Translations under genes and position numbers: made by a program
In this document: positions 1 through 64,000 of the stretch, in pieces
Layout of the letters: every line of letters starts with the position of its first letter
Position numbering within the stretch: the stretch's first letter is position 1
Assembly: GCF_000585335.1 (NCBI RefSeq)
Contig: NZ_KK073872.1
Coordinates: 1,727,283-1,791,282, forward strand
DNA: 64,000 nucleotides
Origin: Cloacibacillus evryensis DSM 19522
GTDB taxonomy: Bacteria; Synergistota; Synergistia; Synergistales; Synergistaceae
Direction of reading: 5' to 3'
The notes under the pieces: generated by a model
Told to the model about the DNA's origin: nothing
The model's database searches: none
Seen by the model: only the letters and a program-made list of their open reading frames with translations

Positions 1-38
1 ATATAATTTTGGAGAAGTCGACCAAGGGAAGTGGCAAA

Positions 39-1067
39 ATGATAAAACCAAACGAAGAGGCCAACAGCCGCGCGCAGGTGTTTGAGACGCTGATGGAGAA
101 CCCGGGCGCGATAGTATCCAGCTCGCTGTTGACGCAGAGGCTCTCCTCCTCACGTCAGGCTGTATTCAAGGCCGTCTGCTCCCTCAAGGACGAGGGCGTC
201 CCCATTGAATCGATACCACAAAAGGGCTACCGTCTGGAAAGCATCGACGAACTTCAGAAGCTGAGCCCTACGATGATTGAGTTTTTCCTCCGAGATAATC
301 CTCTTTTCAACAGGTGTATCTATATGCGAGAAACGGACTCCACCCAAAAGGTGATAAAGAAGCTCGCGATGCAGGAGGCCGAAGCCGGTATCGTGGCGCT
401 GACTGAACGCCAGAGCGAAGGCCGGGGCCGGCGCGGAAGAAGCTGGCAGAGCCCCGACGAGAAAAATCTGATGTTCTCCATGCTCCTGCGGCCGACGCTG
501 AAACCGGGCGAGGTACAACTGCTTAATTTAGCCGCCGGTCTTGCCGTCAAAGAGACGCTCGGCGAGCTCTGCGGCATCTCCTCGGAGCTGAAATGGCCCA
601 ACGACATCCTCTGCCGCGGCAAAAAGCTTTGCGGCATTTTAAGCGAGGCCGCGGGCGAGCCGGACCGGATATATTACGCCGTCACCGGCATCGGCATCAA
701 CGTCAACATGGGGCCTCCTGATATTCCCGAAGAGATAGCCGGCGTCGCCACTTCCGTCCTTATCGAAGGCGGCCGGCGGTTCGCAAGGTGGAAATTGCTG
801 GTGGATTTTCTGGCCCGCTTCGCGGCGCTGATGGAACTGCTCTCCTCCCGCGGAGGCGCGGTGAAGCTGCTCTCGCTTTACAGGCGCGGCTGTGATACGA
901 TAGGAAGAGAGATCCGTGTCGTGCAGGACGAGGAAATCTTCAACGGCAGGGCGACCGGCATCACGCCGGAGGGAGCTCTCGTCGTGCATACAAGTGACGG
1001 AGAAAAAATATTTGCCGCGGCGGATGTACATCATCTGCGCATGGCGGAGGGAGTGAACGGCGGATGA
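39..1067 (+). CDS. birA: Bifunctional biotin-protein ligase / biotin operon repressor
   Basis: It attaches biotin to carboxylase carrier domains through biotinyl-AMP and, in two-domain forms, represses biotin genes. The roughly 60-residue N-terminal winged helix contains SSSRQAVFKAV. The central catalytic domain contains the GRGRRGRSW biotin-binding loop and KWPNDI, and a small SH3-like C-terminal domain follows. I chose the ATG at 39 because AAGGGAAG precedes it; the frame stays open to a TTG at 9. The stop overlaps the selD start by four bases (ATGA), so the two genes are probably co-transcribed. The N-terminal HTH implies DNA binding, but no operator is visible because the gene starts at the window edge. 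Confidence 0.95.
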   Translation: MIKPNEEANSRAQVFETLMENPGAIVSSSLLTQRLSSSRQAVFKAVCSLKDEGVPIESIPQKGYRLESIDELQKLSPTMIEFFLRDNPLFNRCIYMRETDSTQKVIKKLAMQEAEAGIVALTERQSEGRGRRGRSWQSPDEKNLMFSMLLRPTLKPGEVQLLNLAAGLAVKETLGELCGISSELKWPNDILCRGKKLCGILSEAAGEPDRIYYAVTGIGINVNMGPPDIPEEIAGVATSVLIEGGRRFARWKLLVDFLARFAALMELLSSRGGAVKLLSLYRRGCDTIGREIRVVQDEEIFNGRATGITPEGALVVHTSDGEKIFAAADVHHLRMAEGVNGG

Positions 1068-2095
1068 GGCTTACGGAACGCGCCCGCACAAGCGGCTGAG
1101 CAGCAAAGATAGCTCCGGCGGAGCTTGACAGGATATTAAAAGACCTTCCGGTCTTCCGTTCCGATGATCTGCTCGCCTCATGGAATCACGGAGAGGATGC
1201 GGCGCTCTGGAAGATAACGGACGAGCGGATCGGGATATTGACGATCGACTTCATTACGCCTGTGGTAGACGATCCTAAAAAATTCGGCGAAATCGCGGCG
1301 GCGAATTCGCTCAGCGACGTATACGCGATGGGCGGCAGGCCGATAATAGCGCTCAACGTGGTCTGTTTCCCTACCTCCTGCGAGCCGATCTCCGTGCTTC
1401 AGGAGATCCTTGAGGGCGGCGCCCGGAAGGTAATAGAGGCGCGGACCATGCTGGCCGGAGGCCACAGCGTGCAGGACGAGGAGCCGAAGTACGGGCTCGT
1501 CGTCTTTGGCGAGGTAGAAAGCGACGAAATGTGGACCGTCGGCAGCGCGAAGGAGGGCGATTCGCTCATCCTCACAAAACCGATCGGCACGGGAATCGCC
1601 GTGACGGCGATCAAGGCGGGGCTGTTTTCGCCCGAAAATATCGAGGCGGCGGAATTGAATATGGCCAAGCTCAACGCGGTGCCGCCGCTGCTGCCCAAAA
1701 AGCTGCGCAGGGCAGTGACGTCCTGTACGGACCTGACGGGTTTCGGGCTGGCGAGTCACGCGCTGGACCTCGCCTCCGAGGGGACGTCGCTTACGATAGA
1801 CTGCGCCAAGATCCCGCTGCTCCCCGGGATATCCGAAATGGCGGAGATGGGACTGATACCGGCGGGAGCCTATGAAAACAGGAAGTATGCCGGCGCGCGC
1901 GTGATAAATAATTCCCCGCTGGGGCGCTTCGCCGAGGACATAGCCTTTGATCCGCAGACCTCAGGCGGTCTGCTGATTACGGCAGACAGGCGCAGCGCCG
2001 CTGAAATTCTTGAGATCGTGCGCGGTAACGGCTTTGAGAGGGCGGAAATAATCGGAAGTTTCCACGCTGGTGACGAAAGACTGACCTTGATTTAG
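1064..2095 (+). CDS. selD: Selenide, water dikinase (selenophosphate synthetase) with predicted selenocysteine
   Basis: SelD makes selenophosphate from selenide and ATP, the selenium donor for selenocysteine and 2-selenouridine. Conventional ORF calling starts at 1238, but the same frame is open back to an ATG at 1064 except for one TGA at 1097-1099. Reading through gives MRLTERARTSG-U-AAKIAP, matching the SelD active-site loop in which E. coli has Cys17 and Lys20, here Sec12 and Lys15. The rest is a complete SelD, with DFITPVVDDPKKFGEIAAAN, AMGGRP and GGHS; total 343 residues. A 6-bp hairpin follows the TGA. The start overlaps the birA stop. Confidence is high for SelD and slightly lower for Sec insertion itself. 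Confidence 0.93.
1097..1125 (+). promoter_or_regulatory. In-frame TGA (Sec) plus candidate bacterial SECIS hairpin
   Basis: The TGA at 1097-1099 is followed 11 bases later by AGCTCC-GGC-GGAGCT (1111-1125), a perfect 6-bp stem with a three-base loop. Bacterial SECIS elements are short hairpins just downstream of the UGA inside the coding region, with G-rich apical loops bound by SelB. Position and shape fit; the SelB contact is inferred. Confidence 0.7.
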
Positions 2096-2113
2096 GGAAC
2101 GCTTTAAAATATA

Positions 2114-2149
2114 AAGGGCGGCTCCGGTGGTGCATACCGGACCGCCCTT
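2114..2149 (+). terminator. Terminator after selD
   Basis: AAGGGCGG (2114-2121) pairs with CCGCCCTT (2142-2149), with further inner TCCGG/CCGGA pairing. It sits 18 bases after the selD stop. The T-tract is weak on the plus strand, so it may also serve the convergent minus-strand gene. Confidence 0.65.
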
Positions 2150-2173
2150 CATATTTGCGCCGAGCTCATGACG

Positions 2174-2377
2174 TTATGCGAGGAAATACAGAGCCGTCGT
2201 CACGATAAGCGCCGCGCATACAAGGCCTAAGAGCATTGAATTGTTGATCGCTCCCGCCTTCTTTTTGTCCTCTTCGCTGAACTGCGAATATCCCTGGAAG
2301 GTCGAAAGGCTCTCGCGGCCGTCTGTGTCGACCCATTTGTCGGTAAAACGGATTGGATCTTTAAGCGTTAATTTCAT
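2174..2377 (-). CDS. Small single-span membrane protein, function unknown
   Basis: This 67-residue protein has a charged, hydrophilic N-terminal two-thirds and one C-terminal hydrophobic stretch (about residues 46-66, SMLLGLVCAALIVTTALYF), so it resembles a tail-anchored inner-membrane peptide. A strong TAAGGAGG lies seven bases before the ATG. It stands alone between selD (convergent) and an Lrp-type regulator (divergent). I do not recognise the family. An accessory subunit of a transporter is one possibility, but nothing here shows which. Confidence 0.7.
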   Translation of the reverse strand: MKLTLKDPIRFTDKWVDTDGRESLSTFQGYSQFSEEDKKKAGAINNSMLLGLVCAALIVTTALYFLA

Positions 2378-2511
2378 ATCAAATTCCTCCTTAATTTATT
2401 TTTTTATCTTTGTTCGTTCCTTCTTTACGGTATTATTATCTCATTTTTTGAAATTTCTTCCATACGATCTCAAAACCACTTATCTCTTTCCGCTATTGAA
2501 ACAAAAATTTT

Positions 2512-2542
2512 TTGCCCGTTAAGCTTCTGTTTTTGTTATAAT
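2512..2542 (+). promoter_or_regulatory. Putative promoter of the Lrp-type gene
   Basis: A perfect TATAAT lies at 2537-2542, with TTGCCC at 2512-2517 (19-bp spacer). The -10 is strong and the -35 spacing is long. It lies 38 bases before the start codon of the regulator. Confidence 0.4.
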
Positions 2543-2580
2543 GATGAGAATATTTTTAACGCATCATTGGAGAATGAAAA

Positions 2581-3054
2581 ATGGAAGACAAGGCGATCTG
2601 CCTAGACACAACGGATTGGAAAATACTGGAGGCGCTTCAGAAGAACGCGCGCTCGACATTCACTGAGATAGGGCAGAGCGTAGGGCTTACCGCGCCGGCG
2701 GTGCGCGAACGTATCCGCCGGATGGAGAGCGACGAGCTTATAACCGGATACCGTCCGGTCATAAACTATGCGGTCCTCGGACGCCCGATCCGGGCGCTCA
2801 TCGCGCTGAAGTTCAAAAGCGGGTCGCGCGCTGCGGACGGGACGACGCTCGCGCATTCCGAGTTGTTCAATGGTTTGGCGGGCGTGGTAAGATGGTGGTT
2901 CGTCACCGGCGACACGGAATGTGTGCTCGAGGCGGCCGCCCCCTCTATGAAGCAGCTCGATGCGACGCTTGAAACGCTGAACCGGTGGGGCTTTCTTACG
3001 GTAACATACATGATACTGGACGACAGCGGCGAGGTGAACTGCCGCAGGCTCTGA
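2581..3054 (+). CDS. Lrp/AsnC family transcriptional regulator
   Basis: This is a 157-residue feast/famine regulator. The N-terminal winged helix (LDTTDWKILEALQKNARS, then SVGLTAPAVRERIRRME) is followed by an RAM ligand-binding domain from about residue 65. Family members sense amino acids and assemble into octameric discs on DNA. GGAGAATG precedes the ATG. It is a single-gene unit closed by a strong hairpin at 3081-3114. In an amino-acid fermenter it probably tunes amino-acid uptake or catabolism, but its target is not apparent from neighbours. Confidence 0.92.
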   Translation: MEDKAICLDTTDWKILEALQKNARSTFTEIGQSVGLTAPAVRERIRRMESDELITGYRPVINYAVLGRPIRALIALKFKSGSRAADGTTLAHSELFNGLAGVVRWWFVTGDTECVLEAAAPSMKQLDATLETLNRWGFLTVTYMILDDSGEVNCRRL

Positions 3055-3080
3055 GCCTCAGCAAAAAACAGAACGAAAAC

Positions 3081-3114
3081 AGGGACGCCCTCCGCATAAC
3101 AAGAAGGGCGTCCC
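3081..3114. terminator. Bidirectional terminator between lrp-type gene and lptF/G-type gene
   Basis: AGGGACGCCCT (3081-3091) pairs perfectly with AGGGCGTCCCT (3104-3114) across a 12-base loop, between two convergent genes. T-rich sequence follows on the plus side. Confidence 0.85.
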
Positions 3115-3144
3115 TTTCGCATTATCTTTCTTTATATATTTCCT

Positions 3145-4272
3145 TTACCCGAGCCGGTTGGCACGCGAACAGAGCCAGATCGAAATGACGAGGAATACCG
3201 CATTGGCCGTCCAGGCGGCCGCGAGGGGAGGCAGCGTTCCGCTCTCTCCGAGAGCCCTGCTGAATGACATTATCACGTAATAGACAAAGATGATAATGAC
3301 GCTGTAGCCGAGCCCGACGCCGGAACTTGAACGCTGGGGCCGGCTGCCGAGCGCTGCGCCGAGCATCGCGAATATAAGGCAGGCCCAGGGAACGGCTATC
3401 CTCAACTGCAGTGCCATCCATAGATCACCGGTCCCCTCGCCCATTTTTTCTTTGAGCTTTACGGCGGTGACCAGTTCCGGGATCGTCATTTCATCGGGAG
3501 AGGCCGATTTCGCGGATATTTCATTCGGGCCGAGATTGAGAGTGAGCGCCTGACGGTCAAATTTAAAGAGCAGTCCTACTTCCTTGGTCTCTTTATTTAT
3601 CTCATATACGGCGCCGTCTTCAAGCCACCAGCTGCCGTCTGTCCACTTGCCGCTCTGCGCCGATATTATCCGCGCCAAACGCCCCTCCTCAAATTCCTCC
3701 ACCGTCACATCTTTCATATCCTTGGTGGCGTTGTCCATCTGATCGATGTAGATCACGCGCTTTATTACTCCGCCGCTTTCCTCTTTGAGAAATACCTTTT
3801 GCGTGAAGATAGGAGCCGATTCCCGCAGCACCTCATATTTCATCACATTAGCCGCGGCGCGCTCGCTCAGCGGCACGAGGCTTTCGTTGATGAAAAACGC
3901 GCATATCGAAACAAAGAAGGCCGCGATGACCACCGGGCGCACGATGCGCTGGAATGAAAGTCCGGCTGACTTCAGCGCCACCAATTCGGAATTTGCCGAG
4001 AGTTTGCCGAATCCAAGCAGCGCCGCAAGGAGGCAGCTCATCGGAATGGTGAATACGACGAGCCTGGGCATGTAATACAGGAAAAGCCTGATAACTATCC
4101 CGATGGAGACGCCCTTTTGGATTATGAGATCCGCCATCTGGAAGAGGAGCCCGCCGGCCACGAGGATTATAGTAAAGGCCACAAGGCCAAAGAAAAACGG
4201 CCCTTTGAGTTCCCCTAATATAAAGCGGTCCAGCGCCCTCATTCTAAAGGAAAATTTATCTGCGTTTTTCAA
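3145..4272 (-). CDS. LptF/LptG-family lipopolysaccharide export permease
   Basis: This inner-membrane permease belongs to the Lpt machine that extracts LPS and passes it to the LptC/A bridge. It is 375 residues: three N-terminal membrane spans (about 23-45, 60-90 and 105-125), a periplasmic beta-jellyroll in the middle, and three C-terminal spans (about 290-370), the YjgP/YjgQ arrangement. The frame opens at a TTG overlapping the kdsC stop; an ATG ten codons in (MRALDRF) is the alternative. It is the last gene of the lipid A operon. LptF and LptG cannot be separated by eye, and no partner is present in the window. Confidence 0.9.
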   Translation of the reverse strand: MKNADKFSFRMRALDRFILGELKGPFFFGLVAFTIILVAGGLLFQMADLIIQKGVSIGIVIRLFLYYMPRLVVFTIPMSCLLAALLGFGKLSANSELVALKSAGLSFQRIVRPVVIAAFFVSICAFFINESLVPLSERAAANVMKYEVLRESAPIFTQKVFLKEESGGVIKRVIYIDQMDNATKDMKDVTVEEFEEGRLARIISAQSGKWTDGSWWLEDGAVYEINKETKEVGLLFKFDRQALTLNLGPNEISAKSASPDEMTIPELVTAVKLKEKMGEGTGDLWMALQLRIAVPWACLIFAMLGAALGSRPQRSSSGVGLGYSVIIIFVYYVIMSFSRALGESGTLPPLAAAWTANAVFLVISIWLCSRANRLG

Positions 4273-4745
4273 CGGTCTTCACCATTGTTCAACTTTATTA
4301 TATGGTCCGCACATTCACGCACCGCGCCCTTTCCTCCCTGCCGTTCCGTAACGTAGTCCGCACAGGCGGCCGCCGACGGATGGGCGTTTGCCACCGCAAT
4401 GCCAAGACCGGACCATTTGATGCACTCGATATCGGGAACGTCGTCCCCCGCATAGGCCGTCTCGGCGGCGGTTATCCCCCAGCCGGAGGCGATAGCTTTA
4501 AGATCACGGAGCTTGTCGTCGGTGCCGTTGATGCAGCGCGTTATCTTGAGATTGTCGGCGCGCTGCTGCGTCGGAGCGGAATGCCGGCCGCTGATGAAGA
4601 CCACCTTGACGCCGCTTTTAAGAAGCCGGACTATCCCCTGCCCGTCCTGAACGTCGAATCGTTTCAGCTCGTTTCCCGAGCCGTCCATATAGATGCCGCC
4701 GTCGGTCAATGTGCCGTCGACGTCCATTGCGAATAATTTAATCAA
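4269..4745 (-). CDS. kdsC: 3-deoxy-D-manno-octulosonate 8-phosphate phosphatase (HAD superfamily)
   Basis: It removes phosphate from Kdo-8-P in the pathway to the Kdo sugars of the LPS core. The 158-residue C0-type HAD protein has motif I AMDVDGTLTDGG (two catalytic Asp), motif II VVFISGRHS, a Lys in motif III, and motif IV YAGDDVPDIECI. C0-type HADs of this length form tetramers. It overlaps the lpxA end by eight bases and the lptF/G start by four, so translation is probably coupled along the operon. Confidence 0.92.
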   Translation of the reverse strand: MIKLFAMDVDGTLTDGGIYMDGSGNELKRFDVQDGQGIVRLLKSGVKVVFISGRHSAPTQQRADNLKITRCINGTDDKLRDLKAIASGWGITAAETAYAGDDVPDIECIKWSGLGIAVANAHPSAAACADYVTERQGGKGAVRECADHIIKLNNGEDR

Positions 4746-5559
4746 TTTTATCCTCTGTCTTATGATGCCAGTCCTGCGTCATGCGCGGAGTAAAGCCCCT
4801 TGTGCTTTCCGCCGCGAAGTCAAGGATCATCTTTGCCTCAGGATCATCGGGATAACGTTCCCTCACCTGGCTCAGCCCGTCTCTGATGGTGAGCCCCGAG
4901 TTATATATCAGCTTGTACATCTCGCGTATCTTCCTGCGCGTCTGCACATCTATATTACGGCGGCGCAGGCCGACCTTGTTTATATCATAGACGCGCATCG
5001 GTATTCCGGCGGCGAGGCAGTAAGGAGGCACATCCTGAGTTATGCGCGAGAGTCCCCCCACCATGCAGTATGAGCCGATATGCGTAAACTGATGAAACCC
5101 GGTCATTCCCCCAATGACTACGTAATCGCCGACATGCACATGTCCGGACAGTCCCGCTTTGTTCGCTACCGTACACTCTTTGCCGATATGTACGTTGTGG
5201 GCGAAGTGCACGCCCTCCATAACGAAGCAGCCGTCTCCGACCGTCGTCGATTCCCCCTCGCCGACGGCGCGGTTGATGGTGACATATTCGCGGCAGACTA
5301 CTCTGTCTCCGATGATGGCCCAGGTTTCCTCGCCTTTGTAGCTGAGGTCCTGCGGCACGCCGCCGATGACGGCGTGCTCATGAATGACGCAGTCCGAGCC
5401 CAGCCTTGTGTAGTCACATACCCGCGAAAAAGCTTTAAGCACCGTTCCATGACCGATCTTCGTCTTTGAATCGACTATACAATAGGGTCCGATGTTTACA
5501 TTGTCGCCCAGTTCCGCCTCTTTTGCCACGATAGCTGTCGGATGTATTTGAACGCTCAT
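4738..5559 (-). CDS. lpxA: Acyl-ACP:UDP-N-acetylglucosamine O-acyltransferase
   Basis: It catalyses the first step of lipid A synthesis, moving a 3-hydroxyacyl chain from ACP to UDP-GlcNAc. The 273-residue protein has hexapeptide repeats from residue 5 to about 180, forming a left-handed beta helix, and a helical C-terminal domain. HFAHNVHIG carries the catalytic His. It is nearly the same length as E. coli LpxA (262). Five bases separate it from the upstream fabZ. Confidence 0.95.
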   Translation of the reverse strand: MSVQIHPTAIVAKEAELGDNVNIGPYCIVDSKTKIGHGTVLKAFSRVCDYTRLGSDCVIHEHAVIGGVPQDLSYKGEETWAIIGDRVVCREYVTINRAVGEGESTTVGDGCFVMEGVHFAHNVHIGKECTVANKAGLSGHVHVGDYVVIGGMTGFHQFTHIGSYCMVGGLSRITQDVPPYCLAAGIPMRVYDINKVGLRRRNIDVQTRRKIREMYKLIYNSGLTIRDGLSQVRERYPDDPEAKMILDFAAESTRGFTPRMTQDWHHKTEDKID

Positions 5560-5564
5560 ATTAT

Positions 5565-6032
5565 TTATTCCGCCTCAAGCGTCAGGCCTGAGGCGATGAC
5601 AAACCCCATTTCGGCTTCGGCAACGATCTCATCGTCGACTTTTGCGACGAATTCAAATTTGCCCATGTTTCCGCGGCGGCGCTTCAGCCTGGCGGTGGTG
5701 CGAAGCTGATCGCCAGGCTTCACCGGCTTGCGGAACTTCGCGTTGTCTATCGAGGTGAGATAGACAAGCTTTCTATCCCCGTTCTGGAATTCGGGCTGTA
5801 ATTTAAGGAGCATCGCCCCCACCTGCCCCATCGCTTCCAGGATAAGAACGCCGGGCATCACCGGCTCGTCCGGAAAGTGCCCCTGGAAGAACGGCTCGTT
5901 GAAAGTGACGTTTTTATAACCTGTGACCTCTTTAAGCTCGTCAGTGTCTATGATTTCTTCTACCCTGTCCACAAGCAGAAATGGATAACGGTGCGGAAGA
6001 AGCTCCATTATCTGGTTGATGCGTACCTGCAT
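5565..6032 (-). CDS. fabZ: 3-hydroxyacyl-[ACP] dehydratase
   Basis: This hot-dog-fold dehydratase of fatty acid synthesis competes with LpxA for 3-hydroxyacyl-ACP. LPHRYPFLLVDRV opens the protein. The catalytic motif GHFPDEPVMPGVLILEAMGQ carries the active-site His and Glu. It is 155 residues and full length. The lpxD-lpxC-fabZ-lpxA order is common in diderms; here fabZ is not fused to lpxC. Confidence 0.95.
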   Translation of the reverse strand: MQVRINQIMELLPHRYPFLLVDRVEEIIDTDELKEVTGYKNVTFNEPFFQGHFPDEPVMPGVLILEAMGQVGAMLLKLQPEFQNGDRKLVYLTSIDNAKFRKPVKPGDQLRTTARLKRRRGNMGKFEFVAKVDDEIVAEAEMGFVIASGLTLEAE

Positions 6033-6079
6033 TGACTTTTCCCCCTTATTTATATCTCTTAAAACTTATCAGTACAGCT

Positions 6080-6898
6080 TTATGAAAACAGCGCCCTTAT
6101 GCGGCGCGCGAGCTTTCCATGGATGCTGTGGCCGGCCGCGACCGCCACGTAATGCGCTGCCGGTATCTCCCCGGCCAAAGTCAGATCCCCCAGCAGATCG
6201 ATGACCTTATGTGTTACGCACTCCAGCGGGAAACGCAGCCGTTGGCTGCCGACCGGCCCGTTCTCATCAAAAATCAGAGCGTTATCCAGCGTTCCGCCTT
6301 TTGCCAGCCCATTCTGTTTCAAATAATCCAGCTCGGAGGTAAGCCCAAACGTCCGGGCCTTAGAAATTATATTATAAAAAGTCTCGCTTGTGATATCATA
6401 TTTGACCTTTTGGAGGCCGATCGGGGTTCCGGAGTAATCAATTATGTAAGTGACCGTCAGCCTGTCGCAGGGAGCGGCCGCGATAAGCCGGCTGCCGCCG
6501 TTCTCTTCCAGAAATATCGGCGCGGAGATGGCCCGTCCTTTAAGTATTCCATCCATCTCTGTGAAGCCGCAGTCTTTTATCGCCTCCGCAAAGGGGAAGG
6601 CGCTTCCGTCCAGGATCGGGACCTCGCTGCCTGAAAGTTCAAGTTCAACGGCATTAAGTCCCATACCCGCTATCGCCGCCAGCAAATGTTCCGCCGTCCT
6701 CACGACGGCACCGTTGGGAAGAGAGAAACCGGTCAGCCTGCTGTCCTCCTCCACCACCGCCTCTGTCACCGGCGACAGCCCGTTTTCATTGCGGAAGTGG
6801 ATGCCGGGACTTTCGCAGGGACGCATCCACAGGGTGGACTCTTCACCTGAATGCAATCCCGTCCCGCTTATTTTTATTTCGTTCTTAAGCGTCTTCAT
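6080..6898 (-). CDS. lpxC: UDP-3-O-acyl-N-acetylglucosamine deacetylase
   Basis: This zinc amidase performs the committed step of lipid A synthesis. Visible motifs are SGTGLHSGEES near the N-terminus, TAEHLLAAIAG (first zinc His), THKVIDLLGDL (His and Asp zinc ligands) and GHSIHGKL (catalytic His). I start it at the ATG at 6898 (MKTLKNEIK), giving 272 residues; the frame extends 15 codons upstream inside lpxD without a clear ribosome site. The gene overlaps the lpxD end by 14 bases. Confidence 0.95.
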   Translation of the reverse strand: MKTLKNEIKISGTGLHSGEESTLWMRPCESPGIHFRNENGLSPVTEAVVEEDSRLTGFSLPNGAVVRTAEHLLAAIAGMGLNAVELELSGSEVPILDGSAFPFAEAIKDCGFTEMDGILKGRAISAPIFLEENGGSRLIAAAPCDRLTVTYIIDYSGTPIGLQKVKYDITSETFYNIISKARTFGLTSELDYLKQNGLAKGGTLDNALIFDENGPVGSQRLRFPLECVTHKVIDLLGDLTLAGEIPAAHYVAVAAGHSIHGKLARRIRALFS

Positions 6899-7931
6899 GC
6901 GTTTTCTCAAGGCGTTCGACCTTTTTGGCAAGTTCTCTGACATGGCGCATGAATTCCGGCAGTTGTCTGACGGCGGCCTGCTGGCGAAGCTCTTTTTTGT
7001 GGTCTTGCGCGGGAAAGCCGGAAACTACGGAGCCAGCGGGGATGTCCGAAGCGACGCCGGCGCGCCCTCCGACCGTGCAGCCGTCGCCGATCGCGGCGTG
7101 GTTGGAAGCGCCGGACTGCGCCGCCATGATGACTCCCCTGCCGATCTTTGTGCTCCCCGCTATCCCGGACTGCGCGACAACTATCGTATAGCCGCCTATC
7201 TCACAGTTATGGCCTATCTTCACGTGGCTGTCGATCTTCGTTGACGGGCCGATGTATGTCTCCCCAAAGGTAGCGCGGTCTATTGCCGAGCAGGCCCCCA
7301 CCTCCACGCCGTCGTCAAGGCGGACGATGCCTATTTGCGGTATCTTCACCATTCCGGCCTTCGGGTCGGGAACGAATCCGAATCCCTCGCAGCCGATGAC
7401 GGCGTTGGCGTGCAGCACACACCCGCTGCCGATCTTAGTATGGTGGTATATCACCGTGCCAGGCTCGATGAGGCAGCCGCCGCCGATCTCAGAACATTCG
7501 TCGATGACGACGTTCTCCATTATCACCGTACCGTCGCCGATATTTACGCCGTCGCGTATCACCGTCCCCGCGCCTACCGAAACGTTGTTTCCCAGCCGCG
7601 CGGTGGGGGCGATGACCGCCAGTTCCGATACTTTCGTTCCGCGCGCCGGCGTCTCGTCAAAATATTGCAGCAGGGCGATCAGCGCCACACGGGGATCGTC
7701 AACCTCCACGCCGCGGCAGCCCTCCGCGATCCATCCCTTTTTTGTAAACAGGACGGTCCCCTCTTTCACAAGAGGGATAAATTTTTTCTCCCAGAGCGGA
7801 GATATACTGTTTTCTCCCGCCTTCTCAGGCGCGCATATCGAGGTTATCCTGATTTCAGGATCGCCCTTTACCTCACCATGCGTCATCTCCGCGATCCGGC
7901 CAAGCGTAATGCTCTTTGTTATCGTACTCAA
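6885..7931 (-). CDS. lpxD: UDP-3-O-(3-hydroxyacyl)glucosamine N-acyltransferase
   Basis: It adds the second acyl chain in lipid A synthesis. The 348-residue protein has an N-terminal uridine-binding domain (residues 1-100), hexapeptide repeats from about 105 to 310, and a short C-terminal helix (ELAKKVERLEKTHEDA). The catalytic His region is visible as KIGHNCEIGGY. It follows the outer-membrane-type gene by 20 bases and overlaps lpxC. Confidence 0.95.
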   Translation of the reverse strand: MSTITKSITLGRIAEMTHGEVKGDPEIRITSICAPEKAGENSISPLWEKKFIPLVKEGTVLFTKKGWIAEGCRGVEVDDPRVALIALLQYFDETPARGTKVSELAVIAPTARLGNNVSVGAGTVIRDGVNIGDGTVIMENVVIDECSEIGGGCLIEPGTVIYHHTKIGSGCVLHANAVIGCEGFGFVPDPKAGMVKIPQIGIVRLDDGVEVGACSAIDRATFGETYIGPSTKIDSHVKIGHNCEIGGYTIVVAQSGIAGSTKIGRGVIMAAQSGASNHAAIGDGCTVGGRAGVASDIPAGSVVSGFPAQDHKKELRQQAAVRQLPEFMRHVRELAKKVERLEKTHEDA

Positions 7932-7951
7932 TCCTCTCTATAGAATGCTTC

Positions 7952-9265
7952 TTATAGGTTGCCAAGCATCTTAAGGCTCCAGCGATCATTATCGCGGGCA
8001 TCATATTCAACTTCAAAAGAAATATTCTCCGTGGCCCTCCAGCCGATGGCGCCGTTGAACTTGCCGTCTTCGTTGAATCTCAGCCAGAGATACGGCTTGT
8101 GCAGCTGCGGGTCCATGGAGAGCTTTACCCACCACATATCATCCGAGGTATCCCATTCGCCGCCGATCCAAAGGTCCCGTATAGAACGCCAGCGCAGTCC
8201 GAAGCGGCCGTTGATGTTCCATTCCTGCAGTCCCAGTATTCCCTCCGCATAAGCCTCCATGTCGACCGTGGGAAAGAGTTCGACTTTACGTCCCAGGTGC
8301 ACTCCCAGCTCCGCCGACTTATCCGAGGTGCCGGCATATATGGCGGCCCAAGCGCCTATGGTGTAATATCGGCTCTCCACCCTGACGTTCAGCTGCGATA
8401 TCTGCGCAGGTTGAAAATCCGCTTGGGCCTCCGAAGCGGAACGTTCCGTTATGCGGCGTTCGTTTATATAATCCTCGGCCCAGCGTTTCATGTCGGCTGA
8501 ATGTTTCGAGGCCCAGACAACAGGGATCCCAATAAAGGGAGCAGACTCTCCCATCAGCCCTTCGCGCAGTTCTCCGTGAAGAAGCGTCGGCAGGGAGTTG
8601 GAAACCAACTTTGGATTGACCGCCAATATCATCGGCATCTGCGGCGCGAAGGTTATCGTCAGGACCGTCCGGTCGTCCTTTGCCGCCAGCAGCAGCGAGG
8701 GAGCCCAGCCCGGAAGCTTTTCGCCGGCAAGCTTCTCGATCTCTTCCTGCAGCGCCTTATCCGACCAGCTCAAGGATTCGAGCGGGACGCCCTGAAGCAG
8801 CAGCAGAGTCTCCTCTCTCAGATGACTTACATCGCTGTTGAACCACTCAAGGGGCGGGTCCTGAAGCTGAGGTGTCCTGACTTCCACGCTCCAGGGGGCG
8901 CTGCCGCCCTCTGAGACAAATTTTACGATGATATTGTCGTCTCCCCGCAGGGAGGCCTCTATCAGATAGCCGGAGAACAGCCTTGAGGCTACGGTTTTCA
9001 AAATCTCCGCCTGATAATCCGGCCTCTGCCCGGACGGCATGCCGGCATAGACGGCATTCAGGCTTTGCGCGGCAAGGGAAGCCTGCCAGCCGGGCAGCCC
9101 ATCGACAGTGACGCCGGCCGTCGCCTCTGTCGTATTAAAAAACACAATAAAAGTCGCGGCAATAAAAATTGCCGCAACTATTTTTTTACATTCTTTTGCT
9201 CTCTTCCTAGAATAGCTCTCCGAAGCCAAAATGGAACCTGCCTTCATCTCCGGTAGCGTAATCAA
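7952..9265 (-). CDS. Secreted outer-membrane-type protein, function unknown
   Basis: I do not recognise the family. A basic stretch (RKRAKECKK) and hydrophobic segment (IVAAIFIAATFIVFF) ending in TEATA form a signal peptide. The middle has mixed alpha/beta character, and from about residue 290 the sequence alternates in short amphipathic strands (SRYYTIGAWAAIYAG, NINGRFGLRWRS, ISFEVEYDARDNDRWSLKM), typical of a small beta barrel or beta sheet. It sits between bamA and lpxD, where many diderms carry the chaperone gene skp/ompH, but it does not resemble Skp. The start is uncertain: a TTG at 9265 or an ATG at 9247, both inside the end of bamA. Confidence 0.75.
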   Translation of the reverse strand: MITLPEMKAGSILASESYSRKRAKECKKIVAAIFIAATFIVFFNTTEATAGVTVDGLPGWQASLAAQSLNAVYAGMPSGQRPDYQAEILKTVASRLFSGYLIEASLRGDDNIIVKFVSEGGSAPWSVEVRTPQLQDPPLEWFNSDVSHLREETLLLLQGVPLESLSWSDKALQEEIEKLAGEKLPGWAPSLLLAAKDDRTVLTITFAPQMPMILAVNPKLVSNSLPTLLHGELREGLMGESAPFIGIPVVWASKHSADMKRWAEDYINERRITERSASEAQADFQPAQISQLNVRVESRYYTIGAWAAIYAGTSDKSAELGVHLGRKVELFPTVDMEAYAEGILGLQEWNINGRFGLRWRSIRDLWIGGEWDTSDDMWWVKLSMDPQLHKPYLWLRFNEDGKFNGAIGWRATENISFEVEYDARDNDRWSLKMLGNL

Positions 9266-11138
9266 GGCGCAGATTGCCGAGAGGTGTGTTCAGACGGATG
9301 CCGACGCCGGGAGAAGATCCCCAACTGTCATCACCGTATATTACGTCGCTTCCGTTCCTCGTTCTGCCGGAATCCCAAGCGCGGCCGACATCGTAGAATA
9401 TGACGAAGCTCATCATCTTCTGCATTGGTATGCGAAGCTCAAAGTTGCCCAGGACCATGTTGCGTCCGCGGTAATAATCGTCATCGTACCCGCGCAGCGT
9501 CGTATCTCCGCCGACGGTGTACATTTCGTCGTACGGCACGTCGCCCGTCGAAGAACCGGCGATCAGCCGCGCCGCAAAGAGCACAGGCTTATCCTCGTAA
9601 CCGTTGAGGAAGGAGGTCTCGAAGAGGTCCTTGAGGAAATTGCCCACCGGGAAGTAGAACTTGCTCTCCAGCCAGTACTTCATATAGTTGTAGTCGGTAT
9701 CTTCGACGGTGGCCTTGCCGAACTGGAAGCTGAGGCTTTCAACGTCTCCGCGGGTGTAAGGCGCATATTCGTCGATATTGAACCGGCGGAAGGAGAGCGT
9801 CGCCGAATAATAGGTACCTTCGCCAAGTTCTTCCTCTCTGATCCTTTTCAGCTCTTCCGCCCGCTTCGCGTCGTCGGGGTAGTCTTCCCTAAAGCCGTCG
9901 CGCTCCCTGATGTTGTCGTTTTTGGTGTTGTGCCAGTCAAGCAGCATGTACCAGTTATACTTCGATTCGTCACGGAACTTCTTGCCGAAGCCGATAAAAG
10001 CTCCGTACTTGTCCCTGTCATATTCCAGGTATTGCTTGTCGTTTTGGTAGTAGTAGACGTCGTCCCAGGCGCGCTTGTACCCGCCTATCTTCCAGGCCAT
10101 GACCTTGCCGCTCATGTAAGGCTGTTCGAACGAGAGCCAGAATTCCTCCCTGTCCCCCAGCTCAAAGCCGACGCTGAGTTTCAGTCCCGCGCCGCCGATG
10201 TTGAAATTCTCATAGCTCATACCGCCGCCAAAACCGCTCTGCGTTCCGTAGGCGATGTTGAAACCGAGTTTGCCGGTACGCGCTTCTTCCACGGTAAGGA
10301 CTATTATCACGTCGTCCGGGTTCTCCCCCGGCTCGAAGTTCACGTTGACGTCGCTGAAATATCCCAGCCCCTGCAGACGGTTCAGCGTCAGGCGGAGTTT
10401 GTTGGCATTGAACAGCTCGCCGACCTTTATCTTCAGGTAACGCTCGATGATCCTCTTCTTGGTGATCTTGTTTCCCTGAATCACTATCTCGGATATCTTT
10501 GGCTCGATGATTTCTACGGTAATGACGTCGCCGTCTATCTTCACGTCTTTTACATTCGCCATGACATATCCGTCTTCCTGATACTTTTCTTTTATTCTCT
10601 GCAGGTCGTTGCGGAAGAAGGTCCTGTTAAAAATCATCCCGGGCTGCGTAAAAATAGCGCTTTTCAGTTTATCCTCAGAATAGACTGTGTTGCCGATAAA
10701 TTTGATTTCCCCGACCTTAGGGTTTTCCTGCACAAGGAAAGTCACCTTAACGCCGTCTCCCTCGTCGGTGACCTTGTAGTCCGTAGCGTTGAAGAAGCCC
10801 AGTTCAAAGATAGCCTCTGCATCTTTGCGCAGCTTCTCCTCGTCCACATGCTGCCCTACTTTAGAGGTAACGACACTCATTATGTGATCGCGGTTGATCT
10901 CGCTGTTGCCTTGCAGATCCATGCTTACGATGATCGGCCCCGTAAGGTCGGCCTCTTCCGGAGAGGGGGGCTGCCCCTGCGTTTTATCCGGTGAAACCGC
11001 CTCCGTCTGCGCAGAAGGAAGACTTTCCGACGCGGTATTCAGCACGCTTTCTTCAGCTGATAACGCGGAGGTTGCCGCGAAGGCAACGATTACCAATCCC
11101 AGAGCAAGATACTTCGCTCGTTTTAACACACACACCAC
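9207..11138 (-). CDS. bamA: Outer membrane protein assembly factor BamA (Omp85)
   Basis: This is the core of the machine that folds barrels into the outer membrane. A GTG start is preceded by GAGGA. A signal peptide (about 1-28) and a low-complexity linker precede POTRA repeats at about residues 70-300, then a 16-strand-type barrel with TTLRGYDDDYY (the conserved L6 RGY motif) and the terminal signature FHFGFGELF. At 643 residues it is shorter than the five-POTRA E. coli protein (810), with room for about three POTRA domains. Its neighbours are a sigma factor unit and lipid A genes. Confidence 0.95.
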   Translation of the reverse strand: MVCVLKRAKYLALGLVIVAFAATSALSAEESVLNTASESLPSAQTEAVSPDKTQGQPPSPEEADLTGPIIVSMDLQGNSEINRDHIMSVVTSKVGQHVDEEKLRKDAEAIFELGFFNATDYKVTDEGDGVKVTFLVQENPKVGEIKFIGNTVYSEDKLKSAIFTQPGMIFNRTFFRNDLQRIKEKYQEDGYVMANVKDVKIDGDVITVEIIEPKISEIVIQGNKITKKRIIERYLKIKVGELFNANKLRLTLNRLQGLGYFSDVNVNFEPGENPDDVIIVLTVEEARTGKLGFNIAYGTQSGFGGGMSYENFNIGGAGLKLSVGFELGDREEFWLSFEQPYMSGKVMAWKIGGYKRAWDDVYYYQNDKQYLEYDRDKYGAFIGFGKKFRDESKYNWYMLLDWHNTKNDNIRERDGFREDYPDDAKRAEELKRIREEELGEGTYYSATLSFRRFNIDEYAPYTRGDVESLSFQFGKATVEDTDYNYMKYWLESKFYFPVGNFLKDLFETSFLNGYEDKPVLFAARLIAGSSTGDVPYDEMYTVGGDTTLRGYDDDYYRGRNMVLGNFELRIPMQKMMSFVIFYDVGRAWDSGRTRNGSDVIYGDDSWGSSPGVGIRLNTPLGNLRLDYATGDEGRFHFGFGELF

Positions 11139-11161
11139 TCCTCAAATACAAGGGCTAAAAA

Positions 11162-11776
11162 TCAATTGACGATTTTGATCGCAGGTTCGCCGCCCCTCAA
11201 ACTCTTCTCGCCTATCTGGATGAGAGTAAGGAGATCCTCGGCCTTTATCTTATTTTCGGCCCTCTGTTTGACAGTGGGACGTTCCGCAAAAGTTTGCGCA
11301 GCCGGCTTTTCCACAACTTTAGCCGTGAAACTGCTTTTTGACCCGGGGGATTTATTCTCAGCCGTCTTTATGGCGATGTTGCTTTCATTGAGGTTTTTTC
11401 TGAGAAGCTGAAGAAGCTCCTTCTCCTCTGTTGTGACGAAGGCGAATTCCTCGAAACGGTTTTCCGCTCCGGTGGAGAGCGCGGCGACACGCTGCGGATT
11501 CCCGCTCTCTACAGCTATAGGGAATGTCGAAAGGCATATTATAACTATCGCGATGCCAAGAGATTTTGCGCCAAGAAAAGCACGGGCCCCGAACCGGAAA
11601 CATACCGGCCGCGCCGCCGTCTCATTTTCGGCCTGGTCCCACAGCTCTTCCCGCACCTGCTCAAGTTCGGCGGAGAGGCAATCTGCCTCGGCGACCGCGG
11701 ATTTCCATTTGTGATTTTCACAGGCGGCCGTCAAACGGTCAAGCCAACGCTGCAGTCTTGCTGTCTTCTGTTTCAT
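11162..11776 (-). CDS. Single-span membrane protein with coiled-coil N-terminus, function unknown
   Basis: The 204-residue protein has a charged N-terminal helical region (1-55, LQRWLDRL and ELEQVREELWDQ), one membrane span near 70-90 (GIAIVIICLSTFPIAV), and a long, low-complexity external region. It is encoded 44 bases after a sigma factor and 23 bases before bamA. That position and topology resemble anti-sigma or envelope-stress partners, but no zinc-binding anti-sigma motif is present, so the role is unproven. Confidence 0.7.
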   Translation of the reverse strand: MKQKTARLQRWLDRLTAACENHKWKSAVAEADCLSAELEQVREELWDQAENETAARPVCFRFGARAFLGAKSLGIAIVIICLSTFPIAVESGNPQRVAALSTGAENRFEEFAFVTTEEKELLQLLRKNLNESNIAIKTAENKSPGSKSSFTAKVVEKPAAQTFAERPTVKQRAENKIKAEDLLTLIQIGEKSLRGGEPAIKIVN

Positions 11777-11820
11777 CGGTCTTCATCCTCATAAAATCAA
11801 GATAATATAATTATCCCGAT

Positions 11821-12426
11821 CTATATCCCCGATGTGGCCTCAGATTCTTTTATTCCAAGCCACGATTTTAGCTTTGCGAGTGCCTTTCTTCTTATACGGT
11901 AGACATGGCTGATGTCGATGTTTTTCTCACTGGCCACCTCGCGGGCAACGCGTCCCTCCATAATAAGGGCGTTGATAATGTCGGACTCCCTTTCTGAAAG
12001 CTGAGAAAGCGCGTTCTCCAAATCTATAGACCATTCGCTGCGGCTCGATTCGTTATAGAGCAGCGAACTTTCCGCGCCCTCGTCTACGAGCACCGCCTCG
12101 TCGACCGGCAGCGGAGCCTTGGCCTCCACGCGCTGGAGGAAATTGATCATCCTGCCGCGGATTTTATAATAGGCAAAGGTGGAGAAACGGATGTTCCTCT
12201 CTACGTCAAAGGAGTCTACGGCGTTTATCAGCGCAAGCATCCCCTCCTGAATGAGATCCTGGTACGTGCTGTAGGGGACCTTTAATTTTTTTGCGAGCCA
12301 ATAGACCATCGGACGATTGGCAAGGATCAACTCTTCCCTTGCCTCTTCGTTTCCGGCCGCACAATCTCTCCATAACTGGGAATCGTCCTGCCGCTGACCG
12401 ATATTGTATTCCTCATCTTTACTCAT
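11821..12426 (-). CDS. RNA polymerase sigma factor, sigma-70 family (small alternative)
   Basis: The 201-residue factor has region 2 (ANRPMVYWLAKKLKVPYSTYQDLIQEGMLALINAVD split across the 2.1-2.3 core, then FSTFAYYKIRGRMINFLQ), little region 3, and a region 4 HTH (LSERESDIINALI ... VASEKNIDISHVYRIRRKA). I chose the ATG at 12426 (MSKDEEY), with AAAGGG upstream; the open frame extends 18 codons further. It heads the bamA-lpx operon, which suggests control of envelope genes or simple co-expression. The IS copy at 12.5-16.8 kb now separates it from the phosphatase gene that would have preceded it. Confidence 0.88.
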   Translation of the reverse strand: MSKDEEYNIGQRQDDSQLWRDCAAGNEEAREELILANRPMVYWLAKKLKVPYSTYQDLIQEGMLALINAVDSFDVERNIRFSTFAYYKIRGRMINFLQRVEAKAPLPVDEAVLVDEGAESSLLYNESSRSEWSIDLENALSQLSERESDIINALIMEGRVAREVASEKNIDISHVYRIRRKALAKLKSWLGIKESEATSGI

Positions 12427-12480
12427 CTCATCACACCCTTTTCTCTGAGACAAGGTAACTAACTTTAGACATTTTACCAC

Positions 12481-12523
12481 ATTATATGTAAAATGACTCT
12501 ATATTATCGGCATTGAAATTATC
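12481..12523. repeat. Left copy of the 43-bp target-site duplication
   Basis: These 43 bases, starting ATTATATGTAAAATGAC, recur exactly at 16794-16836 on the other side of the transposon. Long target duplications are known for the IS1634/IS1549 group. Confidence 0.9.
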
Positions 12524-12607
12524 GGGTCTTTGACACTTTTCATCTAAAAAACACTTAAAAAAGTCGGTAATAGGCTTATTTTTTTGTCAAATCTTCTTAT
12601 GTGGATA

Positions 12608-12636
12608 TTGCGTATTGTGTCGTATTGTGTTATAAT
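12608..12636 (+). promoter_or_regulatory. Promoter of the IS1634-like transposase
   Basis: TTGCGT (12608-12613), a 17-bp spacer and a perfect TATAAT (12631-12636) lie 24 bases before the ATG at 12660. Confidence 0.6.
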
Positions 12637-12659
12637 AAGCGCATATGGAGGCGATTTAT

Positions 12660-14415
12660 ATGAGGCTCATGAAGTCTGTTTCTACAAACGCCGTCTCTCT
12701 CTATGTTATCAAATCTACTAACGTCAACGGCAGACGTTCTACTAAGATCGTTGAGAAACTCGGCACTTATGCGCAGCTCAAGGAAAAGCTCGGCGGCGAG
12801 GATCCAGAGGAATGGGCCATACGCTATATTGAAGAGCTGAACAAAAAGGAAAAAGAGGGCGCAGAGCCGGATGTTATCGTGAAGTATTCTCCTGCCAGGC
12901 TCATAGAGAAAGGGGAACGCCGTTCTTTCAACGGCGGATATCTCTTTTTACAGTGGATATATTATGCCCTGGGGTTGGATAGGATCTGCCAAAAGGTGGC
13001 AGACAAGCATGCGTTCTGTTTTAATTTGAATTCTATTTTATCGCGTCTGGTCTACAGCCGCATTATTTTCCCCGCTTCAAAGTTTGCCACGCTGCGTTTG
13101 TCGGAGACGTTCCTTGAAGCTCCCGACTTTGCGCTGCATCACCTTTACAGGGCTCTTTCTGTTCTGGCCGCGGAGTGCGACTATATCCAGTCTGCGCTGT
13201 ATAAGGCAAGCGGCAGGCTGTTTGCCCGCAGTACGGGGGTGGTGTATTACGACTGCACTAATTACTATTTTGAGATAGAGCAGGAGGATGAGGAAAGGCG
13301 TTACGGCTGCAGCAAGGAGCACAGGCCGAATCCTATTGTGCAGATGGGGCTTTTTATGGATTACGAAGGTATTCCGCTTGCTTTCTGCATCAACCCGGGC
13401 AATACGAACGAGCAGGTTACTTTGCAGCCGCTTGAGCAGAAGCTGATGGATGATTTCAAGCTTTCTAAATTTGTGGTCTGCACGGACGCTGGGCTTGCTT
13501 CAGACGCCAACAGGAAGTTCAACGACGGCGTGGACAAAGCTTTTATTACGACTCAGTCTATAAAGAAACTAAAGAAGTATCTGCGGGAGTGGGCTCTGGA
13601 TACGTCCGGCTGGAGGATGAAGGGCTCTGATAAAAATAAGACTTATGACTTGTCTGTCGTTGAGAAGGAGGCGGAAAATGACGAGAAAGCGGCGGAGTCG
13701 TACGGGGATAAAATATTCTATAAAGAACGCGGAATGAAGGAAAACAAGCTGGAACAAAATCTTATCGTCACTTATTCTCTAAAGTACAGGGAGTATCAAC
13801 GAAAAGTACGCGGGCGGCAGATAGAGCGCGCCGAGAAAACGATCAAATCCGACCCGGGAAAGCTTGATAAGATCAACGCCAACGATTACAGACGTTTCAT
13901 AAAGCGCGAGATGGTGGATGAGAAGGGGTAATGAAACGCAGGCAAAAGAACGTTTCTCCATAGACAGCGCGCAGATAGAGAAAGAGTCGGCTTATGACGG
14001 TTTCTACGCCGTGTGCACCAACCTTGGCGACGACGCGGAGACAGTGGCGGGCATATCGCACGGACGTTGGGAGATCGAAGAGTGCTTCCGTATAATGAAG
14101 AGCGAATTTAAAGCGCGGCCGGTGTTTCTTCGCCGCGAGGAACGGATAAAAGCGCACTTCCTTACTTGTTTTATTTCACTGCTCATATACAGGCTGCTTG
14201 AAAAAAAGCTGAACTATAAATATACCAGCACGGAAATAATCCAAGAACTGCGCGACATGAACTTTCGCGAGGAAAAAGGCAATGGGTTTGTCCCTTCTTA
14301 CACAAGGACAGATCTAACAGACGCCCTGCATGAAGAGTTTGGCTTCAGAACGGACTATCAGATTGTAAGCCAAAAGAAAATCAAAGAAATCTTCAAACAG
14401 ACGAAATCCTGCTAG
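12660..14415 (+). pseudogene. IS1634-family DDE transposase, frameshifted
   Basis: The first part (to the TAA at 13929-13931) carries the first two catalytic Asp residues, in VVYYDCTNYYFE and VVCTDAGLAS. The second part, in the next frame and read to 14415, carries the Glu in HGRWEIEECFRIMKSEFKAR. The frames meet at the GGGG run at 13925-13928: removing one G restores EKGNETQAKERF without a stop. As written the catalytic Glu is lost. The start is the ATG at 12660, after GGAGGCG. The stop codon lies in the target duplication of the nested element. Confidence 0.9.
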
Positions 14416-14512
14416 ACATTACGTAAGCGTCAAATGTCCAGTACCTATACCGCCCCCACCCACGAGCATTAAACTCTTCCCCGTAATCCATTAACCAGGG
14501 AGGAGTTTTGTT

Positions 14513-14899
14513 ATGTTGGAGTGTTCCGGCAAGAAGATATATCTGGTCTGCGGCGCCACTGATATGCGTAAGGGGTTGGATGGCCTGGCTGCTATCGCAA
14601 ATCTGAGATTTGCCTGTGTTTCTTTTGGATCCGCCATGTTTATTTTCTGCAACAAGAGCCGCAATCGCGTGAAGATAATCGAATGGGATGGGGACGGTTT
14701 TTGGCTTTATCAAAAGCGTCTTGAGCGTGGTACGTTCCCGTGGCCCCCGGATGGGTATGGGAAGAGGATAAGTGTCACCGGCGAGGAGTTTTCCTGTCTG
14801 TTTGCCGGAACGAAGCTGAGGCGTAAGCTCAGCATGAGTGAAGTGTTTCCCGCAGCGTCGGTCCAGGATAATAGTCGGAATTGCAAGTCCTTGATATGA
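14513..14899 (+). CDS. tnpB: IS66 accessory protein TnpB (Orf2)
   Basis: The 128-residue protein has the family signature KKIYLVCGATDMRKGLDGLA, then FIFCNKSRNRVKIIEWDGDG and FWLYQKRLERGTFPWP. Its exact role is unclear; it is required for IS66 transposition in studied elements. GGGAGGAG lies before the ATG. It is followed 13 bases later by tnpC. The last 30 residues are less typical but uninterrupted. Confidence 0.9.
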   Translation: MLECSGKKIYLVCGATDMRKGLDGLAAIANLRFACVSFGSAMFIFCNKSRNRVKIIEWDGDGFWLYQKRLERGTFPWPPDGYGKRISVTGEEFSCLFAGTKLRRKLSMSEVFPAASVQDNSRNCKSLI

Positions 14900-14912
14900 C
14901 TGGATTTATGCT

Positions 14913-16530
14913 ATGTCATCATTTATAATTGCAGGTATGGAAAATCTTGTTCGGTCCCTTGAAGCGTTACGCAATAAGTATCACGATTTGGAGGAAGAAC
15001 ACCGCGATCTTCAGAAGAAGAACGAGGAGCTTGCGTCATTGGTCAAGTGGTATGAGGAGCGTTTTCGTCTGAGCCAGCACCGGCAGTATGGTCAGTCCAG
15101 CGAGAAGTCAGAGGGTCAAGGGCTCCAGCTTCTTTTGTTTGACGAGGCGGAGAATACGTCTGAGCCCAAGCGTGCGGAGCCGGAAGTTGAAGAGATAACG
15201 TACAGGAGACGCAAAAGGGAGAGTTCGTCAGTATCCCGTGATAATTTTGACGAGCTTCCGGTTGAGCGTGTTGAATGTACTCTTCCGGAAGAGGAACGTA
15301 TCTGTCCCCGAATGCGGCGGTCCGATGCATGTGATGAACTGCAATACAAGGAGGGAGCTTGTAGTAGTCCCCGCCAAAGTATTTATCCGCGAGTACGCCC
15401 GCGACATCTATTCCTGCCGTCGCTGCGAGAGGGAAAACACCAAAGTCGGGATCGTCAAGGCCCCGATCCCGGAGCCCGTGATAAAGGGAAGCGCGGCCTC
15501 CGCCTCAGCTATTGCGAACATTATGATACAGAAATACGCGATGGGAGTCCCCCTCTACCGTCAGGAATCCTCATGGCTCAACGAAGGGCTCTCTCTGAGC
15601 CGTCAGACCATGTCAAACTGGCTCATAAAAAGCGCCTCCGACTGGCTGCTTCCGTTATACGAAGAAATGCGAACAAAGATGCTGAAAGAGGACATCCTCC
15701 ACGCGGACGAAACGACAGTGCAAGTCCTGAAAGAACCCGGCAGAGCCTCAAGGACAAACTCCTACATGTGGCTCTACCGTACAGGTAAAGAGGCGAGCGT
15801 CCCGATCGTACTCTTTGAATATCAGGAGACCAGGTCAAGTGTCCATCCTAAAAAATTCCTCAGCGGCTTTAAAGGCTGCCTCCACACGGACGGCTACTCC
15901 GGCTATGGCAAACTCGACAGCGCCATACGCCGATGCGGCTGCTGGGCGCACGCCAGAAGAAAGTTCCACGAAGGAACTATCTCCATACCTGCCGTAGAAA
16001 GAAAAAACTCTCTCTCGCAGACCGGACTTGAATACTGCGACAAACTCTTTGCACTTGAAAGAGAATACGAAAAACTCACCCCCGAAGAACGACATGCGAA
16101 ACGCCTTCAAAAAAGCAAACCGATAACGGACGCCTTCTTCGCGTGGGCCGCATCCGCCCGCGCACTGCCGCAATCCACCCTGGGAAAAGCGCTGCACTAC
16201 GCACTTGAACAGAGGATATTCCTTGAGACCTTCTACATGGACGGCAGAATAGAAATCTCCAACAACCGTGCTGAACGCAGCATAAAACCATTCGTCATAG
16301 GAAGAAAAAACTGGCTCTTCTGCTGCTCCTCTAAAGGGGCAAAAAGCAGCTCGGTGATCTACTCGATAATAGAGACCGCCAAAGAAAACAACTTAAAACT
16401 CTTTGAATACCTGAACCATATACTTGAGACCATGCCCAACATAAAGCCGGAACAATACCATACGCTGCTGCCATGGAGCGACAAACTGCCGGAAACCTGC
16501 CGTCTGAAAAAGAGTACTGACAGATCGTAA
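14913..16530 (+). pseudogene. tnpC: IS66 transposase TnpC, frameshifted
   Basis: Part one holds the N-terminal coiled coil (SLEALRNKYHDLEEEHRDLQ) and linker. Part two, in the next frame, holds the zinc-finger-like CPECGGPM...CRRCE, the DDE core (LHADETTVQVL, LHTDGYSGYG, ISNNRAERSIKPFVIGRKNW) and the C-terminal domain. The switch falls at the CCCC run at 15306-15309; deleting one C gives ERICPECGGPM in frame and a product of about 538 residues. Either the copy is dead or the base is an assembly error. Confidence 0.9.
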
Positions 16531-16722
16531 AACAACAAACAGATACGGCAGAATTTACATGAGCTTACCCCTATCTGACACATACTCTGTCGCAGGTTAC
16601 ATATCGCAGCTTTCACATACCTCCATACCTCCACTACAAAATGATGATAACAGGCTTCCTGCTTTGAGGGGAGGTACTGACTGTTTGACGCTTACGACAT
16701 TACTCACTTTTCGGCAAAAAGT

Positions 16723-16768
16723 AAAGAGCTCTTTAATCCAGTTATACCATGGGTTAAGAGCTCTTTTT
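16723..16768 (+). terminator. Terminator at the right end of the IS1634-like element
   Basis: AAAGAGCTCTTTAATCCA (16723-16740) pairs with TGGGTTAAGAGCTCTTTT (16749-16766), followed by T residues. It would end transposase transcription before the right inverted repeat. Confidence 0.8.
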
Positions 16769-16793
16769 ATTGTTGAAAAGTGTCAAAGACGGG

Positions 16794-16836
16794 ATTATAT
16801 GTAAAATGACTCTATATTATCGGCATTGAAATTATC
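16794..16836. repeat. Right copy of the 43-bp target-site duplication
   Basis: Identical to 12481-12523. This copy contains the last codons and stop of the phosphatase gene (16812), so the insertion left that gene whole. Confidence 0.9.
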
Positions 16837-17546
16837 TCGCCGCCGCAGTCCCTTAAATGTAAAGTGTCGTTGAGATATGACAGAATATACCTGTTTCCCG
16901 CCTCCACGCTGAACGCGGAGATTGAACAATTATCTATACGCGTCTTCCAGAATATATTTGAGCGCGGCAGCTCCAGCATCGGCAAAAATAACGCGCGCAG
17001 CATCGCCCCGTGCCCGACAACGACTATATTATCCTCCGGGCGGGTAAGAAGCATCTTCGCAACCTTAGATGACCTCGCGTACAGCCGCTCCATCTTTTCT
17101 CCTCCAGGCGCGTCGACATGCAGCTGATTCCGGCGCCATTTATAAAAAAGTTCTTCGCCGAAACGATTCTTTATCTCATTTACGGTGAGGCCCTCCCACT
17201 CGCCGAAGTTTACCTCTTCCAGGAGATCCAGCTTTTCTACATTTATCCCGGCGTGGTGACACGCGATCTTCTCCGCCGTTTCGTAGGCGCGTGAAAGCGG
17301 ACTGCTGATTATCGCCTCTATCTTCGCCTTGGCAAAGCGCAGCCCCGTCCTGCGCGCCTGTTCACGCCCCTCTTCGCATAGAGGGATATCGGTAACTCCC
17401 TGATAACGAAACTGATTGTTCCATTCCGTCTTTCCGTGACGCACAAAAAAAATTTTTTTGCCCGTGATCGGCGCGCTGAGTCCGGGGGCCTCGTTTACCT
17501 CATTTTTATTATTCAAATCATGCCCTCCCTCTATCTTTACAACCAT
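16812..17546 (-). CDS. Histidine phosphatase family protein (phosphoglycerate-mutase-like)
   Basis: The RHG motif IFFVRHGKTEWN carries the phospho-accepting His, the catalytic ESP-type region reads ISSPLSRAYETAE, and VVVGHGAMLRALF supplies the second His. Family members hydrolyse small phosphate esters, including alpha-ribazole-P, sugar phosphates and phosphoglycerate; the substrate cannot be told from sequence. The frame opens at an ATG at 17546, but GGGAGGG sits correctly for a TTG at 17516, which I prefer. It lies just downstream of the tRNA terminator and would have led into the sigma factor gene before the transposon arrived. Confidence 0.88.
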   Translation of the reverse strand: MVVKIEGGHDLNNKNEVNEAPGLSAPITGKKIFFVRHGKTEWNNQFRYQGVTDIPLCEEGREQARRTGLRFAKAKIEAIISSPLSRAYETAEKIACHHAGINVEKLDLLEEVNFGEWEGLTVNEIKNRFGEELFYKWRRNQLHVDAPGGEKMERLYARSSKVAKMLLTRPEDNIVVVGHGAMLRALFLPMLELPRSNIFWKTRIDNCSISAFSVEAGNRYILSYLNDTLHLRDCGGEIISMPII

Positions 17547-17560
17547 CTAAAAAAAGAAAA

Positions 17561-17585
17561 GGGCTTAGGAGATTCTCCTAAGCCC
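17561..17585 (-). terminator. Terminator of the tRNA operon
   Basis: A 10-bp perfect stem (GGGCTTAGGA with TCCTAAGCCC) and five-base loop are followed, on the minus strand, by TTTTCTTTTTTT. Confidence 0.88.
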
Positions 17586-17597
17586 TCGACACTTCAG

Positions 17598-17673
17598 TGG
17601 AGCCAACTTCCGGACTCGAACCGGAGACCTGCGCATTACGAGTGCGCTGCTCTACCAACTGAGCTAAGTTGGC
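17598..17673 (-). tRNA. tRNA-Thr (anticodon CGT)
   Basis: A complete cloverleaf on the minus strand: acceptor GCCAACT/AGTTGGC, T loop GGTTCGAGTCC, anticodon loop CTCGTAA within the GCGCA/TGCGC stem. The CCA end is encoded (17598-17600). Seven bases separate it from tRNA-Gly. Confidence 0.96.
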
Positions 17674-17679
17674 GAAACC

Positions 17680-17755
17680 TGGAGCGGACAACGGGATTCG
17701 AACCCGCGACCCTTAGCTTGGGAAGCTAATGCTCTACCAGCTGAGCTATATCCGC
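17680..17755 (-). tRNA. tRNA-Gly (anticodon CCC)
   Basis: A complete cloverleaf: acceptor GCGGATA/TGTCCGC, anticodon loop TTCCCAA in the TTAGC/GCTAA stem, T loop GGTTCGAATCC, encoded CCA. It is the first gene of a two-tRNA unit with tRNA-Thr. Confidence 0.96.
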
Positions 17756-17815
17756 GCAATCAACGGGAGATATAATAGCATAACTTCCGGAACTCTGCCA
17801 GTCCCTTTTAGAAAA

Positions 17816-19315
17816 TTACTGCTTTTTTCCCTCAGATTTTTTATCTTTCCATGGAGTCGGCAGTTCCTTCGTCTCCAAATCGTCGGCGGCGCGGTACTGC
17901 CAGCCGCCGCCGAGCGCAAGACAGAGGCCGACCGCCGAGTTGAGACGGTCGGCGCGGCTCCCCTCCAGCTGCAGCTGCACGGCAAGAAGGCTGCGCTGCG
18001 CGTCGAGCAGGTCAAGCTGGCTCGTCATTCCGTCAAGATATTGTGTCCTGGCAAGCTCATAGGCGCGCCGCTGCGCCTCTTCCTGCTTTACTTCAAGGCT
18101 TACGACCGCTTCGCTTTTCTCATTTGCGGTGATGGCGTCGATCGTCTCCTTCATCGCGTTCTGTACGGTCTTGTAGTATTGCGCAAGCGCCTGCTGGGCC
18201 GCCGCTTCATTCTTCCTCACATTTGCCGCCAGTTTGCCGCCGTTATAAAGCGGAGCCACGACTCCCGCCGCCGCCGCCCATCCAGTCGGCCCGTCTAACA
18301 TCGTTCCGGGGGTGTTGTTGATATTCCCGATCAGTCCGCTGAGCGATATCGTCGGGTACTGCGCCGCCTTTGCGGAACCGATGTTGGCAAGGGCGGTCCT
18401 GTAATTGAAGACCGACTGCAAAATATCAGGGCGCTGTGTTAAAAGCTGCGCGGGAAGTCCCTCCGGGATTGCCGGGCATGGCGGGAGCTCCGCGATGTGC
18501 GCGCCTCTCGGCACCTCGCGCGAGGCAAATTCTTTGGGATCGCGTCCCATTAAAAGCAGCAGTGATGTTTCATATTGGGTCATTGCGAGCTGAAGCTGCT
18601 GTACCTGTACGGCGGTGGAGGCAACAAGCGCCTCGTTGCGCCTGACTTCAAGTTCGCTTACTTGCCCCTGCTCGTACTGGTATTTGCTCAATTCAAGGGT
18701 CCGCTGCTGCGATTTGAGGTTCTCCTGAGCTATCTGTATCTGCCGGTCCGAGGCGCGCATCGAGAAGTAGTTTTTCGCCACCTCTCCGGCCAGGGAAAGG
18801 CGTATGGTGTCCTTCGCCGCCTCCGTCGCCAGAATATTTTCTCTGGCGGCGCGCGTAGCCTTCTGAAGCTTGCCCCACAGGTCCATCTCGTAGCTGACGC
18901 CGCCCGCGGGCTCTATCACATTGGTCTCATCGCGCTTCCCGTCAGCGCCGCCAAGTATGTACGAACGGGAAACGTCCAGCTGGGCGTTCAGCGAAGGGCG
19001 CTGTTCTCCGCGCGCGGCCTTAAACGAGGCCCGCGACTGGGCGACGGCGGCAAGAGCCGCTTCGAGGTCGCGGTTGCGCCGGAAGGCTTCGTCGACGCAC
19101 AGGTTGAGGACCGGTTCGTTGAAAAGGGTCCACCAGGCGGTATTGGGCGTTATCTTCTCCGCCGCCGGCGCCTTGTCCGCAGGCAGATCGCCGGATATGG
19201 ACGCGACATAGGCCGGAGGCATGTCGTATGCCAGCGGGGACGTTATCTTGGGACCAAGATCGATATGAAAGAACGACCCGATAAAGAGTGCCGCTAAAAG
19301 CGCGCTGGTAGTCAT
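17816..19315 (-). CDS. RND efflux outer-membrane channel (NodT/OprM, TolC-type)
   Basis: This trimeric channel gives the efflux pump its exit through the outer membrane. Its 499 residues contain two OEP repeats, each with strands and long helices (LFNEPVLNLCVDEAFRRNRD ... and VVAPLYNGGKLAANVRKNEA). A signal peptide is present, but I see no lipobox Cys although relatives are often lipoproteins. It starts directly at the transporter stop (zero spacing) and is the last gene of the three-gene pump operon. Confidence 0.93.
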   Translation of the reverse strand: MTTSALLAALFIGSFFHIDLGPKITSPLAYDMPPAYVASISGDLPADKAPAAEKITPNTAWWTLFNEPVLNLCVDEAFRRNRDLEAALAAVAQSRASFKAARGEQRPSLNAQLDVSRSYILGGADGKRDETNVIEPAGGVSYEMDLWGKLQKATRAARENILATEAAKDTIRLSLAGEVAKNYFSMRASDRQIQIAQENLKSQQRTLELSKYQYEQGQVSELEVRRNEALVASTAVQVQQLQLAMTQYETSLLLLMGRDPKEFASREVPRGAHIAELPPCPAIPEGLPAQLLTQRPDILQSVFNYRTALANIGSAKAAQYPTISLSGLIGNINNTPGTMLDGPTGWAAAAGVVAPLYNGGKLAANVRKNEAAAQQALAQYYKTVQNAMKETIDAITANEKSEAVVSLEVKQEEAQRRAYELARTQYLDGMTSQLDLLDAQRSLLAVQLQLEGSRADRLNSAVGLCLALGGGWQYRAADDLETKELPTPWKDKKSEGKKQ

Positions 19316-22300
19316 TTACTTCGCCTCCCCTTCTGTTGTCGGCGCAGGCGTTTCGGATGCGGAATCCTTTTTGCGGGAGGAAAGCCGCATGACCATTGTA
19401 AAGAAGCATGGCACAAAGAATATGCCTATCACGGTTGAAGCCGTCATGCCGCCGATTATGCCTGTGCCGATCGAGTGCCGGCTCGCGGCGCCGGCGCCGG
19501 TGCTGACGGCCAGCGGCAGAACACCGAGTATAAATGCCAGCGAGGTCATTATTATCGGACGGAAACGGAGGTGCGAGGCGTTAACAGCCGCCTGCATCAG
19601 CGGCACCCCCTTCTGATGTTCCTCCAGCGCGAACTCCACTATCAGAATGGCGTTCTTCGCGGAGAGCCCGATGAGCGTGACCAGCGCCACCTGGAAATAG
19701 AGGTCGTCAGAGAGGCCGCGCATCATCGTGGCGACAAAGGCGCCGAACAGCGCGAAGGGAACGGACAGGACCACCGCAAAGGGCAGGCTCCACCGTTCAT
19801 ACTGGGCCGCGAGAATGAGGAATACCATTATTATGCCGAGCACAAAGGCGATCATCGTCGCGGCTCCGGTCTGTTTTTCCTGGTAGGCCGTACCGGTCCA
19901 GGCGAGCGTGTAACCGTCCGGCAGCGTAGAAGCGACCTCTTCAAGCGCTTTTATGACCTGTCCGGAGGTGTATCCTGCGGCCGGCTGCCCGGTCAGCTTG
20001 GCGGACGGGAAGACATTGAAACGCTCCATCGTGTCCGGCCCCGTCGTCGGACGCAGTTCGACCAACGATTCGAGTGGTATCATATCCCCGTTCTCCGAAC
20101 GTATATAGGTATATTTGATGCCGTCCGGCCTGTCCCTATAGCTTGATTCGGCTGATATGAGGACCTGAAAGGTGCGCCCCATCTTGTCGAAGTCATTCAC
20201 ATAATAGTTGCTGTATATGCTGCCCATCGCGCCGAATACGTCGGAGAGGCTTACGCCGAGGGATTTCACCTTTACCCGGTCGATGTGGACGTAATACTGC
20301 GGGACTTTTGTCGAGAATGTCGTCGTCACGCTCGCGATCTCCGGCCTTTTATCGGCCTCTTCGATGAACTTCTGTACCACGGCCTCGATCTCGTCGGCAT
20401 CCGTGGTTATCCTGCTCTGCAGATACCCCTCTACACCGCCGGTGGTGCTCATGCCGATGATGGCAGGCGGGTTGAAGGCGAATACCTGCCCGTCAGGAAT
20501 GCCCCAGGCTTTCCCCATCACCTTGTTGGCGACAGAGAAAGAATCCTCGCCTGGGCCCTTGCGCTGGTCCCAGTCCTTGAGCTTTACAAAACCGGCCCCG
20601 TAGTTCGACTGGTTGGACGAGTTCATTATATTGTAGCCAGAGAAGATAAGCGCCGTGTCCACCTGCGGCACGGAGGTGGTTATCTCCGAGACCCTCTTTG
20701 CCAGGTCTTCAGTCTGATTAAGCGAGCTTCCGTCCGGCAGGGACATCGATTCCATAATGATCCCCTGGTCTTCATCAGGAACGAGGGAGGTCGGCAGCGT
20801 CAGCGCCATCTGCGCCGTGGCCCCGACAAACAGCAGGAAAACCACGAATACCACAATACCGTGTTTCAGCATCACACGCACCGACGACGAAAAACCGTGC
20901 GTGACCTTTTCAAAGAAGGTATTGAACCATCTGAACAGCACGAATTTCGGTTTGTGTTCCGACGGTTTCAGGATCATCGCACAGAGCGCCGGCGTGAGCG
21001 AGAGCGCCACAAAGCCTGATATTATGACAGAGGTCGCTATCGTCACCGCAAACTGTTTATAGAGCTCGCCGGTGAGCCCCCCGAGAAAGGCAATCGGGAC
21101 GAAGACGGAGGTGAGCACGAGAACGATGGCGATGACCGGAGCGGTGACCTCCTCCATCGCCTTACAGGTCGCGTCGAACGGCGACAGCCCATCCTCCATA
21201 TGACGGTCGACATTCTCAATGACGACGATCGCGTCGTCGACAACGAGCCCGATCGCCAGAACGATACCAAAGAGCGTCAGCGTGTTGATCGAAAACCCAA
21301 AGGCCTTTAATCCCGCAAACGTCCCGATTATAGAGACGGGAACGGCGAGGCAGGGAATGATCGTGGCGCGGAAATCCTGTAAAAATAGCAGCACGACAAG
21401 AAAGACCAGGGCCAACGCCTCGATGAGGGTTACGATGACCTCTTCTATCGAGACACGGACAAAGGTAGTCGTGTCGTAGGGGATATCGTAAACAAGACCG
21501 CTGGGAAATTTCTTCTGCGCCTCGGCAAGCTGGGCCTTGACCTCATCACATACCTGTATGGCGTTGGCCCCCGGCGCGAGCGTAACGCCGACGGGGACCG
21601 CGGGAGTGCCGTTCTGCGTTCCCGAGAAGCTGTAGCTCTTGGCGCCGAGCTGCACGCGCGCGATATCCTTCAGATAAACGGTCTCTCCTCCGGGAAGGCT
21701 CTTGATAATGATATTCTCAAATTCCTCTTCGGTCGTCAAACGGCCGGTCGTCGTCATGATATAGGTCTTCTGCAGGTCGGCCTTAGTCGGCGCGTCGCCG
21801 AAGCGTCCGAGCGCGTACTGGCTGTTCTGATCCTTTACCGCGGCGGCGACGTCGGCGGGCGCTATCCCCAGCTGCGACATCTTGTCCGGTCTGAGCCAGA
21901 TGCGCATCGCGTAGTCCTGGTTTGTGAAGATGTTGACATCACTGACGCCAGGGATACGCTTGAGCCCGTCAACAACATTGAGCAGCGCGTAGTTGCTTAT
22001 ATAGGTCGTGTCGTAGATGCCCTGCGGAGAAAAAAGCGAGAATATGAGCAAGATGTTCGGAGACGATTTTTGCACGATGATGCCATACTGGCGAACCTCC
22101 GCCGGTATGGAGGGCGTCGCCATCTGGACGCGGTTGTTGACGTTTATCGTCGCCTGGTCGGAGTCCGTGCCGAGCTCAAATGTAACGGTGAGCGTCATGT
22201 TTCCCTGCCCGTTGCTGACGGAGTTCATATAGATCATGTCGTCGACGCCGTTTATCTGTGTCTCCAACGGAGCGGCGACCACCTGCGCTATAACCTCCGG

Positions 22301-22462
22301 CGTCGCTCCCGGATACTGCGCGCTGACGGTCACCTGCGGGGGCACCAGCTCCGGGAACTGTGCGATAGGAAGCGTATAGATGGAGACTATCCCCGCGATG
22401 ACGATGATGATCGAGCAAACGGTCGCCAGAATGGGCCGTTTTATAAACATTATGGAAAACAT
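19316..22462 (-). CDS. RND multidrug efflux transporter, HAE1 (AcrB/MexB) family
   Basis: This proton-driven inner-membrane pump has 1048 residues and twelve predicted spans. After span 1 comes a large periplasmic porter domain; the proton-relay pair of Asp is visible in GLVVDDAIVVIENVDRHMED, and a second porter domain lies between spans 7 and 8. The C-terminal repeat GLSAKNAILIVEFA mirrors the relay span. HAE1 pumps export drugs, dyes, bile salts or detergents; the substrate is unknown here. One base separates it from the adaptor gene. Confidence 0.96.
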   Translation of the reverse strand: MFSIMFIKRPILATVCSIIIVIAGIVSIYTLPIAQFPELVPPQVTVSAQYPGATPEVIAQVVAAPLETQINGVDDMIYMNSVSNGQGNMTLTVTFELGTDSDQATINVNNRVQMATPSIPAEVRQYGIIVQKSSPNILLIFSLFSPQGIYDTTYISNYALLNVVDGLKRIPGVSDVNIFTNQDYAMRIWLRPDKMSQLGIAPADVAAAVKDQNSQYALGRFGDAPTKADLQKTYIMTTTGRLTTEEEFENIIIKSLPGGETVYLKDIARVQLGAKSYSFSGTQNGTPAVPVGVTLAPGANAIQVCDEVKAQLAEAQKKFPSGLVYDIPYDTTTFVRVSIEEVIVTLIEALALVFLVVLLFLQDFRATIIPCLAVPVSIIGTFAGLKAFGFSINTLTLFGIVLAIGLVVDDAIVVIENVDRHMEDGLSPFDATCKAMEEVTAPVIAIVLVLTSVFVPIAFLGGLTGELYKQFAVTIATSVIISGFVALSLTPALCAMILKPSEHKPKFVLFRWFNTFFEKVTHGFSSSVRVMLKHGIVVFVVFLLFVGATAQMALTLPTSLVPDEDQGIIMESMSLPDGSSLNQTEDLAKRVSEITTSVPQVDTALIFSGYNIMNSSNQSNYGAGFVKLKDWDQRKGPGEDSFSVANKVMGKAWGIPDGQVFAFNPPAIIGMSTTGGVEGYLQSRITTDADEIEAVVQKFIEEADKRPEIASVTTTFSTKVPQYYVHIDRVKVKSLGVSLSDVFGAMGSIYSNYYVNDFDKMGRTFQVLISAESSYRDRPDGIKYTYIRSENGDMIPLESLVELRPTTGPDTMERFNVFPSAKLTGQPAAGYTSGQVIKALEEVASTLPDGYTLAWTGTAYQEKQTGAATMIAFVLGIIMVFLILAAQYERWSLPFAVVLSVPFALFGAFVATMMRGLSDDLYFQVALVTLIGLSAKNAILIVEFALEEHQKGVPLMQAAVNASHLRFRPIIMTSLAFILGVLPLAVSTGAGAASRHSIGTGIIGGMTASTVIGIFFVPCFFTMVMRLSSRKKDSASETPAPTTEGEAK

Positions 22463-23707
22463 TTATTTTGCTCCCTCTATAGCTACCTTTTCGCCCGGTT
22501 TTACCTTGGCGACGCCGTCAAGCACGATCTTTTCACCTTCGCTGAGTCCGCTGCCAACGAGACAGGTATTGTCTATCGTTTTAAGTATCGTTATTTCCGT
22601 CTTCTCTGTGATGTTTTCATCATTGAGCTTATAAACAAAAGATTTCTCGCCGGCCTGCACGATGGACTTCAGCGGCACCTGGATTATCTTTGGGACATAA
22701 TAGCCCTTCACAAACACACGAACAAACTGCCCGGAATAGAGCGAATTGTCTTTATTGTCAAAAACGGCGCGCGCGTTGATCGAGGCGGTCTGCGGAGTGA
22801 CAAACTGGTTCTGGAAGTCGATTTTTCCTTTTTTGTCTATCCGCGTGCCGTCCCCAAGCGCCAGCTCAACGTAAGGGCCGCCCGCCTCAGTTTTGAGGAG
22901 GCCCTGCGATATAAGCTGCGCATTTTTGCGGTATGTGTCGGCGGGGATCGCGAAATCAACGTAGACCTTGTCGGACTGTACGATCGTCGTCAGTAAACCG
23001 CCGGCCTCCACAAGGTTGCCAACGGAATAGTTTTCTTTGCCGCTCAGTCCGGATATCGGGGCTCGCACACTCGTCCATTCAAGGTCTATCTGGGACTGGC
23101 GCAGCGCGGCGCGTGACGCGTCGACCGCCGATTTTGAAGCCTCGAAATTCGACTCCGCCGTGTCGAACTCAGCCTTGCTCACGGCATTTTTTTTGTAAAG
23201 GGACGAGGCGCGGTCAAAATCAGTCTTCATCAGATTCATCTGCACCTCGCTCTGTTTCAGCGAAGCGTAGTTCCTGCTGACGGCCGCGCGGTACGGCGCC
23301 TGGTCTATGACGAACATGACCTGCCCGGCCTTTACCGGCATGCCCTCTTTATATGATTTTTTCTTTATGATGCCGCCGACTTGCGCGCGAAGCTCGGCCT
23401 GCCTAAAACCGGCCGTCTGTCCCGTGTATTCCATGGTTATCGGCATATCGGACCGCTTGACTGCCATCTCCGACACGACCGGCGGCGGTACCATAGCGGC
23501 GGCTGCCGCGGCGGCTTTTTTCTTTTCTTCGTTTTTAACGTACCACCAGCCTCCGGCGGCGGCGATAACGACGAATGCAATGATCACATATATAATATAT
23601 TTTTTGCTCTCTATATTCTGTGTCTCATCCGGTGTTTTTGCTGCGTTATTTTCGTTTTCCACGGGTACATCTACTCCTCGCGTAAGGACATTTTGTTTAA
23701 TTTTCAT
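22463..23707 (-). CDS. RND efflux periplasmic adaptor (membrane fusion protein)
   Basis: This AcrA-type adaptor bridges pump and channel. The 414-residue protein has an N-terminal membrane anchor (YIIYVIIAFVVIAAAGGWWY), lipoyl half-motifs (QVGGIIKKKSYKEGMPVKAG and APISGLSGKENYSVGNLVEA), a coiled-coil hairpin between them, and beta-barrel and membrane-proximal domains. It is first in the operon, so the promoter should lie in the 256-base gap to its right, where I see only repeated TGATCAATT motifs near 23898-23943. No regulator gene is adjacent. Confidence 0.94.
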   Translation of the reverse strand: MKIKQNVLTRGVDVPVENENNAAKTPDETQNIESKKYIIYVIIAFVVIAAAGGWWYVKNEEKKKAAAAAAAMVPPPVVSEMAVKRSDMPITMEYTGQTAGFRQAELRAQVGGIIKKKSYKEGMPVKAGQVMFVIDQAPYRAAVSRNYASLKQSEVQMNLMKTDFDRASSLYKKNAVSKAEFDTAESNFEASKSAVDASRAALRQSQIDLEWTSVRAPISGLSGKENYSVGNLVEAGGLLTTIVQSDKVYVDFAIPADTYRKNAQLISQGLLKTEAGGPYVELALGDGTRIDKKGKIDFQNQFVTPQTASINARAVFDNKDNSLYSGQFVRVFVKGYYVPKIIQVPLKSIVQAGEKSFVYKLNDENITEKTEITILKTIDNTCLVGSGLSEGEKIVLDGVAKVKPGEKVAIEGAK

Positions 23708-24012
23708 TATAGCATACTAAACAAAAACGAAATACGCCGTCTCAATGATAACAGCTAAAACATCAGCGAAAATCACTAAAGAGAACGGCGTAAAAGGCAG
23801 ACTATGCTGCCGGCAGCTTCCGCATTTTACCGCAAAATTTTCCAATGACAGGTATTCGTATCTCTGGGACCTAGCAATAACAGCACTTTATAGCAGATCA
23901 ATATAGTAAAAAATGATCAATTGCATTATCTGAAAATTGATCAATTTATCCCAACATTATAAATTATATGAAAAAGAGTTTACCCATATTTGCCGTACAA
24001 AAAACCTCGTCC

Positions 24013-24557
24013 TTAAAGCTCCAACAACATGTATATAAGTTCCTGAAATCCGGATATACGCGAATTGAAGCCTCTGGGATTCCTCCCGTATTCAATAAAT
24101 CCGTTTTTTTATACATGGATATTGCATGTGTATTTTCTGAAACTACCTCAAGCTCAAGCTGGGTATGGCCTGCTTCTCTTGCACATTCGATGCATGTTTT
24201 TGTCAATTGCTTTCCAATTCCTAATCCCCAGTACGCTTTGTCTATACCGATACCGAATGAAACTCTATGCAAGACTTTATAATTTTTCCCCACTGTCTCA
24301 ATGCCTGCCGTTCCTACGACCTTTCCTTCAATCAATGCAGCTATAAGAATTTCCTTCGGATTATCATTTTTATCGTTCAAAAATTCAATTTCTTGCTCCA
24401 AACTAAAGTTGCTCTCGTCTGGATAAGAAAGTAAGTAATCCGTTTGCCTGTGAGTTAAATTGAAATTTTCAAGAATGCCTTCAGCATCTTTACAGGTTGC
24501 ATTCCGTAGGCAGCATTCCGTGCCATCCTTTAATATTATTGATTTTTTGTAGTTCAT
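24013..24557 (-). pseudogene. GNAT N-acetyltransferase, frameshifted near its C-terminus
   Basis: GNAT motifs are clear: EILIAALIEGKVVGTAGIE (motif D/A strand), FGIGIDKAYWGLGIGKQLTK (acetyl-CoA loop) and LELEVVSENTHAISMYKK. After YKK the annotated frame continues to 23964 with an unrelated tail. One base away it reads NGFIEYGRNPRGFNSRISGF, ending at a TAA at 24013, the expected GNAT ending. The switch lies in a run of seven T (plus strand 24104-24110); eight would restore the gene. The ATG at 24557 has GGAGAG upstream. The substrate is unknown. The gene is AT-rich relative to the core. Confidence 0.85.
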
Positions 24558-24773
24558 ATTTTTTCTCTCCAAAATAACAGCTCATCTGATTGGTGCGCCC
24601 ATTCGCATTTTTCTCCTCAATACAAGTACTTTTACATCACCGGCAGGGCAAATGCATCAAATATCCTTCAATGAGTTTTCGTAGATATGAATCATCCCAG
24701 CCAGCCATATGGACAAAAGCTTTGGTATAATTTATCGCCGACACTATTTAAGACTAGCTTTTGTTATTTTCTC

Positions 24774-25556
24774 TCAAACCATATTATTTATTTGGTTTGC
24801 CATAATAATTTCCGCCAGCGAAATGTGCTCATTACGATAGTGAACCTTGGGATTCTTTTCCGGCAATGTTGTAAATTTAATAGCAAATTGTGGACAAGCA
24901 TGAATGCAAGCTAAACATGTAGTACAATTCTTATAGTCATATTCAGCCTTCTTATCTACTACCGTAATACATCCCATGGGGCAAACTTTGGCGCAAATAC
25001 CGCAGCCAATGCAGTTATCCATCACATTATATAAAGGCTTATCTTCCGCCGCCTCAATTTTTACCGGCAGCGCCAAATAAGCTCTATGCTGCTCTTTGTC
25101 TGCTTCTGTTGCCGCCTGAACATAGTGCTTTCGAGAAGCAACATCATATTTGATTATTTCAATATGTTCGTCAACTTTTTTCTCCGGATCAATATTCAAT
25201 TGCTGCTCAATATCAAAAGCAGGGATGGCATTATCAACCATAATTATAGTATTTATATAATCAGCCTGAAGGCCAATGCCTCGTAAAAAACCTTGTGTTA
25301 GTTCAGCTGCCCCACCATGATGAAAGCCATAAGTAAGTACTAGATAAAAATAATCACAAACAAATTTTGAAGTAGCTAAAAACCGTTTTACTGCTTCCGG
25401 CATTTCATGACCGAAAACAGGACAAACAACTCCTATCTTTTCGGCTCGATACTGTCTATTCATTTTATTTAATTCTTGAGGTATACTAACGATTTCACTA
25501 TCTAGCTGTTTTGCTACATATAAACTATTCCCAGTTGCGGTAAAGTAAAATAGCAT
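24774..25556 (-). CDS. EFR1-type ferredoxin with flavodoxin-like N-terminus
   Basis: The 260-residue protein begins with a flavodoxin-like P-loop (FYFTATGNSLYVAK) and ends with two 4Fe-4S motifs, CIGCGICAKVCPMG and CTTCLACIHACPQF. Such proteins are small redox carriers of anaerobes with no firmly assigned partner. It lies in the AT-rich island next to the broken acetyltransferase. The 201-base gap on its left shows no gene. Confidence 0.88.
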   Translation of the reverse strand: MLFYFTATGNSLYVAKQLDSEIVSIPQELNKMNRQYRAEKIGVVCPVFGHEMPEAVKRFLATSKFVCDYFYLVLTYGFHHGGAAELTQGFLRGIGLQADYINTIIMVDNAIPAFDIEQQLNIDPEKKVDEHIEIIKYDVASRKHYVQAATEADKEQHRAYLALPVKIEAAEDKPLYNVMDNCIGCGICAKVCPMGCITVVDKKAEYDYKNCTTCLACIHACPQFAIKFTTLPEKNPKVHYRNEHISLAEIIMANQINNMV

Positions 25557-25836
25557 GTTCTGCCTCCTTGGTTATTACATTTTCTCCGTTATCGCACATC
25601 TAGTGAGTCAAAAATTTTCGAACCTGGCAAGGCGCTCGGGCACTCACTCTTTGTGTGACATCAAGCATACCGTCTCGACGTGAGATACCTAGGCTATTCC
25701 CAAACACATTTACAAGCGCCAAAAATCCGCTGTTTTCTTGCATTTACAACCATTTTATCAACTCGACTATGTGATTTATGACTAGGCTATTTAGTAGCAT
25801 AAACTGGAAGTTGATAAATTGAAAGTACAAAAAGGC

Positions 25837-26619
25837 TTATTCTTCACACTTGCAATATTTTACTGCATTTGGGTTGACCATATCAATTTTCCAGCCTCTT
25901 GTTCCAACCTGTCCTATAATCGCAATATAGTATAAATCATCAGTAGAAACATCATCTTTTATTTTTCCTCGATATAGACTTGTTCGAAAAACTGGTTTTC
26001 CTGCCTTGTTTTGATTGTATACATTTAAGCAATAATATGTAAAAGGCTCTCTCCCTTCTTTTTCTGATTTTTTCTCTTCAACTGCCAATTTCACCTGTCC
26101 ATAAAAAACAAATAATTCGTTCTTTTCTTCCTCATCTACCCATGCATTTAGTTTTTTTCTTCGCAATGCCTTGATTATATTACCCTCATCCTTTGGCACA
26201 GGAATCAACATAGGATTATCTTTTGTACTTATAGCTGTCCCAGCACCCATCAAGCCTTTCTTCTTACCAGGTTCTTTGCAAAGCATATTAATCATAGAAT
26301 CAAGCTTGTCCTGGATTTCAGGATACGTCAAGGAATTGATTAATTCCCTTGCAACCTTTCTTGGGGCATACTGATAATTATACGTACAGCCATCCTCGTG
26401 ATTAGATGTAGGACACCTTCTCAAATGTGCTCTTACCTTAGACGTTTTATGTACAAAATACAATTCCGCTGTCTTGCATTCAGGGCAAAATATCTTACCT
26501 TCATAGTTTCCTAGTTTATTCTTGTTATTCTCAACATAATCGACCAAATCAACTAAGTCTTGGTTCTCATCCTTTGTTCTATAATAAAACTCATCGAAAC
26601 TTTTATGTTTTTCTGCCAT
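25837..26619 (-). CDS. Unknown protein with N-terminal zinc-binding cysteines
   Basis: I do not recognise this 260-residue protein. CPECKTAELYFV and, further on, RRCPTSNHEDGCTYNY could hold one zinc ion. The C-terminal half is beta-rich (ELFVFYGQVKLAVEEKK, FTYYCLNVYNQNKAGKPVF) and ends CKCEE. The gene is strongly AT-biased and sits beside a recombinase gene, so it is probably cargo of a mobile element. The 280 bases to its left contain no supported gene. Confidence 0.65.
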   Translation of the reverse strand: MAEKHKSFDEFYYRTKDENQDLVDLVDYVENNKNKLGNYEGKIFCPECKTAELYFVHKTSKVRAHLRRCPTSNHEDGCTYNYQYAPRKVARELINSLTYPEIQDKLDSMINMLCKEPGKKKGLMGAGTAISTKDNPMLIPVPKDEGNIIKALRRKKLNAWVDEEEKNELFVFYGQVKLAVEEKKSEKEGREPFTYYCLNVYNQNKAGKPVFRTSLYRGKIKDDVSTDDLYYIAIIGQVGTRGWKIDMVNPNAVKYCKCEE

Positions 26620-26694
26620 GCTACTTCACCTCATTTTCATCATTCTCATTATTGTTATAACTAGTAATTAACAAATTCAAATTTATCTAACATC

Positions 26695-27059
26695 TTATTC
26701 ACGTTTAGCCACAGCCTCTTTGGAAGCTATATCTACAATACTCTTGAGTTCATCCTTGCCAAGTGTTCTACCTTCTTCTGCAGCTATACGCTTTTGCTCT
26801 TTAACTGTTCTAACAACTTCCATAATGTTTCTTGATCTCTCAAGTGCCAGATATTCTTCTTCAATAGCGTCTCGCCTTGCAGAACACTCTGCACACAAAT
26901 CTATATCCTCAAATGGTACTTCTTCCCAATCAAACTCCTCAGCATTATATTCACACGAACCATACTTCCACAATCTTTACAAAGCACATAAATATTATCG
27001 CTTTCCATTGGAGCAAAGTTAATTGTTCCATTCTCATTTTCAATCTTCAAGTACATCAT
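26695..27059 (-). pseudogene. Small cysteine-rich protein gene with a probable one-base deletion
   Basis: The lower part encodes SCEYNAEEFDWEEVPFED, a CxxC (DLCAECSARR) and a helical C-terminus. A different frame just upstream begins at ATG 27059, has an AGGAATT before it, and encodes a matching CxxC (VLCKDCG). The frames would join at plus-strand position about 26970 if GGAAG had been GGAAAG, giving DCGKYGSCEYNAEEF and a two-CxxC protein of about 120 residues. The function is unknown. Confidence 0.55.
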
Positions 27060-27159
27060 ATATAATTCCTACCTTTCTTCTTTTGGTAGTACTATATATC
27101 ACTCTTTATGTTCTTTATAGCAAGTCATTTATTATACAAATATGATGCAGATTATCCGT

Positions 27160-28083
27160 CTACTTTGTCTTGGAACTATACTTATTGGAACTTCGGTGCT
27201 TCGTTCCATTTTCATCTACTGTAACGTTGCTTCTCTGCGTTTTTCTTTTTTGCACTGCCTCAAAAAATTCCTTAGAGATAATTGATGGGTTATTATCACT
27301 GACCAAATAATATGTGCTATTTTCATCGGATTTCAAAAGTTCTGCTTCTCCGATATACTTTCGTTTGGTTAGTGTCAACTCAATTGTCCGTTTGTTCCAC
27401 TTATCTTTTCCGGTTGGTGATTTGATACCTAGATTTTCCAGTTCTTTTAGGATGCCTGTCACGCTCTTTCCACCCAGATACAAGTTGAAAATCTTCTGAA
27501 CAACGGCTACCTGTTCCTCATTAACAATTAATTTTCCGTTCTCATCGCTATCATATCCATAACATTTTCTATCAGCCAGTTTTGAAGTGCCTTGTTCTAC
27601 TTTCTTCTTAATGCCCCATTTTATATTTTCACTTCTGCTCTCATTTTCTGCTTGTGCCAATGCCTCTACAATGGAAATCATCAGCTGGTTGTCCGTTTCA
27701 TAAGAGTCCAAATTTTCTTGTTCGAAAATAACACGAACATCAGATTCTCTTAATACTTTTAAGGCTTCAAGTGTATCAACAGTATCCCTGCCAAACCGGC
27801 TAAGACTTTTGGTTATCACTATATTAATTTTATTTTTCTTGCCATCTTCAATCATACGAGCAAAGTCTTTTCTTGGCGATTTAGATTTACCAGAAGCAAT
27901 ATCAATATAAACATCAACTAATCTCCAAGTATCCACTGTAGCCACATGTCCGGTGAGTGCTGAAATTTGAGCGGTAAGACTATTTAATTGTTCCATATCA
28001 TTTGCACTAACCCTGCAATAAATTCCAACTTTCTTTTCAATCTTGGAACGTACAGCGGGGATATAGTTTACTCTCTTTTCCAT
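27160..28083 (-). CDS. Large serine recombinase, C-terminally short
   Basis: The resolvase domain opens with KKVGIYCRVSANDMEQLNSL, whose Ser is the nucleophile, and continues VITKSLSRFGRDTVDTLEAL. A Recombinase domain (SVTGILKELENLGIKSPTGK ... WNKRTIELTLTKRKYIGEA) follows. The protein stops at 307 residues (SSNKYSSKTK), just where relatives continue into a zinc ribbon (CxxC) and coiled coil needed for synapsis control. It is probably a truncated transposon or phage integrase, and the likely vehicle that brought the AT-rich island. Confidence 0.85.
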   Translation of the reverse strand: MEKRVNYIPAVRSKIEKKVGIYCRVSANDMEQLNSLTAQISALTGHVATVDTWRLVDVYIDIASGKSKSPRKDFARMIEDGKKNKINIVITKSLSRFGRDTVDTLEALKVLRESDVRVIFEQENLDSYETDNQLMISIVEALAQAENESRSENIKWGIKKKVEQGTSKLADRKCYGYDSDENGKLIVNEEQVAVVQKIFNLYLGGKSVTGILKELENLGIKSPTGKDKWNKRTIELTLTKRKYIGEAELLKSDENSTYYLVSDNNPSIISKEFFEAVQKRKTQRSNVTVDENGTKHRSSNKYSSKTK

Positions 28084-28319
28084 ATCCGCCTCTTGTGGCT
28101 AATCAACATCAAGTGTATTTTCACGCATGATGAATAGCCTATTTTTCTTCAAACCACCCATATACTCTAGCGAAAAATCAATTTACAATCATTCCGTCAA
28201 CTTGCCATCACATCTTAACAATCCTATCTCCACAACCTACCCGTTTTCAAGCTGTCAACTCGACCCTACGGCATTTTTGCAGTGGATATGTTTAGTTCCT
28301 CGATTACAACCAAAAATTT

Positions 28320-28347
28320 GAGGGCTGAAGTTTAACCTCCAGCCCTC
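28320..28347 (-). terminator. Terminator after the rRNA methyltransferase gene
   Basis: GAGGGCTG and CAGCCCTC form the stem. On the minus strand it is followed by AAATTTTTGG. The roughly 235 bases on to 28083 are AT-rich and without a supported gene. Confidence 0.7.
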
Positions 28348-28380
28348 AGAAAGCCCTTTATTTCAAGCCTTTTTCACACA

Positions 28381-29751
28381 TTACTTCTGAACCCTTGACA
28401 TCAACACGACACTCTCAACGTGCCCCGTCTGTGGGAACATGTCAAAGGGGCGCGCCAGCGACAGTGCGTAGCCGCCTTCGGCTAGGCGCTTTGTATCTCT
28501 CGCCAGGGTCGCCGGGTTGCAGGAAACGTAGACTATCCGTTCCGGGGCTATTTTCAATATGGCGGCGAGCACCTTTTCATCACAGCCGGAGCGCGGCGGG
28601 TCCACTACGACGACGCCGTACCTGTTGCCGCTGAGGCTGCCGGCGATGTCCTCGGCCTGCGCGGTGTGCGGGATTATCTTTTTTATTCCATTGCGCCCGG
28701 CGTTCACGGCAATATATTTCGCCGCCGGCTGCCAGCTCTCGACGGCCGTCACCTCGGCTCCGCCCGCGGCGAGAAAGACGGTGAGGCTGCCGACGCCGGA
28801 ATAGAGCTCGAGTATCCTGTCCGCCCCGCCGGCAAGCGCCAGCTCCGACGCATATTCGTAGAGGTTGCGGGCCTGCGCTGAATTTACCTGAAAAAAGGAG
28901 CTCGCTTCAAAGGTGAATTTGTATCTCCCAAGTTGTTCGCTCATCCGCTCTTCGCCAAATAAAGATACGGTCCTGCTTCCCCAAATGAAGTTTCCGGACG
29001 CCTCGTTTATGTTGTAGACCATCCCGGAAAACCCCGCTATTTTTTCAGCGATGGAGCGAAGTTTGTTTTCTTCTTTTTTAGCAAGCGGCCTTCTGCCGAC
29101 CACCGCGCACAGAGAATCTTCGCCAAACTGCGCCTGTCGAACCACGATATGGCGTATCAGCTCGTGCGGCTGCGGCCGCCCCCCCTCTTTGGCCCCGCAG
29201 AAACCCTCTTCGCGCAGCGCCGCGAGAAGCTCCCGCAGGTTTTGGTTTATTTTTGGCAGCAGCACTGGACAATTTGAATAAGGTATTATATCGTGGCTCC
29301 TCGGCCTGTAAAAACCGGCGCGCAGGTTTTCTCCGCGAAGGCTCTGCACCGGCAGCGAGGCTTTATTACGGCAGCCCCACCGCTGTGGCGACGGGACGCA
29401 TTCAAGCACGTTCGGATTCGTTATTTCGCCTATCCTTGTAAGGGCGTCAAATACCGTCCTTCTTTTCAGCTCAAGCTGTGCGTCGTACGATATATGCTGA
29501 AGCTGACAGCCGCCGCAGCGCCCAAAAGCGCCGCAATTCGGCGGCGTGCGCAGGGGCGATTCGGATATCCGCCGTATGACCTTGGCCGTCCCGTAATTTT
29601 TCTTTTTTGAGACGATGCGCGCCTCCACCTCTTCACCGGGAAGAGCGTCCGGGACAAATATCACGAACCTTTCCTCTCCGGCGCGGACCACGCCTTCGCC
29701 CTCATTATTAAGATCTGCAACTGTCACGCGTATTTTATCACCCTGTATCAT
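28381..29751 (-). CDS. 23S rRNA (uracil-C5)-methyltransferase, RumA/RlmD family
   Basis: It methylates a uridine in rRNA (or tRNA) using SAM. The 456-residue protein has an N-terminal TRAM domain, an iron-sulfur motif CGAFGRCGGCQLQH, the SAM-binding LELYSGVGSLTVFLA, VVDPPRSGCDEKV and the catalytic Cys in IVYVSCNPATLARD. The exact target base (U1939, U747 or tRNA U54) cannot be decided by eye. It is a monocistronic minus-strand unit; 238 bases divergent to lspA hold no gene, only a GGAGAAA/TTTCTCC inverted repeat near 29848-29870. Confidence 0.92.
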   Translation of the reverse strand: MIQGDKIRVTVADLNNEGEGVVRAGEERFVIFVPDALPGEEVEARIVSKKKNYGTAKVIRRISESPLRTPPNCGAFGRCGGCQLQHISYDAQLELKRRTVFDALTRIGEITNPNVLECVPSPQRWGCRNKASLPVQSLRGENLRAGFYRPRSHDIIPYSNCPVLLPKINQNLRELLAALREEGFCGAKEGGRPQPHELIRHIVVRQAQFGEDSLCAVVGRRPLAKKEENKLRSIAEKIAGFSGMVYNINEASGNFIWGSRTVSLFGEERMSEQLGRYKFTFEASSFFQVNSAQARNLYEYASELALAGGADRILELYSGVGSLTVFLAAGGAEVTAVESWQPAAKYIAVNAGRNGIKKIIPHTAQAEDIAGSLSGNRYGVVVVDPPRSGCDEKVLAAILKIAPERIVYVSCNPATLARDTKRLAEGGYALSLARPFDMFPQTGHVESVVLMSRVQK

Positions 29752-29989
29752 GTAAGATACTATACACTAAAAACCGTGTCATTGCGCGGGCAAGATTTAT
29801 TTTATAACTGAAGCCGCATATTATCTGGCGCTAGTGTCCCTGACCACGGAGAAAAAGGGGTTTCTCCCATGGCTTGAAGAGAATATAATGATAAGCGTTG
29901 CGAAATGACCGCCGCTCACACCGGGGCTCCGGCGACGGCGCATCCGGGCGGATGGGCGCAAATGATTTTACAACGACGGAGGGGATCGA

Positions 29990-30460
29990 TTGAAGAAATA
30001 TCCTGTTTCAAGGACGGCAGTTTTTTTGACCGCCGCCGTTTTCTCTTTTCTTGTCGATCACCTGACAAAAATCGCTGCGCAGAGGCTGGCTTGGAAGACC
30101 AGCTTCAACGAGGGCGTCTCGTTCGGGCTCTTCAATTCAGTCGATCCTGCCGCCCTATCGGCAGCCAATATCGTGATTCTCTTTGTATTGCTCATTCTCT
30201 GTATAAGATCCTCCGGCAGAAGAGGCCCTGCGTTCTATCTCGGATGCGGAATGATGTTTGGCGGGACCGCCGGCAACCTTGCCGACAGACTGGCCCACGG
30301 CCGCGTGATAGATTGGCTGCCACTTCCCTTTTCGGAGTTCTTTTTCAGGTCAGGCTTGTGGGTGAACGCGGCGGATATTTTTCTTACCGCCGGCTCGGCG
30401 ACGGTCATTCTTGCGCTGTGGATGGCCGCCGGTGCGGATAAAGGGTCTGAGGCCGACTGA
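29990..30460 (+). CDS. lspA: Lipoprotein signal peptidase (signal peptidase II)
   Basis: This inner-membrane aspartyl protease cleaves the signal peptide of prolipoproteins after lipidation. The 156-residue protein has four spans. The catalytic Asp residues lie in GGTAGNLADRLAHGRVIDW and NAADIFLTAG. A TTG start at 29990 follows GGAGGGG. The frame of a longer overlapping ORF at 29905 is a shadow. Confidence 0.94.
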   Translation: MKKYPVSRTAVFLTAAVFSFLVDHLTKIAAQRLAWKTSFNEGVSFGLFNSVDPAALSAANIVILFVLLILCIRSSGRRGPAFYLGCGMMFGGTAGNLADRLAHGRVIDWLPLPFSEFFFRSGLWVNAADIFLTAGSATVILALWMAAGADKGSEAD

Positions 30461-30558
30461 CCGGCAGTTCGTCAATTCAGTAAAACTATGCCGAATGCTC
30501 CGAAGCGGCTTTTAATTTTATGTTATCATAATACGTATTCAAAAAGGAGATGTTTTTC

Positions 30559-31326
30559 ATGAAAAAATTACGATTTTACATACTGTTAACTGCCCTGATC
30601 ATCACTTGTCCGACCGCGGGAGCCGCCGAACGTGTCGTACCGTTCCCTCATGAACTCGACACGCAGTCGTCGGGGGCCTCTTCATATAACGCGGCGGGTG
30701 ACGTGAAGGATTCACCCTATTTCCCGGTCATGGATTATTATGCGCTGAAAAGCAATTCAAAAGGCCTTACGATCTTGAGCGCTTTCCCCACCTACCAGCA
30801 GACGACGGAGGTCACCTGCGGCCCTGCCGCCGCTCTTACGGTGCTCTACTATTTCGGCAATAAAAAGTATGACGAACATATGCTATCTATCTTGATGGGA
30901 ACGCTGCATGAGGCAAAGAATGGCGGAGAGATGGGAACTTCGACCTCCGGCATGGTGAAGTTCTTTAAATCCATCGGCTGGAAGGTAGCCTCAAGCCTGG
31001 ACCGCCCTAAGAACAGGGCTCATGACTTTGAGACCCCCGAACAATTCAGAAACTTCATCCTTAAAAACTTGCGCGAGGGCGTGCCCGTGATGGTAGAGAA
31101 CATGTACTGGGGCGGCCATTGGCGCGTCATCATCGGATACGACACGATGAACACCGAAAAGACGACCGACGACGTGATTATCTTCATGGACAGCTATGAC
31201 GTGCTGGACCACAGACAGGACGGCTATACGGTACAGGCCGCCGAAGGCCTCTTCTACACATGGAAGGATATGGAATACCTGCCGAAAGGCGAACGCGTGC
31301 AGCAGTGGCTCACGGCCCGTCCGTAA
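30559..31326 (+). CDS. Secreted C39-family cysteine peptidase
   Basis: A papain-like fold is indicated by Cys in EVTCGPAAALTVLYYFG, His in GGHWRVIIGYD and an Asp/Asn in IIFMDSYD. The N-terminal signal peptide (MKKLRFYILLTALIIT) directs export. I start at the ATG at 30559, because AAGGAG overlaps the earlier ATG at 30550. Without an ABC transporter domain it is not a bacteriocin-processing exporter; its substrate is unknown. It is a single-gene unit closed by the hairpin at 31374. Confidence 0.88.
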   Translation: MKKLRFYILLTALIITCPTAGAAERVVPFPHELDTQSSGASSYNAAGDVKDSPYFPVMDYYALKSNSKGLTILSAFPTYQQTTEVTCGPAAALTVLYYFGNKKYDEHMLSILMGTLHEAKNGGEMGTSTSGMVKFFKSIGWKVASSLDRPKNRAHDFETPEQFRNFILKNLREGVPVMVENMYWGGHWRVIIGYDTMNTEKTTDDVIIFMDSYDVLDHRQDGYTVQAAEGLFYTWKDMEYLPKGERVQQWLTARP

Positions 31327-31373
31327 ATCATCGGCGAAACAGGCGATATTCCAATCTCAATATTACGACAAAA

Positions 31374-31403
31374 AGAGGGGCCTCTTACGTGAGAAGCCCC
31401 TCT
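31374..31403. terminator. Terminator between the C39 peptidase and the 2-oxoacid oxidoreductase operon
   Basis: AGAGGGG (31374-31380) pairs with CCCCTCT (31397-31403), with additional inner pairing, and is followed by TTTT. It serves two convergent transcripts. Confidence 0.85.
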
Positions 31404-31431
31404 TTTATATTCTTGCGTCCAGGCTGTGAAG

Positions 31432-32001
31432 CTATTTCTTCGCCGCCACTGCCTCGGACATCATCTTGTAACCCTCTTCGAAGGCCTTTTCGTTAAGCTC
31501 TTCGGTTCCCTTGGGAACGCGGGCAAGGATGGCGTCTTTGATCGCCTCGGGCTTCGTCAGCCCCTTGTCCTCAAGCACCTTCGCAGCCGTCCCAAGCGCC
31601 ACCATGTTGACGACGAGCTCGCGTCCAAGTTTCTCGCGGGCCGTTCTTACGATGGGGAGCATGTAGATGTCGGCGTCAAGTTTCGGGGGGTCCGTCACAA
31701 AGAAATCATCGAGAATGACGGTCGCGCCCTTAGCCGTATCGTGGCTGTAAGTGTCGCAGGCTTTCTGAGTAAGGATGACCTGAAGGTTGGGATGGGCAGC
31801 CTTCGGATAATCTATTTCGTCGCGGTCGTAGACCACTTCAGATTTCGAAGCGCCGCCGCGGGCTTCCGGGCCATAAGCCTGGCTCTGAACCGAATTGAGG
31901 CCCTCCGTACGGAGAGCGGCGGCCTCACCAAGGATCACTGCGGCGAGGATTACTCCCTGTCCGCCGGATCCAGCAACGCGAATTTCAAAACGATCGCCCA
32001 T
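31432..32001 (-). CDS. 2-oxoacid:ferredoxin oxidoreductase, gamma subunit
   Basis: The 189-residue gamma domain opens with RVAGSGGQGVILAAVILGEA and contains VQSQAYGPEARGGASKSEVV, both typical of the CoA-side subunit. With the beta, alpha and delta genes upstream it forms a four-gene unit that oxidatively decarboxylates a 2-oxoacid to an acyl-CoA and reduced ferredoxin in the cytoplasm. It is last in the operon. Confidence 0.93.
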   Translation of the reverse strand: MGDRFEIRVAGSGGQGVILAAVILGEAAALRTEGLNSVQSQAYGPEARGGASKSEVVYDRDEIDYPKAAHPNLQVILTQKACDTYSHDTAKGATVILDDFFVTDPPKLDADIYMLPIVRTAREKLGRELVVNMVALGTAAKVLEDKGLTKPEAIKDAILARVPKGTEELNEKAFEEGYKMMSEAVAAKK

Positions 32002-32013
32002 GATCCGTACCTC

Positions 32014-32844
32014 CTATGCCTTTCCCTGCGCGCGCGCGATAACGTCGTTGTAGCGGTCGGTGTATTCGCGGGCGTTTTCTATGTTGACAAATTCGCCGAC
32101 AACGATCTTGCCCTCGAGCTCCTCGGGGGTCATCTTGTCAGCCTGAGCCTTAAGGACCGTATGCTCCTTAAGGAACTTGATGTTGTCTGTCGGACGGCTG
32201 CGCTTGTTCTTGCGGCCAAACTGCGTATGGCAGAAGGAGATGATCTCGACGAGCGCAAAGCCCTTCTTCTGATGTTCGATCGCCTTCTTGAGTATCTGTT
32301 CGCACATCACGGGGTTCGCTACCGTGGCGCGCGCCACAAAGGTCGCGCCCGCGCCGGCGGCGAGCTTGCAGATGTCGAACGTCGGGTCTATCGATCCGTA
32401 GGGGGCCGTCGCGGCGAAGGCGCCTTCCGGCGTCGTCGGCGAAGCCTGTCCGCCCGTCATACCGTAGATGTTGTTGTTCATCAGAACGGCTGTGATACCG
32501 ATGTTACGGCGGCAGGCGTGGATGAAGTGGTTTCCGCCGATCGCGGTGCCGTCTCCGTCTCCCATAACGTTGACGATCGTGAGATCTGGATTGGCCATTT
32601 TAACGCCCGTCGCGAACGCGAGCGAACGTCCGTGCGCCGTGTGGAGCGTGCAGGCGTCGATATATCCGGGCATACGGCTTGAGCAGCCGATACCTGATGA
32701 GATGCAGACCTGCTCCCTGGGGATGTCAAGGTCGGCAATGGCGCGGAGGATGGAATGCATGATGATACCGTGTCCGCAGCCGGGGCACCAGATATGGGGC
32801 ATGAACTTTGAGCGCAGGAGTTTCTTTACATCTTCGCGTGGCAT
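32014..32844 (-). CDS. 2-oxoacid:ferredoxin oxidoreductase, beta (TPP-binding) subunit
   Basis: The 276-residue protein contains WCPGCGHGIIMHSILRAI at the N-terminus and the thiamine pyrophosphate motif MGDGDGTAIGGNHFIHACRR, then NNNIYGMTGGQASPTTPEG. It is close to 2-oxoglutarate and branched-chain oxoacid enzymes; the substrate cannot be fixed by eye. Two bases separate it from the alpha gene and twelve from gamma. Confidence 0.93.
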   Translation of the reverse strand: MPREDVKKLLRSKFMPHIWCPGCGHGIIMHSILRAIADLDIPREQVCISSGIGCSSRMPGYIDACTLHTAHGRSLAFATGVKMANPDLTIVNVMGDGDGTAIGGNHFIHACRRNIGITAVLMNNNIYGMTGGQASPTTPEGAFAATAPYGSIDPTFDICKLAAGAGATFVARATVANPVMCEQILKKAIEHQKKGFALVEIISFCHTQFGRKNKRSRPTDNIKFLKEHTVLKAQADKMTPEELEGKIVVGEFVNIENAREYTDRYNDVIARAQGKA

Positions 32845-32846
32845 AG

Positions 32847-33977
32847 TTACGCCACCTCCTTGATGAAGGACATAATCTCAGCCGGCTTGTAGAGTTCGCC
32901 GTTGATAAGGTTCTTCGCGTGTACTTCGCAGTTGCCCTTAACGGCTCTTTCTACTTCGAGCACCATCTGTCCGGCGTTGAGCTCCGGTACGATGATGTGC
33001 TTTACCTTCTTTGAGAAGGCGGCTATTTCTTTATCCGGGAAGGGCCACAGTGTGATCGGGCGGAAATGTCCGACCTTTACGCCCTGCTCGCGAAGCTCGC
33101 GGATCGCGCGCAGCGACGAGCGGGAGACCGAACCGTAAGAGATTACGACGATCTCGGCGTCTTCCATAAAGTCTTCTCTGTATTCGACGATCTCGTCGCG
33201 GCAACGGTCAACCTTACGGATGATGCGGTTAGCCTTGAGGTCGATATCGGGAGCGTCATTTGTCGGGAAGCCCCACTCGTTCGTGGTAAGCCCCGTAACG
33301 TGCCAACGGTAGCCATCACCGAATGCGGGCATCGGAGGGACGTCGTCGGCATCGGGACGGTAGGGCACGAAATCATCGGGAGCGACCGTAGGCTTTTTGC
33401 GGTCGATCACTTCATAGGTGCCGGGTTCGGGGATGGTGATCTTCTCACGCATGTGTCCGATGACCTCGTCAGCCATGACAAGGACGGGCTGGCGGAAGCG
33501 CTCTGCCATGTTGAAAGCCTTGACCGTGAGCGAGTAGCACTCGGGGATCGAGCAGGGAGCATACGCGATAGTGGCGTGGTCGCCGTGCGTTCCCCATTTG
33601 GCCTGCATGACGTCGGCCTGGGAAACCTTTGTGGGAAGACCGGTAGAGGGGCCGCCGCGCTGGATGTCGGCGAGGACCATGGGAATCTCCGCGATATATC
33701 CATAGCCGAGGAGCTCCTGTTTAAGGGAGATTCCGGGGCCTGAGCTCGCTGTCATTGCCTTCTTGCCCGCTATCGAGGCGCCGAGGGTGGCAGCGATACC
33801 GCCGATCTCGTCCTCCATCTGAACGAACTTTCCGCCCAGCTTCGGAAGCTCTTCGGACATAACTTCCATTACCTCTGTTGACGGGGTGATAGGATATCCG
33901 CCGAAGAATCTGCATCCCGCGGCGATAGCGCCCATTGCTATGGCCTTATTACCCTGCCAAAATTCGTTCTGGGCCAT
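32847..33977 (-). CDS. 2-oxoacid:ferredoxin oxidoreductase, alpha subunit
   Basis: The 376-residue protein reads AAGCRFFGGYPITPSTEVME at the N-terminus, SSGPGISLKQELLGYGYIAE and VLADIQRGGPSTGLPTKVSQ, the signature of KorA/VorB-type alpha subunits. It lacks a fused gamma domain, consistent with the separate gamma gene. It starts two bases after the ferredoxin gene. Confidence 0.93.
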   Translation of the reverse strand: MAQNEFWQGNKAIAMGAIAAGCRFFGGYPITPSTEVMEVMSEELPKLGGKFVQMEDEIGGIAATLGASIAGKKAMTASSGPGISLKQELLGYGYIAEIPMVLADIQRGGPSTGLPTKVSQADVMQAKWGTHGDHATIAYAPCSIPECYSLTVKAFNMAERFRQPVLVMADEVIGHMREKITIPEPGTYEVIDRKKPTVAPDDFVPYRPDADDVPPMPAFGDGYRWHVTGLTTNEWGFPTNDAPDIDLKANRIIRKVDRCRDEIVEYREDFMEDAEIVVISYGSVSRSSLRAIRELREQGVKVGHFRPITLWPFPDKEIAAFSKKVKHIIVPELNAGQMVLEVERAVKGNCEVHAKNLINGELYKPAEIMSFIKEVA

Positions 33978-33979
33978 AA

Positions 33980-34204
33980 TTATTCACACTCCTTAACAGT
34001 GATTGCCAGGTCAGGGCAGATATTCTCGCACTGACGGCAGCCAATGCAGTCCTCCGGACGAACTGCGACGCACTTAACCTGATCGTTAAGTTCCAGAACC
34101 TTCTTGGGGCATATAGCGATACAGAGGCCACATCCTTTACACCATTTCTCAACTATTTCGATGTTGAACTTCTTCGCCAAAAGACCCACCTTCCTTCCAC
34201 ACAT
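33980..34204 (-). CDS. 2-oxoacid:ferredoxin oxidoreductase, delta (2x4Fe-4S ferredoxin) subunit
   Basis: Two cluster motifs, CKGCGLCIAICPKK and CIGCRQCENICPDL, identify the electron-transfer subunit. The ATG at 34204 lacks a ribosome site, while GGAAGGAAGGTGGG precedes an in-frame TTG at 34180, so the shorter 66-residue form may be the true one. It is first in the operon, under the promoter and operator at 34246-34291. Confidence 0.92.
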   Translation of the reverse strand: MCGRKVGLLAKKFNIEIVEKWCKGCGLCIAICPKKVLELNDQVKCVAVRPEDCIGCRQCENICPDLAITVKECE

Positions 34205-34245
34205 CTAATCGATTTTGTCTGTCAACCAGAATTACAGAGACGCGA

Positions 34246-34291
34246 TTGGCATAACTCTTCGTATTATGCCAAAAGTTGTGAATTTATTCAA
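34246..34291 (-). promoter_or_regulatory. Promoter with overlapping palindromic operator for the oxidoreductase operon
   Basis: Read on the minus strand: TTGAAT, a 17-bp spacer and CATAAT (-35 at 34286-34291, -10 at 34263-34268). A perfect 9-bp inverted repeat, TTGGCATAA and TTATGCCAA (34246-34254 and 34264-34272, nine bases apart), covers the -10 and start region, as expected for a repressor site. The cognate regulator is unknown. Confidence 0.6.
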
Positions 34292-34345
34292 GGAAAAGAT
34301 TAAATTCTTTATTTTCTGATAACTTAAAAATATTGCGAACATTTA

Positions 34346-34999
34346 TCAATCGCACGGCCCGATGTCAGGCTCACGCAGATATTGTCCGCGGACGTCGCGC
34401 GGCGAGACCGCGTTGTCCGAATAAAATTCGCCCATGAGGGCACATGCCGCTCCGTCGGCGCTCTCCCGCTCTATCACGGCATGGCCGCATTCCCGCAGTC
34501 CGGCGTACTGGCCGATGTCGGGAGATACGATCGCCGCTCCCGGATATCCTCTCAATATTTCTATCAGCGCGTCCTCGGAAACAAACCGGGGAGATACAAG
34601 GGCGCGTCCATACAGCGAATCGTATACCGCGGCATAGCAGTGACCGCGCTTTGCTTTGAAAACAGGCGCGAGGCAATCGTGTCTCTCCTTAAGATCCCAA
34701 ATAAATATTTCCAGCGACGACAACGGCACCACCGGTACGCGCAGCGCCTCGGCGAGTGCCGCTCCATAGGCGATACCGGCACGGATCCCCGTATAATAGC
34801 CGGGACCTGTGCCGACCGCGATACGATCTATCTCGGCAAACGTGATCCCCGCCTCTTCCAAAAGTGCCGCCGCGATGACAGGCAATTCTTCCGACTGCCT
34901 GCGCCCAAGTTCCTGGCTGCTCCCGCCGGCCGCTTTCCCGTCTATCGCGAGGCCGACGTTTGTCCATCGTCCGGCACAGTTTATCCCCAGTATCTTCAT
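34346..34999 (-). CDS. tsaB: tRNA threonylcarbamoyladenosine biosynthesis protein TsaB
   Basis: This ASKHA-fold partner of TsaD takes part in making t6A37 of ANN-decoding tRNAs. The 217-residue protein has GINCAGRWTNVGLAIDGKAA, IAVGTGPGYYTGIRAGIAYG and a degenerate catalytic site, as in TsaB. It overlaps the tsaE end by four bases. TsaD itself is not in the window. Confidence 0.9.
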   Translation of the reverse strand: MKILGINCAGRWTNVGLAIDGKAAGGSSQELGRRQSEELPVIAAALLEEAGITFAEIDRIAVGTGPGYYTGIRAGIAYGAALAEALRVPVVPLSSLEIFIWDLKERHDCLAPVFKAKRGHCYAAVYDSLYGRALVSPRFVSEDALIEILRGYPGAAIVSPDIGQYAGLRECGHAVIERESADGAACALMGEFYSDNAVSPRDVRGQYLREPDIGPCD

Positions 35000-35508
35000 T
35001 TCGTCATCCCCATCGATTTTATCTCCTCGGCAAGCCGCTCAAAGGCCTCGCGCGGTCCGCCGCCATGGCGGGTAAAGGTTAACATTCTGGATTCACTGCC
35101 CCCGGGGGCCGTCTCAAATTCAATATCTATCCTACCGTTTTCCGGGGCCTCCGGCCACCGGTCCGCCCACTCAACGACCGCCGCATAGCCATCTTCGAGG
35201 TATTCTTCTATCCCAAGCGAATCTATCTCCACCTCCTCTTCCAGCCGGTAAAGGTCGACGTGAAGAAAAGGGACCGTGCCCTCGTATTCGCTCATTATAA
35301 TGAACGTCGGACTCTTTACGCGTTCGTATCCCAACGTATGGCCGATACCCTGGGCAAGCTTTGTCTTTCCCATTCCCAGCGTTCCCTTGAGCAGGATGAG
35401 AAGCCCGGGATATACGACCCTCCCCAGCGCCGTCCCTGCAAGGTAAGTCTCTTCCGGGCCGTCGCTAATAACGGCGAAGCACTTATCTGAGTATCGCTGG
35501 AATTTCAT
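34996..35508 (-). CDS. tsaE: tRNA threonylcarbamoyladenosine biosynthesis ATPase TsaE
   Basis: This P-loop ATPase is needed for cycling of the TsaBD complex. Walker A is LKGTLGMGKTKLAQGIG; VKSPTFIIMSEY and FLHVDLYRLEEE are family marks. It is 170 residues. It overlaps the upstream nnr gene by 26 bases and tsaB by four. Confidence 0.92.
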   Translation of the reverse strand: MKFQRYSDKCFAVISDGPEETYLAGTALGRVVYPGLLILLKGTLGMGKTKLAQGIGHTLGYERVKSPTFIIMSEYEGTVPFLHVDLYRLEEEVEIDSLGIEEYLEDGYAAVVEWADRWPEAPENGRIDIEFETAPGGSESRMLTFTRHGGGPREAFERLAEEIKSMGMTK

Positions 35509-37021
35509 CCGCTATCTCCCTTGCGAATGCGCCGCGCAGCCCGAAGCGGGCCTCCAAAACTTCGCCCGCGGCGCCGTGAGCCAAAGCCCCCGCCGTCGCG
35601 GCATCGGCGATCGAAAGTCCGGCGGCGATAAAGGCGCCGATTATCCCGCTCAACACATCGCCCGAGCCTGGGACGGCGAGCGCGGGCGAACCCGTGCCGA
35701 TCATCCGTAACGGCCCGCCCGAGGCAATCAGAGTGTTTCGTCCCTTAAGCAGAGCCTGCCCCGTCTTAACGGCAAGTGCCTTGACGCAATCCGCGCGCCC
35801 CGCATCTACTTCGGCGGGAGACAGGCCAAGAATACGCCCTGCCTCCGCGCTATGCGGGGTCAGCAAAACGTCTTCGCGCGAGGGGAGCCCTGCCCCGCTT
35901 TGCGCGAAAAACCAGAGCATGTCCGCGTCAAGCAGCATCGGCAGCCGGCAGTTTTGCCAAAGCCAGGAAAATAATTCTCCGACCCCGTCGGAGCGTCCGC
36001 AGCCCGGGCCGGCGACAAGCGCCGCGCATTTAGGCAGACATTCGGCAAGAACGGACACAGCCGGAGCGCTCTCGACCTCGCCGTTTCTCGTGGCAAGCGG
36101 CAGGACGATGACCTCCGGCATCTCGGCGGAAAGGTGCGGCGCTATGAAATCCGGCACCGCCATAAAAACGAGCCCCGCGCCCGCGCGCAGAGCGCCTCTG
36201 GCCGTAAGCAGCGGCGCGCCGCGATAGCTGCCGCTGCCCGAATATATAAGCAGATTGCCGCGGTCCGTCTTATGTATGCTGCGCGAAACTTCAGGCAGCA
36301 GGTCGTGCAAATCATCCAGCCCCCAGAGACTCAGAACAGGCTTTTGGGGCAGTATGGCATTAGACGGTATGCCGATATCCGCCGTTATTATCCTGCCGCA
36401 GGCCTCCAACGCCGGCAGGAAGGCCATTCCGCGCTTGGGTGCCAGGAAGGTAACCGTCTCTGCGGCCTTCACACAGGGATCGTAGACAGCTCCGTTTTCC
36501 GGATCGATGCCGGAGGGGATATCCAGGGACAAAATCTTTTTACGCCCCTCCAAAAGCCTTATGAGACGCGCGGGCTCCTTACGCGGAGCTCCCGCCGTCC
36601 CGGTCCCGAGCAATCCCTCTACGATACAGCCGGCGCCGTCAAGCAGCGCCGATATCTCGGAATCGATCAGCTTCGGCGTATCAAAAATCCGCAGGCGGCC
36701 ACCATTCAGCCGTCTCAGTATCGCAAGATTTACGGCGGCGTCGTTTCTGTAGGCTTCGTCGGCGTCGCTTTTCAGCACCGTTACCTCCGCTCCGCCGATG
36801 ATGAGGTGGCGCGCCGCGGCAAAGCCGTCGCCGCCGTTGTTTCCGCGCCCCGCCAACACCACAAAACTGCCCTTTGGATCACCTGACAGCCTGACGGCCT
36901 CACGGGCGGCGTTTTTTGCGGCATTCTCCATCAGCACCACGGACGGCACGCCATATTTATCGGCGGCGATAATGTCCGCTTCACGTATATCCGCAGGCAA
37001 ATAAAAATTTTTCACCGTCAT
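35483..37021 (-). CDS. Bifunctional NAD(P)H-hydrate epimerase / ADP-dependent dehydratase
   Basis: It repairs hydrated NADH and NADPH. The N-terminal YjeF_N domain (residues 1-215) has LAGRGNNGGDGFAAARHL and the C-terminal YjeF_C domain (225-500) has AGPGCGRSDGVGE, LTPHSAEAGRILG and the phosphate-binding VPGSGDVLSGIIGAFIAAGL. At 512 residues it is full length. It lies between acpS and tsaE, with which it overlaps at both ends. Confidence 0.94.
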   Translation of the reverse strand: MTVKNFYLPADIREADIIAADKYGVPSVVLMENAAKNAAREAVRLSGDPKGSFVVLAGRGNNGGDGFAAARHLIIGGAEVTVLKSDADEAYRNDAAVNLAILRRLNGGRLRIFDTPKLIDSEISALLDGAGCIVEGLLGTGTAGAPRKEPARLIRLLEGRKKILSLDIPSGIDPENGAVYDPCVKAAETVTFLAPKRGMAFLPALEACGRIITADIGIPSNAILPQKPVLSLWGLDDLHDLLPEVSRSIHKTDRGNLLIYSGSGSYRGAPLLTARGALRAGAGLVFMAVPDFIAPHLSAEMPEVIVLPLATRNGEVESAPAVSVLAECLPKCAALVAGPGCGRSDGVGELFSWLWQNCRLPMLLDADMLWFFAQSGAGLPSREDVLLTPHSAEAGRILGLSPAEVDAGRADCVKALAVKTGQALLKGRNTLIASGGPLRMIGTGSPALAVPGSGDVLSGIIGAFIAAGLSIADAATAGALAHGAAGEVLEARFGLRGAFAREIADEIPAILR

Positions 37022-37383
37022 CCCTCCAAAACGACCATGGCGGCGGCCATGCCCGACTCATGCGAAATGCTAAGAAAAACTTGGTTTATTCCCTCTTCGT
37101 CGAGGCGGCTCTGAAAGTCGGCGCTGAAATTGAAAATAGGCCCTTTCTCAGTGCGGATGACCTCGCAGGCATCGAGCCCCATCTTCCCCAGCCCCCAGCC
37201 CCCGGCCTTGGCCAACGCCTCTTTTGCGGCAAAGGCCGCCGCATAGTGCAGCGCGGCGTCCGCCCTGTCTCCGGCATACGCGATCTCGTTCTTTGAGAAC
37301 AGACGTTCAACAAAGCCAGCGCGCGCGGCGGCCTTTTTCATCCGCTCTATGTCGCATAGATCGATACCGATGCCTTTAATCAT
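37018..37383 (-). CDS. acpS: Holo-[acyl-carrier-protein] synthase
   Basis: It transfers the phosphopantetheine arm of CoA to ACP. The 121-residue protein has GIGIDLCDIERMKKA with the metal-binding Asp and FAAKEALAKAGGWGLGKMG with the metal-binding Glu; it is trimeric in relatives. It overlaps both neighbours by four bases, indicating a coupled operon (glucosaminidase-acpS-nnr-tsaE-tsaB). Confidence 0.95.
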   Translation of the reverse strand: MIKGIGIDLCDIERMKKAAARAGFVERLFSKNEIAYAGDRADAALHYAAAFAAKEALAKAGGWGLGKMGLDACEVIRTEKGPIFNFSADFQSRLDEEGINQVFLSISHESGMAAAMVVLEG

Positions 37384-38135
37384 GATCCGCCTCCCAGCGC
37401 CCTCTCAACGGCTATAATCTGCCACTCCTCAAGTATCCCGAAGCCCTTCGCGGTCTCAAACTGTCTGTACAATTTCCTTTTCCATGAAGGACCGTATACC
37501 TCCGGTGCCAATTTTACAGCCTTTACAGCGAGTTTTTCAAAATATCTGTGATCCGTGGCCCATTTTCCATACCTTCCTTTGTACAGGCCGCCAAGGTATC
37601 CCCATATATTATTATTATGCTTCGCCGAAAGAGGATAGTCATCCCTTATTTTCCGGGAATAATCGCCGAGGAACTTCTTCAGCGACCCATACTTTCTGAA
37701 TGAGGACGCAACCATCATACTCTTTCCGCCGACGCGCTCCTCGCTCTCCGTATCGATATACGGCATGCCCAGCATCTTCCAGGCGCTGTTTGCCTTTATC
37801 CCCGCGCCATTGTTGCCCTCGCGCCAAAGGCGGCTCTGCCAGTCGCCGGTCTCATGCGAACAGTGAACGGCGGCTCCAAATGGATTTACACTCTTATACC
37901 TTTTCGCCGCCCGGTAAAAATCTACCGAGGAAAAAGCCTCGGTTCTCCAGGGGACGGACAGCAGGCAAAACAAAATGCAGAACAACACACCGCGGCATAA
38001 AACGAGATAATGATGTTCCGCATTCGGGAAATATCGATTTTTTAGTTTTTTAAACCCGTCCGATAACACAAAAAACTGCCGCTCAATTTGATAAGAGATT
38101 CTATAGCCTGTCGATATTATGCACCGAAAATCCAT
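37380..38135 (-). CDS. Secreted glucosaminidase-domain peptidoglycan hydrolase
   Basis: From about residue 70 the protein resembles the GH73 fold of FlgJ/Bax-type N-acetylglucosaminidases: AAVHCSHETGDWQSRLWREG (with the catalytic-region Glu), NNGAGIKANSAWKM and YGSLKKFLGDYSRKI. A hydrophobic segment (YLVLCRGVLFCILFCLLSVP) near residue 43-62 is the signal or anchor. The first 30 residues may not be translated, since a start at ATG 38135 makes an unusually long leader. It begins directly after the receiver gene stop. Confidence 0.82.
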   Translation of the reverse strand: MDFRCIISTGYRISYQIERQFFVLSDGFKKLKNRYFPNAEHHYLVLCRGVLFCILFCLLSVPWRTEAFSSVDFYRAAKRYKSVNPFGAAVHCSHETGDWQSRLWREGNNGAGIKANSAWKMLGMPYIDTESEERVGGKSMMVASSFRKYGSLKKFLGDYSRKIRDDYPLSAKHNNNIWGYLGGLYKGRYGKWATDHRYFEKLAVKAVKLAPEVYGPSWKRKLYRQFETAKGFGILEEWQIIAVERALGGGS

Positions 38136-38137
38136 AT

Positions 38138-38533
38138 TTACGCTTTTATCAGCGCAGCCAGGATATTGTACAGGTTTGTCGGGTCTACCGGTTTGGCAAA
38201 ATGGGCGTTCATTCCGGCCGCCAGAGAGTTGTTCCTGTCCTCGCCGCAGTCCTTCGCGGTCATCGCAATTATCGGTATCGTTCCGGCGTCGGCCTTGCGG
38301 CTGGAGCGAATAGCCCTGGCCGCGTCAAGACCGTCCATTACCGGCATACTGATGTCCATCAGGATCGCGTCAAAGTATCCCGCCGGCTCATTAAGGAACA
38401 GCTCAAGCCCAGACTTGCCGTTATCCGCATGTACCACGGAAATGCCCTCATGTTCAAGTACCTTTATAGTGATAGAGGCGTTTAAAGAGTGGTCTTCACA
38501 TAGCAATATACGCTTTCCGGTCAGTGCAACCAT
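38138..38533 (-). CDS. Stand-alone response-regulator receiver protein
   Basis: This 131-residue CheY-like domain has the acidic pair in ILLCEDHSLN, the phospho-acceptor Asp in AILMDISMPVMDGLDAARAI, the Thr in IIAMTAKD and the Lys in AHFAKPVDP. It has no output domain and most resembles receivers of hybrid kinases, so it may be a phosphorelay shuttle. No kinase is adjacent. An inverted repeat CCATTTT/AAAATGG lies upstream near 38598-38617. Confidence 0.88.
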   Translation of the reverse strand: MVALTGKRILLCEDHSLNASITIKVLEHEGISVVHADNGKSGLELFLNEPAGYFDAILMDISMPVMDGLDAARAIRSSRKADAGTIPIIAMTAKDCGEDRNNSLAAGMNAHFAKPVDPTNLYNILAALIKA

Positions 38534-38735
38534 ATAAACTCTTCCTTCCCATGACGTAATGTATGATTACTCATAAACTCCATAATTAAAATTATACCAT
38601 TTTTTACAAAATGGTCATCATCTATGAGCGGAAAATCCTACGCAGATGATGGACAAGCGCCAATACCCGACGCTGTGGCACTTACTTTGTCTTTTTAATT
38701 TTACAGCAGCCAGACGATAGGCCAGAAAGATAAAA

Positions 38736-38761
38736 GGACCTTCGGAAAACTCCGAAAGTCC
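38736..38761 (-). terminator. Terminator downstream of tRNA-Val
   Basis: On the minus strand, GGACTTTCGG and CCGAAGGTCC pair, followed by TTTTATCTTT, just beyond the 3' end of the tRNA-Val remnant. Confidence 0.8.
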
Positions 38762-38772
38762 TGTGATAGCGA

Positions 38773-38822
38773 TGGTGGGCGATATTGGGTTCGAACCAAC
38801 GACTTCCACCGTGTGAAGGTGA
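38773..38822 (-). tRNA. 3' half of tRNA-Val (anticodon CAC), left prophage junction (att)
   Basis: From its encoded CCA (38773-38775), acceptor GGGCGAT complement (38777-38783) and T arm (GGTTCGAACCC) through the anticodon loop TTCACAC, the sequence is a normal tRNA-Val. It stops at the 5' side of the anticodon stem (38822), where unrelated DNA begins. Tyrosine integrases commonly cross over in the anticodon stem-loop. The rest of the tRNA and the restored gene should lie at the far prophage end, outside this window. Confidence 0.88.
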
Positions 38823-38994
38823 TTATATGTAAAACAACGGGAAATGCTACGTTTTCATTATTATCATTTTTGTTGATTACCACAGAGTTTATTGCGTTCT
38901 ATGTTTTATTGTCTTTTCCCCTGTGTTATAATTTTTCCAGAAAAACAGTAGCCAATCAGTAGCCACTCTATTTCTGGAATCAGGGGGAACGAAA

Positions 38995-40185
38995 ATGAAA
39001 ACAAAGCTCACCCAAACCATGATAACATCACTAAGCCTCTCGGAGAAGAGGACAGTGTACCGCGATTCTCAAGTTCCGGGGCTAACTCTGCGAGTTGGCG
39101 CTACGGGCAAGAAGTTTTATCTCGACTATAAAATAAACGGGAATCGCCGATGGTATCTGATCGGAGACGCGGCTTATATGAAACTGGATGAGGCCAGACG
39201 CGAAGCCCATGCCTTTTTAGGTATCCTTGCCACAGGCAAAGACCCGCTGGCCGTGCCCGAGCCACTTATGACATACAAGGCCCTGCGGGACGATTATTAT
39301 GCTCCATGGGTAAAAGAGCACCGTAAAAGCGGCGCTGAGACCATCAAGGGACTTAAGCGGTATTTCGCCCAATTTGACGATAAAGCAATCAACGAACTTA
39401 CGCTTGCAGACATGGAGGCGTGGCGTCGGGAGATGCGTGAGAAGAGGCATCTTAAGTCCGCCACGCTAAACAGGTCGGCGGGGTATTTAACCTCCATGAT
39501 CAACTGGGCTGTAAACAAGAAAATCATATCTTCCAACCCTATAGCCGACCTTGAGCACCTGAAGGAGACAGATTCTAAAAAGGCTTGGCGCTTTCTGTCG
39601 AAAAACGAGATCGTTATTTTGAAGGAAGCGCTAGCCGCCAGGGACAAGCAGGTGCGCGACGGTGCGAAAAAGTGTATCTATGATATCCCTTTGCCTGGAG
39701 CTTACCCCGACCCTCTAACTCCTATGGTACTGACGGCGTTATATTCCGGCATTCGCTGGGGCTCCCTGGTTGCTCTGCACTGGCATAGCCTCGACCTCAC
39801 GCATGGCAGCATCTACCTCGAGGCCGACGATACCAAATCTGAGGACATGCAGAGCATCCCTATCAACGGCGCTCTCTTAGCCGTACTTCATGATTGGCAA
39901 CAAGAGTTCCCTTCTGCCCCCGGCGATCTTGTTTTTCCGGCTCCGAAGGGCGGAATATTCTATAACGTCAACGCTGCGTGGTATGAACTGCTTGCCGACG
40001 CAGGCATTGGCCATCTGCGCTGGCACGACTTGCGCCACACCTTCGCATCGCAGCTCGTAATGGCCGGTGTGCCGCTCAACACCGTCCGCGAGCTGCTGGG
40101 ACACAAAAACATAAAAACGACCTTGCGTTACGCTCATCTGGCACCGCAGGGGCTAAAATCGGCTGTTGAACGCCTGGTGGATTGA
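38995..40185 (+). CDS. Phage integrase, tyrosine recombinase
   Basis: The 396-residue protein has the P4/lambda-type arm-binding domain (LTLRVGATGKKFYLDYKING, then LDEARREAHAFLGILATGKD), a core-binding SAM-like domain (about 100-180) and the catalytic domain with Arg in YSGIRWGSLVALHW, HDLRHTFASQLV (His-Arg), LLGHKNIKTTLRYAHLA (His and Tyr nucleophile). CAGGGGGAACGAA precedes the ATG. It lies 170 bases from the tRNA-Val junction, as expected for the enzyme that uses that site. Confidence 0.95.
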   Translation: MKTKLTQTMITSLSLSEKRTVYRDSQVPGLTLRVGATGKKFYLDYKINGNRRWYLIGDAAYMKLDEARREAHAFLGILATGKDPLAVPEPLMTYKALRDDYYAPWVKEHRKSGAETIKGLKRYFAQFDDKAINELTLADMEAWRREMREKRHLKSATLNRSAGYLTSMINWAVNKKIISSNPIADLEHLKETDSKKAWRFLSKNEIVILKEALAARDKQVRDGAKKCIYDIPLPGAYPDPLTPMVLTALYSGIRWGSLVALHWHSLDLTHGSIYLEADDTKSEDMQSIPINGALLAVLHDWQQEFPSAPGDLVFPAPKGGIFYNVNAAWYELLADAGIGHLRWHDLRHTFASQLVMAGVPLNTVRELLGHKNIKTTLRYAHLAPQGLKSAVERLVD

Positions 40186-40311
40186 AATTTTAGTTGTAGA
40201 CGGAACTGCGGTGTCCAATCTTCACCACGAGAACAATAAGGCGTCCATATAACATTAAGATAAAATTTTTTTCTTTTGTGGTGCTGTATTCAAGCTTCGT
40301 GATATTTCCAA

Positions 40312-40374
40312 AACATGAAAACGACCCTGAGTTACGCGCACCTAGCGCTACAGGACCTAAAATCCACAGTCTAG
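40312..40374 (+). pseudogene. Remnant of an integrase C-terminus
   Basis: About 63 bases encode MKTTLSYAHLALQDLKSTV followed by a stop, aligning with KTTLRYAHLAPQGLKSAV at the end of the intact integrase 180 bases upstream. It includes the Tyr region. It is a decayed second copy, from duplication or from an earlier element at the same site. Confidence 0.75.
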
Positions 40375-40415
40375 GTACTAAAGTAAACCACCGCTTGACA
40401 AACATGTTGAAAAAG

Positions 40416-40453
40416 GAGAAATTACTTGCGAACATTTGTGAAAGTAATTTCTC
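40416..40453. terminator. Terminator after the integrase region
   Basis: GAGAAATTACTT (40416-40427) pairs with AAGTAATTTCTC (40442-40453). T runs occur on both sides (TTTTTT after it on plus, CTTTTTC on minus), so it may stop both the integrase transcript and the opposing one. Confidence 0.85.
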
Positions 40454-40504
40454 TTTTTTGGGTCAAACGGTAAAGTGTTTTTCTGGTTAAACTTAAGAGC
40501 GTTC

Positions 40505-41563
40505 CTAGATCCAACCGGCCTGGTTCATCATCAGTACAGCGGTCTCCGCGACGCTATATTTTTCCTTTTTATTCTCAAGAAAGAAATCATCTATGGCTAT
40601 GGCGAGCTGTTCTGCATATGGCTTTATGGCAGCCACGACTTCAGGAGTGTTAGAGGTTTGAGGAATATTAAGATTGAGTTTCTTGTCCTTGTAGAATTTA
40701 AAAATATAGTCGGCGCAAGTGGATATTCGGTTTTGATGAGATGCCTTTAACCAGTCCGAGGAGCTTTTATCATGCAGCGTTCCACACTGATACCATTCTT
40801 TTCCGACTTCATTTCTAGGAATCGAATATCCCATATCTGCGAATCTTTCTGCGTCAGGGCCTGGCCATCCTTTTAGAAGACCCTCCATCATGATATTGCC
40901 CGCCTCTTTTTCAGTGAGCTTATTCTTTTTACGAAATTCGGCTTTTTGTTCATCAGCGTTAAAGTCCGGGTCTTTTAATGCAATACGTTCAGCAAGAATC
41001 GAATTGCTATAAAAAGCCTTCCTCTTTTTCTCAGGCATCTTCCCGACTATAAATTTTGACACATCTACAAAATAATAATCTGAAATGTCGGGTTCTCCGT
41101 TACCATTTCCTTTATCGCCAATATCAATGGTACCAGCAGCAAGACTATTAAAATTTTCAACCTTATCATGGAAAGCATTTACCCATACTCTATCTACTTT
41201 CTCCTCTTCTTTTACTTTTTTAGCCACATGTTCAAGCACCTGTCCAAGCTGCTCTTTAGTCAACCCAAGCGGGACGGTAATTATTACTTGCCGTCTGGAA
41301 TAATTGAGCATATTTGCATTTTTTACGGCAAGCATCGTATAATGCTTTGAAGGATCAAATGAGGGCGCTGGAGCTTTTTCAGGTTCGGCGGCGGTCTTTT
41401 CTTGTACTGGTGCAGGAGCGGGAACATTATTGTTCGCCTTCTCGTTTTTAGGTGGTTCGGGCAGCAATGACCCAACAGCAGAAAAAACACATAAAACGAT
41501 GAGCAAAATACCCCACCATCTTTTATACCACGGCTTTGTCGGAATAATTTTTAACTCTCCCAT
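40505..41563 (-). CDS. Membrane-anchored phage accessory protein, function unknown
   Basis: The 352-residue protein has an N-terminal anchor (WWGILLIVLCVFSAVGSLL) and a Pro/Ala/Glu-rich linker (residues 38-70), followed by a large external domain. No family is recognised. It is transcribed leftward from its own ribosome site (TAGGAGAGG), opposite to the phage early genes. Genes in this position between integrase and repressor are often expressed in the lysogen and can alter the host surface or block other phages, but there is no direct evidence for that here. Confidence 0.75.
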   Translation of the reverse strand: MGELKIIPTKPWYKRWWGILLIVLCVFSAVGSLLPEPPKNEKANNNVPAPAPVQEKTAAEPEKAPAPSFDPSKHYTMLAVKNANMLNYSRRQVIITVPLGLTKEQLGQVLEHVAKKVKEEEKVDRVWVNAFHDKVENFNSLAAGTIDIGDKGNGNGEPDISDYYFVDVSKFIVGKMPEKKRKAFYSNSILAERIALKDPDFNADEQKAEFRKKNKLTEKEAGNIMMEGLLKGWPGPDAERFADMGYSIPRNEVGKEWYQCGTLHDKSSSDWLKASHQNRISTCADYIFKFYKDKKLNLNIPQTSNTPEVVAAIKPYAEQLAIAIDDFFLENKKEKYSVAETAVLMMNQAGWI

Positions 41564-41639
41564 TTATACCTCTCCTATACGACTACAATGATTTTTTAAA
41601 TGTGATATCCACTAATGCTATCGCGTGTGCAAGTAAGTT

Positions 41640-41891
41640 TCATTGCGGCGGCCTGCATTTTTTGCAGGGGCCGTATCCTTGGTCTTTGGCTTCTTTGAGT
41701 GTGATTTCAATTTTTGATCTTGAAAGACTTCCGCATCCGTCCCTGTGATATTTTGCGCCGGTGCGAGTAATGTAGACAATCGTGTTGCTCGATGTTGCTG
41801 TTGGTTGCGGCGGCGACGCCACGGCTATTGCAGAGGCAGACAATATAAAAAGCAAAACAAGGAAAGCGAAAACTTTGATATGTTTCTTCAT
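41640..41891 (-). CDS. Small secreted protein with a Cys/His metal-binding-like motif
   Basis: A signal peptide (MKKHIKVFAFLVLLFILSAS) is followed by a roughly 45-residue domain: VYITRTGAKYHRDGCGSLSR ... LKEAKDQGYGPCKKCRPP. The YHxxxC ... PCxxC pattern occurs at the C-terminus of secreted nucleases and competence-type proteins, where it may bind zinc. I start at ATG 41891 because AGGAG lies eight bases ahead. The 5' leader is shared with the next gene. Confidence 0.75.
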   Translation of the reverse strand: MKKHIKVFAFLVLLFILSASAIAVASPPQPTATSSNTIVYITRTGAKYHRDGCGSLSRSKIEITLKEAKDQGYGPCKKCRPPQ

Positions 41892-41942
41892 AGCTACCAC
41901 TCCTATATTTAGATGTAACCTGCACTTGCAGGGTGTAGCCTA
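41892..41942 (-). repeat. Repeated hairpin leader, copy 1
   Basis: On the minus strand it reads TAGGCTACACCCTGC..., has the palindrome CCTGCAAGTGCAGG (41919-41932) and ends in AAATATAGGAGTG before the ATG. Nearly the same leader lies before the gene starting at 42542. Confidence 0.7.
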
Positions 41943-42005
41943 ATATTTAGGAGGTACTTACTATGTTGACAATGTTGAATTTTGTTTAAAACATATCCCA
42001 AAAAC

Positions 42006-42542
42006 TCAGTTCAGCAATTTAGCCTTTGCCGCCACATACTCTTCATCTGTTAAAAGCCCCTTTTCTTTCATACTACCCAGCCGTTCCAATTTTGAAATAA
42101 TATCATCTACAGGTGCTTTACTTCCCACAGCAGTAGGATTAGTATGCGTATATTGATTATGTATGTGGTTGGATATAATTTCATTCATTTTAGAAACGTC
42201 GGCCTTTGCAATGTTGTCAATAATGACATCCCCCGATGATGTTCCAATAGAAATTTTTCCCATTAACATGCCGAGTTTATGAGAAATAGAGCTTATCTTA
42301 TCGTAAGGGTACTCAATTTGTTTTAATCCGTAAATAAACCCCTTATCGAGAAAAATGAGGCGCATGTTTGTTGCTGTAATGAGCCATGTATTGCCGTCTG
42401 TGAACCCGCTTGTCAGAAACAATATCTCTTCGCTTTCGCGCATTATCTCTGGCAAAAAAGCAATTTCTTTTTTGGTACCAAATGAATCGAATAGGCCAAC
42501 TGATTTGATTTGAGCGTCCACAACATCTTTTGATAATGCCAT
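42006..42542 (-). CDS. Bacterial PH-domain and SHOCT-domain protein
   Basis: A YokE-like PH domain covers about residues 20-120 (FLTSGFTDGNTWLITATNMR, FIYGLKQIEYPYDKISSISH). The C-terminus DIISKLERLGSMKEKGLLTD-EEYVAAKAKLL is a SHOCT motif. Such proteins are common on phages and plasmids; SHOCT is thought to mediate oligomerisation or interaction, and the function is unknown. The ATG at 42542 has AGGAGTG at good spacing. Confidence 0.82.
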   Translation of the reverse strand: MALSKDVVDAQIKSVGLFDSFGTKKEIAFLPEIMRESEEILFLTSGFTDGNTWLITATNMRLIFLDKGFIYGLKQIEYPYDKISSISHKLGMLMGKISIGTSSGDVIIDNIAKADVSKMNEIISNHIHNQYTHTNPTAVGSKAPVDDIISKLERLGSMKEKGLLTDEEYVAAKAKLLN

Positions 42543-42594
42543 AAAAATCACTCCTATATTTAATAATAACCTGCAAGAGCAGGGCGTAGCCTAT
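42543..42594 (-). repeat. Repeated hairpin leader, copy 2
   Basis: On the minus strand it reads TAGGCTACGCCCTGC..., with the hairpin CCTGCTCTTGCAGG (42570-42583) and AAATATAGGAGTG before the start codon. It matches copy 1 at most positions. Confidence 0.7.
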
Positions 42595-42665
42595 ATAGAG
42601 TGGAGATATTATTATAGTGGTGCGGCTTCTCTCATATTTTTCCAGCAAGCTTCAAAAGATGATAT

Positions 42666-43010
42666 CTATCCAGCGCTTTTTTTTGATGTTTTGGCACGGT
42701 ATTTCTGATAACTAAGATAGCCAGCAAGCTCTTCTTTACCCTTTTTATCTAAGCCTCTAAAAAGTTCGATCAAATCCTCTTCCTCGGCAGACAATATAGT
42801 AGACGTTCCCTCCAAAGGTGGCGTTGGGGCAGCAATAAGATCCGCATACGCGCAATTTAAGACTTCTGCTAATTTTTCACCAGTTTTCCGCGTAAAATTG
42901 GCGTCCTCCGATTCAATCCTGCTGATAGAGCGGAGTGACACGCCACTTATTTCTGCTAACTGTAACTGTGTCAACCCTTCTTTTTCTCGAAATTCCTTTA
43001 ATCTATTCAC
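42666..43010 (-). CDS. XRE-family repressor (cI-like)
   Basis: The 114-residue protein has an N-terminal HTH (LTQLQLAEISGVSLRSISRI) and a helical C-terminus (ILSAEEEDLIELFRGLDKKG) without a peptidase domain, so RecA-type self-cleavage is not expected. The start is a GTG. It diverges from a cro-like gene across an operator array, the classical lysogeny switch layout. Confidence 0.85.
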   Translation of the reverse strand: MNRLKEFREKEGLTQLQLAEISGVSLRSISRIESEDANFTRKTGEKLAEVLNCAYADLIAAPTPPLEGTSTILSAEEEDLIELFRGLDKKGKEELAGYLSYQKYRAKTSKKSAG

Positions 43011-43035
43011 GATATCACCATTTAAAAGGTACTAT

Positions 43036-43177
43036 AACATGCAATATTTTGCAATAGAAAGATATTGATAGTTAATTTTAATAAAAGTGTAATATATTGC
43101 TTGACTTTTAGGCAATATATTCATATACTACAAACACGCAACATATTACTATTGCATAAATTAATATATTGCATGTT
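43036..43177. promoter_or_regulatory. Operator array between the divergent XRE genes
   Basis: The half-site GCAATATATT or its complement occurs about six times. The outermost pair, AACATGCAATATTTT (43036-43050) and AATATATTGCATGTT (43163-43177), is inverted with one mismatch. One half-site overlaps the rightward promoter spacer. Confidence 0.7.
43101..43129 (+). promoter_or_regulatory. Rightward early promoter
   Basis: TTGACT (43101-43106), a 17-bp spacer and TATACT (43124-43129) form a near-consensus promoter for the cro-like gene, 65 bases upstream of its start. Confidence 0.75.
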
Positions 43178-43193
43178 AGAAGGAGGGATCAGA

Positions 43194-43645
43194 TTGATAA
43201 ACGCAGAAAAACTTCGCACGAGAAGAAAGGAATTAGGCCTAACGCAGCGCACTCTTGCGGACAAAGCAAAGATTGCCTGCAGGAACTTGGCGCGGCTCGA
43301 AAATAACGAAGGCGATACCACGACAGGAGTACTTCTTTCTCTTGCAAAAGAGCTTGATTGTAGTCCTTTAGATTTGCTTATTGATGTTTCAAACCCTACC
43401 CCGCCCCTGCCACGAACGGGCTAAAAGCAGGGGCGAAAAGCCAAGACAAGCCCACGCCACAGGAGATCGCGGCGGAGATCGCCGCGTTTCGTGACGCGAT
43501 CAACGCTCTTTTCCCCGAACTGTCCGACCGGGACGCCTACGCCGACATCTTACTCGACCTGAAAGACAACGGCCGCATCGACGCCCCGGAGATGAGGGCA
43601 AAGATCGAAAGAGGCATCAAAGCGCTGGAAGCATCGCTGGCGTAA
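43194..43645 (+). pseudogene. XRE-family cro-like regulator, probable frameshift separating a C-terminal helical region
   Basis: A TTG start with GGAGG ahead opens an HTH protein (KELGLTQRTLADKAKIACRN, LARLENNEGDTTTGVLLSLA) that stops at 43424. In another frame the sequence stays open from 43385 to 43645 with no start codon before its middle and encodes PTPQEIAAEIAAFRDAINAL and RIDAPEMRAKIERGIKALEA, a plausible C-terminal domain. Adding one C in the C-rich stretch at 43399-43407 fuses the two into about 151 residues. As written, only the 76-residue HTH is made. Confidence 0.65.
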
Positions 43646-43690
43646 GGGCAACGCCGCACTATGACAGCTGAATAGAGGGGAGATTGGCTT

Positions 43691-44128
43691 ATGAGGTTGC
43701 GGACGGTCTTTGAACAAACCGGCTGGCGGCGGCCGTATCCGCAGGTGCTGTGTATGCGGTACGAAACGCTCTGCAAGATAACGGAGTATGGTTACGACCT
43801 AAGCGACGCCAGCTTCGTAGATTACGCTCGCCGGCGAGGATGTCTGAACGCGGCGTTCAGAGAAGGAAGCGCCCTTCGTGAATATGTGCGAGATCATTGG
43901 CGCACGCTGGAGGAGTTCCTTGCCGACAATCGCATCGATATCACGCACGCGCAGCTTTACAAGGGCAAACGGCATAAATATACGCACGAGGAGATACTTG
44001 GCAGCTGGAAGATCGTATTAGTGGCCAGAGCGCACTTACAGGACTGCTGGGAGGTCTGGCACATGTCAGCGGCGGAATGCAGGCCCGTACCGCCGGCAAT
44101 GCAGCTTGGACAGACGACATTGTTCTAG
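43691..44128 (+). CDS. Phage early protein, function unknown
   Basis: The 145-residue protein is rich in aromatic and charged residues (LCMRYETLCKITEYGYDLSD, FVDYARRRGCLNAAFREGSA). No family is recognised. It is the first clearly intact rightward early gene, preceded by AGGGGAG. Confidence 0.6.
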   Translation: MRLRTVFEQTGWRRPYPQVLCMRYETLCKITEYGYDLSDASFVDYARRRGCLNAAFREGSALREYVRDHWRTLEEFLADNRIDITHAQLYKGKRHKYTHEEILGSWKIVLVARAHLQDCWEVWHMSAAECRPVPPAMQLGQTTLF

Positions 44129-44142
44129 AAAGGGGTGAGGAT

Positions 44143-44523
44143 ATGGAAAGCATCGTAGCCGTCCAGGTAGCGGACGCGACAGCAATATACGCAAAGCTTG
44201 ACGAGCTTTGCGAAAAAGTAAACCTACTGCTAGCGGAGCGAGACTCCCCCGTTCCGACCGGCGCTAACCCAAACAGCATGACGACGGCGGAGGCGGCCGT
44301 ATATCTGGGGATGTCAAAGGGGCAGCTCAACAAGAGCCGCATCAAAACGGCGAACGCCTGCGACGGGCCGCCATACCACGCCACCGGCGGAAAGGGGTCA
44401 AAGGTTTATTACGTGAAGTCGGAGCTGGACGAGTGGCGCGCCGCCTCAAAGATAAAAGCGGGGCGCGTCATGACAAAGATGGAGCAACGGCTCGCCGCGA
44501 TAGAGCGCGGCGGAAAATCATGA
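44143..44523 (+). CDS. Helix-turn-helix (excisionase-like) DNA-binding protein
   Basis: I start at ATG 44143 after AAAGGGGTGAGG. A short coiled region (KLDELCEKVNLLLAERD) precedes MTTAEAAVYLGMSKGQLNKS ... SKVYYVKSELDEW, the winged-helix pattern of Xis/MerR-like excisionases. A role in excision or early gene control is likely but not shown. Confidence 0.72.
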   Translation: MESIVAVQVADATAIYAKLDELCEKVNLLLAERDSPVPTGANPNSMTTAEAAVYLGMSKGQLNKSRIKTANACDGPPYHATGGKGSKVYYVKSELDEWRAASKIKAGRVMTKMEQRLAAIERGGKS

Positions 44524-44541
44524 AAGGAAGGACGAAATGAA

Positions 44542-44715
44542 GTGGAGGGAATAGCTTGCATTTTGGGAAGTATATTCGCGGCGGCGGCGTTGGTCTGCAC
44601 ATATATGCTTGTTGGCTATGTGCTGCGGGCGCGTGAGAGGGAGCGGAAGCTACGGAGGTTTTTGTACATCGAAGACCAGCGGAATAAAAGGAGGCGGGGT
44701 GGCGATGACCACTAG
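44542..44715 (+). CDS. Small single-span membrane peptide
   Basis: A GTG start preceded by AAGGAAGGA gives a 57-residue peptide: hydrophobic ACILGSIFAAAALVCTYMLV, then a very basic tail. No known family. Its stop overlaps the next start. Confidence 0.5.
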   Translation: MEGIACILGSIFAAAALVCTYMLVGYVLRARERERKLRRFLYIEDQRNKRRRGGDDH

Positions 44716-44929
44716 GGGGTGTGGACGTTCAAAATATATATCCCCCAGGCAAGCGATAATCCTTGCCTGCTACAGCGCAGGGATGTCCCGGCGCGATATA
44801 GCAAAGAAATTAAAAATAAACATCAACGCTTTAGAGTGTGCCGAGAATCTCATCTCGGACTATTTCAAGGAATATGAGATGGCTGACTGCGCCCGAAAGT
44901 GGCAGCAGGAAAGGAGCAATGCAAAATGA
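44705..44929 (+). CDS. Small HTH protein
   Basis: ATG 44705 follows GGAGGCGGGG. The 74 residues contain SPRQAIILACYSAGMSRRDI-AKKLKININALECAENLI, resembling a LuxR/sigma-4-type helix-turn-helix. It is probably a phage regulator. It overlaps both neighbours. Confidence 0.6.
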   Translation: MTTRGCGRSKYISPRQAIILACYSAGMSRRDIAKKLKININALECAENLISDYFKEYEMADCARKWQQERSNAK

Positions 44930-45153
44930 GCGGTGCACCACTTAGAGATAAGATAGAACACGATGTGTATCTGATAGATATGCTTTTAATGGATATAAAG
45001 GACGGCCTCACGCGCAAAAAACCCCTCCCGCTTAGACAATACGCGCGATGCATAAGCACTGTCGCTGATTCGATGTATGGTGTGCTTGACATGTATGAGG
45101 AGCTTCGGAATTCTGACAATGAAGAGGATGGTGAAGATGATGGGCAAATATGA
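44926..45153 (+). CDS. Phage early protein, function unknown
   Basis: The 75 residues start at the ATGA overlap with the HTH gene. The sequence is helical and acidic at the end (LDMYEELRNSDNEEDGEDDG). No family is recognised. Confidence 0.55.
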   Translation: MSGAPLRDKIEHDVYLIDMLLMDIKDGLTRKKPLPLRQYARCISTVADSMYGVLDMYEELRNSDNEEDGEDDGQI

Positions 45154-45310
45154 ATACGCGGCAATGATCCTCGATTACCTCTGCGACGGCGATCGTCGCA
45201 TGTTAAACGAAAAGGCCAGGAATATTGGCTCTATAGCCACAATCGACCAGATGGGAATGCTTGCGGCATTAGCAAACAAAGAACCCTCCGGCGTTGGCCA
45301 AAGGGCGTAA
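45140..45310 (+). CDS. Small phage protein, function unknown
   Basis: ATG 45140 (or 45137) after GGTGAAG gives 56 residues, MGKYEYAAMILDYLCDGDRR and onward, helical. It overlaps the previous gene by 14 bases. Confidence 0.45.
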   Translation: MGKYEYAAMILDYLCDGDRRMLNEKARNIGSIATIDQMGMLAALANKEPSGVGQRA

Positions 45311-45381
45311 GGGAAAACCGAACTTCATTAGGCGGCAGTCACAACCTGCCGCCTCAGATTATAACATAGGGAGGCACTAAT

Positions 45382-45885
45382 ATGACAGTGAGAACAGACG
45401 CTGAATTTGATTATGAAATCGCAATCGATAGGATTCGCCCCATTGCGGAGGCCCTCGTCAAAAAGTATGACGAACTGCACCATATCGACCCCGATAAGAT
45501 ACTCTTTGTCGTAAACCACAAAAGCGTAGGCAGCCGTAAAAAAGTAGTGCTCGCGAGGACGAGCTTGGTACCGCCGAAATGGGCGGAGCTGCTCTACCAG
45601 CTTGGAGGCCGCTCATATTTTTACATGATCGAATTTATAGCGAAGACAACGGCGGCGATGGACGAATCGCAGATGATCGCGGTGGTTTATCGCGAACTGC
45701 GCAAAATCGGACCGGAGGGCGAGATACTTACCTATGACGTCCAGGACTGGTGGCAGATATTGATGGGGCTCGGACGCAAATGGTATTACCCAGAAAATTC
45801 GTGCCCGAACCTGCTTGATGATTCCGTCGACTGGCGTAAGCTCATGGGCACCTATTACGAAGATATCCGGCATGAGCCTGATTGA
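45382..45885 (+). CDS. Putative phage metallopeptidase-like protein with degenerate active site
   Basis: The 167-residue protein resembles the SprT-like putative phage metallopeptidases in length and layout: a helical N-terminus, LFVVNHKSVGSRKKVVLART, then MIAVVYRELRKIGPEGEILT-YDVQDWWQILMGLG. Relatives carry HExxH plus a downstream His; here those positions read YREL and TYDV, so zinc binding is unlikely. Assignment is by pattern only. Confidence 0.5.
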   Translation: MTVRTDAEFDYEIAIDRIRPIAEALVKKYDELHHIDPDKILFVVNHKSVGSRKKVVLARTSLVPPKWAELLYQLGGRSYFYMIEFIAKTTAAMDESQMIAVVYRELRKIGPEGEILTYDVQDWWQILMGLGRKWYYPENSCPNLLDDSVDWRKLMGTYYEDIRHEPD

Positions 45886-46123
45886 GATACTGAAATCCTG
45901 TTTTCGCTCCCGCGAAACCACACGCCCGCTCCGACCGGACAAAGCGAGACCGGCAGCTTGCGTCAAATGCGCCGACTGCCGGCACTTTGACCGGCCAGAG
46001 CGAATGAATACCTTCTGGCTCTCAAACCTGCGCCGCTGCGGCGCGACCGGCGAGATGCGCTGGAAGGGCGACGACGCCGAGCGATGCCCGGCATTTGATT
46101 TTTACGATCGGAGGCGGCAATAA
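45872..46123 (+). CDS. Small cysteine-containing phage protein
   Basis: The 83 residues include CVKCADCRHFDRPERMN, RRCGATGEMRW and ERCPAFDFY, a spacing that could bind zinc. It overlaps the previous gene by 14 bases and abuts parA. Confidence 0.55.
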   Translation: MSLIEILKSCFRSRETTRPLRPDKARPAACVKCADCRHFDRPERMNTFWLSNLRRCGATGEMRWKGDDAERCPAFDFYDRRRQ

Positions 46124-46933
46124 ATGACAAAGATTATCGCCATAACAAATCAAAAGGGCGGCGTCGGGAAGACGACCACGGCCCACAATCTGGCGGCGGG
46201 GCTGGCACGTTTCTACAACCGCGCCGTCCTGCTGGTTGACCTAGACCCGCAGGGCAACCTTACCGCCGCCGCGGTGCCATTTACCACGGATATTGAGAAA
46301 TTTCGCAATATATATGACGTCCTCACTGGCGCTGCGCCGATGCACAACGAGGAGGACAGCGCCTACAGCGCCTCAGTCTGCACTACCAGCATCATTGGCG
46401 ACAACGCGGTACAGATATCGCCTTATTCGCCGAAGCTCGCATACATCGACCTTGAGCTCGGCTCAAAGCCCGGGCGGGAATACAGGCTAAAAAAGGCTCT
46501 CGCCATGGTAGAGCCATTCTACGACTATATCATCATCGACACGCCTCCGGCGCTGGGGCTGCTGACCCTCAACGCCCTGACGGCGGCCGACGAGGTGATC
46601 ATCCCCTGCCAGGCGGATATCTTTTCTCTGCACGGGATGGCACAGCTACGCGACACGATAGAAACGGTGCGAGAATACACAAACCCTAAAATACGTATCG
46701 GCGGCATCCTGCTCGTGCGCCACAACCCCCGCACGGTACTGAGCCGCGATATCACCGTCACAGTCGTACACGCCGCGGAATCCCTCGATACAAAGGTATT
46801 CAAACGCACCATTCGCGAATGCGTGGCGCTGCGCGAGGCGCAGTTGAACAAAGTCGATATCTTTACCTACAAGATGGATACCAACGCGGCGATGGATTAT
46901 TGCGAATTTGTCGGCGAGGTGTACTACTCATGA
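46124..46933 (+). CDS. ParA/Soj-family partition ATPase
   Basis: The deviant Walker A KGGVGKTTTAHNLAAGLARF, the Walker A' VLLVDLDPQGNLTAA and DYIIIDTPPALGLLTLNAL define a 269-residue ParA without an N-terminal HTH (type Ib or chromosomal Soj-like). Such ATPases pattern on the nucleoid and segregate plasmids. The next gene overlaps by four bases and encodes a ribbon-helix-helix protein, its expected DNA-binding partner. Presence in an integrated phage hints at a plasmid-like state. Confidence 0.93.
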   Translation: MTKIIAITNQKGGVGKTTTAHNLAAGLARFYNRAVLLVDLDPQGNLTAAAVPFTTDIEKFRNIYDVLTGAAPMHNEEDSAYSASVCTTSIIGDNAVQISPYSPKLAYIDLELGSKPGREYRLKKALAMVEPFYDYIIIDTPPALGLLTLNALTAADEVIIPCQADIFSLHGMAQLRDTIETVREYTNPKIRIGGILLVRHNPRTVLSRDITVTVVHAAESLDTKVFKRTIRECVALREAQLNKVDIFTYKMDTNAAMDYCEFVGEVYYS

Positions 46934-47223
46934 AATCGTTCAGGGACAACCCCGCGCTGCGTTTTCTGACGCCTGCTTCCCCGGAAGCCGATCCGGTAAA
47001 TGAAAGAGATGTTGCGCCGATACCAGCACAAGCACCGGCGCAAGCACAAGCACCGACACAAGCGTCAGCACAAGCACAAAGAGACTGCCTTACGAAACGC
47101 CTCCCCATCATGCTCGACCTGGCCATGTATCAGGGGGTATGCAATGAAGCCTCTCGCCAGCGTGTGAGCTTAGCCGAGCTTGTACGCCGGGCACTGACGG
47201 AATACTTGCGGGAGCGAGAGTGA
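46930..47223 (+). CDS. Ribbon-helix-helix partner of ParA (putative centromere-binding protein)
   Basis: ATG 46930 overlaps the parA stop. The 97-residue product has a disordered N-terminus with an Ala/Gln-rich repeat (about residues 31-53), then LTKRLPIMLDLAMYQGVCNE ... RQRVSLAELVRRALTEYLRE, a CopG/Arc-type ribbon-helix-helix. ParG- and Omega-like proteins have the same layout and do the ParB job. Function by context. Confidence 0.72.
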   Translation: MKSFRDNPALRFLTPASPEADPVNERDVAPIPAQAPAQAQAPTQASAQAQRDCLTKRLPIMLDLAMYQGVCNEASRQRVSLAELVRRALTEYLRERE

Positions 47224-47227
47224 CAAG

Positions 47228-47449
47228 ATGGGTAAACGATATCTATATCGCGACCGTATCTTGTATATAAAAGCATATCAATCGGTGAACAACGTAAATT
47301 ACGCGCCGTTTTTTATTGACCTTAAGGGATACGCGCGCCTGTTCCTTTTCCGCGGAGAGCTATTCATACGTCAAAGAATGGAAGACGCGCAGGCCGACCT
47401 TGACGCCTTCGCGCAGAAAAGAGGGCTCCGTGAAGCAAAAGCCAAGTAA
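47228..47449 (+). CDS. Small basic phage protein, function unknown
   Basis: The 73-residue protein is beta-rich at the start (YLYRDRILYIKAYQSVNNVN) and basic at the end. No family is recognised. Confidence 0.5.
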   Translation: MGKRYLYRDRILYIKAYQSVNNVNYAPFFIDLKGYARLFLFRGELFIRQRMEDAQADLDAFAQKRGLREAKAK

Positions 47450-47690
47450 AGAACACCCGATACTCTTCAGCGCGCCGATGGTCAAAGCCCTGCTCGAAGG
47501 CCGTAAAACGCAGACGCGCAGGCCGCTGAAGCCGCAGCCGGAAAATTGCCAAGTACGGCAGGAAATCGGCGACCCCCGTTGCCCTTTTGGGAGCGTCGGG
47601 GATCGCCTTTGGGTGCGCGAGACGTACAAGATCGTGCCCGCGGCCGCCGGCGATCAACGCCACCGCGAGGAGACTGGGGCTGAACTATAA
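47430..47690 (+). CDS. Phage protein resembling the start of ASCH-type proteins
   Basis: GTG 47430 gives 86 residues: HPILFSAPMVKALLEGRKTQ-TRRPLKPQPEN, then FGSVGDRLWVRETYKIVPA. This opening is common to phage proteins with an ASCH-like fold, but those are usually much longer, so this copy may be truncated at its C-terminus. Confidence 0.55.
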   Translation: MKQKPSKEHPILFSAPMVKALLEGRKTQTRRPLKPQPENCQVRQEIGDPRCPFGSVGDRLWVRETYKIVPAAAGDQRHREETGAEL

Positions 47691-47699
47691 GAGGGCGGC

Positions 47700-47894
47700 A
47701 TGGAACGCTATGTAAGACAAAAGATAGAAACGACGATGGACGGCGAGATGTGCGCGCCGGGGTGTTACTTCTACTCCGAAAACCGGCGCAAGCCCATCTG
47801 TTGGCTTGGGCGAGGGAGCGAACGGCTCCGCGAAGGATGTCGGACGGCGCTTTGCAGATATATGGAAGAAAAAAGAGGAACGGAGGAAGCATAA
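47700..47894 (+). CDS. Small phage protein with cysteines
   Basis: A 64-residue frame, MERYVRQKIETTMDGEMCAP-GCYFYSENRRKPICWLGRG, ends in a charged tail. GAGGGCGGC precedes the ATG. No family is recognised. Confidence 0.45.
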   Translation: MERYVRQKIETTMDGEMCAPGCYFYSENRRKPICWLGRGSERLREGCRTALCRYMEEKRGTEEA

Positions 47895-47898
47895 TAAC

Positions 47899-48135
47899 AT
47901 GATAGAAGGAAAATTAATCTTGCTCGACAACGTCCCCCCCGGTTGCTGCTCTGAGTGCGCTGCTAATCATGCTCCGGACATCCCGCACAACAAAGACAGC
48001 TTATTTTATATGTACAAATTTTACGCAAAAAACGGTCGCTGGCCAACATGGAAAGATGCTATGGCACATTGCCCAGATGAGGTAAAGGCGCTGACTATTA
48101 AAGCGCTTAAAAAGCATGGAATTGAGGTGGATTAG
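47899..48135 (+). CDS. Small phage protein, function unknown
   Basis: The 78-residue product begins MIEGKLILLDNVPPGCCSEC and continues with aromatic-rich FYMYKFYAKNGRWPTWKDAM. GGAGGAAG precedes the ATG. One base separates it from the next gene. Confidence 0.5.
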   Translation: MIEGKLILLDNVPPGCCSECAANHAPDIPHNKDSLFYMYKFYAKNGRWPTWKDAMAHCPDEVKALTIKALKKHGIEVD

Positions 48136-48504
48136 ATGCCGCATGACTTTGAAAAAAATTATCCGTTGCCGTTTAGGGCACATGTCTTTCAAGAAAAGCT
48201 TTTAAAAAAACCTAAAACCCTGATGGTCTATGCGAGGAATGGTTACTACATTTTTTCGTCCCGCATCGAAAATAGGTTTGACGTGTTTAAGTATATGGTA
48301 TCCTGCGCGAACCTCATGCCGGAGGCGGCGGAAGCGCTGAAAACGGCGCAAGGCGCACTGGAGGCAGTAAAAAGCTCACCGCTTTGTAATTTCTGCTCCG
48401 ATATTAGTCTGTGCGAAATCTGCGATGTACGAATAGCACTGGATAAGGTGGCTTCCGTCCTCGCGAAGCTCGAAGGAGCAACTGTGAATGAAAAGCAGAT
48501 ATGA
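48136..48504 (+). CDS. Phage protein, function unknown
   Basis: The 122 residues include a four-cysteine cluster (LCNFCSDISLCEICDVRI) that could bind a metal, between helical segments. No family is recognised. Confidence 0.5.
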   Translation: MPHDFEKNYPLPFRAHVFQEKLLKKPKTLMVYARNGYYIFSSRIENRFDVFKYMVSCANLMPEAAEALKTAQGALEAVKSSPLCNFCSDISLCEICDVRIALDKVASVLAKLEGATVNEKQI

Positions 48505-48676
48505 AGAAATCACGCGAGATCTGGGGATAGAAGGATTCGCGATGTTCCTCCGCGATTCCGCGAAAGAAAAATGCGAATTCTGCGAATATAAGGATGATGA
48601 AGATAAATGCCCGACAGGAGATGTTACTTGCAAAGACGGCATCAAAAAATGGCTGGAGGGATCGGATTGGGACTAA
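48488..48676 (+). CDS. Small cysteine-rich phage protein
   Basis: The 62-residue protein has CEFCEYKDDEDKCPTGDVTC, possibly a zinc site. It overlaps both the preceding gene and the start of the methyltransferase gene. Confidence 0.5.
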   Translation: MKSRYEEITRDLGIEGFAMFLRDSAKEKCEFCEYKDDEDKCPTGDVTCKDGIKKWLEGSDWD

Positions 48677-50199
48677 TAGTTGACAGCTTTGCCGGCGGCG
48701 GAGGCGCGAGCACCGGCATCCGTATGGCTACGGGACGCGATCCTGATATAGCAATCAACCACAACGCCGAGGCGATGGCGATGCATAAGGCCAACCACCC
48801 CGGAACGCGGCACTACATCGAGGATATATGGGGCGTTGACCCACTCTCCGTTACCGGCGGCGAGCCGGTTGATCTGATGTGGCTGTCGCCAGACTGCACC
48901 CATTTTTCCAAGGCTCGCGGCAGTGCGCCGAAGTCTGACCGCATCCGCGGGCTGGCGTGGTCGGCGGTAAAGTGGGCGCGCCGCGTTCGCCCCGCCGTTA
49001 TCGTGCTGGAAAACGTCGAAGAATTCCATGACTGGTGTCCGCTCGACAAACACGGAAAAGCAAAGATGCATCTCCGGGGCATCACCTTCGCAAAATTTGT
49101 GCGCCACCTGCGCCGCGAGGGATACTCCGTCAACTGGCGCGAGCTCGTGGCCTGCGACTACGGAGCGTCGACCTCGCGCAAGCGTTTCTTCCTCGTCGCG
49201 ACCGCCGACCGCACGCCGGCGCAGTGGCCGAAGCCTACACATGGCCCAGGGCGGAAACCGTACCGCACGGCGGCGGAGTGTATCGACTGGTCCGTGCCAG
49301 CGCCCTCCATCTTCGAGCGCAAAAAAGAGCTTGCTGACGCTACCAAGCGGCGCATTGCGAAGGGGATCATGCGCTACGTGGTACGCAACCCCAAGCCCTA
49401 CATCGTGGCGAAAGATAAAGCTCCCTTTATCACGGAACATGCCAACGCCTCGAAGCAGCGGAACTTTGCCGCCGACGACCCTCTGCGTACCCAATGCGCG
49501 CAGGTAAAAGGCGGACATTTCGCCCTCTGCGCCGCGTTTTTGCAAAAATACCATGGCGCGCACAAAAATGGAGGAGGCGGGTTTCGGGGACAGGGGCTTG
49601 ACATACCCCTTGCCACGCTGGACGCATCAGGCCGCTTCGGCCTCTGCACGGCGATCATCACCAAGCACTATACAAGCGACGACGTGGGACGCAAAGTAGA
49701 TCAGCCCCTGCCTACTATCACGGCTAACGACCACAACAGCCTCACCGTCTGCCACCTCATGCGCCAGTTCGGGACGTCGACAGGCACGGCGCTCGACAAC
49801 CCTCTAGGCACGGTCATGCCTCAAGGCGGCGGCGGTAAATCTGGGCTTGTGGCCGCCCTGATGGTCAAATACTACGGCAGTGAGCGAGGCGGAGAGCCGC
49901 TGTCCGAGCCGATTGACACGATAACGGGCAAAGACAGGTTCGGCCTTGTTACCGTGGAAATAGAGGGAGAGCCGTACATCATCACCGATATCGGCATGAG
50001 GATGCTCACGCCGCGGGAGCTCTTCAACGCGCAGGGTTTTCCGCGGGACTATATCATTGCCCCTATTTACAACGGCAAGCCCCTCACCAAAACCGCGCAG
50101 GTGCGCATGGTCGGCAACAGCGTATGCCCACCGGTGGCCGAGGCAATCGTCAAGGCCAACTGCGGCTTTATGACGCGGCAAGAGCGAGAAGTGGCGTAG
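48667..50199 (+). CDS. DNA (cytosine-5) methyltransferase
   Basis: Motif I is VDSFAGGGGASTGIRMA; motif IV carries the catalytic Cys in LSPDCTHFSKARGS; motif VI is VIVLENVEEF; motif VIII is GASTSRKRFFLVA; motif X reads TPRELFNAQGFPRDYI ... VRMVGNSVCPPVAEA. A GGAGGG places the start at TTG 48667 (510 residues); the frame extends to 48607. The target-recognition region lies at about 230-440. No restriction gene is adjacent, so it is an orphan enzyme, probably protecting phage DNA or regulating genes. Confidence 0.92.
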   Translation: MGLIVDSFAGGGGASTGIRMATGRDPDIAINHNAEAMAMHKANHPGTRHYIEDIWGVDPLSVTGGEPVDLMWLSPDCTHFSKARGSAPKSDRIRGLAWSAVKWARRVRPAVIVLENVEEFHDWCPLDKHGKAKMHLRGITFAKFVRHLRREGYSVNWRELVACDYGASTSRKRFFLVATADRTPAQWPKPTHGPGRKPYRTAAECIDWSVPAPSIFERKKELADATKRRIAKGIMRYVVRNPKPYIVAKDKAPFITEHANASKQRNFAADDPLRTQCAQVKGGHFALCAAFLQKYHGAHKNGGGGFRGQGLDIPLATLDASGRFGLCTAIITKHYTSDDVGRKVDQPLPTITANDHNSLTVCHLMRQFGTSTGTALDNPLGTVMPQGGGGKSGLVAALMVKYYGSERGGEPLSEPIDTITGKDRFGLVTVEIEGEPYIITDIGMRMLTPRELFNAQGFPRDYIIAPIYNGKPLTKTAQVRMVGNSVCPPVAEAIVKANCGFMTRQEREVA

Positions 50200-50901
50200 A
50201 TGTCCAAATACATTGCTAGTGTTAGTTGGGGCAAGGATAGCCTCTGTATGCTCTTGCTCCTGATCGAAAAACAATATCCTCTTGATGAGGTTGTTTTCTT
50301 CAACACAGAGATGGAGTTCCAGGGCGTCTATGACACAAGAGATAGGGCTCTTCCTCTTCTGAAGAAACATGACATCACCTATACAGAGCTGTATCCAAAA
50401 GACCAATTTCTTTGGAATATGCTCGATAGGCCCGTAACGGGAAAGAATGGCAATGTCCACAAAGGTTACTCATGGTGTGGTGGCCCATGCCGCTGGGGAA
50501 CGACCGAGAAGCTTCGCGTTTTGGATGCTCATTGTAAGGACTCGTTTGTATACGTTGGCCTCGCTCATGATGAAAGAGAGCGACTGGGGAAAAATCGAGC
50601 AGCCAACAAGATATTCCCTCTTGCGGAATGGAAAATACCCGAGGGGCAGGCCCTTATCCACTGCTACCAACGTGGTTATTGGTGGGAGGAAAACGGAGTG
50701 TGTCTCTATTCTCTGCTGGATCGTGTTTCTTGTTGGTGTTGTTCGAACAAAAACCTCAAGGAATTACGAAACTATTATAATTACCTCCCTTATTATTGGG
50801 AGAAGCTAAAGGATCTGCAATCCCGTACTAGCCGGCCATTTAAGCGCGGGGTATCGTTGCTTGAGTTGGAAGATCGGTTCCGGCAGGAGTGCAGTAGATG
50901 A
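50200..50901 (+). CDS. PAPS-reductase-like PP-loop protein
   Basis: It starts at the stop of the cytosine methyltransferase. The 233-residue protein has the PP-loop ASVSWGKDSLCMLLLLIEKQ, a nucleotide-binding fold shared with PAPS/APS reductases and DndC-type sulfurtransferases. It has two Cys clusters, SWCGGPCRWGTT and VSCWCCSNKN, able to bind Fe-S or zinc. Phage members of this family are uncharacterised; sulfur metabolism or nucleic-acid modification is possible. Confidence 0.82.
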   Translation: MSKYIASVSWGKDSLCMLLLLIEKQYPLDEVVFFNTEMEFQGVYDTRDRALPLLKKHDITYTELYPKDQFLWNMLDRPVTGKNGNVHKGYSWCGGPCRWGTTEKLRVLDAHCKDSFVYVGLAHDERERLGKNRAANKIFPLAEWKIPEGQALIHCYQRGYWWEENGVCLYSLLDRVSCWCCSNKNLKELRNYYNYLPYYWEKLKDLQSRTSRPFKRGVSLLELEDRFRQECSR

Positions 50902-51046
50902 GTCAGTCGGCCTACCACCGTAAATATAATCATATGCCCAGCGATCACGAGCTGGGGGTCTAGTCGCTACGGAACTTAGAAAAAATAGGGATGACTGATG
51001 TTTCGTGGATTCTGGATGATGGTCGGGAGTGAAAGGATGAAGAACA

Positions 51047-51922
51047 ATGACGTCGGATGAAGCCATCCTGCAAATACAAGATGATCGCGGTTTCTGGTTC
51101 GCGGCCGTTGACATCTGCGTTCTCCGCGACAAGACCCTTTCTTTTAACGCGAAGGGGGTTTATGCCGTGTTGGTCGCCTTTGTCAATATTGGCACCAAGG
51201 AGTGGGCGATTAAAACAGAGACCCTCGCGGCGGAGTGCGGCGTCAGCCGCCGCACCGTAATGTACGCGCTGAAAGAGCTTGTAGAGCATGGGTATATCGA
51301 GAGGAAAAAGCGTCATGCAGATGGGCATCAAATTGCCTCGATATATAAAATTATCGGTCATAAAGCAGCGTGCAATATACGCACTCTGCCGAAACAGGAG
51401 CAGCTTGATGAGCCAGCGTGCAATATACGCACTCAGCAGGGTGCAGAATATGCACACCAATTACAAGAACCAGAGTCTTTAAATAATACTTTACCTTCGG
51501 TAAAGGGGGCTGACGCCCCCGAGGCAGCGTCGGAGGATATCAGGCTAATCGATAAAATCCCTCTGGCGATGCGTCCGACGGCGGAATATCTATTGCTCAA
51601 AACGGGGCGCAAGGGCCTAATCCCCTCGGAGGTGGGCTCTCTGCTGGCGCTTGAAAAAATCCACCTGCCAGCACGCATCCAGCAGGAGATCAATACCGCC
51701 GTAAAGCGGTTCGCCTCGCGAGGGCGGCCATTATCCGGCCTTACCGCTGACTATCTTTACGAGTCGCTTCGGCACCAGAACTCGCGATCGGCGAGGAAAA
51801 AAGCGCCGCCGGACAACGGCGCGGCGCAGGCACAAGTACAAGCACAAGCACAATGGCAGGAAGACGAGCACGACAAATATTTATTTGAAAAATTCGGGAA
51901 GGGGGTTGAGCAAATTGAGTGA
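51047..51922 (+). CDS. Phage replication initiator-like protein (winged HTH N-terminus)
   Basis: The N-terminal HTH (LSFNAKGVYAVLVAFVNIGT, then AAECGVSRRTVMYALKELVE-HGYIERKKR) is typical of phage and plasmid replication proteins. The middle carries three iteron-like repeats. The C-terminal part (about 175-250) is helical, and an Ala/Gln-rich tail follows. Directly downstream is a DnaC-type loader, the lambda O/P arrangement. The 145 bases upstream hold no supported gene. Confidence 0.75.
   Translation: MTSDEAILQIQDDRGFWFAAVDICVLRDKTLSFNAKGVYAVLVAFVNIGTKEWAIKTETLAAECGVSRRTVMYALKELVEHGYIERKKRHADGHQIASIYKIIGHKAACNIRTLPKQEQLDEPACNIRTQQGAEYAHQLQEPESLNNTLPSVKGADAPEAASEDIRLIDKIPLAMRPTAEYLLLKTGRKGLIPSEVGSLLALEKIHLPARIQQEINTAVKRFASRGRPLSGLTADYLYESLRHQNSRSARKKAPPDNGAAQAQVQAQAQWQEDEHDKYLFEKFGKGVEQIE
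51366..51455 (+). repeat. Iteron-like repeats, candidate replication origin
   Basis: A 21-base sequence beginning CAGCGTGCAATATACGCAC occurs at 51366-51386 and 51414-51434. A third, diverged copy GTGCAGAATATGCAC lies at 51441-51455. Each core GTGC...GCAC is an imperfect palindrome. They lie inside the initiator gene, as the lambda origin lies inside gene O. Confidence 0.6.
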
Positions 51923-52775
51923 ATACGCAAAAAAGCTTGAAATACTTGAATGGGTGCGGCAGTCTTGTCCCCAAGCCTCCCTGTGCGACATCCCTGACGA
52001 TACTATGGAGCTGGAAATCGCAATGGAACAAAAAGACTGCTATCGACATTGCCCTGGGATCTCCGCATGCAAACATTGCGGGTATATATCTCTGCCGGTG
52101 TTGTACCCCTACACCGTGTCGCGCCCGCCCTACTACAAGACCGCCTGCGCTCCCTGCAAGGTGCGGGTTTTGGCGGCAAAAAAAGCGGCAATCGAAACTT
52201 ACGTGAAAAACTGCGGTATACCAGCTCGCTTTAAACAGGCGACATTTGCGAATTTCACTACCATACGGCGCGCGCCTAAAATCGGGCTGGCAAAGTCAAT
52301 GGCTCAGGACTGCGTAACGCAGGAGCTTGCCCTTACCCTCATGGGCACGCCCGGCACGGGGAAAACCCATCTTGCCGTGGCTATGGTTCACGCCTGGCTG
52401 GCCAAAGGCAAATCAGCGGTTTTTATCCCGGTAGTATCTCTGCTCGACGAAATAAAGCGCGGATACGGCCCCTACTCGCCGCTGCCGAAAATCGAAGACG
52501 CCATAAAATGCGCGGATTTTGTCGCCCTCGACGACCTCGGCGCTCAAAAAGACAGCGATTGGGTAACAGAACGCCTTTGGGAGCTGATCGACCAGCGCTA
52601 CCGTGAACGAAAGCCGATCACGATCACGTCTAACGCCGGAAGTAAAGATCAGCTTGTAACAATGGCCGGCGACCGCGGACCACAGATCGTAAGCCGCCTG
52701 ACGGACGAAACATTCGGGCATTATCTAGTGCTTAACGATATCGATTATCGCAGCATAGAGCCGAAGAATCGCTAA
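51915..52775 (+). CDS. DnaC/IstB-type helicase loader ATPase
   Basis: An N-terminal region with Cys clusters (CYRHCPGISACKHCGY and CAPCK) precedes an AAA+ core: Walker A LMGTPGTGKTHLAVAMVHAW, Walker B DFVALDDLGAQKDSDW, sensor ITITSNAGSK, and an arginine-finger region. DnaC proteins load the replicative helicase. A TTG at 51915, with GGGAAGGGGG suitably upstream, is my choice; the frame opens at 51885. Confidence 0.9.
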   Translation: MSEYAKKLEILEWVRQSCPQASLCDIPDDTMELEIAMEQKDCYRHCPGISACKHCGYISLPVLYPYTVSRPPYYKTACAPCKVRVLAAKKAAIETYVKNCGIPARFKQATFANFTTIRRAPKIGLAKSMAQDCVTQELALTLMGTPGTGKTHLAVAMVHAWLAKGKSAVFIPVVSLLDEIKRGYGPYSPLPKIEDAIKCADFVALDDLGAQKDSDWVTERLWELIDQRYRERKPITITSNAGSKDQLVTMAGDRGPQIVSRLTDETFGHYLVLNDIDYRSIEPKNR

Positions 52776-52787
52776 GAGGAGGACGCG

Positions 52788-53315
52788 ATGCCGCAAAAAA
52801 CGGGACTCGAAAAAACTATTGAATTTCTGGAGACGATCCTCTCTTTCGAGAATGGCGTCGCCGTCCTTCTCGGGGTGGCTCCTATCCCATCTGTAGAAGA
52901 TATGTACAACGCGCTTAAAAAGCCGCAGGCCGATTGCGGCGTGCGTGTGGATGGCGGCGCGTCTGTGTATATGGCGGAGGCTATGCTTATGACCGTGGAA
53001 CCGATAGAAGCGACTGTCCAGAGTCTCGGAGGCTGGGAAAACATTTGGAGACTGACGGAAAAATACAGAGAAGAATATCCGCAGATGTGGAATAAGCTAG
53101 TGCCGCTCGCCAGTATGCTGCGGCCTGGCGGCATCATCCGCGACGGTGAGGGGGGCATGAGCGCCGTCCTCTCTCGTCGCTTTGATGGAGTGCGGGGAAA
53201 GACGCTCCGCCGCTGGAAAAAGAGGATTATAAAATCTCTGGCGATACATCTGCTTTCCTGGGCATATACGGATGGCTATAATATCTCTTACTACCCAGAT
53301 AAAAAACTCAACTGA
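52788..53315 (+). CDS. Phage protein, function unknown
   Basis: The 175-residue protein is preceded by GAGGAGG. It has helical stretches (LEKTIEFLETILSFENGVAV) and a basic C-terminus (KTLRRWKKRIIKSLAIHLLS). No family is recognised. It closes the replication block. Confidence 0.55.
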   Translation: MPQKTGLEKTIEFLETILSFENGVAVLLGVAPIPSVEDMYNALKKPQADCGVRVDGGASVYMAEAMLMTVEPIEATVQSLGGWENIWRLTEKYREEYPQMWNKLVPLASMLRPGGIIRDGEGGMSAVLSRRFDGVRGKTLRRWKKRIIKSLAIHLLSWAYTDGYNISYYPDKKLN

Positions 53316-53347
53316 CAAGTGAAAAACGGGTGTCCGCACTAAGGACC

Positions 53348-53375
53348 TTGCTCTGTCCTTGTCAAGGCATATAAT
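53348..53375 (+). promoter_or_regulatory. Putative promoter after the replication block
   Basis: TTGCTC (53348-53353), a 16-bp spacer and a perfect TATAAT (53370-53375). Confidence 0.4.
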
Positions 53376-53409
53376 GTTATCATTCGATATGTTTCAACAT
53401 TAACGATTC

Positions 53410-53441
53410 AGGGCCTTTTGCCGGCACTCGGCAAGGGCCCT
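53410..53441 (+). terminator. Strong hairpin, probable terminator or attenuator
   Basis: AGGGCC..TTGCCG and CGGCAA.GGGCCCT form about 12 bp with a small internal bulge. It lies only about 35 bases after the putative promoter and is followed by TTCACTTATT, so it may act as an attenuator. Confidence 0.55.
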
Positions 53442-53467
53442 TTCACTTATTATGGAGGTGTTGTGTT

Positions 53468-53689
53468 ATGCCGGTGGATATTGAGCGCGAAGTCGTGATA
53501 TGGTGTCGCCTGTATGGCCGCCGCCGGCGGGTCGGCAGCTCAAACGCCTTTTGTTCCCCTATCCCCTTCGATGCAATCCCGATAATCAGGTGCCTCGAAT
53601 GCGATAAAAAAATTATGATGAAATGGATTCAAAAACGCCTTGACCGCAACTGGCCGATAGGCAAAATAACGGCGGCGTGCGGGGGATGA
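53468..53689 (+). CDS. Small phage protein, function unknown
   Basis: The 73-residue protein has VIWCRLYGRRRRVGSSNAFC and RCLECDKKIMMKWIQKRLDR. TGGAGG precedes the ATG. Cys spacing might allow zinc binding. It overlaps the recombinase start. Confidence 0.5.
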   Translation: MPVDIEREVVIWCRLYGRRRRVGSSNAFCSPIPFDAIPIIRCLECDKKIMMKWIQKRLDRNWPIGKITAACGG

Positions 53690-54294
53690 ACAAAACCGTC
53701 CCGCTACGCACAGAACCTGAGATACATTCCTTCCTGGCTTGTCTTAAGAGGTGGAATGGTAATTATTATATCGCGGCTTTGATCGGCATCAATTGGGGAC
53801 TGCGGTGCAGCGACATATTGGCTATGCAGGTAGGCGACGTTATTGCGGGCAGCGGCAAGCGCGTGCAGATCATCGATCGCCTGAAGGTTAACGAAATAAA
53901 GACCGGTAAAGAGCGGCACATTTTTGTAACGGACAAAATGCGTAAAGAGCTGCGTGACCATATCAGGAGCATAAAGGGCTGGACAATAGAGACGCCGCTG
54001 GTACTGTCACATAAAAAAAACCCATCCGGCGGGGCAAAGGCATTATCACGACAACAATTGTGGCATGTCATCTCAGTGGCCGCCGCAGAGTGCGGTATAC
54101 GCGGGGATGTAGGCACACATTCCCTACGCAAGACTTACGCATACCAGGCATGGAGAAATGGTACGCGAGTAGACGTTATCCAAAAAGAGTTCGGCCACGC
54201 ATCCATAGAGACAACACATAGATACGCCTGCATCCCCAACGAAGAGCAGGAAAAAATCTATCGCAGAGTTGATTTTTCAGGCAGCTCACACTAG
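53686..54294 (+). CDS. Second tyrosine recombinase (catalytic domain only)
   Basis: The roughly 200-residue protein contains the full catalytic set: Arg in GINWGLRCSDILAMQVGDVI, Lys in the beta-hairpin KVNEIKTGKERHI, His-x-x-Arg in THSLRKTYAYQAWR, and GHASIETTHRYACI with His and Tyr. It lacks an arm- or core-binding domain. It sits far from the left junction, just before the late genes, so it is not the main integrase; roles in DNA resolution or inversion are possible. Confidence 0.88.
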   Translation: MNKTVPLRTEPEIHSFLACLKRWNGNYYIAALIGINWGLRCSDILAMQVGDVIAGSGKRVQIIDRLKVNEIKTGKERHIFVTDKMRKELRDHIRSIKGWTIETPLVLSHKKNPSGGAKALSRQQLWHVISVAAAECGIRGDVGTHSLRKTYAYQAWRNGTRVDVIQKEFGHASIETTHRYACIPNEEQEKIYRRVDFSGSSH

Positions 54295-54341
54295 AAACCG
54301 AAACGCTTTTTCTGTGGATATGTGTATAACCCAGAAAATCA

Positions 54342-54526
54342 CTTTAGTACGTTAAAGTTTTGTGGATAACTCATATTTTATACGCTTTAGTTTGCTAAAG
54401 TTTCCGCTCCACCGCTTATTTTATCGTTCACGGAAAAATCTTACACAATACTAGAAACGTAAGATTTAGACACGAGGGTTCGTGTCAGCATCATAAGAGC
54501 TAAATGTCGTAGTGGAGGGCCTCCAC
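54342..54526. promoter_or_regulatory. Palindrome-rich leader of the late (head) genes
   Basis: In the 358-base gene-free stretch 54295-54652 I see two related palindromes 43 bases apart (CTTTAGTACGTTAAAG at 54342, CTTTAGTTTGCTAAAG at 54385), a DnaA-box-like TGTGGATAA (54361-54369), AAATCTTAC/GTAAGATTT (54436-54467), ACACGA/TCGTGT (54470-54485) and GTGGAGG/CCTCCAC (54512-54526). A GC-rich tract follows to 54600. This could be a regulator-binding region and/or a cos site. Confidence 0.5.
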
Positions 54527-54652
54527 GGCAATCGCGGGTCCTTCTGGGGCAAAGGGGGCCTGCGGGGCTGGCGAGGCGCGGGGTTTCTGTACAAAAATTC
54601 AGGTTACCCCCCGTTTCGGTTTCATACAAAGACGGAAAGGAGAGATATAAGG

Positions 54653-55954
54653 ATGGAAATTGTCTTTTTGAACCCAAGTACATTGTTACCTTATGCCAAC
54701 AATTCACGCAAGCACCCCGAGAAGCAGATACGCAAACTGATGGCCTCGATTCAGGAATTCGGATTTCTCATTCCTGTTTTTATTGACCGCAGCGGAACGA
54801 TTATCAAGGGCGCTGGAGCCACGGAAGCCGCCGTGAGACTTTGCCTTGAATCTATACCTTGTATATATATTGACACACTGACCGATGCGCAAAGGCGCGC
54901 ATATATCATCGCCGACAATCGCCTTGCCGAAGATTCTGAATGGGACAAAGAAACGCTTGCCGCCGAGATGTTGCGGCTTCGCGATGACTTCGGCCTAGAT
55001 CTCTCGATTACGGGTTTTGAAAACCGCGAAGTGCTGACCCTAAGCCTAGACTCAGTGGAGGGGTTTTCTCCTGAGGATGGCATACCGGACATGGAGCCAG
55101 CCGTTGTTTCGCGCCCGGGCGACGTCTGGCTTTTAGGTGCACATAGCATCATTTGCGGAGATTGCACGGACCCGGCTATCGTTGAACGGCTATTTGACGG
55201 TAGCCGCCCTCACCTCATGGTTACCGATCCTCCGTATGGGGTCAAATATGATCCTAAATGGCGCATGGATAACGGGCTCTCAAAATCGAAAAGGACCGGC
55301 ACGGTGCTGAATGACGACCGTGCCGATTGGCGCGAGGCATGGAACCTGTTCCCTGGGGATGTCGCTTACGTTTGGCACGGCTCTTTGCATGGCCGCACCG
55401 TCGCAGAAAGCCTTGAAGTAAATGGTTTTATTTTAAGAAGTCAAATAGTATGGATTAAACCGAATCTGATACTGAGTCGTGGCGATATCCACTGGCAGCA
55501 CGAGGTATGTTGGTACGCCGTGCGTCGCGATGAAACTGTATGCCCAGAGCTGCCGGGGTATTGCGGTGACAGTTATCAAGCTTGCTGGTACGCCGTGCGC
55601 GAAGGCGAGATATCCCATTGGCAGGGATCGCGGAAGGTATCCAGCGTTTGGGAAATAGATTTCAGCGGCCAAGATGAGAAAACTATACATGGTACGCAAA
55701 AACCTGTGGAGTGTATGAGGCGCGCAATCCTGAACAGCTCGAAGGTAAACGATATGGTATATGACCCATTTTCCGGGTCCGGTACAACCATTATTGCCGC
55801 GCAGTCTTGCCGGCGCAGGTGTCTTGCTGTAGAGCTTGATCCCGCATACGTGGATATGGCCGTGCGGCGTTGGCAGCGATATACATCCCAGAGCGCGACA
55901 CTCGCCGAATCTGGCAAAACGTTCGACAAATTAAGGCGGGAGCGGCGTGAGTGA
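54653..55954 (+). CDS. ParB-like nuclease domain fused to a DNA methyltransferase
   Basis: Residues 1-110 are ParB/Srx-like (LNPSTLLPYANNSRKHPEKQ, IKGAGATEAAVRLCLESIPC). From about 150 it is a beta-class N4/N6 methyltransferase: motif IV VTDPPYGVKYDP first, then motif I YDPFSGSGTTIIAAQSC near the C-terminus. AAAGGAG precedes the ATG. CWYAVR occurs twice, 25 residues apart, from a 17-bp imperfect repeat at 55508 and 55583. Such fusions commonly precede phage terminase genes and probably modify phage DNA. Confidence 0.9.
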   Translation: MEIVFLNPSTLLPYANNSRKHPEKQIRKLMASIQEFGFLIPVFIDRSGTIIKGAGATEAAVRLCLESIPCIYIDTLTDAQRRAYIIADNRLAEDSEWDKETLAAEMLRLRDDFGLDLSITGFENREVLTLSLDSVEGFSPEDGIPDMEPAVVSRPGDVWLLGAHSIICGDCTDPAIVERLFDGSRPHLMVTDPPYGVKYDPKWRMDNGLSKSKRTGTVLNDDRADWREAWNLFPGDVAYVWHGSLHGRTVAESLEVNGFILRSQIVWIKPNLILSRGDIHWQHEVCWYAVRRDETVCPELPGYCGDSYQACWYAVREGEISHWQGSRKVSSVWEIDFSGQDEKTIHGTQKPVECMRRAILNSSKVNDMVYDPFSGSGTTIIAAQSCRRRCLAVELDPAYVDMAVRRWQRYTSQSATLAESGKTFDKLRRERRE

Positions 55955-56498
55955 TGTCGTGGGGGGCAATCTTTACTCTAAAAAGATTATCGCAGAACTC
56001 TTAAATCTCTCAGAACGTCGAGTCGAACAGCTTGCTCAAAAGAAAATTATCCCCAAGGCAGAGCGTGGCAAGTACGATCTTGGTCCAACCGTAAAAGCCT
56101 ACGTAATGTACCTCCAGCAAAAACTCACTGGCGGCGGCGAGGCTATCGACGTTTCAGAGTTTAAGGACAGGCTGCTTAAGGCCAAGGCGCTTGAGCAGGA
56201 GGCAAAGGCACGCCTGCGTGAAATTATGAAGCTGGAACGCGAGGGAAAGGTAATTGACCGCGCCGAGGTTGTGGAACAGTGGGCGGCGCGCTGCGTAGAG
56301 CTTAAATCCGCATTGCTTTCCATTCCCATGCGTGTGGGTTTTCGCTTCCCCGACCCTGAAACTCGCCTAATAGTTGAAGAAGAAATGGAAATGGCTATAC
56401 ATGAAATCCTTGAAACGTACAGCAGAAACGGTATTGGCAAAATGGACGACGGCGGAGCTTCGGGCGCTGGCACCGCCGGAGAAAATAAGTGTGAGTGA
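55947..56498 (+). CDS. Terminase small subunit, Nu1-like
   Basis: The GTG start overlaps the methyltransferase stop. The N-terminal winged HTH (IIAELLNLSERRVEQLAQKK) and the following helices (LLKAKALEQEAKARLREIMK) match lambda Nu1-type DNA-recognition subunits. It is 183 residues. The end overlaps the large subunit gene by about 98 bases, in another frame. Confidence 0.85.
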   Translation: MSDVVGGNLYSKKIIAELLNLSERRVEQLAQKKIIPKAERGKYDLGPTVKAYVMYLQQKLTGGGEAIDVSEFKDRLLKAKALEQEAKARLREIMKLEREGKVIDRAEVVEQWAARCVELKSALLSIPMRVGFRFPDPETRLIVEEEMEMAIHEILETYSRNGIGKMDDGGASGAGTAGENKCE

Positions 56499-58230
56499 AT
56501 GGGCTGACCATAACAGGGTGTTGACATCTGAGTATTCGGAATTGTCTGGTCCGTGGCGCACGGACCGGACTCCATATTTACGGGAGCCGATGGACAGCTT
56601 CCGATCTGCCGGCGTAATAAAGATTTCTCTAGCTTTTGCCACCCAGCTCGGAAAGACGGAATGCGAATACAACATGATAGGCTACGCCGTGGACCAGGAT
56701 CAGGGAAGCATGCTATATGTTTTGCCGACGGATACGCTGGCGAAGGATATTTGTAAAGGGCGTTTTCGGAGCTTTATCCGAAATTGCGCTGCGCTGCGGG
56801 AAAAGTTCGATTTTGAACGCTCTGAAATTCAGAGGCTCTATTTTCCCGGGATGGAAATCGCTTTCGTGGGCGCGAACAGCCCATCACAGCTCGCCTCTCG
56901 CCCTGTGCGCTATGTTTTCTACGATGAGGCCGACAAGTTCCCGCTGCGCGCCGGCGACGACGCCGACCCATTCAAACTGGCCGCCGAACGAACAAAGACA
57001 TACTATCGCCGTAAAGAGGTCGAGGTGTCCAGTCCGACATATGATTCCGGCCATATATGGCGATCGTGGTTGGAAGCGGACGTGCGCAAACGGTATTTTG
57101 TCCCCTGTCCGCATTGTAACGAATTATTTGTAATGCGCATGAAAGATATCAAGTGGCCGGAAGAGATGAACGCGCTCGCGCCGTCGATACGCTTAAAAAG
57201 GGTCTCGGAGGAGGCGTGGTGCGAATGCCCGCACTGCCGCCGCGCAATATTTGACAAACACAAGCATATGATGCTGCGGGCCGGAAGCTGGCAGCCGGTT
57301 GAATACGATAAAAATCTGGAAGACTGGGTAATGAGCCCGCAGAAAATAGCCCGTCCCCGGCATGTCGCTTATAACCTTTCAACGATATATTCGCCGTGGA
57401 AGCGCTTCGGAGATGTGGCGAAAGAATTCCTCGAATCAAAGGACAAGCCTGAAAAACTGATGAACTTTGTAAACGGCTGGCTTGGCGAGCCGTGGGTGAA
57501 TCAGGCAGCGCGGATGCGTTCGGACGTCGTGCTTGAACACCAGCTGGAGTATGAACGCGGGACGGTTCCCGAGGGCGTCCTGATGCTGACGGCGGCAGTG
57601 GACGTCCAGAAAGATCACTTCTGGTGGTCTGTCTACGGTTGGGGCGAAGGGATGACGAGCTGGCTGGTCGACTTCGGCGGCGGCCCGGGAATCTGCGAAA
57701 CATGGATCGATATCGAGAATGTATTAGAACGGGAATACCGGCAGGCAGACACGGGCGAGACCTTCCGAGTCTTTTTCTCGCTTATAGACTCCGGTTTCCG
57801 GACGGAGGAAGTATATGAGTTTTGCCTTGAACATCCAGGCCTGACATGCCCTTCAAAGGGGCTTGATGAGACCTCGGCGAAAGGCATCCCCTATCGCATC
57901 GGTGTGATCGACAAGATGCGTTACACGGAGTTGAAGCTCTTCCTGCTTGATACGGAATTCTACAAAGATTTTGTATACGGCAGGCTGGCGCGAGCGCCTG
58001 GCGAGCGAGGAAGTTTCAGCGTCTTTGCTGGATGTCCTCGCCAGTTTGCCGATCAGCTCTGTTCGGAGCATAAGGTAACGGAATACGACCGCAAAGGGCG
58101 CGCAAAAGGGCTATATAAAACCATCATGAGCGGGATTGACAACCACCTGCTGGACTGCGCGGTCGGCAACTTTGCGGCAGCGGAGATCGCCGGCGTCCGC
58201 ACGTTGCGGGCGGACGAGGAGGATGATTGA
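56401..58230 (+). CDS. Terminase large subunit, lambda GpA type
   Basis: This is the packaging ATPase/nuclease. An adenine-binding and Walker A-like segment (IKISLAFATQLGKTECEYN), Walker B VRYVFYDEADKFPLRAG, two CxxC pairs (FVPCPHCNELF and CECPHCRRAIF) and the nuclease domain (LTAAVDVQKDHFWW ... FFSLIDSGFRTEEVY) are visible. I start at ATG 56401, giving 609 residues; the frame opens at TTG 56374. GpA-type terminases cut at cos sites. Confidence 0.93.
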   Translation: MKSLKRTAETVLAKWTTAELRALAPPEKISVSEWADHNRVLTSEYSELSGPWRTDRTPYLREPMDSFRSAGVIKISLAFATQLGKTECEYNMIGYAVDQDQGSMLYVLPTDTLAKDICKGRFRSFIRNCAALREKFDFERSEIQRLYFPGMEIAFVGANSPSQLASRPVRYVFYDEADKFPLRAGDDADPFKLAAERTKTYYRRKEVEVSSPTYDSGHIWRSWLEADVRKRYFVPCPHCNELFVMRMKDIKWPEEMNALAPSIRLKRVSEEAWCECPHCRRAIFDKHKHMMLRAGSWQPVEYDKNLEDWVMSPQKIARPRHVAYNLSTIYSPWKRFGDVAKEFLESKDKPEKLMNFVNGWLGEPWVNQAARMRSDVVLEHQLEYERGTVPEGVLMLTAAVDVQKDHFWWSVYGWGEGMTSWLVDFGGGPGICETWIDIENVLEREYRQADTGETFRVFFSLIDSGFRTEEVYEFCLEHPGLTCPSKGLDETSAKGIPYRIGVIDKMRYTELKLFLLDTEFYKDFVYGRLARAPGERGSFSVFAGCPRQFADQLCSEHKVTEYDRKGRAKGLYKTIMSGIDNHLLDCAVGNFAAAEIAGVRTLRADEEDD

Positions 58231-58406
58231 TTGTGAAAGATGAAAAACGCCAGATCATATTCTCAATCATTACGGATAAAAACACGGGTGAGACGCATCT
58301 GCAAATCCCTGAGAAAAAAGGGCTTTTACTTAATCGCGAAAATTCTTTGAATTTGATTTCTCGTCTCAGCGATCATGTAATCCAATTGAAGAGTCAATCT
58401 CAATAG
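58227..58406 (+). CDS. Small phage protein, function unknown
   Basis: A TTG start with AGGAGG four bases ahead overlaps the terminase stop and gives 59 residues (KDEKRQIIFSIITDKNTGET ...). It is short and unassigned. Its end overlaps the opposite-strand small gene. Confidence 0.45.
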   Translation: MIVKDEKRQIIFSIITDKNTGETHLQIPEKKGLLLNRENSLNLISRLSDHVIQLKSQSQ

Positions 58407-58563
58407 CCTTATTTGAGGGAATTTTCTGGTATCCGTAGGTGCGAAGAAATTCGTCAACAAGGAACTGTGCTTCGCTTTCAGAAACTTTGCGATAGGCATA
58501 AATATCAAACGTGGTGTCCAAGTCAATATAACTAATCCTTGTGACAACTTTATTTCCAGACAT
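58366..58563 (-). CDS. Possible small minus-strand gene within the late region
   Basis: ATG 58563 has GGGGTGAT just ahead. The 65 residues (KVVTRISYIDLDTTFDIYAY, EAQFLVDEFLRTYGYQKIPS) look protein-like and are more balanced than a shadow frame, and the plus strand has no competing gene at 58407-58607. It runs against the late transcript. Confidence 0.45.
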   Translation of the reverse strand: MSGNKVVTRISYIDLDTTFDIYAYRKVSESEAQFLVDEFLRTYGYQKIPSNKAIEIDSSIGLHDR

Positions 58564-58607
58564 GTTAATCACCCCACGCTAATTATAACGTTTAAAGGAG
58601 GCCCGTC

Positions 58608-58820
58608 ATGCGAACAATTGAAGAGATAGAAGTCGAGCTTGGCGAAGTGAGCGCCGCAATTCGCGCCATCGTAACGGGAGCGCAAAGCTATGACCTTGGT
58701 ACGCGGTCGGTAACCAAGGCCGATTTATCACAACTAAGAGCTTTGCGGGCAGAGTTGATGTCCGAGCTTGGCGACGCCGAGGGAGGCGGCGTGCGGTTGA
58801 TAACATGGGCGGGAAGATGA
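58608..58820 (+). CDS. gpW-like head-tail joining protein (putative)
   Basis: The 70-residue helical protein (IEEIEVELGEVSAAIRAIVT ... LSQLRALRAELMSEL) sits between terminase and portal, exactly where lambda encodes gpW (68 residues). The assignment rests on size, position and helix pattern. Confidence 0.65.
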   Translation: MRTIEEIEVELGEVSAAIRAIVTGAQSYDLGTRSVTKADLSQLRALRAELMSELGDAEGGGVRLITWAGR

Positions 58821-60379
58821 ACGAACAACTGACCTTGCTTGACAGGCTGATAGGCTGGCTTTCGCCGGAGGCGGGCGTAAGGCGCGCCGAATTTCGTATG
58901 GAGATGCGCAGCTATGACGCCGCCCGCATTGACCCGCAGGGCGGCAACTGGTTTCCGATAAACACCACTCCCGAGCAGACCGACGCCCCACACCGCAATC
59001 TGGTCCGCGCCCGTATGCGTGACCTTGAGCGTAACGGAGACGTCACGGAGGGCGTCATCGGCGCGATGCTACGCAACGTAATCGGCACCGGATTTGTGCT
59101 TGAAGCCCAAGTTTGCAGCGCCCGCGGCAAGACGCTGGACGTCATAAACGACCGAATCGAAGAAATATGGAAGGAGTGGTCTTTGGCCGAAAACTGCGAT
59201 GTAACGGGAGACAGCTCATTTTCGGAAATATTAGAGATGGTCATGCGCCGGCACGCCATTGACGGGGAAATATTCATCGTTAAGGTGGTCGACCCTGACG
59301 GGTATCTGCCTTTTAAACTCCAGCTGCTGGAGCCCGACATGCTGGCCTGTGACAGGTTTCAGTATGGAGCTAATTATGTGTTCGGCGGTATCGAAGTCGA
59401 CAAGTATATGAAAGCCGTAGCTTATCACTTTCGGCCAGACCCGCTGCCATATTTCCGCGACCAGACGATCGTCCGTATTCCGCGCGAGAATGTGATCCAT
59501 ATTTTCACCAAAAAACGCCCGCAGCAGACACGCAGCTTATCAGATATGGCCGTCTGCACGGAGCGCGTGCGCAATATACAGGAATATATTGGCAACGAAC
59601 TTGAAGCGGCCCGCAACGCGGCGGCTATCACCGCATTTGTCGTCAAGGAGAAGGGGGCATCCGGCCCCGGAATAGGCAACCCCGTCGGCGGCAAAGGCGA
59701 CAAAACCAAACGCTATGAAGAGATTCGGCGCGGACAATACAACGTGCTCAGCAAGAATGACGATATTAGATTCCCCACGCTGGGACGGCCGAACGTCAAC
59801 GCCGCCGGTTTCACCTCGTTTCTCATCCGCCTGATCGCCATGGCTTGCGGCCTCAGCTATGAGACTGTTTCGCGCGACATGTCGCAGGTCAACTATTCCT
59901 CGCACCGCGGCGGCCAGCTTGAGGACCGGAAGACATACACGAAGATGCAGAAGAGGCTTGTCGCCAAACTCTGTGATCGCGTGTACGAATGGTTTCTTGA
60001 GGCGGCCGTCATGTCCGGCAAACTGGCGCTGCCGAGGTATTTCGAGGACGAGCGCGCGCGGCGCAGATACGCGGCCCATAAATGGAGCACTCCCGGATGG
60101 AAGTGGGTAGACCCGCAGAAGGAAGCCTCCGGCATGGAAAAGATGCTCGCTCTTGGCATTACGACACTCTCGGATATTTGCGGCGAGCAGGGCAAGGATT
60201 ATTACGAGGTTATGAAGCAGCGTAAAAAAGAGATTGACGAGGCTCGCGAGCTAGGCATTGAACTGCCCTGGTTTTCAGGCAAGGAATCCACGTCTGCCGA
60301 GGAATACAACAAGCTCATGAACGAAGAGGACAATCCACCGTCAAAAAAGGAGGGTGAAAATGAAGAAGAAACCAGTTAA
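58817..60379 (+). CDS. Portal protein, lambda gpB family
   Basis: ATG 58817 gives 520 residues. Family marks are RMRDLERNGDVTEGVIGAML, GTGFVLEAQVC, RRHAIDGEIFIVKVVDPDGY, NVIHIFTKKRPQQTRSLSDM and RDMSQVNYSSHRGGQLEDRK. A dodecamer of this protein forms the DNA portal at one capsid vertex. It overlaps gpW and the protease-capsid gene. Confidence 0.94.
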   Translation: MNEQLTLLDRLIGWLSPEAGVRRAEFRMEMRSYDAARIDPQGGNWFPINTTPEQTDAPHRNLVRARMRDLERNGDVTEGVIGAMLRNVIGTGFVLEAQVCSARGKTLDVINDRIEEIWKEWSLAENCDVTGDSSFSEILEMVMRRHAIDGEIFIVKVVDPDGYLPFKLQLLEPDMLACDRFQYGANYVFGGIEVDKYMKAVAYHFRPDPLPYFRDQTIVRIPRENVIHIFTKKRPQQTRSLSDMAVCTERVRNIQEYIGNELEAARNAAAITAFVVKEKGASGPGIGNPVGGKGDKTKRYEEIRRGQYNVLSKNDDIRFPTLGRPNVNAAGFTSFLIRLIAMACGLSYETVSRDMSQVNYSSHRGGQLEDRKTYTKMQKRLVAKLCDRVYEWFLEAAVMSGKLALPRYFEDERARRRYAAHKWSTPGWKWVDPQKEASGMEKMLALGITTLSDICGEQGKDYYEVMKQRKKEIDEARELGIELPWFSGKESTSAEEYNKLMNEEDNPPSKKEGENEEETS

Positions 60380-62447
60380 ACCCGCCGCCACCCGCACGGC
60401 ATATTTTTCTCCGTCGCAGACGCATCAGCGGGAACTTAGATTTGAGGCGTCGGCGGATGAGGGCTCGCGGTCAATCGAGCTCTCTTTTTCGTCGGACTGC
60501 GGCCTGCGGCAATATGATTTTTGGACCGGCGGATGGTATTCGGAGGTCCTCGACCACAGCGAAGAGGCAGTGGACCTTTCCAGGCTAAGCGAGATCGGCG
60601 TGGCTCTGTTCAACCATGACGCAGATCGCGTGATCGGCCGCCTTGAGGACGTCCGCATAGACCGCGAGTCAAGGAAGGGCAAATGCCGCGTCTTGTTTGA
60701 CGAAGACGAACGGTCGGATGAGATATTCCAGAAGGTGAAATCCGGCACGCTGAGAGGCGTTTCCGTCGGCTTCCGCGTATATCAATGGGAGGAGGTCCCC
60801 GCCGACGGAGTGTCCCGCGAAGGCATCGAAGGGCCGGCGTGGATCGCCCGCAGGTGGGAGCCATACGAGATAAGCATTGTAAGTTGTCCGGCCGACAAGA
60901 CGGTAGGAATAGGCAGAAGTATCAATAACAACGAAGAAAGGGATGATTCAGCAGTGAATGAATTTCGTGAACAGATATTAGGGACTTTTAGGGATTTGGC
61001 GGCGAAGAAGATTCAGCGGGCCGCTTTTGAGGAAACAATCCGCAGCATACTTGCGGGTGTTGATGACGAAGAGGCGCCGGAGGCTATGCGGTTCGTCAAA
61101 GAGATGAGAGAGGCCGCAGGGCTTGAAGCGCAGCCTGAGCCTCAGCAGAGCGGCAATAACGGCGTGAATCTTGAAGCGGAAAGAGCACGGGCGACGGAAA
61201 TAATGGCTATCTGCGGCAAGTACCATGTCCCGCAGGAAGAGGCGGCCCGGTATGTCAGCGAAGGGTTGTCTGTCGAGGCCGTTTGCCGCAGCATTCTGAC
61301 AGCACAGGCGGAAGGGACTTCCGGAGTCAGCACCGGACGCAGCGTAAGCATTGGCGAAGATGGGCGGGAAAAATTCCGCAGCGCCGCCCGAGACGGCCTG
61401 AGAATGCGGCTTGGCAAGCGTTCCGATAAATTCGCGCCCGGCGCGGAAGACTTCAGGGGCATAAAGCTTTCCAACCTCGCGCGTGAATGCGTGGAAAGAA
61501 ACGGCGAGAGCGTTTCCTACCGAGACAACGAAGATGATATCGCAAAGCGCGCTTTTGCCACGTCGGACTTCCCCATCATCATGACGGACCTTGCGAGAGT
61601 GACGCTGCTTGACGCGTATAACGAGGCCCCGACGACATGGCAGCGTTGGTGCGGAACCGGCAGCGCCAGTGATTTCAAGGAGCAACACAAGGTCCGTTTC
61701 GGCGAAATGCCGCTGCTTGAGCCTATTCTTGAGGGCGGCGAGTATAAGATGGCCGACCTGATGGAGACAAAAGACTCTTTCAGCATCGGCACGTTCGGGA
61801 AAAAATTCGCGCTGACCCGCAAGGCTATCATCAATGACGAACTCGGCGCTTTTGCCAGAATCCCGCAGCTTTTCGGCAGCGCTTCGGCCCGCACGATAGA
61901 GCAGACGGTCTATAAGCTGCTTTTCTCAAACCCCGTAATTGGCGAAGACGGCAAAACGCTCTTCCATGCCAATCACGGCAACCTTGCCGGGACAGCCTCC
62001 GCGCTGGGGATAGCGTCACTATCTGCCGCCAGAATTGCGATGCGCAGGCAGACGGGGCTCCGCAAGGATGCAGAAAACAAGGTGCAGCTGAATTTGACGC
62101 CAAAATACTTGCTGATTTCGCCGGAGCTTGAGACACTGGCGCGCCAGATACTCTACAGCGACACCGATATTACGGCGACAAACCCGGGCGTGATAAACCC
62201 GTTCAAGGGCGTTTTCGAGCCGGTGGTCATACCGCACATAACCGATTGGAGTTGGTATCTTGCGGCGTCGGCGTCTGAGATCGACACGGTGGAAGTAGCA
62301 TTTTTGAACGGACAGCAGAGTCCGACAATCGAGCAGATGCCGGGATGGAATACCGACGGCATGGAGTATAAGGTGCGCGTCGATTTCGGCGTCTGGTGCT
62401 ACGAATATCGCGGCATGTACAAAAACGCCGGCGCGCAGCCCGCGTAA
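60360..62447 (+). CDS. Prohead protease fused to major capsid protein
   Basis: ATG 60360 follows AGGAGGG. Residues 1-195 are an HK97-type (S78) prohead protease: GVALFNHDADRVIGRLEDVR with the catalytic His, GTLRGVSVGFRVYQWEEV with the catalytic Ser, and EPYEISIVSCPADKTVG. After a charged delta/scaffold-like helical region (about 200-330), the last 350 residues are a Mu gpT/HK97-like capsid protein (FGEMPLLEPILEGGEYKMAD, GKKFALTRKAIINDELGAFA). The protease presumably frees the capsid protein during assembly. Confidence 0.92.
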   Translation: MKKKPVKPAATRTAYFSPSQTHQRELRFEASADEGSRSIELSFSSDCGLRQYDFWTGGWYSEVLDHSEEAVDLSRLSEIGVALFNHDADRVIGRLEDVRIDRESRKGKCRVLFDEDERSDEIFQKVKSGTLRGVSVGFRVYQWEEVPADGVSREGIEGPAWIARRWEPYEISIVSCPADKTVGIGRSINNNEERDDSAVNEFREQILGTFRDLAAKKIQRAAFEETIRSILAGVDDEEAPEAMRFVKEMREAAGLEAQPEPQQSGNNGVNLEAERARATEIMAICGKYHVPQEEAARYVSEGLSVEAVCRSILTAQAEGTSGVSTGRSVSIGEDGREKFRSAARDGLRMRLGKRSDKFAPGAEDFRGIKLSNLARECVERNGESVSYRDNEDDIAKRAFATSDFPIIMTDLARVTLLDAYNEAPTTWQRWCGTGSASDFKEQHKVRFGEMPLLEPILEGGEYKMADLMETKDSFSIGTFGKKFALTRKAIINDELGAFARIPQLFGSASARTIEQTVYKLLFSNPVIGEDGKTLFHANHGNLAGTASALGIASLSAARIAMRRQTGLRKDAENKVQLNLTPKYLLISPELETLARQILYSDTDITATNPGVINPFKGVFEPVVIPHITDWSWYLAASASEIDTVEVAFLNGQQSPTIEQMPGWNTDGMEYKVRVDFGVWCYEYRGMYKNAGAQPA

Positions 62448-62461
62448 GGAGGTATATATAA

Positions 62462-62938
62462 ATGAGCAGACAGGCAATACCCGTACAGCGCGGGGAATCG
62501 ATAGACTATAAAAACAGCGGAGAGAATAAGATAAACGTCGGCGATGTCGTCGTTTTCGCCAATATGTGCGGTATCGCGGAAACAGACATAGACCCCGGGG
62601 AAAGCGGCGCGGTGCGGCTTGACCAGGCGTGGGAGCTTGGAGCCGTAACGGGATCGGAATTCGCGGTCGGCGATATTGTGTACTGGAATCCCACCAACGA
62701 ATACGCGACCAAGACGCCGACGAATAATACCTTGCTTGGTATTGTCATCGCGCCCAAGGCGGCATCGGCGGCAAGGTGCCGCGTAAAGATCGGTGTACTC
62801 TGCGCTGCGGTAACAAGCAATCCCGTGGCCGACCCCACAAAAATATTGGAGCACAGTCACAACACGACAACCGGCGCGGTGGAGCTTGCCACAGCTGCTG
62901 CAGGGTGGTCTGTGGAACCCGTGCCGTCAGGCAACTAA
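62462..62938 (+). CDS. DUF2190-family capsid cement/decoration-like protein
   Basis: The 158-residue beta-rich protein starts QAIPVQRGESIDYKNSGENK and has KINVGDVVVFANMCGIAETD and GDIVYWNPTNEYATKTPTNN, the DUF2190 pattern. These small proteins follow the capsid gene and are thought to decorate the head. AAGGAGG precedes the start. Confidence 0.85.
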   Translation: MSRQAIPVQRGESIDYKNSGENKINVGDVVVFANMCGIAETDIDPGESGAVRLDQAWELGAVTGSEFAVGDIVYWNPTNEYATKTPTNNTLLGIVIAPKAASAARCRVKIGVLCAAVTSNPVADPTKILEHSHNTTTGAVELATAAAGWSVEPVPSGN

Positions 62939-62941
62939 ATC

Positions 62942-63265
62942 ATGTCCCTGCGGGATATGATCGAGGCCGATATCGACTCTGTATTTCTCAGTCATACCGA
63001 TTTCGCGGAAACCATCGCTCTTGACGGCATATCAATATCAGGCGTTATCGAAGAGATATCGCCTGCGGCGGCAGCACAAGACCAGAAATATGAGGGGACG
63101 TTCGCGCGTTCCCTCTATATTTTTGTGAAGTCGCTGCCCGTGCCGCCAACCACAGGCCGGCGAGTGGTGCTGACGCGCGCCGGGACCGATGAAAGGTGGA
63201 CGGTAGAAGAAATAATCGAGACCAACGGCATGATGCGGATACGGCTTAAGGCGGTGGAATCATGA
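62942..63265 (+). CDS. Head-tail connector-type protein
   Basis: The 107-residue protein (SLYIFVKSLPVPPTTGRRVV, DERWTVEEIIETNGMMRIRL) resembles gpFII-like or neck proteins that attach tails to heads. Assignment is by fold pattern and position after the decoration gene. It overlaps the next gene by four bases. Confidence 0.7.
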   Translation: MSLRDMIEADIDSVFLSHTDFAETIALDGISISGVIEEISPAAAAQDQKYEGTFARSLYIFVKSLPVPPTTGRRVVLTRAGTDERWTVEEIIETNGMMRIRLKAVES

Positions 63266-63855
63266 TAGAGACAGAGATTCGCGGTCTGGACGATATAAAA
63301 AAATATCTTGAAGCGATACCCGACGAGGCCGAATCTGTATTGCGGCAGAGCGTGAATAAGGCCGTTCAGATAGCCCACCGCGAGGCGTTGATACAGATAT
63401 CTCGCCGCTACACGATAAGCATGCAGAACGTTGAGAAGGAATTTAAAGAAATTAGCGCGAAGGGCGGCAGTATCGCGGCAAGGCTGGAAAGCCGGGGCCG
63501 CCCGCGCGGAGCCATGAACTTCAATGTCAGTCCGAAGGAAGGAAACCCCTCCCCTGCTTGGACCTCAAAACGCGGATACGCGACGGAGATCCTCCGCGGA
63601 CAATTTGAAGATGTCAGCAGCGATTATTTTTGGATTCAATTAAAAGGTGGACATGTTCATCTTGCCCGCAGAAGTAAAGAAAAGAAAAGTGTAAACGGGA
63701 AAGAAGTGTCTGTAAATCGCTATCGTGTATTCCGGACGGTTTCTACGCCGCAGATGCTTGGCAACGAGGAGGTATCCGAAAAGGTGACGGAGGTCACAAA
63801 AGCCGCCCTTGAGAATATTTTCAGCGCGGCGATGGAACGCCGGCTTACGAGGTAA
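63262..63855 (+). CDS. Minor tail/completion protein, GPZ or gp10-like
   Basis: The 197-residue protein starts with a long helix (GLDDIKKYLEAIPDEAESVL, RQSVNKAVQIAHREALIQIS) as in lambda gpZ and HK97 gp10. Residues 120-160 are beta-rich with a basic loop (HLARRSKEKKSVNGKEVSVN). Relatives help join tail to head. Confidence 0.75.
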   Translation: MIETEIRGLDDIKKYLEAIPDEAESVLRQSVNKAVQIAHREALIQISRRYTISMQNVEKEFKEISAKGGSIAARLESRGRPRGAMNFNVSPKEGNPSPAWTSKRGYATEILRGQFEDVSSDYFWIQLKGGHVHLARRSKEKKSVNGKEVSVNRYRVFRTVSTPQMLGNEEVSEKVTEVTKAALENIFSAAMERRLTR

Positions 63856-63862
63856 TAATCTC

Positions 63863-64000
63863 ATGATTGAGCTGCTTTTTGCATTGCGATCCTTTTGCCT
63901 CGATGCGTTAAAGGACCTAAGTCTTTCGAGCAAAGCTCGCGGACGCGGCGATCTGCCGGCTTTTAAGGGGTTTATCGGCGAGATCCCCGGCGACGGAAAA
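63863..64000 (+). CDS. Phage tail-region gene, cut by the window end
   Basis: An ATG at 63863 opens a frame still open at 64000 (46 codons: MIELLFALRSFCLDALKDLS ...). Only the N-terminus is visible. By position it should encode a tail terminator or connector protein. Confidence 0.5.
   Translation, partial: MIELLFALRSFCLDALKDLSLSSKARGRGDLPAFKGFIGEIPGDGK

Follow-up and report, generated by a model that had tools for sequence, protein, structure and literature searches.

The selD gene at positions 1064–2095 (forward strand) of the window, the whole 64,000-nucleotide stretch of Cloacibacillus evryensis DSM 19522 DNA analyzed here, encodes an ordinary selenocysteine (Sec)-containing selenophosphate synthetase (selenide, water dikinase), a reading to which we assign a probability of roughly 97%. 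Sec would occupy residue 12 of the 343-residue protein, at the in-frame TGA 1097–1099. This finding in itself is known in kind, and has been for two decades. What appears to be new is a detail of the hairpin behind the UGA, which occurs in two registers within the phylum Synergistota.

Among bacterial selenoprotein families, Sec-SelD ranks second in frequency (PMC1794560), with 383 organisms on record (PMC5029168). In a reference set of prokaryotes, some 19% of SelD genes carry Sec, always at this site (PMC4561486). The Synergistetes were named a selenoprotein-rich phylum in 2016, Sec being used by 13 of 14 genomes (PMC5029168). Cloacibacillus porcorum MFA1 requires selenium absolutely and possesses Sec machinery together with eight grdB genes of the Sec type (PMC10838667). 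Our host shares with these systems the organism family, the Sec machinery, and many GrdB-type selenoproteins.

Results and Discussion

The selD frame runs from ATG 1064 to TAG 2093–2095 and contains exactly one internal stop, TGA 1097–1099, as an earlier reading of the letters alone (hereafter, the sequence-only reading) had claimed. Translation through this codon gives the N-terminus MRLTERARTSGUAAKIAPAELD. A conventional open reading frame (ORF) instead begins at TTG 1238 and yields 285 residues, which reproduces the loss of 58 residues that the same reading had attributed to standard ORF calling. Immediately upstream on the forward strand, a birA-type biotin protein ligase/repressor gene (9–1067; Pfam BPL_LplA_LipB, BPL_C, and HTH_11) ends in a TGA that overlaps the selD start (ATGA, 1064–1067). 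Biotin ligase motifs lie upstream of selD at a similar distance in most Synergistaceae, and none were seen in other families.

The read-through protein, composed of AIRS and AIRS_C domains, matches the SelD equivalog profile TIGR00476 with 323 bits over residues 2–310 (cut-off 125). The truncated ORF scores 272 bits; the part before 1238 therefore adds about 52 bits. The closest solved structure is Aquifex aeolicus SelD (Protein Data Bank 2yye, E 7.6e-60), in which RSSGCAAK aligns with RTSGUAAK, while Escherichia coli SelD (3u0o) places AGCGCK at the same site. Both alignments thus put the TGA exactly on the catalytic Cys/Sec, where the sequence-only reading had located it from the motif S-G-U-A-A-K. 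The conserved Lys of the N-terminal loop follows (SG-U-AAK, compared with SGCAAK of 2yye and AGCGCK of 3u0o). With Sec-containing bacterial SelD of the TIGR00476 family, such as the A. aeolicus enzyme (2yye, 2zod), the window protein shares the loop motif SG(U/C)AAK, the catalytic position, and the length; nothing of substance differs from A. aeolicus SelD, whose crystal chain has Cys at the site. The orthologous E. coli enzyme, whose catalytic Cys aligns with the TGA, has Cys in place of Sec and is thus independent of Sec decoding.

The host genome, a single contig of 3.49 Mb in which selenoproteins were sought family by family, encodes the components that had been predicted for it as SelA/SelB/SelC and that together mark a bacterial selenoprotein host. 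The selA (567 bits) and selB (386 bits) genes are adjacent at 1248380–1251689, and a tRNA-Sec with anticodon TCA lies at 2058176–2058268 (76 bits). At least nine further genes of selenoprotein families contain one in-frame TGA each (seven GrdB-type, one GrdA, and one FdhA). Hairpins with a GGN triloop, in the style of selD, occur in six of these seven GrdB-type genes. Adjoining one TGA-containing GrdB-type locus (L064) is a GrdB-family match without TGA (L065, G000:C1:1306768–1307484) whose coverage of the profile is limited to the C-terminal half. A search for SelU (TIGR03167) found no match in the host genome and scored above the cut-off in one control genome, leaving Sec as the only selenium trait shown in this host. 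The window was also screened for a second selenoprotein among frames opened by reading TGA; none was kept, because the TGA fell after the last or before the first Pfam domain in the candidates checked.

This genomic setting bears on two other explanations of the open frame. One is that a near-cognate tRNA, such as that for Trp or Cys, reads the UGA at a low level, the hairpin being a plain readthrough element and SelD a protein without Sec; such a use of the UGA has been proposed for insect SPS1 (PMC4561486). We regard it as highly improbable here, given the complete Sec machinery, the many other selenoprotein genes, and the fact that Cys (TGC) alone replaces the UGA in relatives, the pattern that a Sec site should show. 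The other is an altered code, in which the host would generally read TGA as an amino acid and codon 12 would not be special. Several frames do stay open under TGA read-through, but TGA terminates birA at 1065–1067 and stands just past the last domain in other genes (e.g., the integrase at 38995 and the DNA methylase at 54512), and the host maintains a dedicated tRNA-Sec and selB, so that this explanation, too, retains only a minute chance. The last two genes belong to a prophage-like region (38995–62447) with a tyrosine integrase (38995–40239), a DNA methylase (54512–55981), and a single frame (60258–62447) that joins a prohead protease domain to a capsid domain.

Established SelD and SelB biology leads us to infer three points for the Sec-containing SelD: insertion of Sec, a catalytic function of Sec12, and self-dependence. 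The hairpin at 1111–1125 would recruit SelB with Sec-tRNA-Sec, and UGA 1097–1099 would be read as Sec. Residue 12, in the mobile N-terminal loop, would then handle selenide while ATP is used to form selenophosphate. This product would in turn be used by SelA to make Sec-tRNA-Sec, such that the pathway would feed SelD itself, GrdA, the GrdB-type proteins, and FdhA. With only one SelD match in the host genome, the earlier proposal that selenoprotein synthesis depends on itself would follow from this anatomy. Self-dependence would be a known property of every Sec-SelD and not peculiar to this host; the mammalian enzyme SEPHS2 is likewise itself a selenoprotein (PMC7595633).

The 6-bp hairpin reported 11 bases past the TGA was also recovered. 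It is a bacterial SECIS (bSECIS) element on the forward strand, AGCUCC-GGC-GGAGCU (1111–1125), with the loop GGC at 1117–1119, a folding energy of −7.9 kcal/mol, G at both of the first loop positions, and a UGA-to-loop spacing of 17 nt; we refer to this pairing as register A. These values fall within all published bSECIS limits, namely a loop of 3–9 nt, a stem of 4–16 bp, G in the first two loop positions, a distance of 16–37 nt from the UGA, and an energy of at most −7.5 kcal/mol. Loop size, loop G, stem, spacing, and energy are thus shared with the bacterial SECIS model (PMC13188914, after Zhang and Gladyshev 2005). Just 0.5% of synonymous recodings of the window selD reach the observed pairing, which argues that the hairpin is more than chance, although folding energy alone is less striking, as 14% of the recodings fold equally well. 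An alternative pairing, register B (1112–1130, loop GGA at 1120–1122), is weak in the window, with 5 of 8 pairs and −1.5 kcal/mol; it is the stable form in 15 Synergistaceae relatives.

To examine conservation of the codon, SelD was sought in 188 Synergistota genomes, and 94 SelD genes were read at the TGA site. TGA is present in 88 and TGC in 6, that is, an in-frame UGA at a position that is Cys in homologs, as is characteristic of selenoproteins. The TGA recurs at the same codon in numerous genera and in ten of the order's families, and residues 2–11, which precede it, are conserved as protein. A scan of a separate collection recovered three close relatives, 69–80% identical, from Synergistaceae-type organisms. 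Although a 285-residue ORF from TTG 1238 is called and still scores as SelD, this conservation at the sequence level already refutes a sequencing error or a real nonsense mutation, with selD a pseudogene or internally started, since 88 genes share the TGA, the residues before it are kept as protein, and an internal start would cut off the catalytic loop and the beginning of the fold. A miscalled TGC or TGT at 1097, which the sequence-only reading had itself offered as grounds for rejection, is ruled out by the dozens of genomes with TGA in common.

The distribution of Sec machinery agrees with the codon. Among 53 Synergistaceae genomes, selB or tRNA-Sec was found in 25 of 27 with Sec-SelD compared with 5 of the 26 remaining genomes (p 4e-8 by Fisher test, with no correction for relatedness). 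The two Sec-SelD genomes in which neither was seen are assemblies just 55% and 66% complete. Conversely, five of the six Cys-SelD genomes lack both selB and tRNA-Sec; in the remaining genome (G024, L122), a fragmented bin with 7% contamination, a Cys-type SelD shares one contig with selB and tRNA-Sec. The Cys-SelD genes form one clade (SH-aLRT 99) with about 40% identity to the Sec group and are therefore not recent Sec-to-Cys changes of the window gene. One further genome (G017) has two Sec-SelD genes (L035 and L120), 65% and 50% identical to that of the window, the second of which has a different, stronger hairpin after the UGA.

Comparison of 85 Sec-SelD genes revealed the two registers, with the genes falling into three classes according to residues 17 and 20. 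Three divergent genes (L047, L120, and L121), whose downstream sequence fits neither register, were left out. Class 1 (Gly17/Asp20, 61 genes) forms AGGUCC-loop-GGACCU in register A, with pair 3 as G-C or G-U; most Synergistota families have this class 1 pairing with the loop GGC. In class 2 (Gly or Ser17/Glu20, 15 genes), register A would set G against G at pair 3, and the stem forms instead in register B, one codon on, as GGUCCRGC-GGA-GCUGGACC, an 8-bp stem with the loop GGA that is found in many Synergistaceae. Class 3 (Ala17/Glu20, nine genes including that of the window) pairs in register A as AGCUCC-GGC-GGAGCU, with pair 3 as C-G. Folding stability favors register A in 70 of 70 class 1 and class 3 genes and register B in 15 of 15 class 2 genes.

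Two synonymous sites, unused in defining the classes, agree with this assignment. The third base of Pro18 opens the register-A loop and falls outside the loop in register B; it is G in 70 of 70 genes with register A versus 8 of 15 with register B (p 1e-6, relatedness ignored). At Leu21, the third base takes part in pairing in register B alone and is G in 14 of 15 class 2 genes and in 0 of 9 class 3 genes (p 8e-6, relatedness ignored). In a tree built without these columns, class 3 is a single clade (SH-aLRT 99) nested inside the Glu20 group, so that the register changes represent few events. As to the order of events, the nesting of the window clade within the Glu20 group is the one clear point. 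Swapping the two bases is non-synonymous (Gly17/Asp20 versus Ala17/Glu20), so that the hairpin and the enzyme changed together.

We consider it probable, with some reserve, that the selD bSECIS register changed within Synergistota. Glu20 would have cost the stem its third pair and moved it by one codon, and Ala17 would have re-formed pair 3 as C-G and restored register A. Two residues next to the active site thus seem to have been shaped by RNA pairing, with SelB still seeing the same C-GGN-G loop. In this respect selD departs from the bacterial SECIS model (PMC13188914), as its stem stands in two registers one codon apart between clades, with coupled amino acid changes. No report of two selD hairpin registers was found in the literature searched, where most subscription papers were absent; the change is a modest detail and apparently unreported.

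Conclusions

For annotation, these results give a SelD that is 58 residues longer than the protein of the ORF caller, with the catalytic loop within the missing part. The register change would offer a small, testable case of an intragenic RNA signal dictating the amino acids of an enzyme, and of one loop being accepted by SelB whether it lies 17 or 20 nt from the UGA.
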